35,113 nt of DNA, taken from contig MPNE01000038.1 in assembly GCA_002238865.1 (NCBI GenBank), forward strand, positions 1 to 35,113, in the 5' to 3' direction. Made by a program: the position numbers and the translations under genes. This document shows positions 1 through 35,113 of the stretch, piece by piece (positions within the stretch are counted from its first letter, which is position 1; the number at the start of each line of letters is the position of its first letter). This DNA comes from Gemmatimonadetes bacterium bin94. Its GTDB lineage: Bacteria; Gemmatimonadota; Gemmatimonadetes; Longimicrobiales; Gaopeijiaceae. The notes under the pieces are model-generated. The model was not told where the DNA came from. It did no database searches and saw only the letters and a list, made by a program, of their open reading frames with translations.

Positions 1-495
1 GGCCTCCTTGCGGGCATGTGGGAATTCCCGACCGCCGAGATCCACCGCCACCCGGCGGGCGCCACCGCCGCCCCCGGCGCCCCCCCCCCCCCCCCCTTCC
101 CCCCCCCCCCCCCCACCCCCCCCACCACCCCCCCCCCCGGCCCCCTCCCCGCCGCCGCTCTGGAACTCCTCGCCACTCTCGGCCTGTCCGGCGACCCGGT
201 CGCTCATCCGGTCCCCGTCAAGCACACCTTCAGCCACTTTCACGCGACCTACCACCCCGTGATCGTGCGCTGTGATGACGCCGCCGACAACGCGTCCGCC
301 ATGCCTGGGGGCACATCCGCCGTCTGGATCGATCCCGACCGTCTGGACGGCGTCGCCCTGCCCGTCGCCCAGCAGAAGATCGGAGTGCGGCTGGTCCGGC
401 GCCTGGCGCGCGGACCGCTCAGGGGTTCGCCGCGCGGTATCCCCCGCCTCGCGTCCGAGAGAGCTGACGTCCGGAGACGAGTCCCTCGAGGATGA
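1..495 (+). CDS. mutY: A/G-specific adenine glycosylase MutY, C-terminal part (5' end outside window)
   Basis: The reading frame is open from base 1 and begins GLLAGMWEFP, the conserved entry of the NUDIX-like C-terminal domain of MutY, which helps recognise 8-oxoG:A mispairs. Further on are VKHTFSHFHATYHP (about residues 73-86) and AVWIDPDRL followed by LPVAQQKIGV, both typical of the MutY tail. The catalytic HhH/FeS part lies upstream of the window. The NUDIX core between GMWEFP and KHTFSH is replaced by a proline-rich linker encoded by long C runs. The last 77 bases overlap the 3' end of the convergent ATPase gene, and the tail after about residue 140 resembles no known MutY. The assignment rests on motifs; the length of the C tracts, and hence the frame through them, is sensitive to sequencing error. 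Confidence 0.85.
   Translation, partial: GLLAGMWEFPTAEIHRHPAGATAAPGAPPPPPFPPPPPTPPTTPPPGPLPAAALELLATLGLSGDPVAHPVPVKHTFSHFHATYHPVIVRCDDAADNASAMPGGTSAVWIDPDRLDGVALPVAQQKIGVRLVRRLARGPLRGSPRGIPRLASERADVRRRVPRG
80..138 (+). repeat. Poly-C homopolymer cluster inside mutY
   Basis: Cytosine runs of 17, 16, 8 and 11 bases are separated by only one to a few other bases. In the mutY frame they encode a Pro-rich linker. Both flanks read as MutY in the same frame, so as assembled the tract is in frame. All three forward frames stay open across it. Tracts of this kind are prone to slippage and to sequencing error. Confidence 0.9.
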
Positions 496-1831
496 GTTCG
501 CCCGCGGCCGCCTTCAGGCCGTCGGAGCTACCCTCTGGCGCGAAGCCCAGCGTCTTCGTCAGCTCGAGCAGTCCGGGCACCTGCTGGAAGCCCGCGACAC
601 ACGCGGCCGCTGACGCGTCTTCGGAGACCTGCATGACGCCGCCCGACTCGAAGTAGTCGACGATCGAGCTGACATCGGCGCCCTCCGCGGGGTCGCCGTA
701 CGTGGTGCCGGCCGCCGTCGTGATGAGGTCCACGGCGATCCTCCGGGCCCCGTGCAACTCGCCTTCGTACTCGAGCTCCATCTTGCCGGTAATCGCGGGC
801 AGCGCCGCGTACACGTCCCCGATTCTGGGCACGACCTCGTCCTCGTTCCGGCGTATCGCCCGCTGTTCCGCGCTGGACACGACCGTCTCCAGAACCGCGA
901 TGGACATGCGCTGGCTGACCCCGCTGCGCTGGTCGATCCGGTCATCCATGCGTGCCAGAATGGCGACCCGCTCCACGACCGCGGCCACGAACGGGGGGAT
1001 CTCCAGGGGGCGGCCGTTGCGCGCGACCCACGCCTCCTGGGCGGTGATCTCAATGGCCACGTGGAAGGTCCGCGGGTAGTGGGTACGCACCTCCGCCGAG
1101 ATCCGGTCCTTGAGCGGCGTGATGATCTTGCCGCGCGCGGTGTAGTCCTCCGGGTTCGCGGTGAAGGCGATCAGCAGGTCGAGAGGCAGCCGCACCGGGT
1201 ATCCCTTGATCTGCACATCGCCCTCCTCAAGGATGTTGAAGAGGCCCACCTGGATGCGCGGCGACAGGTCCGGCAGCTCGTTCATCGCGAAGATCCCGCG
1301 GTTCGCGCGCGGGAGCATCCCGTAGTGGATGGTCAGCTCGTCGGACAGGATGTGGCCCCCGCGCGCCGCCTTGATCGGATCGAGGTCCCCGATGATGTCG
1401 GCGATCGTGACGTCGGGGGTGGCGAGCTTTTCCAGGTAGCGCTGTTCGCGCCCGAGCCACTCGACGGGCGTGTCGTCCCCGTGGTCCGCGACCATGGTGC
1501 GTCCGTACTTGGAGATCGGCGCCAGCGGATCGTCGTTGATCTCGCTCCCCGCGACCACCGGGATGCCCGGGTCGAGGAGGCTGACGAGTTGGCGCAGGAT
1601 CCGGGACTTGGCCTGTCCCCTGAGCCCGAGCAGGATGAAGTCGTGACGGGAGAGGATGGCGTTCGAGAGGTGCGGGATGACGGAGTCGTCGTAGCCCCAA
1701 ATGCCGGGAAACAGCTCTTCGCCGGCCTCGAGCTTGCGGATGAGGTTGTCGCGAAGCTCGTCCCTGACGGACCGGGAGCGGTAGCCGTCGGCCTTGAGCT
1801 CGCCGAGTGTGGTGGGTGCGGATCGTTTCAT
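419..1831 (-). CDS. ChlI/MoxR-like AAA+ ATPase (magnesium-chelatase subunit I type)
   Basis: The 470-residue product is an AAA+ ATPase of the magnesium-chelatase subunit I/MoxR group. The Walker A region is GLRGQAKS (residues 69-76), a GxxGxxKS form. The Walker B region is GIFAMNELPDL (179-189), where the usual Asp-Glu is Asn-Glu. It is followed by RIQVGLFNILEE and the sensor-1-like AFTANPEDY. From family knowledge these ATPases act as chaperones that load metal or remodel partners, often together with a VWA protein, but no VWA gene is visible in the window. The start is an ATG at 1831. The gene is divergent from the ETF-QO gene across about 60 bases. The specific substrate is unknown, so no gene symbol is given. 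Confidence 0.85.
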   Translation of the reverse strand: MKRSAPTTLGELKADGYRSRSVRDELRDNLIRKLEAGEELFPGIWGYDDSVIPHLSNAILSRHDFILLGLRGQAKSRILRQLVSLLDPGIPVVAGSEINDDPLAPISKYGRTMVADHGDDTPVEWLGREQRYLEKLATPDVTIADIIGDLDPIKAARGGHILSDELTIHYGMLPRANRGIFAMNELPDLSPRIQVGLFNILEEGDVQIKGYPVRLPLDLLIAFTANPEDYTARGKIITPLKDRISAEVRTHYPRTFHVAIEITAQEAWVARNGRPLEIPPFVAAVVERVAILARMDDRIDQRSGVSQRMSIAVLETVVSSAEQRAIRRNEDEVVPRIGDVYAALPAITGKMELEYEGELHGARRIAVDLITTAAGTTYGDPAEGADVSSIVDYFESGGVMQVSEDASAAACVAGFQQVPGLLELTKTLGFAPEGSSDGLKAAAGELILEGLVSGRQLSRTRGGGYRAANP

Positions 1832-1890
1832 GTGGGTAAGTTAATAGCGCGGTCCAGTGGAGCGCGCACCCCCAACCGACAGGAGTCGCA

Positions 1891-3636
1891 GTGGCCGACG
1901 CAGCACCCGGCAGCCTCATTCACCCGGTCGGGCACATGCCCGGCCTGCCCCTGGACAAGCTGATCGTTCGCGAGGAGCCGGACGACGAATCCGTGCCCCT
2001 GGACGTGGTCTTCGTGGGCGGCGGGCCGGCGGGTCTGGCGGGTGCGATCGAGCTCGCGCGGCTGGTTGCGGGGGGGAACGAGGCGGGCGACGGTGTGGGA
2101 GACGTCGAGATCGGCGTGCTGGAGAAGGCCGACGGCCTGGGAGACCACAACCTCTCCGGCGCGGTGATCAATCCGAGGTCGTTCCGGGAGCTGTTTCCCG
2201 GGATGGACGTGTCGGACTTTCCCTTCCGTCGCGCCGTCGAGCGCGAGGCCGTGTACTTCCTGACCGAGCGGAGGCATGTGCGCATCCCCGCGCCGCCGAC
2301 AATGCGCAACCACGGCAACCACATCGCGTCCATCTCGGAAGTCGTGAGGTGGCTCGGCAAGCGCGCCGAGGAACTTGGAGTGATGATCCTCCCGGGCTTC
2401 CCGGCGGACGGCCTCCTGGTGGACGGCGAGGACGTGATCGGGGTGCGGACGGCGCCGCGCGGCCTGAACCGCGACGGACAGCCGGGCGGCGGCAACTACA
2501 TGCCCCCGGTGGACGTCACCGCGCGCGTGACCGTGCTCTCCGAGGGGACGCGGGGCACGCTTTCGCAGGCGTACCTCGAGTGGCAGGGGATCGAGTCGGC
2601 GAATCCGCAGATTTACTCGCTGGGCGTGAAGGAGCTCTGGGAGGTGCGGAAGCCGCTGAACCGGATCGTCCACACGATGGGGTGGCCGCTCATCAGCGAC
2701 GGCTTCGGCGGATCGTTCGCGTATCCGCTCGCCGACGACCTGGTGGCGCTCGGCCTGGTTGTCAGTCTCGACTATGGCAACGCCCGGCTCGACGTGCATT
2801 CGCTGCTGCAGCGGCTCAAGCATCACCCGCTCTTTTCCGGGATGTTGGCGGGCGGCGAAATGGTGGAATGGGGCGCAAAGACGATACCCGAGGGAGGGTA
2901 CCATTCCCTGCCGTCGCGCAGGCACGGCAACGGGATCTGCATCGTGGGCGACGCCGCCGGGTACGTGGACGTCGCGTCCCTGAAGGGGATCCACTACGCG
3001 ATGCACTCGGGCGTCCTTGCGGCACGCGCGATCTACGCGGCGCTGAAGGCGGACGACGTGTCCGAGACCGCCCTGGCCTCCTACACGCAGGCGGTCGACC
3101 GTTCGTTCATCGCCGGGGACCTGAAGCGGAACCGCAACATGCGCCTGGCGTTCAAGAGCGGATTCGTCCTGGGCGGGGCGAAGGCGTCGCTGGCAACGGT
3201 GACGGGAGGCCGGATTCCCGGCGGCAGGATCCACACCGGGACGGACGCGGAGGAGCCGAAGGTGTTGGTGCCGGCGGGGGGGCGCGGTGCGGGGGGCGCG
3301 GGCGAGTCCGGGCCGGGCGCCGGCGGGCCGAGCGCGGGCGAGGGTGGGGCGCCGGCCGCTGCCGGGCCGCTCGCCGTGTCCAAGGTGGACGCCGTCTTCA
3401 GGAGCGGAAACCAGACACGGGACGACATTCCGTCCCACCTGACCGTCGGCGAGCAGGTGCCCCCGGAAGTGGCGGAGATGTACGTTCACATGTGCCCGGC
3501 GGGCGTGTACGAGCTCGACGGCGAACGGCTTGTCGTCAACGCGCCCAACTGCGTCGACTGCAAGGCGACCGACGTGCTCGGGCCCAGGTGGGCGCCGCGC
3601 GAGGGCGGAAGCGGACCACGATACCGGCGAATGTGA
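1891..3636 (+). CDS. Electron transfer flavoprotein-ubiquinone oxidoreductase (ETF-QO)
   Basis: This 581-residue flavoprotein would pass electrons from ETF to the membrane quinone pool during fatty- and amino-acid oxidation. The FAD-binding motif GGGPAGLAGAIELARL begins near residue 43, followed by the GDHNLSGAVINPRS signature and a second FAD motif, IVGDAAGYVDV (about 350). The C-terminal ferredoxin-like domain has CPAGVYE (Cys535) and NCVDCKATD (Cys554, Cys557). Canonical family members have a third Cys in the second motif; here that position is Thr560, leaving only three obvious ligands. A Gly/Ala-rich insert occupies about residues 464-492. The start is a GTG at 1891 preceded by AGGAG at 1880-1884. 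The gene lies 13 bases upstream of the CDGSH gene, probably in the same operon. No ETF alpha/beta genes are in the window. Confidence 0.93.
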   Translation: MADAAPGSLIHPVGHMPGLPLDKLIVREEPDDESVPLDVVFVGGGPAGLAGAIELARLVAGGNEAGDGVGDVEIGVLEKADGLGDHNLSGAVINPRSFRELFPGMDVSDFPFRRAVEREAVYFLTERRHVRIPAPPTMRNHGNHIASISEVVRWLGKRAEELGVMILPGFPADGLLVDGEDVIGVRTAPRGLNRDGQPGGGNYMPPVDVTARVTVLSEGTRGTLSQAYLEWQGIESANPQIYSLGVKELWEVRKPLNRIVHTMGWPLISDGFGGSFAYPLADDLVALGLVVSLDYGNARLDVHSLLQRLKHHPLFSGMLAGGEMVEWGAKTIPEGGYHSLPSRRHGNGICIVGDAAGYVDVASLKGIHYAMHSGVLAARAIYAALKADDVSETALASYTQAVDRSFIAGDLKRNRNMRLAFKSGFVLGGAKASLATVTGGRIPGGRIHTGTDAEEPKVLVPAGGRGAGGAGESGPGAGGPSAGEGGAPAAAGPLAVSKVDAVFRSGNQTRDDIPSHLTVGEQVPPEVAEMYVHMCPAGVYELDGERLVVNAPNCVDCKATDVLGPRWAPREGGSGPRYRRM

Positions 3637-3649
3637 GGAGACTTCGGAG

Positions 3650-4174
3650 ATGAATGACGGAGCGACGGACGGAGCAGGCGCGGGCGGTCGGGCGGCCTCG
3701 GACGGAGGTGGCCAGGCGGCCTCGGGTGCGGATGGCCAGCCGGCCGAGGGCCTGCCACGCGGCAACCTGGCGGAGGTCCCGCCCGGCGGCCCCCTTTGCC
3801 TGACCGGGAGGATTCAGGTCGAGGTCAACGGCGAGATCGTGGCCGACACCGATGACGTGGCGCTGTGCCGGTGCGGCCATTCCGGGAACAAGCCCTTTTG
3901 CGACGGATCGCACAAGGCCGTCGGGTTCGACGATCCCGGGGTGATCCTGGGGGGGCGGCTGGTGCCGGGTGGGGACGAGGCCGGCGAGGACGACCCCGTG
4001 CTGATCGTCTGCGCCACGAACGGGCCGTTGCTGGTACGGGGGCCGCTCACGGTGGTGGCGGCGGACGGGGCCACCGCGCAGGGCACGAAGGGGGCGCTCT
4101 GCCGCTGCGGCGCGTCGTCAACCAGGCCGTTCTGCGACGGAACCCACCGCGAAACGGGATTTGAAGCCGGGTAG
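3650..4174 (+). CDS. Double CDGSH iron-sulfur domain protein
   Basis: The 174-residue protein has two CDGSH motifs: CRCGHSGNKPFCDGSH (residues 73-88) and CRCGASSTRPFCDGTH (151-166). Each has the three Cys and one His that hold a [2Fe-2S] cluster. Between them NGPLLVRGPLTVVAADG resembles the spacer of tandem-CDGSH proteins. The first ~45 residues are Gly/Ala-rich and look disordered. The ATG at 3650 was chosen because GAGGAG lies just upstream, overlapping the end of the ETF-QO gene, and because an earlier in-frame start would read inside ETF-QO. Coupling to ETF-QO suggests a redox or cluster-handling role, but its electron partner cannot be read from sequence. Confidence 0.9.
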   Translation: MNDGATDGAGAGGRAASDGGGQAASGADGQPAEGLPRGNLAEVPPGGPLCLTGRIQVEVNGEIVADTDDVALCRCGHSGNKPFCDGSHKAVGFDDPGVILGGRLVPGGDEAGEDDPVLIVCATNGPLLVRGPLTVVAADGATAQGTKGALCRCGASSTRPFCDGTHRETGFEAG

Positions 4175-4177
4175 GGA

Positions 4178-4199
4178 CCCTGACGTAACGTTAGGGTTG
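4178..4199. repeat. Intergenic palindrome, copy 1 (possible terminator or dispersed element)
   Basis: Just after the CDGSH stop codon, CCCTGACG and CGTTAGGG flank a TAA centre and form an imperfect 8-bp inverted repeat (one G-T type mismatch). A near-identical element occurs at 25238-25260, also directly downstream of a gene. There is no T-tract, so a classic intrinsic terminator is not shown. Confidence 0.6.
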
Positions 4200-4264
4200 C
4201 GGACGAGCGGCACGGTGCGGCTCGGCCATTGACCAGACTGGCTCGATCACTCACGAGAGGAATC

Positions 4265-5098
4265 ATGAACAGAAGAAACCTGCTTGCCATTATCGCGACC
4301 GGAACCGTCGCCGCCTGTGCCGGATACGGCGGCGGCCCCGCACCCGCCCGTCCGCTGGCCTACGAAGTTCCGTCGCCGCCGATGGCGAACTACCACTTTT
4401 CCGACTCCATGTCGATCAGCATGACGACCCCCGGGGGCGACATGGTGATCGGCGGCGTGACCTCCGCGACCCTCGGGATGACCTTTGCAAGAGATGCCGG
4501 TGGCGTTCGGGTGACGAGTACCGTGGACGCCTTCGAAGCCTCCATGAACAATCCCATGACAGGGACCCAATCCGTGGGCGCCGACGCGGTCAGCGGGAAC
4601 CTCGAGTTCGTGATCGGCCGACGGGGCGCCGTCGAGGTGGCATCGCTGCCGGAGCTCTCCGGCGAGCTGGCGCAGCTGTCTCCCTTCGCGGCCATCGCGC
4701 ACGAGATGTTTCCCCCTCTTCCCGACCACGTGGTCGAAACGGGCGGAATCTGGGTGGATACGGTGACATGGACCACGGATGCGGAGTCTATGGAAACGAC
4801 ATCGACCGGGATCCTCACCTTCACGCTCGTGGGAGACACCGTGGTGGACGGCCGAACACTCCTCAACTTTGCGATGACCGGTGAAGTGGCGGCCGAGGCC
4901 ACGGTTGACCAGGGCGGCATGGCGATTACGCAGGATATGGAGGGCTCGCAGGTCGGCTTCATTCTCTGGGACACCGAACGGGGACTGCCCGTCTACGAAG
5001 AGGCCGAACGGGAGCTCGAGGGCACCACGTCTGTACCTGGCATGGGGTCCTTCCCAATGAGCACGACCGGAACCACGCGGATCCGGTTGACGAACTGA
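4265..5098 (+). CDS. Predicted lipoprotein of unknown function (copy A)
   Basis: The 277-residue product begins with a lipoprotein signal: basic MNRRN, hydrophobic LLAIIATGTVAAC, and a lipobox ending at Cys17. I recognise no named domain. The mature part is beta-rich, with blocks such as LEFVIGRRGAVEV, LPDHVVETGG and VGDTVVDGRTLL. The same blocks recur in the lipoprotein encoded at 6330-7154, so the two are paralogues. The ATG at 4265 follows GAGAGGAA at normal spacing and places the signal peptide at the N-terminus; an earlier in-frame start would bury it. The neighbouring quinone oxidoreductase is also duplicated, so the pair may have been copied as a unit. Its role at the membrane is unknown. 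Confidence 0.8.
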   Translation: MNRRNLLAIIATGTVAACAGYGGGPAPARPLAYEVPSPPMANYHFSDSMSISMTTPGGDMVIGGVTSATLGMTFARDAGGVRVTSTVDAFEASMNNPMTGTQSVGADAVSGNLEFVIGRRGAVEVASLPELSGELAQLSPFAAIAHEMFPPLPDHVVETGGIWVDTVTWTTDAESMETTSTGILTFTLVGDTVVDGRTLLNFAMTGEVAAEATVDQGGMAITQDMEGSQVGFILWDTERGLPVYEEAERELEGTTSVPGMGSFPMSTTGTTRIRLTN

Positions 5099-5125
5099 CT
5101 GGGCCCAGCCCCGGGAGTCCGACCT

Positions 5126-6277
5126 ATGAGCAAGACAATGGCCATCCGCATCCACGCGCCTGGGGGCCCCGAGGTGCTCCGTTGGGAAGAAGTGGCGGTG
5201 CCGGACCCGGGACCGGGCGAGGTGCTCGTCCGGCACGAAGCCGTCGGGCTGAATTTCATCGACACCTACCATCGGAGCGGGCTCTACCCGGTCCCTTCGC
5301 TGCCGACTGCGATCGGGATGGAAGCCGCGGGGGTGGTGGAGGCGGTGGGGCCGCCGGGTGGAGCGGGGTCGGTGGCCGGAGCCGGGCCGCCGGGTGGAGC
5401 GGGGCCGGTGGCCGGATCAGGGCCCACAGCCGCAGCAGGACCATCCTTCCGGCCCGGCGACCGCGTCGCATACGGGTTCGGGTTGGGCGCCTACTGCGAG
5501 CGGCGGGTGATGCCCGTGGACCAGCTGGTGCCGATCCCCGACGGGGTCGACTCCGAGACGGCGGCGGCGGCCATGCTGAAGGGGATGACGTCCTGGTACC
5601 TCTGCCGCCGCACCTACGGCCTGAGCGAGGGCGAGACCGTGCTTGTCCACGCGGCGGCGGGTGGAGTGGGCACGATACTCAGCCAGTGGTGCAAGGCGCT
5701 GGGCGCGACCGTGATCGGCACCGCGGGCAGTGCCGAGAAGGGCCGCGTGGCGCGGGCGCACGACTGCGACCACGTCATCCTCTACAAGGAAGAGGACTTC
5801 GTGGAGAGGGTGCGCGAGATCACCGGGGGCGAGGGAGTCCCCGTGGTCTTCGACGGGGTCGGGAAGGCCACCTTCGACGGCTCGATGAAGTGCCTTGCCC
5901 GCTTCGGCATGATGATCACCTTCGGCAACGCCTCGGGCGCGGTGCCCCCGCTCAATCTCCTGCGTCTGAGCGCCAGGGGACTCACCGTGGCCCGCCCTTC
6001 GCTCAAGCCGTACATCGATCGCCGGGAAGACCTGGAAGAGGCCGCGGGGGAGCTGCTCGGGCACATTGCGGCCGGGCGCATTCGGGTCACGGTGGGGCAG
6101 CGATTCGCGCTGAAGGACGCGGCTGCGGCGCATCGCGCGCTGGAGTCGCGGGCGACGCGCGGGTGCACGGTGCTGCTGCCTGACGAAACCCGCACAGGCC
6201 CGGCCAGGGCTCGGGCAGTCGGACGCGGGGCGGGATCTGCGCTTGTCGGGCGGAACCATTTGCTCCTAAGTAGGTAG
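5126..6277 (+). CDS. Zinc-independent quinone oxidoreductase (zeta-crystallin type), copy A
   Basis: This MDR-superfamily protein (383 residues) has the NADPH-quinone reductase signatures: EVLVRHEAVGLNFIDTYHRSG near residue 34, the Rossmann motif HAAAGGVGTILSQWCKALGA (about 174-193), and DGVGKATFDGSMKCL. The family usually has about 325 residues. The excess comes from a Gly/Pro/Ala-rich insert at about residues 74-105, containing a 12-residue tandem repeat, and from a roughly 35-residue C-terminal extension after CTVLLP that matches nothing I know. The start is ATG 5126 with GGGAG upstream; ATG 5138 is possible. It is closely related to the gene at 7198-8217, which lacks both additions. Confidence 0.9.
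   Translation: MSKTMAIRIHAPGGPEVLRWEEVAVPDPGPGEVLVRHEAVGLNFIDTYHRSGLYPVPSLPTAIGMEAAGVVEAVGPPGGAGSVAGAGPPGGAGPVAGSGPTAAAGPSFRPGDRVAYGFGLGAYCERRVMPVDQLVPIPDGVDSETAAAAMLKGMTSWYLCRRTYGLSEGETVLVHAAAGGVGTILSQWCKALGATVIGTAGSAEKGRVARAHDCDHVILYKEEDFVERVREITGGEGVPVVFDGVGKATFDGSMKCLARFGMMITFGNASGAVPPLNLLRLSARGLTVARPSLKPYIDRREDLEEAAGELLGHIAAGRIRVTVGQRFALKDAAAAHRALESRATRGCTVLLPDETRTGPARARAVGRGAGSALVGRNHLLLSR
5348..5419 (+). repeat. 36-bp tandem repeat, two copies, inside quinone oxidoreductase A
   Basis: Two in-frame 36-bp units (5348-5383 and 5384-5419) encode GPPGGAGSVAGA and GPPGGAGPVAGS. They differ at only a few bases, so the duplication looks recent. The paralogue at 7198-8217 has only a short linker here. 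Confidence 0.9.
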
Positions 6278-6329
6278 TTGATAGCGGCAGAGCCAATGCC
6301 AACGTCCATACCAGTGGAGCCGGGATCGC

Positions 6330-7154
6330 GTGAGAGCCCTGTCGATGTTTGCCGCAGTTGCTGCCCTGGCCGGTTGTGCAGGCCCGGGCAACCCCTATCC
6401 CCCCGGCTGGCTGAGCTATGGGCTCCCGTCCCCGCCGTATGCCGTCTACGAGATAGCGGACACCGTGGCGGGCATGGTGAAGTCGCCCGTCGGAGACCTG
6501 CCGATTGCTGGGGGATATTCGATGTGGATGGACCTGTCCTTCGAGACAGCCGCTGGAGGGATGCGGGTCAGGGGGATCGCGGAAGGGTTCGAGGGCACTC
6601 TGTCGGATCCCATGCAGGCAGCGGTGGCTGCGGATCTCGGCTACCTGGACAGAACCCTCGAGTTCGTGCTGAACCGGCGTGGCGTCGTCGAAGTGACGTC
6701 GTTTCCCGAACTCTCGGGTCCGGACGCCGAGGTGTTTTCCTTCGCAGCGCTCGCGTACGACCTCTTCCCCCGCTTGCCCGACACCGTCGTGGATCCGGGC
6801 GGCACCTGGCTGGATACGCTCAGGTGGCACACCGACGGGGACGTAACGGAAGTGATTTCCAGGACGGCGTACGACTACACCCTGGTCGGCGACACGGTGG
6901 TGGACGGCCGCGCGCTCCTGCACATCGTCGCTGCGGGCACGGTGGACGTCAGGATCTATACGGGACGGGCGGGGAAGCTGACGCGTCGTTCCATGACGGG
7001 CTCGTCAACCGGCGTCGTACTGTGGGATCCAGAACTCAGGCTGGTCGCCTACCACGAATACGAGAGGGATTTGGCGGGGACGGTGTCGAGGCCGGACAAG
7101 GCGCCGTTCGAGCTGAGTCTCAAGGGGCCTGTACGGATTCGGCTGGTGAGGTGA
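6330..7154 (+). CDS. Predicted lipoprotein of unknown function (copy B)
   Basis: The 274-residue product starts with MRALSMFAAVAALAGC, a short lipoprotein signal with the lipobox Cys at residue 16. It is a paralogue of the 4265-5098 product. Both have a PSPP block after the signal, LEFVLNRRGVVEVTSFPELSG, LPDTVVDPGGTW, a VGDTVVDGRALL block, and a C-terminal GPVRIRL-type end. The function is unrecognised. The start is taken as GTG 6330 with GGAG upstream; ATG 6345 would shorten the signal but keep the lipobox. It is convergent with quinone oxidoreductase B, whereas copy A is co-directional with its oxidoreductase. Confidence 0.78.
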   Translation: MRALSMFAAVAALAGCAGPGNPYPPGWLSYGLPSPPYAVYEIADTVAGMVKSPVGDLPIAGGYSMWMDLSFETAAGGMRVRGIAEGFEGTLSDPMQAAVAADLGYLDRTLEFVLNRRGVVEVTSFPELSGPDAEVFSFAALAYDLFPRLPDTVVDPGGTWLDTLRWHTDGDVTEVISRTAYDYTLVGDTVVDGRALLHIVAAGTVDVRIYTGRAGKLTRRSMTGSSTGVVLWDPELRLVAYHEYERDLAGTVSRPDKAPFELSLKGPVRIRLVR

Positions 7155-7167
7155 GGGGGAGCGGGGG

Positions 7168-7186
7168 CGGCGGAGAGAGACCGCCG
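7168..7186. terminator. Candidate hairpin between convergent genes
   Basis: CGGCGG and CCGCCG form a 6-bp G+C stem around a seven-base purine loop, placed between the stops of two convergent genes (7154 and 7198). No clear T-tract follows on either strand, so termination activity is only plausible. Confidence 0.35.
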
Positions 7187-7197
7187 GTCCGCGTTCC

Positions 7198-8217
7198 TCA
7201 TGGCAGCAGTACGGTACATCCCCGAGTCTGCCTCGACTCCAGCGCTCGGTGGGCCTCGGCCGCTTGCGCAAGGGGAAAGCGCTGACCGATGGTGACCTGG
7301 ATGCGGCGAGCCTCGATATGCCCGAAGAGTTCTCCGGCGGCCTCCTCCAGATCGGCCCGGCTCTCCACATGTGCCATGACGGAAGGGCGGGCCACGGTCA
7401 GACACTTGGCGGTCAGGCGCAGGATGTCGAGCGGCGGCACCACTCCCGAGGCGTTGCCGTAAGCAATCATCATGCCGAAGCGGGAGAGGCACTTCAGCGA
7501 CCCCTCGAAGGTGGCCGCGCCGACGCCGTCGAAGACTACCGGTACGCCTTTGCCGCCCGTGATCTCGTGCACCCGTTCCACGAAGTCCTCCTCCTCGTAG
7601 AAGACGACGTGGTCACACCCGTGCTCCCGCGCCATGCGGCCCTTCTCCGCGCTGCCCACGGTGGCGATGACGGTTGCGTCCAGCACCTTGCACCACTGGG
7701 AGAGGATCGTCCCCACCGCTCCCCCGGCTGCGTGCACGAGCACGGTCTCGCCCGCCCTTATGCGGTGGGTGCGCCGACAGAGGTACCACGAGGTCATTCC
7801 CTTCAACATCGCCGCTGCGGCGTGCTCGAAGTCGACACCGTCGGGAAGGCGGACCAGGCGGTTCGCGGGAACCACTCTGCGCACGCAATAGGCACCCCGC
7901 ACGTCGCCATAGGCGACTCGGTCACCGGGCTGGAAAGCGGCGGTGCAGTCCGGTTTCGCGTCCCGGGCCGTCCCTGGTCCCACCGCCTCGACCACGCCGG
8001 CCGCCTCCACCCCGACAATCGCCGGCAGTGGGACCGCCGGCAGCGACGGCAAAGGGTACAGCCCGCTACGATGGTAGGTGTCGGCGTAGTTCAGCCCGAT
8101 GGCCTCATGCCGGACCAGCACTTCACCCGGTCCCGGGTCGGAGAGGTCGATCTCTTCCCAACGGAGCACGTCAGGACCGCCCCTCTCGTGCATGCGAATG
8201 GCCATGGTCGTGTTCAA
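7198..8217 (-). CDS. Zinc-independent quinone oxidoreductase (zeta-crystallin type), copy B
   Basis: The protein has about 339 residues with the usual family layout: LRWEEIDLSDPGPGEVLVRH, NYADTYHRSGLYPLPSLPA, the NADPH-binding HAAGGAVGTILSQWCKVL, and DGVGAATFEGSLKCLSRFG. It ends at CTVLLP, the normal family terminus. I place the start at TTG 8217 because it gives MNTTMAIRMHE, aligning with MSKTMAIRIHA of copy A, and because AAGGA lies about eight bases upstream; ATG 8205 is the alternative. It is closely related to the 5126-6277 product but inverted relative to its lipoprotein partner. It is divergent from the GntR operon, so a shared regulatory region is possible. Confidence 0.9.
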   Translation of the reverse strand: MNTTMAIRMHERGGPDVLRWEEIDLSDPGPGEVLVRHEAIGLNYADTYHRSGLYPLPSLPAVPLPAIVGVEAAGVVEAVGPGTARDAKPDCTAAFQPGDRVAYGDVRGAYCVRRVVPANRLVRLPDGVDFEHAAAAMLKGMTSWYLCRRTHRIRAGETVLVHAAGGAVGTILSQWCKVLDATVIATVGSAEKGRMAREHGCDHVVFYEEEDFVERVHEITGGKGVPVVFDGVGAATFEGSLKCLSRFGMMIAYGNASGVVPPLDILRLTAKCLTVARPSVMAHVESRADLEEAAGELFGHIEARRIQVTIGQRFPLAQAAEAHRALESRQTRGCTVLLP

Positions 8218-8354
8218 GGGTGATCCTTGTGGATGGACTGCACGATCCGCGCGAGACGAAACTTGCCCGGAATGAAGCGTTTTGACCAGCACGGGCACTG
8301 CGATGGGCCTCTTCGCTCCTGACCATGCGGGATGGAGAGAATAGAGTCAGCCAC

Positions 8355-8410
8355 TTGACGCGCCCGGGCACATCTCATACTGTTGTAGCTGTTGTATATG
8401 ACCACAACAG
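8355..8410 (+). promoter_or_regulatory. Candidate promoter and GntR operator
   Basis: Upstream of the GntR gene, CTGTTGT occurs twice as a direct repeat (8380-8386 and 8389-8395) and once inverted as ACAACAG (8404-8410). The second and third copies form a 7-bp inverted repeat with an 8-base spacer, ending 10 bases before the ATG. A TTGACG at 8355-8360 could be a -35 element, with a weak TACTGT about 17 bases downstream overlapping the first repeat. YtrA-type GntR regulators commonly repress their own operons, so autorepression is a reasonable inference. Confidence 0.6.
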
Positions 8411-8420
8411 TTGAGATATC

Positions 8421-8825
8421 ATGAAGATTCGACTCAGCCAAGCCGACGGCCGACCGCTGTACGTCCAGATCATGGATGCGGTGCGTAGCGGTCTCGTTCG
8501 GGGAAGCCTCCGTCCCGAGGACCCGCTCCCATCGGTGCGCGACCTCTCATCGAGTCTCCGCGTCAATCCCCGGACAGTGTCACAGGCCTACGCCGAGCTC
8601 GAGCGCGACGGCGTGGTGCAGGTCCGGCACGGGAAGGGAACGTTCGTGGCGCCGGGGGTGCGGCCGGAGGAGAAGGAGCGGCCGCGCCTTGCGAGGGAGG
8701 TGGCGAGGCGAGCCCTGGCCGACGCCTCGCGGAACGGACTCGCGCTGGCTGACCTGATGGTGGCGTTGCGGGAGGTGGAAGGCGGTGGTGCTCGTGGAGA
8801 CGGAAGGAAGGAGGACGGACGATGA
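8421..8825 (+). CDS. GntR-family transcriptional regulator, YtrA-like
   Basis: The 134-residue protein has the GntR winged helix: PLYVQIMDAVRSGLVRGSL, LPSVRDLSSSLRVNPRTVSQ (recognition helix) and YAELERDGVVQVRHGKGTFV (wing). A short helical tail replaces the large effector domain. This size and layout match the YtrA subgroup, which typically controls an adjacent ABC transporter. The ATG at 8421 sits directly after the CTGTTGT/ACAACAG repeats. Its stop overlaps the ATG of the ABC ATPase (ATGA), indicating translational coupling. The inducing signal is unknown; cell-envelope stress is common in the family but not shown here. Confidence 0.9.
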   Translation: MKIRLSQADGRPLYVQIMDAVRSGLVRGSLRPEDPLPSVRDLSSSLRVNPRTVSQAYAELERDGVVQVRHGKGTFVAPGVRPEEKERPRLAREVARRALADASRNGLALADLMVALREVEGGGARGDGRKEDGR

Positions 8826-9763
8826 CGGACATGGTGACGGCGGCGCTTCCCATCGACCTCGGCAGTGGCCCATTCGCGGTGACGACACAGGGCCTGGTCA
8901 GGCGGTTCGGCTCCGTGCGGGCTCTGGACGGCCTGGATCTGCAGGTCCCGGAAGGAGCCGTATACGTGCTGGTGGGTCCCAACGGTGCGGGGAAGAGCAC
9001 GTTGATTCGGACCCTCATGGGTCTCGTCCGGTACGAGGCCGGAACGGTGAATGTCCTTGGGCGGAACCCGGCCGATCTGGGCGCCGAGGTCCGCGCGGGC
9101 ATCGGCTACGTGCCGGAGGACTACCGGGCCGGCTACCCCTGGATGACGGTGGGCCGGCTGCTCGAGCACCAGGCGGTCTACCACCCGTCCTGGGACGCGG
9201 AGTACGCCCGTCGGTTGAGGGCGAGATACGAGATCGATCCCGGACGGAGGTGCCACACGCTGTCGAAGGGCCAGAGCCGGCGCGTACAGCTCGTTCTGGC
9301 GCTGGCGCACCGGCCGCCGCTGCTCCTGTTGGACGAGCCGACGGACGGTCTGGATCACGTGGTGCGCGACGAGACCCTGAGCATCCTGAGCGAACACCTC
9401 GCCGATTCCACGACCACCGTTGTCATCTCCACCCACAGAGTCTACGAGGTGGAGCCGTTGGTGGATCACGTGGGCGTGCTGGCGGCGGGCCGGCTCCTGG
9501 GGCAACTGCCGCGCCACGAGCTGCACGGGAGCCTGCTGCGGTACTGGGCGGACGTTCCCGAGGGCTGGCGGGGGCCGAAGGAGTTGGGGGGCCGCGTTGT
9601 CCAGCGCAGCGGTGCAGCCCGCGCGATCGAATGGACGGTATGGGGCGACCGCGACGCCGTTACGCGCGGCCTGTCACAGGCCGGTGCGGCGGTTCGCGAG
9701 GTTGCCCCCTTATCGGTGGACGAAGCCGCAGTGGCACTACTCTCAGGCAAGGAGGCATCATGA
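8822..9763 (+). CDS. ABC transporter ATP-binding protein
   Basis: The 313-residue ATPase has Walker A GPNGAGKS (residues 54-61), a signature loop LSKGQSRRVQL (variant of LSGGQ), Walker B LLLLDEPTDGLD and the switch His in VVISTHRVYE. Residues after about 220 form the extra C-terminal region common in exporters of the CcmA/YtrB type. The start codon overlaps the GntR stop, and its own stop overlaps the permease start. The operon encodes one ATPase and one membrane protein, so the transporter is probably an exporter or a two-component envelope system. The substrate is unknown. Confidence 0.92.
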   Translation: MTDMVTAALPIDLGSGPFAVTTQGLVRRFGSVRALDGLDLQVPEGAVYVLVGPNGAGKSTLIRTLMGLVRYEAGTVNVLGRNPADLGAEVRAGIGYVPEDYRAGYPWMTVGRLLEHQAVYHPSWDAEYARRLRARYEIDPGRRCHTLSKGQSRRVQLVLALAHRPPLLLLDEPTDGLDHVVRDETLSILSEHLADSTTTVVISTHRVYEVEPLVDHVGVLAAGRLLGQLPRHELHGSLLRYWADVPEGWRGPKELGGRVVQRSGAARAIEWTVWGDRDAVTRGLSQAGAAVREVAPLSVDEAAVALLSGKEAS

Positions 9764-10647
9764 CGGACTCCACGGTCGGCCGTATGCCCGCGATGAAGGA
9801 CGTGTGGATCGAGCAGCTTTGTGTGGTCGGGCTGGCCATCCGCCGCGAGGGCGCCCTGGCAGCCCTGGCATTGGCGCTCGGCTCGCTGGCCCTGGTCGCC
9901 TTCGCCAGAATACCGGTCCTGCAGGCAATCGTTGACGAAGGAGATGTGGGTGAGTTCGTCTTCAATCCCGGCGAGCCCCCGTGGGGCTTCTTCGCCGTGC
10001 TCGCTGCTCTGCTCCTTCCGCTCGCGGTCTGGAAGGGCGAGCGCAGGTTCGGAGACACCCCGCTGTGGTCACTGCCCGTCGATCACCGCAGGCACGCGCT
10101 CCTCAAGGTGGCGGCCGGATGGGTCTGGCTCATGGCGATCCTGGGTACGGCCCTCGTGTGGGTCACGCTCACGGTGCTGGCGAGCGGCGGCGTCCTGGGT
10201 GTCGACGAGGTTCGCCTGCTCATCATCGACCCGGCAGGAGCTGCCGCGGGCACGCCCGGCGCCACGGAGTCGGTGAGCTGGACCACCCCGTGGTGGGAGT
10301 GGGCAACTCCGTTCACGTCGGCGACCGCCGCCTACCTGGTGGCCAGCACCCTGATGCTCGCGACGGCGCGTCCGCTGTTCTGGGCCGCGGGGCTGTGGGT
10401 CGCGGGCGCGGTCGTGCTGGGCGTCGGCGAGGTCTGGGAAATCGGCTGGATTGAGCGGAACATCGAACTCGTAGCCTGGTACGTCGGTGGAGATTCGTTC
10501 AACCGAGGGGTGCAGCTCCCGACCGGTTGGACGGAGGGGTGGACGCTCCTGCCGACCATGAAGTTGTGGACGGCATTGTCCGCAATCTGGATCGGCGTGG
10601 GGCTGGTGGGAGTGCTGGGGGCGTCCCGCCGGCCGCGGAATCAGTGA
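9760..10647 (+). CDS. ABC transporter membrane protein of the GntR-linked operon
   Basis: The 295-residue integral membrane protein has about six hydrophobic segments, including EGALAALALALGSLALVAF, WGFFAVLAALLLPLAVW, VWLMAILGTALVWVTLTVLA and LWTALSAIWIGVGLVGVLGA. It has no signal peptide. The ATG at 9760 overlaps the ATPase stop, and AAGGAGG lies just upstream. It resembles ABC-2-type membrane subunits in topology but I recognise no family signature, so the assignment rests mainly on operon position. The periplasmic loop between segments 4 and 5 is rich in Trp (TTPWWEWATPF). Its 3' end is 16 bases from the convergent propeller gene. Confidence 0.8.
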   Translation: MTDSTVGRMPAMKDVWIEQLCVVGLAIRREGALAALALALGSLALVAFARIPVLQAIVDEGDVGEFVFNPGEPPWGFFAVLAALLLPLAVWKGERRFGDTPLWSLPVDHRRHALLKVAAGWVWLMAILGTALVWVTLTVLASGGVLGVDEVRLLIIDPAGAAAGTPGATESVSWTTPWWEWATPFTSATAAYLVASTLMLATARPLFWAAGLWVAGAVVLGVGEVWEIGWIERNIELVAWYVGGDSFNRGVQLPTGWTEGWTLLPTMKLWTALSAIWIGVGLVGVLGASRRPRNQ

Positions 10648-10663
10648 TGCGGGCGAGGTGTCG

Positions 10664-11896
10664 TCATCGCCGAATCCTCAGTCGCGTCACATAGGGGGTG
10701 CCGGCTTCGTCCTCACCGGCGAAGAGGATGTAGTCCCCGGTCGCGTAGGCCTTGCTGGCGTCGATCCCGACTGCCTCCGGAACCGCGGCCCGTCCGAGGA
10801 AGAACCCGTCTTCGCGGAATACGTCGATGACCGTGCCCGCGTCGACCCGTGAGGTTTCCGGGACCACGAAGACGTGGCCGGCGCCATCCACGAAGAGCCC
10901 CGCGATGACCGGTTTGTTTTCCGGCAGGGCTCGCAGGTAGTCTCTCATCAGGGCGGGGTCGGCGTAGCGTTCGAAGGTGGCGCGCAGGTCGTCGCGGTCG
11001 GCTTCGTCGACAGGCGCCGGCCTGACTCCCCCCAGCGTGAACACCACGGTTGTGTCACCGGCCAGGGAGCGTTTGTATACCCGGTACTCCCCACTGGATG
11101 CAAACCAGACATCGTCGCTGCAACCCAGGGCCCTCTTGAGCCGCGGTCCGAACCAGGCCGGCCGCCGCAGGCCCACAGATGGCAGATCAGCCAGCTGGAG
11201 CACAAACTCCAGATGGGGCAGCGTGTCCTGCTTCTCCGCATCGGGCGATACCCGGACCGGATAGTAGTTGACAAGGTCGACGTCGGACGGGTCGTCGCTC
11301 CTCTCCCTGTTCGGATAGCGCACCCCCCACTCCATATAGCTGCCGTCCGGCATGATCGTGCAACGCTCCGTGATCATGCCCCAGGTCGCCCGGCGGGCCC
11401 GCGTCCCGATCAACGTCCCGTCCGGCCCGAAGATCGAATAGCGCGGCGCCCCCTGGTCCGCCACCCACAGCGTGTCTCCCGGTGCGATGGCGGGTCCCAG
11501 CGCCTCCCGAAACTCCCCCGCCCCCTGTCCCTGTCCGCCGAGCGTCCGCAGAAAGCCGCCCCCGCCGTCGAAGACCTGGATCTCCTGCGTCATTCCGTCC
11601 AGGATGTAGATGTTGTCGCGGGAATCGGCAGCCACGGCGATGACGTCGCCCAGGTACCCATCGGGCGGCCCCCAGATCCGCAAATCCTCTTCCAGGGTCC
11701 ATTCGGCAGTGGTCGTCCAGGCCGACGCGAGCGTGTTCTCGACGACGATCTGCGCGCGCACATCCACCGGCGCCGCGCCGCTGGCCAGAAGAGCGGCCGC
11801 GGTGAGCGCGCACGGCAGGTGTCGTGTCGGATGCGGACCCGCGGGTCGCCGCACCGTTGGGGAACGGCTACGGTAGTCGGTGGAGTATTTGGTCAT
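10664..11896 (-). CDS. Exported six-bladed beta-propeller protein
   Basis: The 410-residue product has an N-terminal signal (hydrophobic CALTAAALLASGAA, cleavage likely after VRA). NHL-like blades follow: VIAVAADSRDNIYILD, IQVFDGGGGFLRTLGG with GQGAGEF, and LWVADQGAPRYSIFGPDG. This matches the six-bladed beta-propeller family that is abundant in Gemmatimonadota and Bacteroidota-like genomes. Those proteins are usually of unknown ligand. The ATG at 11896 was chosen because it places the signal peptide near the N-terminus; the open frame continues upstream without a plausible signal. The Shine-Dalgarno is weak. It is divergent from the SulP gene across about 70 bases, and the two other propellers at 16.4-18.8 kb share its blade pattern. 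Confidence 0.82.
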   Translation of the reverse strand: MTKYSTDYRSRSPTVRRPAGPHPTRHLPCALTAAALLASGAAPVDVRAQIVVENTLASAWTTTAEWTLEEDLRIWGPPDGYLGDVIAVAADSRDNIYILDGMTQEIQVFDGGGGFLRTLGGQGQGAGEFREALGPAIAPGDTLWVADQGAPRYSIFGPDGTLIGTRARRATWGMITERCTIMPDGSYMEWGVRYPNRERSDDPSDVDLVNYYPVRVSPDAEKQDTLPHLEFVLQLADLPSVGLRRPAWFGPRLKRALGCSDDVWFASSGEYRVYKRSLAGDTTVVFTLGGVRPAPVDEADRDDLRATFERYADPALMRDYLRALPENKPVIAGLFVDGAGHVFVVPETSRVDAGTVIDVFREDGFFLGRAAVPEAVGIDASKAYATGDYILFAGEDEAGTPYVTRLRIRR

Positions 11897-11969
11897 CGAG
11901 AACACCCGGTGGGGTGGAATGGTTCCATTGACCGTGTGACACGGCGAAGGGCAGGAAGGTTGAACTGAA

Positions 11970-14189
11970 ATGATGGCACCGCTCCGCAGCCTTGCGTCGG
12001 AACTTCGCGCAGACACCGTCTCGGCGAAGGTTGTACCCGCGCTCGCAGCCGGATTCACCTCGGGCCTCGCGCTGCTGGTCGCCCAGGTCGCCTACGGGAG
12101 TCTGATATTCTCGGGGCCGCTCGCTCCCTATTCCTCCCAGGGCGTGGGCCTCGTGATCTTCGGGAACTTCGCCGCCTGCCTGGTCATCGCTCTCACCGGC
12201 GGCTTTCGCGGGGCGATATCGGGGCTGTCTCCCGCGCTCGTCATCGTAATGGCACAGGTCGGCGCCACAATGGGCGCCGAAGGCGACACCCTGTTCGTCA
12301 CCACCGCGTTTGCGCTCATTATCGGCGCGGTCGCCGCCGGCGCCTGCTTTCTCGCGATAGGCCGATACCGACTCGCCAACCTGGTGCGCTTCGTCCCCTA
12401 TTCGGTCGCGGGCGGTTTCGTGGCCGGAATCGGGGGAGCGGTGTGCCTGGCCGCCATGTCGCTGATGGGGGTGGAAATGGATTGGCGGGCGACTGCGGCG
12501 CTTGTGCAGCCGCCGGAGCTCGTGAGGTGGACCCCCGGCGTAGCCTTCGGGGTTTTCCTGTACCTCGCGATGAAGCGTTGGGGCCGTCCGCTCATCCTGC
12601 CCGTCGGCGTCACGGTTGCCGTGGGTGCATATCACCTCGCGCTGGCCCTCCTCGGCATCTCCGGCGACGAGGCGAGGGCGGCCGGTCTTTTGCTTACAAG
12701 CACCTCGGAAGCAAGCCTGTGGCCGGTCCTGGGCCCTGCGGACCTGGCGTTTGTGGACTGGACCGCGATGGCGTTGCAGTTCCCCACCCTGCTCCTGCTG
12801 GTGCTGGTCGCGGTAATTGTCGTGATCATGAATTTCGCCGGCCTCGAGATGGCCGCGAACCAGGACCTGGACTGGAATCGCGAGTTCCGGGCGACGGGGA
12901 TCGCGAACGTGGTAGCGGGCCTCGGCGGCGGCACGACGGCGAGCATGATCGTGCCCGCGTCGCTGCGCAGCAAGCTTTTCGGGGCAGCCACCCGCCTCAC
13001 CGGAATCGTCGCGGCCCTTGTCATGGCGGTCGCCCTGTTCCTGGGCGATCGGATGCTGGAACTGGTCCCCGTACCGCTCGTGGGAGGCATTCTGATCTTT
13101 GCCGGCCTCGGCATGCTGGATGAAGGCCTCGTGAGAAGCCGGAAGCGCCTTCCCTGGACGGAGTACGGCGTCATCGTGCTCATCGCGGGCGTCACCGTGG
13201 TGTTCGGGCTGTTCGAAGGTGTGGGCGCCGGGATGCTGGCCACCCTCGTGTTCTTCGCTGTGCGCCTGAGCCGCGTGGACCCGATCGGCTCGCGCTTCAC
13301 CGTGCGCGAGCGCCGGAGCACCAAGGCGCGGTCCGTCCCGGATCGCGTCATCCTCCAGCAGGGGGGCGCCCGCGTACTGGGGTGGCGGCTGCGCGGCTAT
13401 GTCTTCTTCGGAAGTGTCTACCCTCTCGCCGATCAGTTCACGAAATCGCTGAGCGGCGACCCGCGTCCCAACTGCGTGATGCTGGATTTCACGGAAGTGT
13501 CCGGCTTCGACTTCTCGGCGGTGAACGTCCTCGCAAGGTTCCTGCAATCTGCGAACACCGCGGGGGTGAAGGTGGTCCTGAGCGCGCCTTCGGAGCAGGT
13601 GAGGACCGGGTTGAGGCGCAACCTTCTCCCCTCGGAGTTTGCCTCGTTGCGGGTTGAGTCCGACTTCGACCGCGCGCTTGAACACTGTGAGGAGATCGTC
13701 ATTGACGCGTGGAGAGCGAAGGCCAGCACGGTGGTCGAGCACCGGGTATCGGTGTTGGAGGGCGCCGCGGACGACCTGGATCGCCAACTGGAGCGGCGCA
13801 CTCACTTCGAAGACATGGTTGACGAGCTTCAAGCCTGGCTAAGTCCGCGCCGGTACGCCAAGGGGGACGTGCTCGCGGGTCCGGGAGAGCCGAATGAAGG
13901 CCTCCAGTTGCTGACCTACGGCCAGGCTTCCGCCCATGATGCCGCGCGCACGCGCTTCGGTCAGTACGGCCCTGGCGATGCGATCTGGCCGGTCGACCCG
14001 GCGGACGAGTTGGCGCCCACGGTGAGCGCGGACACATCTTGCGAGACGATGGTGCTGACGCCCGCAGCCCGGCGACGGCTGGAGGAGCGAGGGGAGCGGC
14101 TCGCGCTGAAGCTGTATCGATACCTGCTCGCCGGAAGTTTCGAGGGCGAGCCAACCGGCTCCCCGCGCCATTCCGACGCCCCGTCTTGA
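11970..14189 (+). CDS. SulP/SLC26-type anion transporter with STAS and cNMP-binding-like domains
   Basis: The 739-residue protein has an N-terminal membrane domain (about residues 20-440, ten or more hydrophobic segments), including the SulP-like GLVIFGNFAACLVIALTGGF and FAGLEMAANQDLDWNREF blocks. A STAS domain (about 465-575) contains RGYVFFGSVYPLADQF and VMLDFTEVSGFDFSAVNVL. A final segment (about 615-735) resembles a cyclic-nucleotide-binding fold: LSPRRYAKGDVLAGPGEPNEGLQLL. That segment lacks the usual phosphate-cassette Arg, so nucleotide binding is doubtful. Substrate (sulfate, bicarbonate or other anion) is not determined. Starts at ATG 11970 or 11973. It is convergent with the binding-protein gene. 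Confidence 0.88.
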   Translation: MMAPLRSLASELRADTVSAKVVPALAAGFTSGLALLVAQVAYGSLIFSGPLAPYSSQGVGLVIFGNFAACLVIALTGGFRGAISGLSPALVIVMAQVGATMGAEGDTLFVTTAFALIIGAVAAGACFLAIGRYRLANLVRFVPYSVAGGFVAGIGGAVCLAAMSLMGVEMDWRATAALVQPPELVRWTPGVAFGVFLYLAMKRWGRPLILPVGVTVAVGAYHLALALLGISGDEARAAGLLLTSTSEASLWPVLGPADLAFVDWTAMALQFPTLLLLVLVAVIVVIMNFAGLEMAANQDLDWNREFRATGIANVVAGLGGGTTASMIVPASLRSKLFGAATRLTGIVAALVMAVALFLGDRMLELVPVPLVGGILIFAGLGMLDEGLVRSRKRLPWTEYGVIVLIAGVTVVFGLFEGVGAGMLATLVFFAVRLSRVDPIGSRFTVRERRSTKARSVPDRVILQQGGARVLGWRLRGYVFFGSVYPLADQFTKSLSGDPRPNCVMLDFTEVSGFDFSAVNVLARFLQSANTAGVKVVLSAPSEQVRTGLRRNLLPSEFASLRVESDFDRALEHCEEIVIDAWRAKASTVVEHRVSVLEGAADDLDRQLERRTHFEDMVDELQAWLSPRRYAKGDVLAGPGEPNEGLQLLTYGQASAHDAARTRFGQYGPGDAIWPVDPADELAPTVSADTSCETMVLTPAARRRLEERGERLALKLYRYLLAGSFEGEPTGSPRHSDAPS

Positions 14190-14205
14190 AGAAGGAGCGT
14201 TGTCC

Positions 14206-15471
14206 TCAGGGACTGTATACGTAGACCACCGGCAGCCTGGAAACGTCGGTGATGCCGGTGTCCGTGTGGTGGTAGATGTTCATCCGTCCCGTGCCGCAGT
14301 CGCCGAACGCGTCGCAGGTTACCGTCCCGATCAGGCCATTCATGGCGGTTGCCCTCACCTGTCGGCGGAGTGCCGCCCGGTCGATGTGCAGCCTGTCGCC
14401 CTCCTCCACCGCAACGGCGTCGATGGCCGAAAGCAGGATCGTGGTCGCATCGTAGGAGTGCGCCCAGTAGGGTGACAAGGGGAAGCTCCCGTATCTGTCC
14501 CGGTGCGCTTCGAGAACCTGCTCCCCGCTCTGTCCCGTCAGCTCGTTGACGTTGGAGGCAAAGTCCGCTTCCGGTCCGGCAAAGTACATCCCCTCCGACT
14601 GCGGTGCGCCCAGGAACTGGGAGACCAGCAGTGCCGCCGCGGAAATCAGCGTGGTCCCTTCGAGCCCGTCGAAGGTTCGCGCCTGCGCGGCAAAGGCCGA
14701 TCCCTCCGTCACGAACAGCGGGAAGAAAATCGCATCCGGGCCAGCCATCGCGAACTCCGCGAGGACGTCCGTCATGTCGACTTGGCCCTTCGCGATCCTG
14801 GCCCGGGCCGGCACTTCGCCCCCGATGGCCGAGAACGCGTCGGCGAACGCAGCGACGAGGGCGGATGTGTAGGGGTCGCCGTCTTGCACGGTGGCCACGC
14901 GCCTCAGCTGCAGCTGGTTGTAGACGAAGTCCGAGAGGGCGCGCGCCTGGTGGAGGTCGTTGGACGATACGCGAAAGTAACCGGCGTGGTGGTCGGCGTT
15001 CGCGTTGCCGGCCAGGTCGGACGTAAGCAGCGGCGAGGTGTTGCTCGGCGAAATCATGACCAGGCCCGCGTCGGTGACTATGGGCGACGCCGCCACGGCA
15101 GCGGCCGAGCAGTTTGTACCGACCAGGCCCGCCACCTTCGGGTCCTGGACGACACCAAGCGCACCGGCGCGGCCGCCTGCCGGCGAACAACTCGTGTCGA
15201 CGAGCTCGCCCATGTCGACCTGGCGCCCGGCGATGGGGCCCATGTTCTCGACGGCGAACTCGACCCCGTGCCGGGTCACGACCCCGAGCGACGGCGCTAC
15301 CGTGACCGAGGCCAGGACGCGAATCCGCACGTCCTCGCCCGCTTCCAGCGTGACCGCGCCCAGCGGCCCCGGCTGGAATCCCGTCGGCGCGGCGGGACTT
15401 TCCCTGCACCCCGAGATCGCAAGAACGGCGACCAGGAGTGCGGGACCGGTTACCTTGTTGCGGTTGGGCAT
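14206..15471 (-). CDS. LivJ-type periplasmic binding lipoprotein
   Basis: The 421-residue protein begins MPNRNKVTGPALLVAVLAISGC, a lipoprotein signal with the lipobox Cys at residue 22. The body is a type-1 periplasmic-binding fold of the branched-chain amino-acid receptor family. It contains GVEFAVENMGPIAGRQVDM, a GLVGTNCSAAAVA loop, VMISPSNTSPLLT, FRVSSNDLHQARALSDFV and YDATTILLSAIDAV. The start at 15471 has GAAGGAG upstream at good spacing. No matching permease or ATPase genes are adjacent, so it may be an orphan receptor or act with a transporter elsewhere. The ligand is unknown. Confidence 0.87.
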   Translation of the reverse strand: MPNRNKVTGPALLVAVLAISGCRESPAAPTGFQPGPLGAVTLEAGEDVRIRVLASVTVAPSLGVVTRHGVEFAVENMGPIAGRQVDMGELVDTSCSPAGGRAGALGVVQDPKVAGLVGTNCSAAAVAASPIVTDAGLVMISPSNTSPLLTSDLAGNANADHHAGYFRVSSNDLHQARALSDFVYNQLQLRRVATVQDGDPYTSALVAAFADAFSAIGGEVPARARIAKGQVDMTDVLAEFAMAGPDAIFFPLFVTEGSAFAAQARTFDGLEGTTLISAAALLVSQFLGAPQSEGMYFAGPEADFASNVNELTGQSGEQVLEAHRDRYGSFPLSPYWAHSYDATTILLSAIDAVAVEEGDRLHIDRAALRRQVRATAMNGLIGTVTCDAFGDCGTGRMNIYHHTDTGITDVSRLPVVYVYSP

Positions 15472-15489
15472 GAGACCAGCTCCTTCTCC

Positions 15490-15523
15490 AGTACGACAAT
15501 ATGTAGTAGCAGTACGACAATAT
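15490..15523. promoter_or_regulatory. Direct repeats in the divergent promoter region
   Basis: AGTACGACAATAT occurs at 15490-15502 and identically at 15511-15523, offset by 21 bases (two helical turns). The repeats lie in the 70-base gap between the binding-protein start and the VanZ-like start, so they could bind a regulator of both genes. No matching regulator gene is adjacent. Confidence 0.55.
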
Positions 15524-15541
15524 CGCGGACCAGGGAACGCC

Positions 15542-16117
15542 TTGGCTACACCCACCCCCCTCTTCACCTCCGATCGTGAGCGGCGCCTCTGGTGCTGGGC
15601 GCTGGCCGTCGTGGTGGCCATCTACTCCACCCTGGGGCTGGCGGGCACGCTGGCCGAGGTGCTGCGCGAGCACCGCCTGCTGCCGGCCGCGTTCTTCTTC
15701 CTGATGTTCCTCACGGTGGCGGCCATCGTCGGGAGCGGGCTGAAGAGGCGTCCCGGGCGGCGCGAGATCTGGGTGGGGCTCGGCTTGATGGCTGTCTACG
15801 GGATGTTGGTGCTCAGGATGAGCGGCAGTATCGAGGAGCGCACGCACCTGTTCGAATACGGCATCGTCGGCGTGCTGATCTACCAGGCACTCAGCGAGCG
15901 TTCCGGGAACGCTCGCCGGGTGCCGGTGCCGGCGGTGCTCGCGCTGGTCGTGACCGCGCTGGTGGGCTGGATTGACGAGGGGATTCAGGCGGTGCTGCCG
16001 AACCGGGTGTACGACAACTTCGACGTCTTCTCCAACGTCGTCGCCGCGGTGATCGGGATCGGGGGGAGTGTGGTGATCGGGTGGTTGAACGCGGGTTTGG
16101 AGAGGCGGCGCTCGTAG
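15542..16117 (+). CDS. VanZ-like membrane protein
   Basis: The 191-residue membrane protein has about four to five hydrophobic segments (LAVVVAIYSTLGLAG, AAFFFLMFLTVAAIVG, IWVGLGLMAVYGMLVL, LALVVTALVGW). It has the VanZ-like signature: THLFEYGIVGVLIYQAL followed by DEGIQAVLPNRVYDNFDVFSN and a terminal glycine-rich helix. The family is named after the teicoplanin-resistance protein, but most members have no known role. No ATG is available; TTG 15542 with AGGGAA upstream gives a sensible N-terminus. It is divergent from the LivJ-type gene across the direct repeats. Confidence 0.8.
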   Translation: MATPTPLFTSDRERRLWCWALAVVVAIYSTLGLAGTLAEVLREHRLLPAAFFFLMFLTVAAIVGSGLKRRPGRREIWVGLGLMAVYGMLVLRMSGSIEERTHLFEYGIVGVLIYQALSERSGNARRVPVPAVLALVVTALVGWIDEGIQAVLPNRVYDNFDVFSNVVAAVIGIGGSVVIGWLNAGLERRRS

Positions 16118-16200
16118 GTGAATCGGGCCAGCGCCGCCAGGCCGTCGCGGGGTGCCCGCGGTCCTGTCATGGGCCAGCCGACCAAGGATCGACGTCAATC

Positions 16201-16292
16201 ACGGAATTGCAATGATGCCAGATATGCTATTGCAATCGTTACGGCGGTGGAATCGCAATGTCAGTGGCGGTGGAATCGCAACCTTTGGCCCC
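16201..16292. repeat. Four-unit 23-bp periodic motif array (iteron-like)
   Basis: In the 300-base gap 16118-16417 the octamer ATTGCAAT (a perfect palindrome) occurs at 16206 and 16229, ATCGCAAT at 16252 and ATCGCAAC at 16275, each exactly 23 bases after the last. Units 3 and 4 also share GTGGA before and GGCG-rich sequence around the octamer. The array ends about 125 bases before the GTG of the propeller pair. It is the only structured element I see in this gap. It could be an operator array or a decaying tandem repeat. Confidence 0.75.
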
Positions 16293-16417
16293 GTCGCGGG
16301 TAGGAGTTGGCATTGTGGCCCACGTGCGAGTGCCATAGAGTTCCCGCCTGTCCCGATCCACCTTACCCCCGAGTGTAACCCGGAATCCATGCGCACCATG
16401 ATGATCGGCATGTCACC

Positions 16418-17638
16418 GTGACCGGCAGGCGCGCGTCCAGCCGGCCGGCGACCGTCGTACGCATCGGGTTGTTGGCTGCCCTCTTCGCCCTGGCTTCCGC
16501 CGGATCCGAAGCCGCTGCGCTCCAAAGCCAGTTCAGCGTAACGGACAGCGCCGGGATTCGAATCACCACGAGCGATGCTGCCGACCGGGACGCCGGAGCC
16601 GTTTGTTCGCTGGCCGAAGCAGCGGACACGCGCGTCGCCAGCCCTGCCTCGGGCGAATGGACGCTTTACGGGATCGAAGACCTAGACCGGATGGAGGACG
16701 GCCGCCTCGTCCTGGTGAACCGGGGCTCCCGTGAGCTGTTGATGTTCGGCCGGGACGGGAAGTTTCTCCGATCCGTCGGCGGAAGCGGCGAAGGCCCTGG
16801 AGAGTTCATGGATCCAATCGAACTCGACTTTGTCGCGGGCGACTCCATCGTTGCATGGGACTGGCGCTCGGGGCGACTGGAGCTGTTCGGGCCCGACGGG
16901 TCTCCGGGGAGAAGCGTCAGGCTCGACCCGCCGGTCCCCAATCCCGCCGGCTACGTGGGTGTGATCGGGGGTGAGGGGATAGCCATCGCCAGCCACGATG
17001 TGCGACAGTTCGACACGCAGTTGGTGCCGCAGTTCCTGCAGATCCTTCGGTACGACTGGGGCGGCAGGCTGCTCGACACGCTGGCGACGCTGCCGTATGG
17101 GGAACTGGGGCTGCTTGCGCCGGGGAGCAGGAGGATGAGTAGGCCGGCCTTTGAGTCGAGAGGTGTTTTTTCGACCCACGGCGACCTGTTGTACACGTCG
17201 GACGGCGCCTCGCCGGAGGTTCGGGTACATCGCGGCGAGCGGCTCGAGCGTATCGTTCGTTGGGACCCAGGTGACCTGTCCGTGCGCGCGGACGACGGGA
17301 CGGCCTACAGTGACGCTCGGCTGGAGGGAGTAGCCGACGATCTGGCACCCGCCATTCGCAGGAGCCTGAACGCGTTTCCACCCAAGGACACTTTTCCGGC
17401 CGTCACGGAGATCCGGATTGACCCCCGGGGTCGACTCTGGATCCGGACGTTCGCCCGCCCGGGCTCGACCGCCAATGAATGGCTGGGCTTTGCGGAGACG
17501 GGCGCGTTCATCTGCAGCCTGTCGGTGCCGAGGGCGTTCGCGGTCTTCCACTTCGACTCCGCGGCGGTTGTCGGCGTGCACAAGGACGAGATGGACGTTG
17601 AATCCCTCGAGGTGAGGTCGTTTACGGTCCCGAGATGA
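16418..17638 (+). CDS. Exported six-bladed beta-propeller protein (first of a coupled pair)
   Basis: The 406-residue protein has a twin-Arg-poor signal peptide (basic start, then IGLLAALFALASAGSEAAA). Propeller blades follow: LDRMEDGRLVLVNRGSRELL, MFGRDGKFLRSVGGSGEGPGEF, DSIVAWDWRSGRLELFGPDG, and ITEIRIDPRGRLWIRTF-like strands near the end. GTG 16418 is the only suitable start; nearby ATGs run into stops in another frame. Its stop overlaps the ATG of the next gene (ATGA), so the two propellers are translationally coupled. The ligand or enzymatic role is unknown. The 23-bp array upstream is the likely regulatory region. Confidence 0.82.
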   Translation: MTGRRASSRPATVVRIGLLAALFALASAGSEAAALQSQFSVTDSAGIRITTSDAADRDAGAVCSLAEAADTRVASPASGEWTLYGIEDLDRMEDGRLVLVNRGSRELLMFGRDGKFLRSVGGSGEGPGEFMDPIELDFVAGDSIVAWDWRSGRLELFGPDGSPGRSVRLDPPVPNPAGYVGVIGGEGIAIASHDVRQFDTQLVPQFLQILRYDWGGRLLDTLATLPYGELGLLAPGSRRMSRPAFESRGVFSTHGDLLYTSDGASPEVRVHRGERLERIVRWDPGDLSVRADDGTAYSDARLEGVADDLAPAIRRSLNAFPPKDTFPAVTEIRIDPRGRLWIRTFARPGSTANEWLGFAETGAFICSLSVPRAFAVFHFDSAAVVGVHKDEMDVESLEVRSFTVPR

Positions 17639-18831
17639 AAGTTCGAAGGCGACACATGCAAAGCAGTTTATTTCCGGCCATCGCATGCGCTGCGATGCTC
17701 ATCAGCGCCGGCCACCCCCTCTCCGCGTCGGCCAGCCCGTTCACATTGCAGACCGTGGTCGAGAGCGAAAGTCCACGCGATCCCGACCTGACCCTGGCAG
17801 TCGAGCCGCTGGTGCGGATCGGCAGCATCGACGGAGAGATGGACTACATCTTCGGCAACGTGACCGGCGCTGTTCGCCTGGAGGACGGGAGCGTGGTCAT
17901 TGCGGACGAGCAGAGCTACAACGTCCGCAGCTTCGACGCGAGCGGTCAGCACATGTGGACGAGCGGGCGGCGCGGCGAAGGGCCCGGCGACTACGGTGGA
18001 CTCCGGCTGCTGCGGGGCTGCCCGGGAGCGCCGATCACGGTGTTCGACTGGAATCTGGACCGGATCACCGAGCTGGACCGGGACGGGGAGGTGACGAACA
18101 CGCGGGCGCTCAACTCGGACGGAGTGAATTCCTACAACGAACCCGCCTGCACGCCCGACGGCGACCTGGTTTTCACCCCGTGGCCGGATACCGACCGAAC
18201 CGTGGCCGAGGGCGAGCACCACCGTTGGGAAATGGAGCTGAGACGGGCGCGTGGCGGCGAGCAGATCACCCTGCGTTCCGGGATCTCGGGGACGGAGCGC
18301 ACCCGTCATGCCAACAGCGACGGTCCCAGAACGTGGGGACGAACAATGGTGTTCGCGGTCGCGCCGACCGGTGTCTGGTACGGGTCGGCCGACGACTACG
18401 AAGTCGAACATGTGGACTGGACCGGCCGCGTGACCCGCGTCGCCCGCTGGGCCGGCCCGGATCTGACGGTCACGCGCGAGCGCCTGGACAGATACCTGGA
18501 CGCCAGGCTGGCCCGTTACGGGGAGCCCGCAGACCGCCGGCGCTTCGAGAGTGACAGGTGGCCGGGCATCAGGGACGGGCTGCCGGACCGGTTCCCCGCG
18601 TACGAAGCTCTCCTGACGCTGCCGGACGGGAGCATGTGGGTAACGACCTACGGCTGGCGGTCACCGGAGCAGGAACTACACCTCCTCGATGCGGACGGCG
18701 TGTGGATTCGTCGCCTCACCATGCCCGCCGGCTCGACCGTCCTCGACGCGGGTCCGGACTGGGTGCTGCTTGGGCAGCGTGGGGAACTGGATGTGCCGGT
18801 TGTGGCGGTTTATGAGCTGGTTGCCCGCTGA
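17635..18831 (+). CDS. Exported six-bladed beta-propeller protein (second of a coupled pair)
   Basis: The 398-residue product has a signal peptide (MKVRRRHMQSSLF then PAIACAAMLISAG, likely cleavage after ASA). Blades resemble its neighbour: VRLEDGSVVIADEQSYNVRS, FDASGQHMWTSGRRGEGPGDY and ITVFDWNLDRITELDRDGEV. The GEGPGDY/GEGPGEF loop is shared by all three propellers in the window. The ATG overlaps the preceding stop by the ATGA arrangement. The coupled pair suggests two subunits of one envelope assembly, but this is inference. About 60 bases downstream the G+C-rich chromosome gives way to the toxin-antitoxin promoter. Confidence 0.82.
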   Translation: MKVRRRHMQSSLFPAIACAAMLISAGHPLSASASPFTLQTVVESESPRDPDLTLAVEPLVRIGSIDGEMDYIFGNVTGAVRLEDGSVVIADEQSYNVRSFDASGQHMWTSGRRGEGPGDYGGLRLLRGCPGAPITVFDWNLDRITELDRDGEVTNTRALNSDGVNSYNEPACTPDGDLVFTPWPDTDRTVAEGEHHRWEMELRRARGGEQITLRSGISGTERTRHANSDGPRTWGRTMVFAVAPTGVWYGSADDYEVEHVDWTGRVTRVARWAGPDLTVTRERLDRYLDARLARYGEPADRRRFESDRWPGIRDGLPDRFPAYEALLTLPDGSMWVTTYGWRSPEQELHLLDADGVWIRRLTMPAGSTVLDAGPDWVLLGQRGELDVPVVAVYELVAR

Positions 18832-18894
18832 CCGAAAGATGACGGTGTTCCGCTAAGCTTGGGTTCTCCCGACATGTCATGAACACTGGACAGT

Positions 18895-18914
18895 ATGTAC
18901 CATACATGGTACAT
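18895..18914. promoter_or_regulatory. Inverted-repeat operator of the HigBA-like module
   Basis: ATGTACCAT (18895-18903) and ATGGTACAT (18906-18914) form a perfect 9-bp inverted repeat with a two-base spacer, 24 bases before the toxin start. A TATGTA inside it could be a -10 element, so bound protein would occlude the promoter. XRE-type antitoxins typically bind such palindromes to repress their operon. Confidence 0.8.
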
Positions 18915-18937
18915 TAGCTTGACGAGGTCAACCCAGA

Positions 18938-19285
18938 TTGGCGGAACTGAAGAAACTACCGGCGGCATTCTACCAAAGCTCCGGCGGCAAGGAGCCGGTC
19001 AGGGACTGGCTACTGGCCCTGGACGAGAAGAGCAGGCGGATTGTTGGACGGGATATTGCCACAGCGGAGTTCGCCTGGCCGGTCGGGATGCCGCTATGCC
19101 GGAACCTGGGCGGCGGACTTCACGAGGTTCGGTCGAGCATTAGCGGAAAGCGTATCGCCCGGGTGATCTTCGTCGTGCACGCCGGCCAAATGGTCTTGTT
19201 GCATGGGTTGTTGAAGAAAGCGCAAAAGACTCCGAAGGGAGACTTGGAACTCGCGAGACGACGAGCAAAGGAGATCACTTTATGA
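18938..19285 (+). CDS. HigB/RelE-superfamily toxin (Gp49-like)
   Basis: The 115-residue basic protein has the phage Gp49-like/HigB pattern: FYQSSGGKEPVRDWLLAL near the N-terminus, CRNLGGGLHEVRSSISGKRI in the middle and RVIFVVHAGQMVLLHGLLKKAQKTP toward the end, a Lys-rich tail. These proteins are ribosome-dependent mRNA interferases. LHEVR and the LKKxQKTP block are the family hallmarks. The start is TTG 18938; there is no good Shine-Dalgarno, which may keep toxin synthesis low. The stop overlaps the antitoxin ATG (ATGA). Toxin-first order is typical of HigBA. Confidence 0.87.
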   Translation: MAELKKLPAAFYQSSGGKEPVRDWLLALDEKSRRIVGRDIATAEFAWPVGMPLCRNLGGGLHEVRSSISGKRIARVIFVVHAGQMVLLHGLLKKAQKTPKGDLELARRRAKEITL

Positions 19286-19572
19286 CGAAAAGACCGGGAC
19301 GGATCGGGTCTTCTTTCGAGGACTACCTGGCCGAGCAGGGAACCCTCGAAGAGACCAGCGCGATTGCCGTAAAGCGCGTTCTGGCCTGGCAGTTGAAGCA
19401 GGCCATGGAAACGAGGCAGATGAGCAAGAGCGCCATGGCTCTGGCGATGCAGACGAGTCGCAGCCAGTTGGACCGCATTCTGGATCCGAGTAACGACCAC
19501 ATCCGCCTGGATACACTCACCGCAGCCGCGAACGTCCTGGGTCTCAATCTGCGGATCGAGCTGGTCGGTTAG
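19282..19572 (+). CDS. HigA-like XRE-family antitoxin
   Basis: The 96-residue protein has a helix-turn-helix of the XRE type: VLAWQLKQAMETRQMSKSAM then ALAMQTSRSQLDRILDP, followed by LDTLTAAANVLGLNLRIELVG. It starts inside the toxin stop codon. From family knowledge it should neutralise the toxin and repress the operon through the 18895-18914 palindrome. The N-terminal 25 residues (SFEDYLAEQGTLEE) match the extended N-terminus common in Gp49-linked antitoxins. Confidence 0.88.
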   Translation: MTKRPGRIGSSFEDYLAEQGTLEETSAIAVKRVLAWQLKQAMETRQMSKSAMALAMQTSRSQLDRILDPSNDHIRLDTLTAAANVLGLNLRIELVG

Positions 19573-19574
19573 CC

Positions 19575-19808
19575 TTGTCCAGTCACGACAGGAAAGGGCG
19601 TCTCTCTCCGGACGACCGGCGGCGCGAGAAACTGGAGTCTCAACCCCTCGAATCCGCGCTTGAGCGCAGGCGCAGGCTGTTCGACGAGGTCTTCGCCGAC
19701 TTCGACGCGCGCGGCGTCGGGCTGCGCATGGCCGACAACCTTCCGCGCGAGGCCATCTACGACCGTTCGGCGATCCGTTCCGTCCCTTCCCGCAGAACCG
19801 CAAGGTAG
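19575..19808 (+). CDS. Small hypothetical protein downstream of the antitoxin
   Basis: An open frame of 77 codons begins at TTG 19575, two bases after the antitoxin stop. The product is highly charged, with a predicted helix LESALERRRRLFDEVFADFD. No family is recognised. The final 17 codons overlap the 3' end of the convergent Fic gene, and the product past MADNLPREAIYD looks like read-through of that gene's complement, so the original C-terminus may have been lost. It may be a third member of the operon or a truncated remnant. Confidence 0.35.
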   Translation: MSSHDRKGRLSPDDRRREKLESQPLESALERRRRLFDEVFADFDARGVGLRMADNLPREAIYDRSAIRSVPSRRTAR

Positions 19809-20932
19809 CGCTCATAGGTGAAGATCCTGCCCCGCTGGCGGCCCGTGACCTCGCGAACGATGTCGAGATCCTCGAGAATCCGAAGCACCGCGGACACGGT
19901 CGGCGCGGACAGGCCGGTGCGCCGCGCGAGGTGGCGGATGTCACCGGCAGGACGTTCGACCAGGGACTGGTGCACTCGCAGCGCCGAACCCGCGCGCCGT
20001 CCCAGGCGGCCGATTCCCGAGCGGTCGTCGCGGATCGTTTCGCTGACGGACCGGGCCGTGGCGACCGCCTCTTCCGCCACCTCGCGCGCCCCCTCCAGGA
20101 AAAACCTCAACCAGGCTTCCCAATCTCCGGTGCGCCGAGTGTCGCCCAGAAGCCGGTAGTAGGTGCTCCGATTGCGTTTGAAGTACAGGCTGAGGTAAAG
20201 AAGCGGCTCCCGGAGGAGTCCGGCGTCGCACAGCATGAGGGTGATCAGCAGTCGTCCCAGTCGCCCGTTGCCGTCGAGGAAGGGATGGATGGTTTCGAAC
20301 TGGACATGCGCGAGCCCGGCCCTGACCAGCACGGGAAGGTCGTCGTCCGTGGCGTGAATGAACCGCTCCAGGTCGGCCATGCACTGCTGGACGTGGTTGG
20401 GGGGTGGCGGAACGAAGGCCGCGTTGCCGGGCCGCGATCCGCCGATCCAGTTCTGCGACCGCCGAAACTCACCTGGCGTCATGGCCTTCCCGCGACCGTC
20501 CGCAAACAACCTGGCGTGCATCTCCCGCAGTAGGCGATTCGAGATCGGGAAGCCGCCCCGCAAGCGCTCGACGCCGTGATTCAGGGCAGCGACGGCGTTT
20601 GACGTTTCGAGGACGTCGGTGGCGGAAATGCCCGGCCCACCTCCTGCTTCGTGCAGCATGAGGTCGGCCAGCGAGGACCGGGTGCCTTCGATCTGGGAGG
20701 ATAGGACCGCCTCTTTACGGACGTAGCCGTAGACGAAGACGGCTGCGTCGGGCAGGAGTTCGGTGACTGCGTCGAGGCGGCCGACGGCGGTTGCTGCTTC
20801 TTCGAGTAGAAGTCCGAGGCTCTCGCGGGAACGGATTCGCGGGGTCGGAGGAAGGGGCCCGGGTATGAACGCATGTACGGTCTCACCGCCGGTGGCGGTC
20901 GATTCGTAGGTGCCGGTGGATTCGCGTCGCAT
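19757..20932 (-). CDS. Fic-family protein (predicted AMP-transferase) with N-terminal inhibitory motif
   Basis: The 391-residue protein has the full Fic active-site loop HPFLDGNGRLGR (residues 216-227; HPFx(D/E)GNGRxxR), including the catalytic His216. The flap region includes RSQNWIGGSRPGNAAFVPPPP. The N-terminal SSQIEG (78-83) fits the class II inhibitory motif (S/T)xxxE(G/N), with Glu82 able to block ATP. A winged-helix segment at the C-terminus (DIRHLARRTGLSAPTVSAVL) is common in these larger Fic proteins. They transfer AMP to hydroxyl side chains of target proteins; the target here is unknown. The start is ATG 20932. It sits between a toxin-antitoxin pair and another small-gene pair. Confidence 0.92.
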   Translation of the reverse strand: MRRESTGTYESTATGGETVHAFIPGPLPPTPRIRSRESLGLLLEEAATAVGRLDAVTELLPDAAVFVYGYVRKEAVLSSQIEGTRSSLADLMLHEAGGGPGISATDVLETSNAVAALNHGVERLRGGFPISNRLLREMHARLFADGRGKAMTPGEFRRSQNWIGGSRPGNAAFVPPPPNHVQQCMADLERFIHATDDDLPVLVRAGLAHVQFETIHPFLDGNGRLGRLLITLMLCDAGLLREPLLYLSLYFKRNRSTYYRLLGDTRRTGDWEAWLRFFLEGAREVAEEAVATARSVSETIRDDRSGIGRLGRRAGSALRVHQSLVERPAGDIRHLARRTGLSAPTVSAVLRILEDLDIVREVTGRQRGRIFTYERYLAVLREGTERIAERS

Positions 20933-21216
20933 GGGGAGGTCGCTGTGGGAACGAAGCGGTGGTGTCGGATCCCAAGATGGCGCGGTGGTAAGAAAGGTTC
21001 AAGGAGTTCGCTTTTGTTAGCGGCTGGGTTGGCGAGGCAAGCTTGCTAACGGCGACCGGTTCAGGGTGCTAATGAAAGCAAAGGGGTGTTTGTTTTTGTT
21101 ACGGGATCGGTAACCAAGGAACTTTTCTTAACGCGGTGGGTTGCCCGCCGACCTGATACGAGTTGCTGCTCGCCGGTCTGGTTGTTTCTTCTCGCGCCGT
21201 GGGTACGAAGGAGCGC
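20933..21216. other. Gene-free stretch upstream of the Fic gene
   Basis: No gene is supported here. It should contain the Fic promoter on the minus strand. GTTAGC near 21016 and GCTAAC near 21046 are inverted copies about 30 bases apart, and related GCTAAT and GTTAC strings follow to about 21115. This stretch is richer in T than its surroundings. Whether the copies form an operator is uncertain. Confidence 0.3.
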
Positions 21217-21477
21217 TTACTCCAATGGCGCAATCTTGCCGGGCGCCTCCAGACGGCTGGCTCGCTTCCAGGCCGCCCGCAGCTCCGTTTGATGGAGCGA
21301 AGCCCATTCGAGTACGAGACTCTTGGCGCGCGGAGACAGTCGTCCCTGGAGCACCGTTAGGCTGTCGATCTCCACGAGGGCCTCCTGTTCACCATACAGG
21401 GCATGGAAGTGCGCCGGTCCATGGTCGCTGAAGTACATGCGGATGACGATTCCATAGAACCGACACAGCTCAGGCAC
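21217..21477 (-). CDS. DUF4160-family protein
   Basis: The 86-residue protein has the DUF4160 pattern: CRFYGIVIRMYFSDHGPAHF then HALYGEQEALVEID and a helical end LVLEWASLHQTELRAAWKRA. The start is GTG 21477, located inside the end of the upstream DUF2442 gene (8-base overlap). DUF4160 and DUF2442 genes frequently occur together and have been suspected of forming a toxin-antitoxin-like or mobile pair, but no activity is established to my knowledge. Confidence 0.88.
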   Translation of the reverse strand: MPELCRFYGIVIRMYFSDHGPAHFHALYGEQEALVEIDSLTVLQGRLSPRAKSLVLEWASLHQTELRAAWKRASRLEAPGKIAPLE

Positions 21478-21754
21478 GTTCGGCCTGCGACGTGACCCCC
21501 GGGAACACCTCCTCGAGGCGCTTTCCGGTCAGTTCCATGTACAGCGCGTCCGGACACAACTCGATTTCCTCACCCCACGCCACTGCCCCGGCCGGTCCCA
21601 GGCGGACATCCTCGAAACATTGGGGATCATTCCAGGCCGAAAACACGCCGCGCCCGGCCAGGTGGGCCAAGTCGACCTCTCCGGCCGATCCGTCCGAATA
21701 CCGAATCCAGATCCGGTAATCCTCCAAGGCTGTAACATCTGTCGGGCGGACCAA
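21470..21754 (-). CDS. DUF2442-family protein
   Basis: The 94-residue protein matches DUF2442: VTALEDYRIWIRYSDGSAGE then VDLAHLAGRGVFSAW and LGPAGAVAWGEEIELCPDAL. TTG 21754 is used because GGAGGAG lies at ideal spacing upstream and because no ATG precedes the conserved block in this frame. It is translationally overlapped with DUF4160. Some DUF2442 proteins are fused to XRE domains; this one is not. Confidence 0.87.
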   Translation of the reverse strand: MVRPTDVTALEDYRIWIRYSDGSAGEVDLAHLAGRGVFSAWNDPQCFEDVRLGPAGAVAWGEEIELCPDALYMELTGKRLEEVFPGVTSQAERA

Positions 21755-21963
21755 GACTCTCCTCCGTGCTACTTTCGGGCACCGCTGACTTCAGAACACA
21801 ATATGGGGAAGTCAGGACGCGCACGGCAGGCCACGGCCATCACCACCGCATCATCACGCGCCTCACCAGCCGATCATCGAGCCCCTCCCGCTTGTCCCCA
21901 CCTCCGCCCTCCCGATAGCTTGACCCCGCCGATTCGCCGTTCCCACGCACAGGATTCGCCACA

Positions 21964-24900
21964 GTGAACCGCTCTTCAGTCATGTCGATCACCCTCGCCG
22001 CGACCCTTCTGGCCATTGCGCCGCCCGTCGATGATCAAACGCTGATCACCCGCCTCCTCGCCGGCCCGCACGCCCTCCACGCCCAGCAGGTCACCCTCGA
22101 CCCCGCACTCCTCGCCGGCTACTCCTGGCGCAACCTGGGCCCCGACCGCGGCGGCCGATCCATTGCGGTCTCCGGCGTCAAGGGCCGTCCGGACGAAGCC
22201 TACTTCGGCGCAACAGGCGGCGGCCTGTGGAAGACCACCAACGGCGGCGACGACTGGCACCCGGTCACGGACTTCCAGATCAACTCGGCGTCGGTGGGTG
22301 CGGTTGCGGTCAGCGAGACGAACCCGGACCTGGTGTTCATCGGCACCGGCGAGACGTGCATTCGCGGCAACATTCTGCCCGGCGACGGCGTGTATCGCAG
22401 CCTTGACGCCGGCGCCACCTGGGAGCACGTCGGCTTCTCGGAGTCGCACGGGATTTCGAAGATCCGCATCCATCCGACCAATCCGGACATCGTCTACGTC
22501 GCGTCGTTCGGCAAGTACGGGGTGCCGAGCGAGGAGCGCGGCCTCTTCAGGAGCACCGACGGCGGGGACAGCTGGGAGAGGGTCCTCTTCCGCGACGAGC
22601 GGACCGGTGCCATTGACATCGCGCTGGATCGCAACAACCCGGACGTGCTCTACGTGTCGCTGTGGGAGGCGTTCCGCAAGGAGTACACAATGTCGTCGGG
22701 CGGGCCGGGCAGTGGAATGTTCAAAAGCGTCGACGGCGGGGACACGTGGACCGAGATCACGCGCAATCCGGGGATGCCGCAAGAGGGCGTGGTCGGGCGG
22801 ATCGGGCTGGCCGTCTCGAGCGCGAACTCCAACCGCGTCTATTCCCTCTTCGAGAACGACAACGGCGGGCTCTTCCGCAGCGACGACGCGGGCGAGACCT
22901 GGGAGCTGATCAACGACGAGCGGCGCATCCGGCAGCGGGCGTTCTACTACACGCACGTGTTCGCGGACCATCACGACGAAGATGTCGTCTACGTGCAGAA
23001 CACGTCGTTCTTCTACTCGACCGACGGCGGCGCGACGTACGAAGTCATCAACAACGGGACCCACGGCGACTTCCACGATTTCTGGATCGACCCCGACGAC
23101 CCGGCGCACAGCGTGGTCGCCAACGACGGCGGCGGCGCGGTCAGCTTCACGACCGGCAGCGCGTGGACCGACCAGGAGTTCTCCACCGCGCAGTTCTACC
23201 ACGGCGTCACGACCGCGCACATCCCGTGGCACATCTGCGGATCGCAGCAGGACAACAGCACGCTCTGCCTCCCGTCGGACTGGAACGCGGGGCAGTTCGC
23301 GTCGGCGCTGGCCGACACGGCGGACGATTCGGGAGCCCGGGCGCCCGCGATCACCGAAGGCTCGATGGACGTGTTCTACCGTTCGGGCGGCGGCGAGCCG
23401 GGCTACATCGCGCCCGATCCGAAGGACCTCGACGTCTTCTTCTCGGGCACGAACAACGGCCGCTACATCGACAAGTTCAACCGTCGCCTGGGCACCTCGC
23501 GCGAGGTCAATCCCTACCCCTGGTTCTACTCCGGCGAGCCGGCCATCGACATGGTCGAGCGCTGGCAATGGACCTTTCCGATCATCTTTTCGCCCATCGA
23601 TGCAAATGTGTTGTACGCGTCGTCGAACCGGCTGTGGCGGACCACCGACGGCGGCACCAACTGGGACGCGCTGAGCCCCGACCTGACCCGCGCGGATCCG
23701 ATGACGCTGGGCCATTCCGGCGGGCCGATCACCGGTGACATGAACGGGCCGGAGGTGTATGCGACGATCTTCTCGGTCGGGCCCGGCAAGGTTGACATCG
23801 ATGTCATCTGGACGGGTTCGGACGACGGACTTGTGCACGTGACGCGCGACGGCGGCGAGAACTGGACAAACGTGACGCCCCCGGACATGCCGGACTTTGG
23901 GCGGGTCAGCCAGGTCGACGCATCGGCGTTCGACGCGGCCAGGGCGTACGTGTCGGCGCGGCTGGCGCTGCTCGACGACTTCCGGCCGCACATCTGGAGG
24001 ACGGACGACTTCGGCGAGACGTGGATGCGGATCGTGGACGGGATCCGCGACGACGCGTATGTGAACTCGGTGCGCGAGGATCCGAACCGGGCCGGGCTGC
24101 TGTACGCGGGGACCAATCACGGGGTGTACATCAGTTACGACGACGGCGGCTCGTGGCAGGAGCTGAACCCGGATCTGCCGGACATGCCGATCACCGACGT
24201 GATCCCGGAGCACGACGAGCTGGCGATGGCGAGCCACGGGCGGGGGTTCTGGGTGCTCGACAACATCGCCCCGCTGCGCCAGGCCGAGCCGGGGATGACG
24301 GAGCGGGACCTGGTGCTGTTCGATCCGGCGGTCGCGTACCGGTCGGCGAATGGGGTGGTGCTGTCGTGGTGGGTTGGGGAGGGGAATGAGAGTGCGGCGG
24401 ATGCGAAGCTGGAAATCATGGACGCGACCGGCGAGGTGGTGCGTACCTTCGAGCCTGCGGTAGAGGGGGAGGAGCGGGACCGGTGGAGTGGGCCGGCGCT
24501 GCCGGTGGGATCCGGGCTGCAGCGGTTGCGGTGGGATCTGCGGACGGATCCGGCGGCGAGCTTCCCCGGGATGATTCTCTGGGGCGTGCGCACGATGGCG
24601 CCGGCGGTGCCGCCGGGGGCGTACACGGTGCGCCTGACGGTGGGCGGCGTGGCGGAGAGCACCGAGGTGGAGGTGGCGCCGCACCCCTGGATCACGGACG
24701 TGACGGTCGAGGACCTGGTCGCGCAGTACGAGTTCGGGGTGCGGATCCGGGACAAGGTGGACGAGGCGAACCGGGCCGTGATCGCGATCCGGGGGGTGAA
24801 GGGGGAGTTGGAGGAGCGGTTGGAAGAGTCGGACGATGCTGGGTTGCGCGAGGTGGGGGAGGGGTTGCGGGAGGCGGCTTCGGCTGTGGAGGGGGAGATC

Positions 24901-25185
24901 TACCAGGTGCGGAACCGGTCGAATCAGGATCCGCTGAACTTTCCGATCAAGGTGAATAATCGGTTGGCCAACCTGCTGTCGATGTCGGAGCGGGGGGATG
25001 GGCGGCCGGGGAGTGGGATGTATGCCGTGTTCGAGATCATGGTGGAGAGGCTGGGGGGGTTGATGGGGGAGCTGGAGGCCGTGTGGGAGGCTGAACTGGT
25101 GGAATTGAATGCTGAGCTGAGGAGGGTGGGCCTGGAGGAGATCTCGCTGGGTGGGGTGCCGGTGAGTGCTGGGGAGGGGGAGTAG
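21964..25185 (+). CDS. Secreted VPS10/sortilin-like BNR-repeat protein
   Basis: The 1073-residue protein starts with a signal peptide (SITLAATLLAIAPP; mature end near HALHAQQ). A long BNR/Asp-box beta-propeller region (about residues 50-770) follows, with about ten motifs of the type xTxDGGxxW: WKTTNGGDDW, YRSLDAGATW, FRSTDGGDSW, FKSVDGGDTW, FRSDDAGETW, WRTTDGGTNW, HVTRDGGENW and others. The C-terminal ~270 residues contain a beta-sandwich-like part and a helical tail (LEERLEESDDAGLREVGEGL). Such proteins are annotated as glycosyl-hydrolase-like or sortilin-like but no catalytic residues are identifiable. The start is GTG 21964; ATG 21982 would also retain the signal. Confidence 0.88.
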   Translation: MNRSSVMSITLAATLLAIAPPVDDQTLITRLLAGPHALHAQQVTLDPALLAGYSWRNLGPDRGGRSIAVSGVKGRPDEAYFGATGGGLWKTTNGGDDWHPVTDFQINSASVGAVAVSETNPDLVFIGTGETCIRGNILPGDGVYRSLDAGATWEHVGFSESHGISKIRIHPTNPDIVYVASFGKYGVPSEERGLFRSTDGGDSWERVLFRDERTGAIDIALDRNNPDVLYVSLWEAFRKEYTMSSGGPGSGMFKSVDGGDTWTEITRNPGMPQEGVVGRIGLAVSSANSNRVYSLFENDNGGLFRSDDAGETWELINDERRIRQRAFYYTHVFADHHDEDVVYVQNTSFFYSTDGGATYEVINNGTHGDFHDFWIDPDDPAHSVVANDGGGAVSFTTGSAWTDQEFSTAQFYHGVTTAHIPWHICGSQQDNSTLCLPSDWNAGQFASALADTADDSGARAPAITEGSMDVFYRSGGGEPGYIAPDPKDLDVFFSGTNNGRYIDKFNRRLGTSREVNPYPWFYSGEPAIDMVERWQWTFPIIFSPIDANVLYASSNRLWRTTDGGTNWDALSPDLTRADPMTLGHSGGPITGDMNGPEVYATIFSVGPGKVDIDVIWTGSDDGLVHVTRDGGENWTNVTPPDMPDFGRVSQVDASAFDAARAYVSARLALLDDFRPHIWRTDDFGETWMRIVDGIRDDAYVNSVREDPNRAGLLYAGTNHGVYISYDDGGSWQELNPDLPDMPITDVIPEHDELAMASHGRGFWVLDNIAPLRQAEPGMTERDLVLFDPAVAYRSANGVVLSWWVGEGNESAADAKLEIMDATGEVVRTFEPAVEGEERDRWSGPALPVGSGLQRLRWDLRTDPAASFPGMILWGVRTMAPAVPPGAYTVRLTVGGVAESTEVEVAPHPWITDVTVEDLVAQYEFGVRIRDKVDEANRAVIAIRGVKGELEERLEESDDAGLREVGEGLREAASAVEGEIYQVRNRSNQDPLNFPIKVNNRLANLLSMSERGDGRPGSGMYAVFEIMVERLGGLMGELEAVWEAELVELNAELRRVGLEEISLGGVPVSAGEGE

Positions 25186-25235
25186 ACGACGCGTGAGGTC
25201 GAAGCGCGCCGGGTGGCTTAGGGGGTTGGGTGAGG

Positions 25236-25260
25236 AACCCTTAACGTAGCGTTAGGGTTG
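25236..25260. repeat. Intergenic palindrome, copy 2
   Basis: In the 314-base gap 25186-25499, AACCCTTAACG and CGTTAGGGTT flank TAG, giving a 10-bp inverted repeat with one bulged T. Its right half, CGTTAGGGTTG, is identical to that of the 4178-4199 element. It lies about 50 bases after a stop codon, as copy 1 does. The rest of the gap shows no gene; the promoter of the ubiquitin-like operon should lie in its last part (25440-25490). Confidence 0.6.
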
Positions 25261-25499
25261 AGGGGCACGGGGTCGTGATGGGAAGTAGGGATGGCGGTGA
25301 TTGTGGGGCGGGATAGGCAGCGGTGAGAGGACCCTCTGTGCGATTGAATTGGGCCAGCGCTGTGAGTAGCCGGACAACGGAGCAACGCGTGCAAGACAAC
25401 CACTGAGGTCACCAACTGGACGATGGCCCTTGACGCCTGTCGGCCCTTCGGTCATTATTCGGCTCGTTGCAACCACGATCACCAAGAAAGGACATCAGA

Positions 25500-25769
25500 A
25501 TGACCATCGAACTATCCGCGCCCGCTGAGAAGCTCAATGTGGAGGTGTTTTCACCCCGCGACCCGAATCCCAAGAAATTCAGTTGGCCGACGATCTGGAC
25601 GGTCGGGGAGGCTGCCGACGATGCGGCCAAGGCTTTTGGGTATGAAGCGGGCACTCCAACTCTCCAGAACAAAGACCACGAAGTTCTTCGGCGTAAAGAC
25701 ACCTTGTTGGATGCCGGTGTCCGCGAAGGTGATCAACTTGAATTGACGGATACTGGCGGAGGAGTGTGA
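25500..25769 (+). CDS. Ubiquitin-like protein with C-terminal Gly-Gly-Gly-Val
   Basis: The 89-residue product has the size and pattern of a beta-grasp ubiquitin-like protein: LNVEVFSPRD (strand 1), WPTIWTVGEAADDAAKAFG (central helix), LQNKDHEVLRRKDTLLDAGV and GDQLELTDTGGGV at the end. The Gly-Gly-Gly-Val tail suggests activation at a diglycine after removal of one or two residues by the neighbouring JAB peptidase. ATG 25500 follows AAAGGA. It is the first gene of a four-gene operon with E2-, JAB- and E1-like genes, which makes the Ubl reading much stronger than the sequence alone. Only one beta-grasp domain is present, unlike the two-domain BilA. Confidence 0.82.
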   Translation: MTIELSAPAEKLNVEVFSPRDPNPKKFSWPTIWTVGEAADDAAKAFGYEAGTPTLQNKDHEVLRRKDTLLDAGVREGDQLELTDTGGGV

Positions 25770-25775
25770 TTAGAG

Positions 25776-26267
25776 GTGCTCTCAGATAAGATTGTTGAGG
25801 CAACCCTAAAGGCGGAGCTGCCAGGGGCCATTGAATGGGCCAAACGTCACGGTATTTCAGTCATGTCGTTGCTTCCTGATGCGCGTGTACTCCGAGTCGT
25901 ACTGGTGCAGGAGACAACGCAGGAGGAGTACTTCCTCCAGGGCTGCTTCGACCAGTATAAGGAACTGCCGCCGGTCTGGGAGTGGCGTGACAAATCTTGG
26001 GCCGAAAGGAGTAATACTAGCCTTAGTCCCGAGCGAAGAGATACGCCGTTTGGGCCTTCCATGTTTCTGCCTCACGGGAACCAGGCGATCATCTGCGCCC
26101 CGTTCAATCGCATGGCCTTCGATTCTCATGGCGGTCCTCACAAGGACTGGGGCGAACCCGCGCAGTGGAGGACCCCGCGGGACCCGTGGGTTCACGCAGT
26201 CACGATTGGTGACATGCTCCAAGCAATCTTACGTGACTTTCGATACACTAGGACCAGGATGGGATGA
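25776..26267 (+). CDS. E2-like conjugating enzyme
   Basis: The 163-residue protein has the layout of prokaryotic E2 (Prok-E2) families. An N-terminal alpha/beta region (VLRVVLVQETTQEEYFLQ) leads to the conserved block QAIICAPFNRMAFDSHGGPH (103-122) then KDWGEPAQW and a terminal helix TIGDMLQAILRDF. Cys107 is the likely thioester-forming residue, with His122 and Trp125 nearby. This is an inference from family pattern, as eukaryotic HPN is absent. GTG 25776 starts six bases after the Ubl stop and is the only start before the conserved N-terminal strand. Its stop overlaps the JAB start (ATGA). Confidence 0.8.
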   Translation: MLSDKIVEATLKAELPGAIEWAKRHGISVMSLLPDARVLRVVLVQETTQEEYFLQGCFDQYKELPPVWEWRDKSWAERSNTSLSPERRDTPFGPSMFLPHGNQAIICAPFNRMAFDSHGGPHKDWGEPAQWRTPRDPWVHAVTIGDMLQAILRDFRYTRTRMG

Positions 26268-26827
26268 CTGTCCACCGAACAAGGCCACTGCCCCGTGCGA
26301 AGCTACGTGGTAGTTACAAGCTAGCACCGAATCTGATCAAGCAAACACAACGGGCGCTGTACTCATTTTTCCAAGCAGGCCGATACGAAGGGGGACATGA
26401 GGGAATCTGCTATTGGGCCGGTCGCGAAGAGAGTGATCTGACTTTTCTCGAAGCTGTCATTGTTCCCGAGGCCCATCATGAACGATTCGGTGTGTTCGTG
26501 TCTGCCGCCGGTTTTGGCGAAGCTGCTCGCCGCGCCCGTGGGATGGGACTCGGAGTACTCGCTCAAGTACACAGTCATCCAGGATCTGACGTACGGCATT
26601 CAGACGGAGACGACGACCTAATCGTGATGCCGTTTGAGAACATGTTGTCCGTGGTGGCACCTCACTACGGGCGAACATTGCGGTCAATCGCGGATTGTGG
26701 TGTCCACCAGTTTCAAGATCATCGATGGGTGCACTGTGATCCGGAATCTGTTGCGCCTACGTTCGGGCGAATCCGGCCTTGGCACCGTTGGGCAGCCCGG
26801 CTTCGCAGGACAAGACAACCAAAGTGA
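26264..26827 (+). CDS. JAMM/JAB-family metallo-isopeptidase
   Basis: The 187-residue protein has the full JAMM zinc motif. The upstream catalytic Glu46 lies in GGHEGICYW, and HSHPGSDVRHSDGD (103-116) gives His103, His105, Ser113 and Asp116 in exact HxHx7Sx2D spacing. Such Prok-JAB enzymes mature Ubl precursors or remove them from targets. Starts at ATG 26264 inside the E2 stop and ends one base into the E1 ATG. The C-terminal Arg-rich stretch (HRWAARLRRTRQPK) is not part of the fold. Confidence 0.92.
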   Translation: MTVHRTRPLPRAKLRGSYKLAPNLIKQTQRALYSFFQAGRYEGGHEGICYWAGREESDLTFLEAVIVPEAHHERFGVFVSAAGFGEAARRARGMGLGVLAQVHSHPGSDVRHSDGDDDLIVMPFENMLSVVAPHYGRTLRSIADCGVHQFQDHRWVHCDPESVAPTFGRIRPWHRWAARLRRTRQPK

Positions 26828-28209
26828 TGACGGCAGCTCGCTTCTACGAAGAACGGGACCGACGAACGGTCGAGTATCTCATTGGTAACTCGTCACCGCT
26901 GATGCTTCCTGTGTCCGTCCACGCCGGTGACGATGCCTGCTTAACCAAAGCGGGCCAGATGGTATTGGTCACATTGGCCAACCAAATGGCTCGAGTTCAC
27001 CGGAACCTGCACTTCGCATTGCGCTCCCCAGAGGCGAGGTTGTTGACCAATCCTCTATGCCGGGGACGGACACTTGGCGAGGAGATTGAACAGCTATGCG
27101 GCCGGATCGACCCATTCGGTTCTTTCACTGTAGGCGGGCCGTCATTACAATCCCGTAGTTCAGTAGCGGTCGGAGTGGGCCTTGATGTTAGTGCCAACTT
27201 GAATTGGTATCTTGGCAACGAGCGATTCATCGCGAGGCTGCAGCGCAGTCGCTGCCCGGTGGGCGAGGATAGCACGGGCGACCTCTTTGGCGCGGGTTTG
27301 GCCGCGGTACTTGGGGCCAGCGCCGCGTTCAAGAACGGAATGGGCGTAGAGACCGTACCAACCGTGCTATCTGCTTGGAACCTCAACACCGGCGACGATG
27401 CTGCCCCCGGGCCTTCAAATGTTCCAATCTTGAATGTAGGGCGGGGTCTGATGGTTGGTGCGGGAGCGGTGGGATCTGCAGTGATGTATTGGCTAGCGCA
27501 CCTCGGTGACGTTAGTGATTGGACGGTGGTCGATGCCGATGTCGTCAAGCTACATAATACTAATCGCTGCCTACTGTTTTTTCCGGACGACGCCGGGTGG
27601 CCGGATCGAATTCCGAGATCTAAGGTCAGTTGCATTGGAACCGTGCGCGACGACGTGACACCTGTCAGGCAATGGTATCACGAGGCAGACGCGTGCGCTG
27701 ATATCTTCGACGTGAATCTGATCCTAGCGAATGATCATCACGTGAGGACGCTTGTGTCTAGCCGCAACGATCCGATACAACTCCAAGGGACTACGGGTCA
27801 ATCGTGGTTGAGTCAGCTACACCGACACATCGTAGGCCGGGACGATTGTGTTCGGTGTCGAATGGATGACATCAAGGATCCGGCATTGATATGCGGTGAG
27901 GTCCCACTGGATGTTTCCGACGGACCGTCGGAAACGGATGCCGCGCTGCCATTCTTGACGGCGGCGGCCGGCTTGATGGTGGTTTCGGCATTGTTACGCT
28001 TACACGTCGGTGAGTTTGGTCGGCGTCGAGTAAACACTTGGCGATGGGATTTCCGAACCACACAAGCGATGACTTCGTTCGGTACGCATCGCTGCCACGA
28101 TGGCTGCTCTACGAAGTTGCCTTCATCGGTGCGACGTGAGATAGCACAGAACACGCGCTGGGTGGGTAGTCGGTGGCTGAATTCTTTGGGCAGCGCTAAG
28201 CCGGGATGA
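26827..28209 (+). CDS. ThiF/E1-like Ubl-activating enzyme
   Basis: The 460-residue protein has a Rossmann adenylation domain. GAGAVG (211-216) binds ATP, VVDADVV (Asp236, Asp238), Asn244 and Arg247 complete the site, and Lys266 lies in PRSKV. Cys341/Cys344 (CVRC) and Cys423/Cys427 (CHDGC) are likely Zn ligands. Cys356 in LICGEVPL is a candidate thioester Cys. AALPFLTAAAGLMVVSALLRL matches the usual helix after the catalytic loop. Residues 1-205 form a separate region that I cannot assign. ATG 26827 overlaps the JAB stop. The enzyme would adenylate the Ubl tail and pass it to the E2-like protein. Confidence 0.9.
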   Translation: MTAARFYEERDRRTVEYLIGNSSPLMLPVSVHAGDDACLTKAGQMVLVTLANQMARVHRNLHFALRSPEARLLTNPLCRGRTLGEEIEQLCGRIDPFGSFTVGGPSLQSRSSVAVGVGLDVSANLNWYLGNERFIARLQRSRCPVGEDSTGDLFGAGLAAVLGASAAFKNGMGVETVPTVLSAWNLNTGDDAAPGPSNVPILNVGRGLMVGAGAVGSAVMYWLAHLGDVSDWTVVDADVVKLHNTNRCLLFFPDDAGWPDRIPRSKVSCIGTVRDDVTPVRQWYHEADACADIFDVNLILANDHHVRTLVSSRNDPIQLQGTTGQSWLSQLHRHIVGRDDCVRCRMDDIKDPALICGEVPLDVSDGPSETDAALPFLTAAAGLMVVSALLRLHVGEFGRRRVNTWRWDFRTTQAMTSFGTHRCHDGCSTKLPSSVRREIAQNTRWVGSRWLNSLGSAKPG

Positions 28210-28279
28210 GGCGACAGGGTTTTGACGGAGAAGCCGAGTGCAAACACGCTGACAGCAGCCTCTTTGAGTGATAGCATCT

Positions 28280-28298
28280 CGGGCTGCAGGGAAGCCCG
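28280..28298. terminator. Candidate hairpin between convergent E1-like and HD-HSP90 genes
   Basis: CGGGCT (28280-28285) and AGCCCG (28293-28298) form a 6-bp stem with a seven-base loop in the 105-base convergent gap. No T-tract follows on either strand, so it is a weak terminator candidate. Confidence 0.35.
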
Positions 28299-28314
28299 TG
28301 TGGTGCTGCCTACA

Positions 28315-30003
28315 TCACACGTCAACGCCATCAATGGCGACTAGCACAGGATGAGGAGCGGCAATCTCGTACGCGAAATCCGCGAAGTTGACGGTATGGC
28401 CATCGATCGCACTTGGCTTAAGCGCCAACTCGACTCTCGTGCATACACTCATGCCGAAGTCTTGTGGCCGGTTGGCGGTCAAGGTGGAACGAAGGGACAT
28501 ACCGCCCTCAAATGACAAACACCTAGTGTCATCGAGACCCTTATCAAACCGCCGTGAGAACACGCGGACACATTCTGCAGCGGCAAAGACAGAGAAGAAG
28601 CCGATCCCAAAGCGACCGACGGGGCTAAATCCAGAGGACTGAAGACCGGGGAATTGGCGCGCAGCCCGTTCACTGTACCAGAAGCTGCGACCGAAGTTCA
28701 ACAAATCAGTAGTAAGCGTCGACTGTGCCATCCCCACCCCGTTGTCGTCCACGTGGAGGGTGAATTCCCCGGCGGCCGAACATTTCAGGCAAACGACAAT
28801 GGAGGTGTCGAACTCGCCCGCGGTCGCCAAGGCTTTCCGGGCGGCGATGGCATCTGCCGCGTTTTGAATAAGTTCTCGGAGGGCTACACCGAGGCTATCA
28901 CTGGTCTCTTGGTAGAGCTGCTTTCCTCGTATACCATGCACTAGAGTGGAAACATCGGATACGTGTACAGTTGAATCTACGGGTTCCCAATTGTCCGTTT
29001 CGACATATTTGGCCAGTTGCCTCACACGGCCAGCACCAGCGACACGTCTTCTCGCGAAGACACGACGCGACTGAACGGAAGAAGAGGCCAGCAAGTCGTT
29101 GCACCGGCGAAGCTCGCGATCAAAGTTGGCGACCAGATCATACGCGAGCCACCAAGCGAACGCCTCGGACCGCGGGAAGGGGCTCGTGGATCCTACCATC
29201 ACCTGTTCAGGGTTATCAGGTCTGACGGCCAGTCGTCCAAGGCGGCTCTGCCCGAGCCAATGCGTGCGTGCAAGGAAATTCATCTGGAGGACCCGGGCCA
29301 GAAACGATGGGGCGCGTGCTCCGTCAATGTGCCCTGCGTCAGCAACCCTGAGAATACATGCGATCTTTAGCGAGTCTACTGTCCAGTCGTTGTCGAAGAA
29401 TGCCGGTGCCGGTCGAGGCGTAGAGAACCTCGTCACTATCTTGTCTAGATCCCAGTGGTGTGATGATGCGATGTTGCCGATGAGAGCGCCGTAACTGTCG
29501 CGCAACTCGCGATCGTCGATCAAGTAGATATCCCCGTCGTCACTCTGCCAGGACTCCGTTGCAAGGCGTCCGGCTTGGGACGCATGCAAAGCGCGGAGCG
29601 CCTGGAAGTCCGCTTCGGTTTCGAGGTCGTCGGCAGGACACCCAGTCCGCGCTAGGCGACCGCGAGCATCACGCCACTCAAGGGTGTTCCGCACGGAGTT
29701 TCGACCGCCGGCGTAAGCCTCGAAACAAAGTCCAGCGTCATGAATGAGGGCCGCAGCGCCGAACACGTAGGCCTCGGGGGCGTTGAGAGGATAGTCGGGG
29801 CCAGCCACTGTACTAGCCACTTCCCAAAGCGCATCCGAGTGCGAGATATCGTGGATCGACAGGCCCGGCAGAGCGGTGACAATGCGCGACGTCAGATCGC
29901 GCGCCTTGCTGCGAATACCTCGAAGTGACGAAACTAACCGCGCGATGTCGTCGTTCGCGGCCGCGTCCCCGAATGCACATTGGAATAGCTGGGTACTTTC
30001 CAT
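28315..30003 (-). CDS. HD-domain protein fused to an HSP90-like (GHKL) ATPase
   Basis: The 562-residue protein has two parts. Residues ~45-230 are an HD phosphohydrolase-like domain: HDISHSDALWEV, ALIHDAG (His88-Asp89), SSHHW (181-184) and RVADAGHID. Residues ~360-530 are a GHKL/HSP90-type ATPase: LRELIQNAADA (Glu377, Asn381, Asp384), DDNGVGM (419-425) and GRFGIGFFSVF (463-473). The chain stops about 30 residues after the ATPase fold, where HSP90-type proteins normally continue, so a C-terminal truncation is possible. The ATG at 30003 opens directly onto the gene. It is convergent with the Ubl operon. G+C is lower than in the 1-25 kb region. Confidence 0.87.
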   Translation of the reverse strand: MESTQLFQCAFGDAAANDDIARLVSSLRGIRSKARDLTSRIVTALPGLSIHDISHSDALWEVASTVAGPDYPLNAPEAYVFGAAALIHDAGLCFEAYAGGRNSVRNTLEWRDARGRLARTGCPADDLETEADFQALRALHASQAGRLATESWQSDDGDIYLIDDRELRDSYGALIGNIASSHHWDLDKIVTRFSTPRPAPAFFDNDWTVDSLKIACILRVADAGHIDGARAPSFLARVLQMNFLARTHWLGQSRLGRLAVRPDNPEQVMVGSTSPFPRSEAFAWWLAYDLVANFDRELRRCNDLLASSSVQSRRVFARRRVAGAGRVRQLAKYVETDNWEPVDSTVHVSDVSTLVHGIRGKQLYQETSDSLGVALRELIQNAADAIAARKALATAGEFDTSIVVCLKCSAAGEFTLHVDDNGVGMAQSTLTTDLLNFGRSFWYSERAARQFPGLQSSGFSPVGRFGIGFFSVFAAAECVRVFSRRFDKGLDDTRCLSFEGGMSLRSTLTANRPQDFGMSVCTRVELALKPSAIDGHTVNFADFAYEIAAPHPVLVAIDGVDV

Positions 30004-30140
30004 AATCTATCCTACCCATAACGCCGCTCGCGCGCCACACCGAGGCAGTCGTACAGGACAATACCGAAGCGCCAGGACAAGCTGGCGCAGCCACCATCGT
30101 GACACGTGCGCCATGGCATCTGAAGCCAAGACAGTGAGTG

Positions 30141-30346
30141 GGCGAGCCGGAGTGCAACGGCGTCGCGGGGTGCTTCATCAGGACGCTCAAGGAGGACTGC
30201 ATCTACCTGCACGACTCGAGAAGGCCAGAGCGGTGATCGGGACCTTTGTCGAGCGCTACAACAACGGCAGGCTCCTCCAGCGGCACGGGTACATGACCCC
30301 GGCCAGTGCTCGCGAGAACTCAGCCGGAGGGCGGCCTGATGTTTAA
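30141..30346 (+). pseudogene. IS3-family transposase (OrfB) 3' remnant, frameshifted
   Basis: Reading from 30141, GEPECNGVAGCFIRTLKEDC then IYLHD resembles the IS3-type integrase core. At about 30216 one base appears to be missing and the match continues in another frame as EKARAVIGTFVERYNNGRLL then QRHGYMTPASAR. A stop lies just before 30138 and no start is available, so this is a decayed fragment. In the following stretch (30347-30635) I see no gene; GTCCAGAAGTCCGGGACCACC near 30359 resembles an IS3-type end. The remnant separates the HD-HSP90 gene from the NTPase gene. Confidence 0.8.
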
Positions 30347-30635
30347 GCCGTCCGCTTGTCCAGAAGTCCGGGACCACCCCACCCGGCTGCTTGAGCTCTC
30401 GGCGGGTATGCCGCAACCCGATCCGGCTGAGCGCTACCAAGGGAGATCCGCACGCCTGTGATATCACCCGTCCCGCTGATCACCGGTTGGCGCCGACCCG
30501 AGGGTCACGGACAACCAAGAGGCAGTATCTGAGCGATGTCGATGCCTCGGTCGGCTCTCTGCGACTCCCTTTCCTACTGGAACTGTCGAAAGGATAGGCC
30601 ATGCGACAGCGGATTGGTTGGGAGACTGCGAGGAA

Positions 30636-32858
30636 CTACCATCCTCTCCTCTTCTTTCTTCTCTTCTTCCTACCCTTCTTGGATGGTTTCCTAACCGGGG
30701 CTTGTACAATCTTGAGATAGTTTCGTTGGAACTTGTCCAAGCGCCTGTTGAGTTGACGCTCGATCCAATCAAAGCGTCCAGGGTTTCGCATCTTCGAAAT
30801 TCCCTTCCTCAGTAGAGTCGCCGGAACAGTGAAGACAATTCGGTTGTGCTCGTGATAGACCTCCCGCAACCATGTCCGTTCATTTTCGCTAACGCCCTCC
30901 TGCTCAGTCCGATATACCACCATCCCTAGGCGTCCGTGCTCGGTCGTCATGTAGGAGAGTGCTTGCCGATAGTCTGCGGGCTTAAGCGATTCGTAGTTCT
31001 TTACTTCGATCAGCACCTGCCGTGCCTCAAAGTCCTCGAGAATTCGCCTCCAGAAGCCGGTGGCTGCCATGTTCGTGGCGACTATATCTCGGCGCTGTGG
31101 AGCATCGTGAGGGTTGGGGTGGAACTGCATATTCCGCAGCTTCTGTGCAAAGAGAATGCGGACGGCCTTCAGGGCCCACTTCTCAAACGCCGCGGCGCCA
31201 CTATGCCCGGTCGGAATTCCCGGGAGTTCCGCGAGCGCCTTGCCAATCTGACGAATTCGCAGATCCGCCATGTCGCTTGGATCCCCCGGAACCTCATAGT
31301 CATCGTTGATGCGAATCAGGACGTCCGAATTCGGCTCGTCGGCATCGACTTCCAGCGCCCGCCAGTAGCAGGGATGGACCACGACCCTTCGGCTTCCTTC
31401 GTAGCGGTCCGTATCCGAGCGAGATCCATCGTGACAAAAGGTGTACTGACCCTCGAGAAGCGGATTCTCAAAGCCTAGAAAGCCAACCCCGTACAATGCG
31501 CTCATGACCTGCTTTCCTGTGCCGAACAACGCGAAGTCGCTCGCCGTCTGGTTGTCGTACGCATCTTCTTCAATCACGGAATCAAGGTGTGACACAACGT
31601 CCTCAAGCGAGGAGATAGCAGGGTGACGGTCGAACGCTGTAACAAAAGACCGAAGGCCCGGCAGGACCGAATCGTATTCCTTCAACAGGTCAGTCAGTCT
31701 GTCTTCGGAGATCCTTGTCGCCGCACCATCTAGCGCCGCCTGCCCGATCGAGTGATCACCGCGCCGAGCCGCCACATCATTGGCGGAGTTGACAAGTACG
31801 AGTACATCCCGTGGTCTATACAAAGTGCATTTCAGGAACTTGTCAAATCCCGATCGTCCAACGAGTGACCTGTCCACGACGCGGTTCCACACGCGTTCGT
31901 TACTCTCGATGTTGAGGTCGAATCTTGCTCTCAGTCTCGAACAGACAAACTCGAAGAGCGTTGCCTCGTCCCAGTGGAGCCGCTGAGTAGAGCCCTCAAT
32001 CTGTCTAGAGAAGTCAGCGTGGAGATGGGCCAGAGCCCGAAACATGTTGTCGCGGATGAAGAGGATGCCGTGAATCCCTGATTGGTGCTCGGCGAGGTCT
32101 GCGACCGCAGACGTCAGACCGTCCAATACAGAGATCGCAGAAGGCTTCGGTACCCAGCCTTCGTCCAGTCCATCATAGAGCAAGACCGCCACCCAGTTGA
32201 TGTCCGTTAGCGCGCCTATAACTGCCTGCTCAAGACGCCGGAGATCGTAGAGTCTAGCGAGCGTTCCTGGGAGTTCGGCTGGCGCCCGGCCGTCTTTCAT
32301 GCCGCGGGCGATCAAGTCCGCGCACCGTTCTACAGAGCCCCCGCGCCCCCGGTGTGGTGGACGACGACCCCTGTGCAAGAAGTGGGTTCTATGCTCAGAC
32401 AGATACGCTTCGAGGAAGGGAAAATGCTTGCTCTTGGCGGCCTTATAGTGATGTCGAAGATCCTCGGCAACGCTGGCGAGGATGTGGATTGTCCATGCGA
32501 CCCGAGAGGCAGCCCGCATATGTTGGTACGAAGCGCCATCTCGCGAAAGAAGGTGCTGCAGGCGTATCGCTTCATATTCCGTGGGCTGTCCCGATAACAC
32601 GAACGTTTGGGGCGCGCGTTCGTAGTGCTCAGTCACTTTTGTGAATAGCGCGCTCTTCCCAGTGCCTCTCCGACCTACTACGAAGTTGCGATCCTTCGAC
32701 TGAGTCAGCGAGGCGTAGTCCGCTGTCTGGAGGAATGCATCGCGAAGCATGAGGGTGTCCGACTCGGCACGAGGCGAGCCGAGTAGGTTCCCCGGGCGGA
32801 TGTAGCTCGAGGACTCCATCGTGGCGGTCGCCGAATCATGCCCCATAAGTCTCATCAT
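30636..32858 (-). CDS. P-loop NTPase (Sll1717-like) with C-terminal restriction-nuclease-like domain
   Basis: The 740-residue protein has Walker A GRRGTGKS (62-69) and a Walker B-like WVAVLLYDGLDEGW (222-235), the layout of the Sll1717-like P-loop ATPases. Near residue 590-640 comes RRDIVATN, then VLIEVKNYESLKPADYRQAL (615-634). The D...(E)xK spacing resembles the PD-(D/E)xK restriction superfamily. The protein ends in a Lys/Arg tail (KKGRKKRRKKRRGW), a likely nucleic-acid contact. ATG 32858 is followed by a second in-frame ATG at 32855; GAGAGGAAG lies just upstream. G+C is lower than in the surrounding chromosome. A defence role is inferred from architecture and context. Confidence 0.8.
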   Translation of the reverse strand: MMRLMGHDSATATMESSSYIRPGNLLGSPRAESDTLMLRDAFLQTADYASLTQSKDRNFVVGRRGTGKSALFTKVTEHYERAPQTFVLSGQPTEYEAIRLQHLLSRDGASYQHMRAASRVAWTIHILASVAEDLRHHYKAAKSKHFPFLEAYLSEHRTHFLHRGRRPPHRGRGGSVERCADLIARGMKDGRAPAELPGTLARLYDLRRLEQAVIGALTDINWVAVLLYDGLDEGWVPKPSAISVLDGLTSAVADLAEHQSGIHGILFIRDNMFRALAHLHADFSRQIEGSTQRLHWDEATLFEFVCSRLRARFDLNIESNERVWNRVVDRSLVGRSGFDKFLKCTLYRPRDVLVLVNSANDVAARRGDHSIGQAALDGAATRISEDRLTDLLKEYDSVLPGLRSFVTAFDRHPAISSLEDVVSHLDSVIEEDAYDNQTASDFALFGTGKQVMSALYGVGFLGFENPLLEGQYTFCHDGSRSDTDRYEGSRRVVVHPCYWRALEVDADEPNSDVLIRINDDYEVPGDPSDMADLRIRQIGKALAELPGIPTGHSGAAAFEKWALKAVRILFAQKLRNMQFHPNPHDAPQRRDIVATNMAATGFWRRILEDFEARQVLIEVKNYESLKPADYRQALSYMTTEHGRLGMVVYRTEQEGVSENERTWLREVYHEHNRIVFTVPATLLRKGISKMRNPGRFDWIERQLNRRLDKFQRNYLKIVQAPVRKPSKKGRKKRRKKRRGW

Positions 32859-33237
32859 CTTCCTCTCGGCTTCGATGGTGTTCTACAGACTGTCAATGGC
32901 AGCAACTCCGGCTCTCTCGCGGTCCGGAAGGCTGAGAGACGTGAAGATGGGGTGTGGGTTGATCGACGTGCGACCGGGTTAGAGTGGTAGCGATTGCTGT
33001 GAAATTGCAGAAGCCATAAGGCGACCAGACTTGTGCGGTCCGCGGCTTCACGCGGGTCGGTCATCAGGTCCAGGCCCCCCGTGGCAGTGAAGGAAACAGA
33101 CTACTCTCCATGCAGGGTGGGCCAGCCGCCAGCGATTGTCAAGCGTGAGTATTGTCCTACGACAAGTGAGCCCGAACTCGTGGGCGGTTGCCAGGGAGAG
33201 ATGAGCCGGAAGTCCGGGGCGAAGAGATGATTGGAGG
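32859..33237. other. Gene-free stretch between the NTPase and integrase remnant
   Basis: I find no gene or RNA gene in these 379 bases. The first ~100 bases should carry the promoter of the NTPase on the minus strand. TGTCAAGCGTGAGTATTGTCC near 33137 resembles the start of an IS481-like or related insertion end, which would agree with the integrase remnant that begins at 33238, but no matching right end is certain. Confidence 0.4.
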
Positions 33238-33756
33238 ATGATCGTGACACTTCGCACCGAACGAATACGCACCCTCGACCAGCTCCGCGCCTTCCTCGAG
33301 GGCAACGAGCCCGCGGATTTCGAGCTCACTGACCGCACGTCCGCCTACGCCTTCGTGCGGCGCACGCTGGTCCGCTTCGAGTACCACGGCCTCGGGAGAC
33401 CGGACAAGACCCGGGTCAAGCGGTTCCTGGAGAAGGTGACGGGCTTCTCCAGGGCCCAGGTCACCCGCCTCATCCGGCAGCACCGCCGGAACCGGCCACA
33501 TCCGCGACCATCGCAAGAAACCCCCCGCCAAGCCCTTTCCTCGCCTCTACCCGCCCCTTGGCGTCGCGTTGCTGGCCGAGGTGGAGAGGCCTCCTCCGCT
33601 ACCAGCCCAGGGCCGCGTGGGCACGGTCAACCTTCCCCCGTCCCGGTTTCCGATAGTCGCAGGTCGGCGCGTTCAACTCAGCCGGGACTACCGTGGTCGC
33701 CCTCTTCATCCCTCCTCCACCCGCATCCACGGCACCGCCGACGGCAGAAGCCGTGA
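33238..33756 (+). pseudogene. Integrase/IS481-like transposase, N-terminal remnant
   Basis: From ATG 33238, after GGAGG, the product reads LRTERIRTLDQLRAFLEG, SAYAFVRRTLVRFEYHGLGR, and RVKRFLEKVTGFSRAQVTRLIRQHRR. This is the N-terminal HTH part of a DDE-type integrase I recognise as a family. After about residue 88 this frame becomes Pro/Ser/Arg-rich, while a shifted frame reads PPAKPFPRLYPPLGVALLAE, the expected continuation, so a frameshift lies near 33500. No catalytic DDE core follows. The gene is a truncated remnant. Confidence 0.75.
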
Positions 33757-33757
33757 A

Positions 33758-33790
33758 AAGTAAACTCTAGTTCACTTAATGTACGGTACA
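33758..33790. repeat. Inverted repeats between the integrase remnant and the DUF2357 gene
   Basis: AAGTAAAC (33758-33765) and GTTCACTT (33770-33777) form an 8-bp arm pair with one mismatch. Just beyond, TGTAC-G-GTACA (33780-33790) is a perfect 5-bp arm pair. The first lies about 30 bases downstream of the DUF2357 stop on the minus strand. Either could be a terminator-like hairpin or the end of the lost insertion element. Confidence 0.5.
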
Positions 33791-33805
33791 GTTGACATTT
33801 CTGCT

Positions 33806-35113
33806 CTATTCTGGGAGCATCCGCCCCAATATCGCCCGCAGCACGCCGTTACACGCACCCGCCATTCCGCGCTCTTCGCCCCCCTCCCCGACGACGACCG
33901 AAGCCACCGGAATCGCCCCGACCCCCTCGACCTCTCCCGGCAACACGTCAGCCGAAGACACCACCCGGCCGCCAGACAGCCCCCCACCCCCCGGAACCCC
34001 AAAGAACCGAAACTCCCCACCCGGGTACAGGATCCACACCGACCGTGCGTCGGGAATCGCGTCGCGGTAGGCGTGCATCTTGTAGATGTCTGCACGCTTG
34101 AACGAACCCGCCCGCTCTCTGGCCTTCTCGTCGTCGGCGTCCTTGTCGCCAGCGGCAAGTCCCACGTCGATCAGCCCGTGGACCCGGAACTTCGCGTCGA
34201 ACAGGTGGAGGCCCGCGTTCGGCCCACTGGGGACCCGGAGAGCGATGTCGGGAATCAGCGGCACGGAGTAGGAATGCCATTGTCGCCCCTGTGGCCTGGA
34301 GAAGCGCCGGTTGTACACCAGACGCACGCCCGGATCCCATACGAAGGTCCCGCCAGCTACGAAAGAGGTCCGGAAGAGACCGCTGGTCAGCCGTCCCGAT
34401 CGAACGGGTGGGCTCCCCAACACCGCCGAAATCTCGTGAACCAGGCGGAAGAAGGTCCAAAGCTCGTACAGAAGCGCGATGTTCTTGAGTTCGAGGAGGT
34501 CGCGCATGCCGTCCTTGTCGAGCGGGATCGTCGGGGCCAGGCGAATCCGGGAGAAGTGCTGGAGCACGCGGCGATACCCCCGCCGTTGCTGAAGCACGGT
34601 CGACGAGAAGGGGATCCGCACCATTCTTCCGACTTCCTCCCACATGCTGTGCCGGGCGATGGGCATCAGCGACGCCTCCATCCGATCGCAATCCCGCAGC
34701 AGGTTCCGTCGGAATGCGTCCGGCCGCCGGGAGCTTACCGCGGACCGCATGCGACCGATGATGGTCCGTGCCTGCCCGATGAAGGCCTTCACGAAGCGGT
34801 TCTCGGGGGTATCGGTTGTCGGCCTGATCTTCCGCTCCGAGACGACTTCAGGGAGACGCCGGCCCAGGCGTTTAGCGAGCCTCGCGCCCGAGGGAGAGAG
34901 TGACGACGCCACCACGGCCATCCCCGGGCGGGTCACGAGATCGAGGGGGGTATGCGCGTCCACTCTGGTCATGGCTTCAATCCGCACGTCCCGGCGATCG
35001 CTGCGCCACAACCGGTGCGGCTCCCTGACGATCATCTCGAGGGCGGGAAGCAGGCGTACTTCCTCCGGAGCCTTGTCCGAAAGGATGTAGCGCAGGTAGA
35101 CGAAAGCGTGGTA
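33806..35113 (-). CDS. DUF2357 / PD-(D/E)xK nuclease-like protein (5' end outside window)
   Basis: The minus-strand frame is open to the right edge of the window, so the start is missing; 435 codons are seen. The N-terminal visible part has LDLVTRPGMAVVASSLSP, TTDTPENRFVKAFI and VLQHFSRIRLAPTIPLD, as in DUF2357 proteins. The C-terminal part has FVWDPGVRLVYNRRF, SVPLIPDIALRVPSG and LHLFDAKFRVHG. The Asp...DAK spacing fits a PD-(D/E)xK nuclease (PDDEXK_7-like). Such proteins are often encoded beside McrB-like AAA GTPases in McrBC-related restriction systems; a partner would lie beyond 35113. G+C is higher than in the Ubl region, so it may have a separate origin. Confidence 0.85.
   Translation of the reverse strand, partial: YHAFVYLRYILSDKAPEEVRLLPALEMIVREPHRLWRSDRRDVRIEAMTRVDAHTPLDLVTRPGMAVVASSLSPSGARLAKRLGRRLPEVVSERKIRPTTDTPENRFVKAFIGQARTIIGRMRSAVSSRRPDAFRRNLLRDCDRMEASLMPIARHSMWEEVGRMVRIPFSSTVLQQRRGYRRVLQHFSRIRLAPTIPLDKDGMRDLLELKNIALLYELWTFFRLVHEISAVLGSPPVRSGRLTSGLFRTSFVAGGTFVWDPGVRLVYNRRFSRPQGRQWHSYSVPLIPDIALRVPSGPNAGLHLFDAKFRVHGLIDVGLAAGDKDADDEKARERAGSFKRADIYKMHAYRDAIPDARSVWILYPGGEFRFFGVPGGGGLSGGRVVSSADVLPGEVEGVGAIPVASVVVGEGGEERGMAGACNGVLRAILGRMLPE

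What the first reader, a model, noticed from the sequence alone, without database searches (positions are those of the whole stretch)
25500..28209. Compact bacterial ubiquitin-like conjugation operon (Ubl-E2-JAB-E1)
Seen: four genes on one strand, the first two separated by six bases and the rest joined by overlapping stop/start codons. They encode a beta-grasp protein with a Gly-Gly-Gly-Val tail, an E2-like protein with Cys107, a JAMM protease with exact HxHx7Sx2D, and a ThiF/E1-like enzyme with GAGAVG, VVDAD and Cys pairs. Known: Bil and type II CBASS use related sets in phage defence. Inference: this is a complete conjugation/deconjugation cassette. Its order differs from Bil as I know it, the Ubl is single-domain, and no CD-NTase is present, so it may be a distinct or little-described class.
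Basis: partly seen in the sequence, partly recalled or inferred. Interest (0 to 1): 0.92.

Follow-up and report, generated by a model that had tools for sequence, protein, structure and literature searches.

The report
Compact bacterial ubiquitin-like tagging operon
Four adjacent bacterial genes encode a miniature version of the ubiquitin protein-tagging machinery; they belong to the known Bil anti-phage group but form a separate, stripped-down branch shared by bacteria and archaea.

Summary
In detail: Ubl (25500-25769), E2 (25776-26267), JAMM protease (26264-26827) and E1 (26827-28209) form a tight operon. The E2, invisible to Pfam, folds like an E2; its best solved match is bacterial BilB (Z 14.0). 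The E1 matches BilD over nearly its whole length (Z 39.4). The JAMM protease matches BilC. So this is a Bil-like ubiquitin-like conjugation and deconjugation cassette. It is nevertheless a distinct lineage. Fifteen relatives (actinobacteria, Chloroflexi, alphaproteobacteria, haloarchaea, a viral contig) carry the same four genes in the same order; the E1s form one supported clade (97/97). That clade lacks BilD's CYS-domain insertion; its invariant Cys356 aligns with BilD's catalytic Cys417 but sits in a short loop. The E2 keeps the Cys and last His of the CEHH motif only. Context supports phage defence: a variable defence hotspot, low G+C, and HTH/ImmA regulators upstream of most relatives (not of the window's copy). 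Function is inferred, not tested.

The parts
25500..25769 (+). Ubl (BilA-like): single beta-grasp protein, 89 aa; C-terminal GGGV; Gly88 codon 25761-25763, one residue (Val89) to be trimmed
   Evidence: weak Pfam YukD match 1.4e-4, below cut-off; family profile matches ubiquitin-like domains (ubiquilin UBL domains 5e-7) in PDB; Gly86 and Gly88 are the nearly invariant tail residues in 16 relatives. Fold not modelled.
25776..26267 (+). E2-like conjugating enzyme (BilB-like), 163 aa, GTG start; catalytic Cys107 codon 26094-26096; invariant His122, Trp125; Arg112 invariant and Asn111 nearly so
   Evidence: AlphaFold2 model pLDDT 84; Foldseek best hit 8tz0 chain C (bacterial E2) TM 0.61/0.68; VIA-align Z 14.0, rmsd 2.4, 135 aa; Cys, His, Arg, Trp invariant in 16 of 16
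26264..26827 (+). JAMM/JAB metalloprotease (BilC-like deconjugase), 187 aa; Glu46, His103, His105, Ser113, Asp116
   Evidence: PDB 8tyx BilC 3.9e-8; PADLOC BilC 1.6e-11; Prok-JAB 1e-4, below Pfam cut-off; residues invariant
26827..28209 (+). E1-like activating enzyme (BilD-like), 460 aa: degenerate N-terminal adenylation half (about 1-190) and active C-terminal half (about 200-410); catalytic Cys356 codon 27892-27894 in a short loop; CxxC 341/344 and CxxxC 423/427
   Evidence: ThiF 2.6e-9; PADLOC BilD 3e-10; family profile to 8tyz BilD 9.8e-28; model to 8tyz Z 39.4 over 398 aa; Cys356 aligns with BilD Cys417
25185..33747 (.). Variable slot (defence hotspot) between a conserved Vps10/BNR gene (ends 25185) and a downstream stretch shared with congener G299
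   Evidence: Ten congeners share the Vps10/BNR gene but hold other genes next to it (GmrSD, DNA methylases, ResIII helicase, Fic); operon G+C 0.567 against 0.67 upstream

Best explanation
A compact Bil-type ubiquitin-like conjugation operon, most likely an anti-phage system. Proposed cycle: (1) the JAMM protease removes Val89 from the Ubl to expose Gly88; (2) the C-terminal half of the E1 adenylates Gly88 with ATP, the N-terminal half serving as the inactive pseudo-dimer partner; (3) the Ubl moves to E1 Cys356, which sits in a short loop instead of a helical CYS domain; (4) it is passed to E2 Cys107; (5) the E2, with no separate E3, attaches it to lysines of target proteins, probably of the phage; (6) the JAMM protease can reverse the tag. 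Shown here: the genes, the E1 and E2 folds (models), homology of the JAMM protease, conserved catalytic residues, conserved operon and defence-hotspot context. Inferred from Bil: every enzymatic step, the target and the anti-phage role.
For: E1, E2 and JAMM each have their Bil counterpart as best solved relative: BilC 3.9e-8, BilD 9.8e-28 by profile and Z 39.4 by fold, BilB top by Foldseek and by Z 14.0. Cys356 aligns with the Cys at position 417 of NGR234 BilD; BilD Cys417 forms the thioester according to the review PMC11354881. Ubl tails keep Gly with one to three extra residues in most relatives, as expected if a deconjugase matures them. Same four genes and order in 15 other loci. Defence context: hotspot, SoFic 5.6e-113 nearby. 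HTH/ImmA genes upstream in 11 of 15 relatives resemble CapH+CapP, DNA-damage-responsive regulators of CBASS and Bub operons (PMC13373217).
Against: No activity or phage protection has been shown for any member of this clade. The window's own E2 and Ubl match no BilB or BilA model, and its operon lacks the adjacent HTH/ImmA regulator. The E1 loop with Cys341, Cys344 and Cys356 is modelled with low confidence (residues 335-371, pLDDT under 50). The Ubl structure was not modelled. The ancient, cross-domain spread would also fit a general stress-response modification system.
Confidence: 0.75

Rival explanations
1. Same conjugation chemistry, but a stress-response or protein-quality system rather than phage defence: the tag is put on host proteins after damage.
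For: No phage target is known. Regulators upstream of most relatives resemble DNA-damage-responsive CapH+CapP (PMC13373217, which itself says Bub operons may mediate more general stress responses). The clade spans haloarchaea and several bacterial phyla.
Against: Sporadic distribution (4 of 395 sampled genomes of the phylum); lies in a slot filled by restriction and other defence genes in congeners; plasmid and viral-contig copies; closest characterised relatives are described as anti-phage.
Confidence: 0.15
2. A sulphur-carrier or thiolation system (ThiS/MoaD with ThiF/MoeB-like E1) in which the Ubl is thiocarboxylated, not conjugated.
For: E1 also matches ThiF and MoeB. Its short loop with Cys356 aligns with the same stretch of ThiF rather than with a CYS domain.
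Against: A dedicated E2 with invariant Cys and the E2 fold; fused inactive N-terminal half as in BilD, absent in ThiF; no thiamine, molybdopterin or cysteine-synthesis gene among the neighbours scanned.
Confidence: 0.05
3. An ordinary member of the already described Bil family, so that 'compact lineage' is only divergence without biochemical meaning (a rival to the claim of distinctness, compatible with the conjugation mechanism).
For: Same gene order and component folds as Bil. Other Bil-related E1s also have a short stretch before the catalytic Cys (PADLOC-type).
Against: Separate E1 clade with 97/97 support; CxxC-x11/12-C loop signature fixed in 15 of 15 members; E2 motif differs from both Metal_CEHH and PADLOC-type E2.
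Confidence: 0.3

Closest known systems
Structurally characterised Bil (BilABCD; PDB 8tyx, 8tyz, 8tz0; NGR234-type: DUF2604, Metal_CEHH, Mov34, Prok-E2_C/ThiF)
   Same: Four genes in the same order, single-domain Ubl, BilC-type JAMM protease, E1 with inactive N-terminal plus active C-terminal adenylation halves, catalytic Cys in the same alignment column.
   Different: E1 lacks the CYS domain: 12-13 residues between CxxC and the catalytic Cys against 74-75 in NGR234/R. etli BilD. E2 has C plus the last His, with Asn-Arg where CEHH has other residues, and does not match PF14455. Ubl does not match DUF2604.
PADLOC-type Bil (PDLC03844-03847, named bacterial ISG15-like)
   Same: JAMM and E1 match BilC 1.6e-11 and BilD 3e-10; same gene order; E2 profiles align over 139 columns, probability 96.
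   Different: Window E2 and Ubl match neither BilB nor BilA. PADLOC-type E2s seen here have Tyr at the catalytic Cys column. Their E1s fall outside the compact clade and lack the CxxC pair.
Bub and multi-ubiquitin operons (BubCD, PDB 9ea5; L053-L055)
   Same: Ubl, JAB and E1 parts, sometimes an E2; similar upstream regulators (PMC13373217).
   Different: Several beta-grasp domains in the Ubl, different order or E1 joined to JAB in BubCD; E1 only distantly similar (8.8e-5).
Type II CBASS (Cap2 E1-E2 fusion, Cap3 JAB, CD-NTase)
   Same: E1, E2 and JAB enzymes for protein conjugation.
   Different: No CD-NTase found in the window; E1 and E2 are separate genes; a dedicated Ubl is present.
ThiF/MoeB and UBA5-type E1s
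   Same: Adenylation core and catalytic Cys in a short loop.
   Different: Those have a single adenylation module; here two halves are fused as in BilD and eukaryotic Uba1-type E1s.

Membership tests
Structurally characterised Bil (NGR234/8tyz type) | Gene order Ubl-E2-JAB-E1 | tested here: met
Structurally characterised Bil (NGR234/8tyz type) | BilC-type JAMM protease with Glu, HxH, Ser, Asp | tested here: met
Structurally characterised Bil (NGR234/8tyz type) | E1 with inactive plus active adenylation halves | tested here: met
   Profile 9.8e-28 including the N-terminal half; model residues 3-451, Z 39.4
Structurally characterised Bil (NGR234/8tyz type) | About 80-residue helical CYS domain carrying the catalytic Cys of E1 | tested here: not met
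   12-13 residues in place of 74-75 in all 15 members
Structurally characterised Bil (NGR234/8tyz type) | E2 with CEHH motif (Pfam Metal_CEHH) | tested here: not met
   Cys and last His shared; Glu and first His absent; no PF14455 match
Structurally characterised Bil (NGR234/8tyz type) | DUF2604-type Ubl | tested here: inconclusive
   No Pfam match; hhalign probability 59
PADLOC-type Bil | BilC and BilD models match | tested here: met
   1.6e-11 and 3e-10; BilD in 7 of 8 relatives, best 1.2e-29; PADLOC's own score thresholds not applied
PADLOC-type Bil | BilA and BilB models match | tested here: not met
   No match for the window proteins; BilB matches 5 of 8 relatives, best 1e-5
PADLOC-type Bil | Protects cells against phage | not testable with these tools
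   Needs a phage challenge assay
Type II CBASS | Adjacent CD-NTase and E1-E2 fusion | tested here: not met
   E1 and E2 are separate genes; no CD-NTase in scanned ORFs; SMODS matches lie on other contigs
Bub | E1 joined to JAB in one protein (BubCD) | tested here: not met
   JAMM and E1 are separate ORFs; only a weak E1 profile match to BubCD
ThiF/MoeB sulphur-carrier systems | Stand-alone adenylation module without an E2 | tested here: not met
   E2 present with E2 fold; E1 is a fused two-half protein

The most novel reading that the evidence does not exclude
An undescribed, cross-domain type of Bil whose E1 combines the fused two-half body of Uba1/BilD enzymes with a catalytic Cys in a short ThiF/UBA5-like loop. 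It would be a minimal ubiquitin cascade that hands the Ubl to a real E2 without any CYS domain, possibly close to the state before CYS domains arose or after one was lost.
Probability: 0.35. Interest if true: 0.68.

Novelty: new variant of a known kind. Interest (0 to 1): 0.5.

Why it matters
If active, it would be among the smallest full ubiquitin-like cascades (about 900 residues in four proteins), found in both bacteria and haloarchaea. It would let one test directly whether an E1 without a CYS domain can pass a ubiquitin-like protein to an E2 by transthiolation, which bears on how the eukaryotic E1 was assembled. It would also widen the set of Bil operons: of the four genes here, only two match the defence-gene models at hand.

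Tried and rejected
Gene-order and single-domain arguments for novelty: rejected, since NGR234 and R. etli Bil share both. CBASS, Bub and sulphur-carrier readings: rejected (membership test). Searching the eight-row E1 alignment in contig collections failed, no conserved stretch; a three-row alignment worked. JAMM protein against deposited phages: no match. A profile of the E2 family against PDB sequences gave no significant hit; only the fold comparison showed the E2 relation clearly. The primary Bil papers could not be read: those looked up (Chambers 2024, Millman 2022, Gong 2025, Ye 2026) are not held, and Hor 2024 was not looked up. Bil facts come from PMC11354881, PMC13373217 and PDB titles, so I could not check whether those papers already list members of this clade. 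Iyer 2006 (PMC1779556) describes related operons; its type prototyped by NGR234 corresponds to the characterised Bil, and I found none there that equals this one.

Full report
OBSERVATION. The four ORFs are real and contiguous on the + strand: Ubl 25500-25769 (89 aa), E2 25776-26267 (163 aa, GTG start), JAMM protease 26264-26827 (187 aa), E1 26827-28209 (460 aa). The six-base gap and the ATGA and TGATG overlaps are as described. The window is one whole 35-kb contig of a 4.42-Mb genome that holds no second copy of the E1.

SEQUENCE IDENTITY OF THE PARTS. Pfam sees only ThiF in the E1 above its cut-off; YukD (Ubl) and Prok-JAB are just below, and the E2 matches nothing. PADLOC gives BilC for the JAMM protease (1.6e-11) and BilD for the E1 (3e-10). 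Against solved structures the JAMM protease matches BilC (8tyx, 3.9e-8). A profile of eight E1s matches BilD (8tyz, 9.8e-28), with the alignment covering the N-terminal inactive half too. The Ubl family profile matches ubiquitin-like domains such as those of ubiquilins (5e-7).

FOLDS. The E2 model (pLDDT 84) has as best match the bacterial E2 of the E1-E2-Ubl complex 8tz0 by Foldseek (top of the list, TM 0.61/0.68, but E 0.019) and by VIA-align (Z 14.0, rmsd 2.4, 135 residues, then eukaryotic E2s at Z 9-10.5). The E1 model (pLDDT 75) matches BilD at Foldseek E 6.9e-22 and Z 39.4 over 398 residues, rmsd 3.6, with Uba1/UBA6-type E1s at Z about 25. The loop 335-371 with Cys341, Cys344 and Cys356 is modelled with pLDDT under 50, so its shape is unknown.

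RELATIVES AND OPERON CONSERVATION. Tblastn in plasmids found five operons (Mycolicibacterium, Mesorhizobium, three haloarchaea). The phylum sample gave 4 of 395 genomes including the window's own, one of them in the same genus. Genome and viral contigs added Micromonospora, a Chloroflexi MAG, two Mycobacterium records, Bradyrhizobium and one viral contig; two more came from class-wide searches. All of these have Ubl, E2, JAMM, E1 in that order (in L017 the E1 is cut by the contig end). E2 Cys107, His122, Arg112 and Trp125 are invariant in 16 of 16; E1 Cys341, Cys344 and Cys356 in 15 of 15.

COMPARISON WITH BIL. The structurally characterised Bil is the NGR234-type operon DUF2604 / Metal_CEHH / Mov34 / Prok-E2_C-ThiF, in the order Ubl-E2-JAB-E1. 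Its Ubl is a single ~100-aa protein. So gene order and single-domain Ubl do not separate the window's operon from Bil. In NGR234 BilD the catalytic Cys lies at position 417, the number given for the thioester Cys of BilD in PMC11354881, and it aligns with window Cys356. Real differences: (a) 12-13 residues between CxxC and the catalytic Cys in every compact E1 against 74-75 in BilD, so there is no room for the CYS domain; (b) the E2 keeps Cys and the last His of CEHH but not the Glu or first His, carrying an Asn-Arg pair instead; (c) the window's Ubl and E2 match neither the DUF2604/Metal_CEHH nor the BilA/BilB models. PADLOC-type Bil operons are a third branch (E2 = DUF7665). A tree of 25 E1s puts the window with 14 relatives in one clade (97/97), apart from NGR234-type, multi-ubiquitin and PADLOC-type E1s. 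Several branches are long, and the relatives were found by E1 similarity, so the clade is supported for this sample, not for all Bil.

CONTEXT. Upstream lies a Vps10/BNR gene shared by the congeners. In ten of them the next genes differ and include GmrSD, DNA methylases, a ResIII helicase and Fic. One congener, G247, carries another compact operon in the same slot, but its E1 lies in a different branch, so the two were probably acquired separately. Operon G+C is 0.567 against 0.67 upstream. SoFic (5.6e-113), an HD-CE/Hsp90-type ATPase, a Sll1717-type ATPase and a DUF2357/PDDEXK_7 protein lie nearby. In 11 of 15 relatives an ImmA/IrrE gene, often with an HTH gene, lies upstream, usually divergent. 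This recalls CapH+CapP, described as DNA-damage controllers of CBASS and Bub operons (PMC13373217). The window's operon has no such neighbour; the genome's only Peptidase_M78 match is on another contig.

MECHANISM. Most likely: JAMM trims Val89, E1 adenylates Gly88 and loads the Ubl on Cys356, E2 takes it on Cys107 and tags lysines, JAMM reverses the tag. Genes, folds (E1, E2), conserved residues and context are shown; every reaction, the target and the phage-defence outcome are inferred from Bil.

VERDICT. Works like Bil: likely. Member of the characterised Bil type: not claimed, because the CYS domain and the CEHH motif were tested and not met. Best described as a compact sister lineage within the wider Bil group, a new variant of a known kind. 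Whether the primary Bil papers already include members of this clade could not be checked.

Noticed in passing
window 19757-20932 (-): Strong match to the SoFic defence protein (PADLOC 5.6e-113), a few kilobases from the operon.
   Followed up: partly
window 28315-30003 (-): HD-CE domain joined to an Hsp90-type ATPase domain (Pfam 8.7e-46 and 4.8e-7), directly beside the operon on the other strand; not found beside the other operons.
   Followed up: partly
window 30636-32858 (-): Sll1717-family P-loop ATPase (6.7e-64) with a weak nuclease-like C-terminal match.
   Followed up: no
window 33806-35035 (-): DUF2357 plus PDDEXK_7 nuclease-like protein, shared with congener G299 (82% identity).
   Followed up: partly
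L043 4506-4991, L044 5075-5560, L045 7166-7651, L046 4936-5418: PADLOC-type Bil E2s (Pfam DUF7665) have Tyr at the column of the catalytic Cys; two of them have no Cys at all in that motif. How they would conjugate is unclear.
   Followed up: partly
L007 4624-4884, L009 4518-4778: Haloarchaeal Ubls end in GKGASE or GKGAGR rather than GGGV or GSGV.
   Followed up: no
L052 7166-8524: TIR and caspase-like genes lie just downstream of a characterised-type Bil operon on the Rhizobium etli plasmid p42a.
   Followed up: no
L018 8878-10470: Viral contig with a compact operon has a protein that reads like a large serine recombinase nearby, hinting at mobility.
   Followed up: no
L015 7932-9344: E1 from a record named Mycobacterium sp. 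KBS0706 is nearly the same as those of Mesorhizobium and Bradyrhizobium: recent transfer or a misnamed record.
   Followed up: no
genome contigs C44 and C33 (L086, L087): Two SMODS-domain (CD-NTase-like) matches elsewhere in the same genome, not next to this operon.
   Followed up: no
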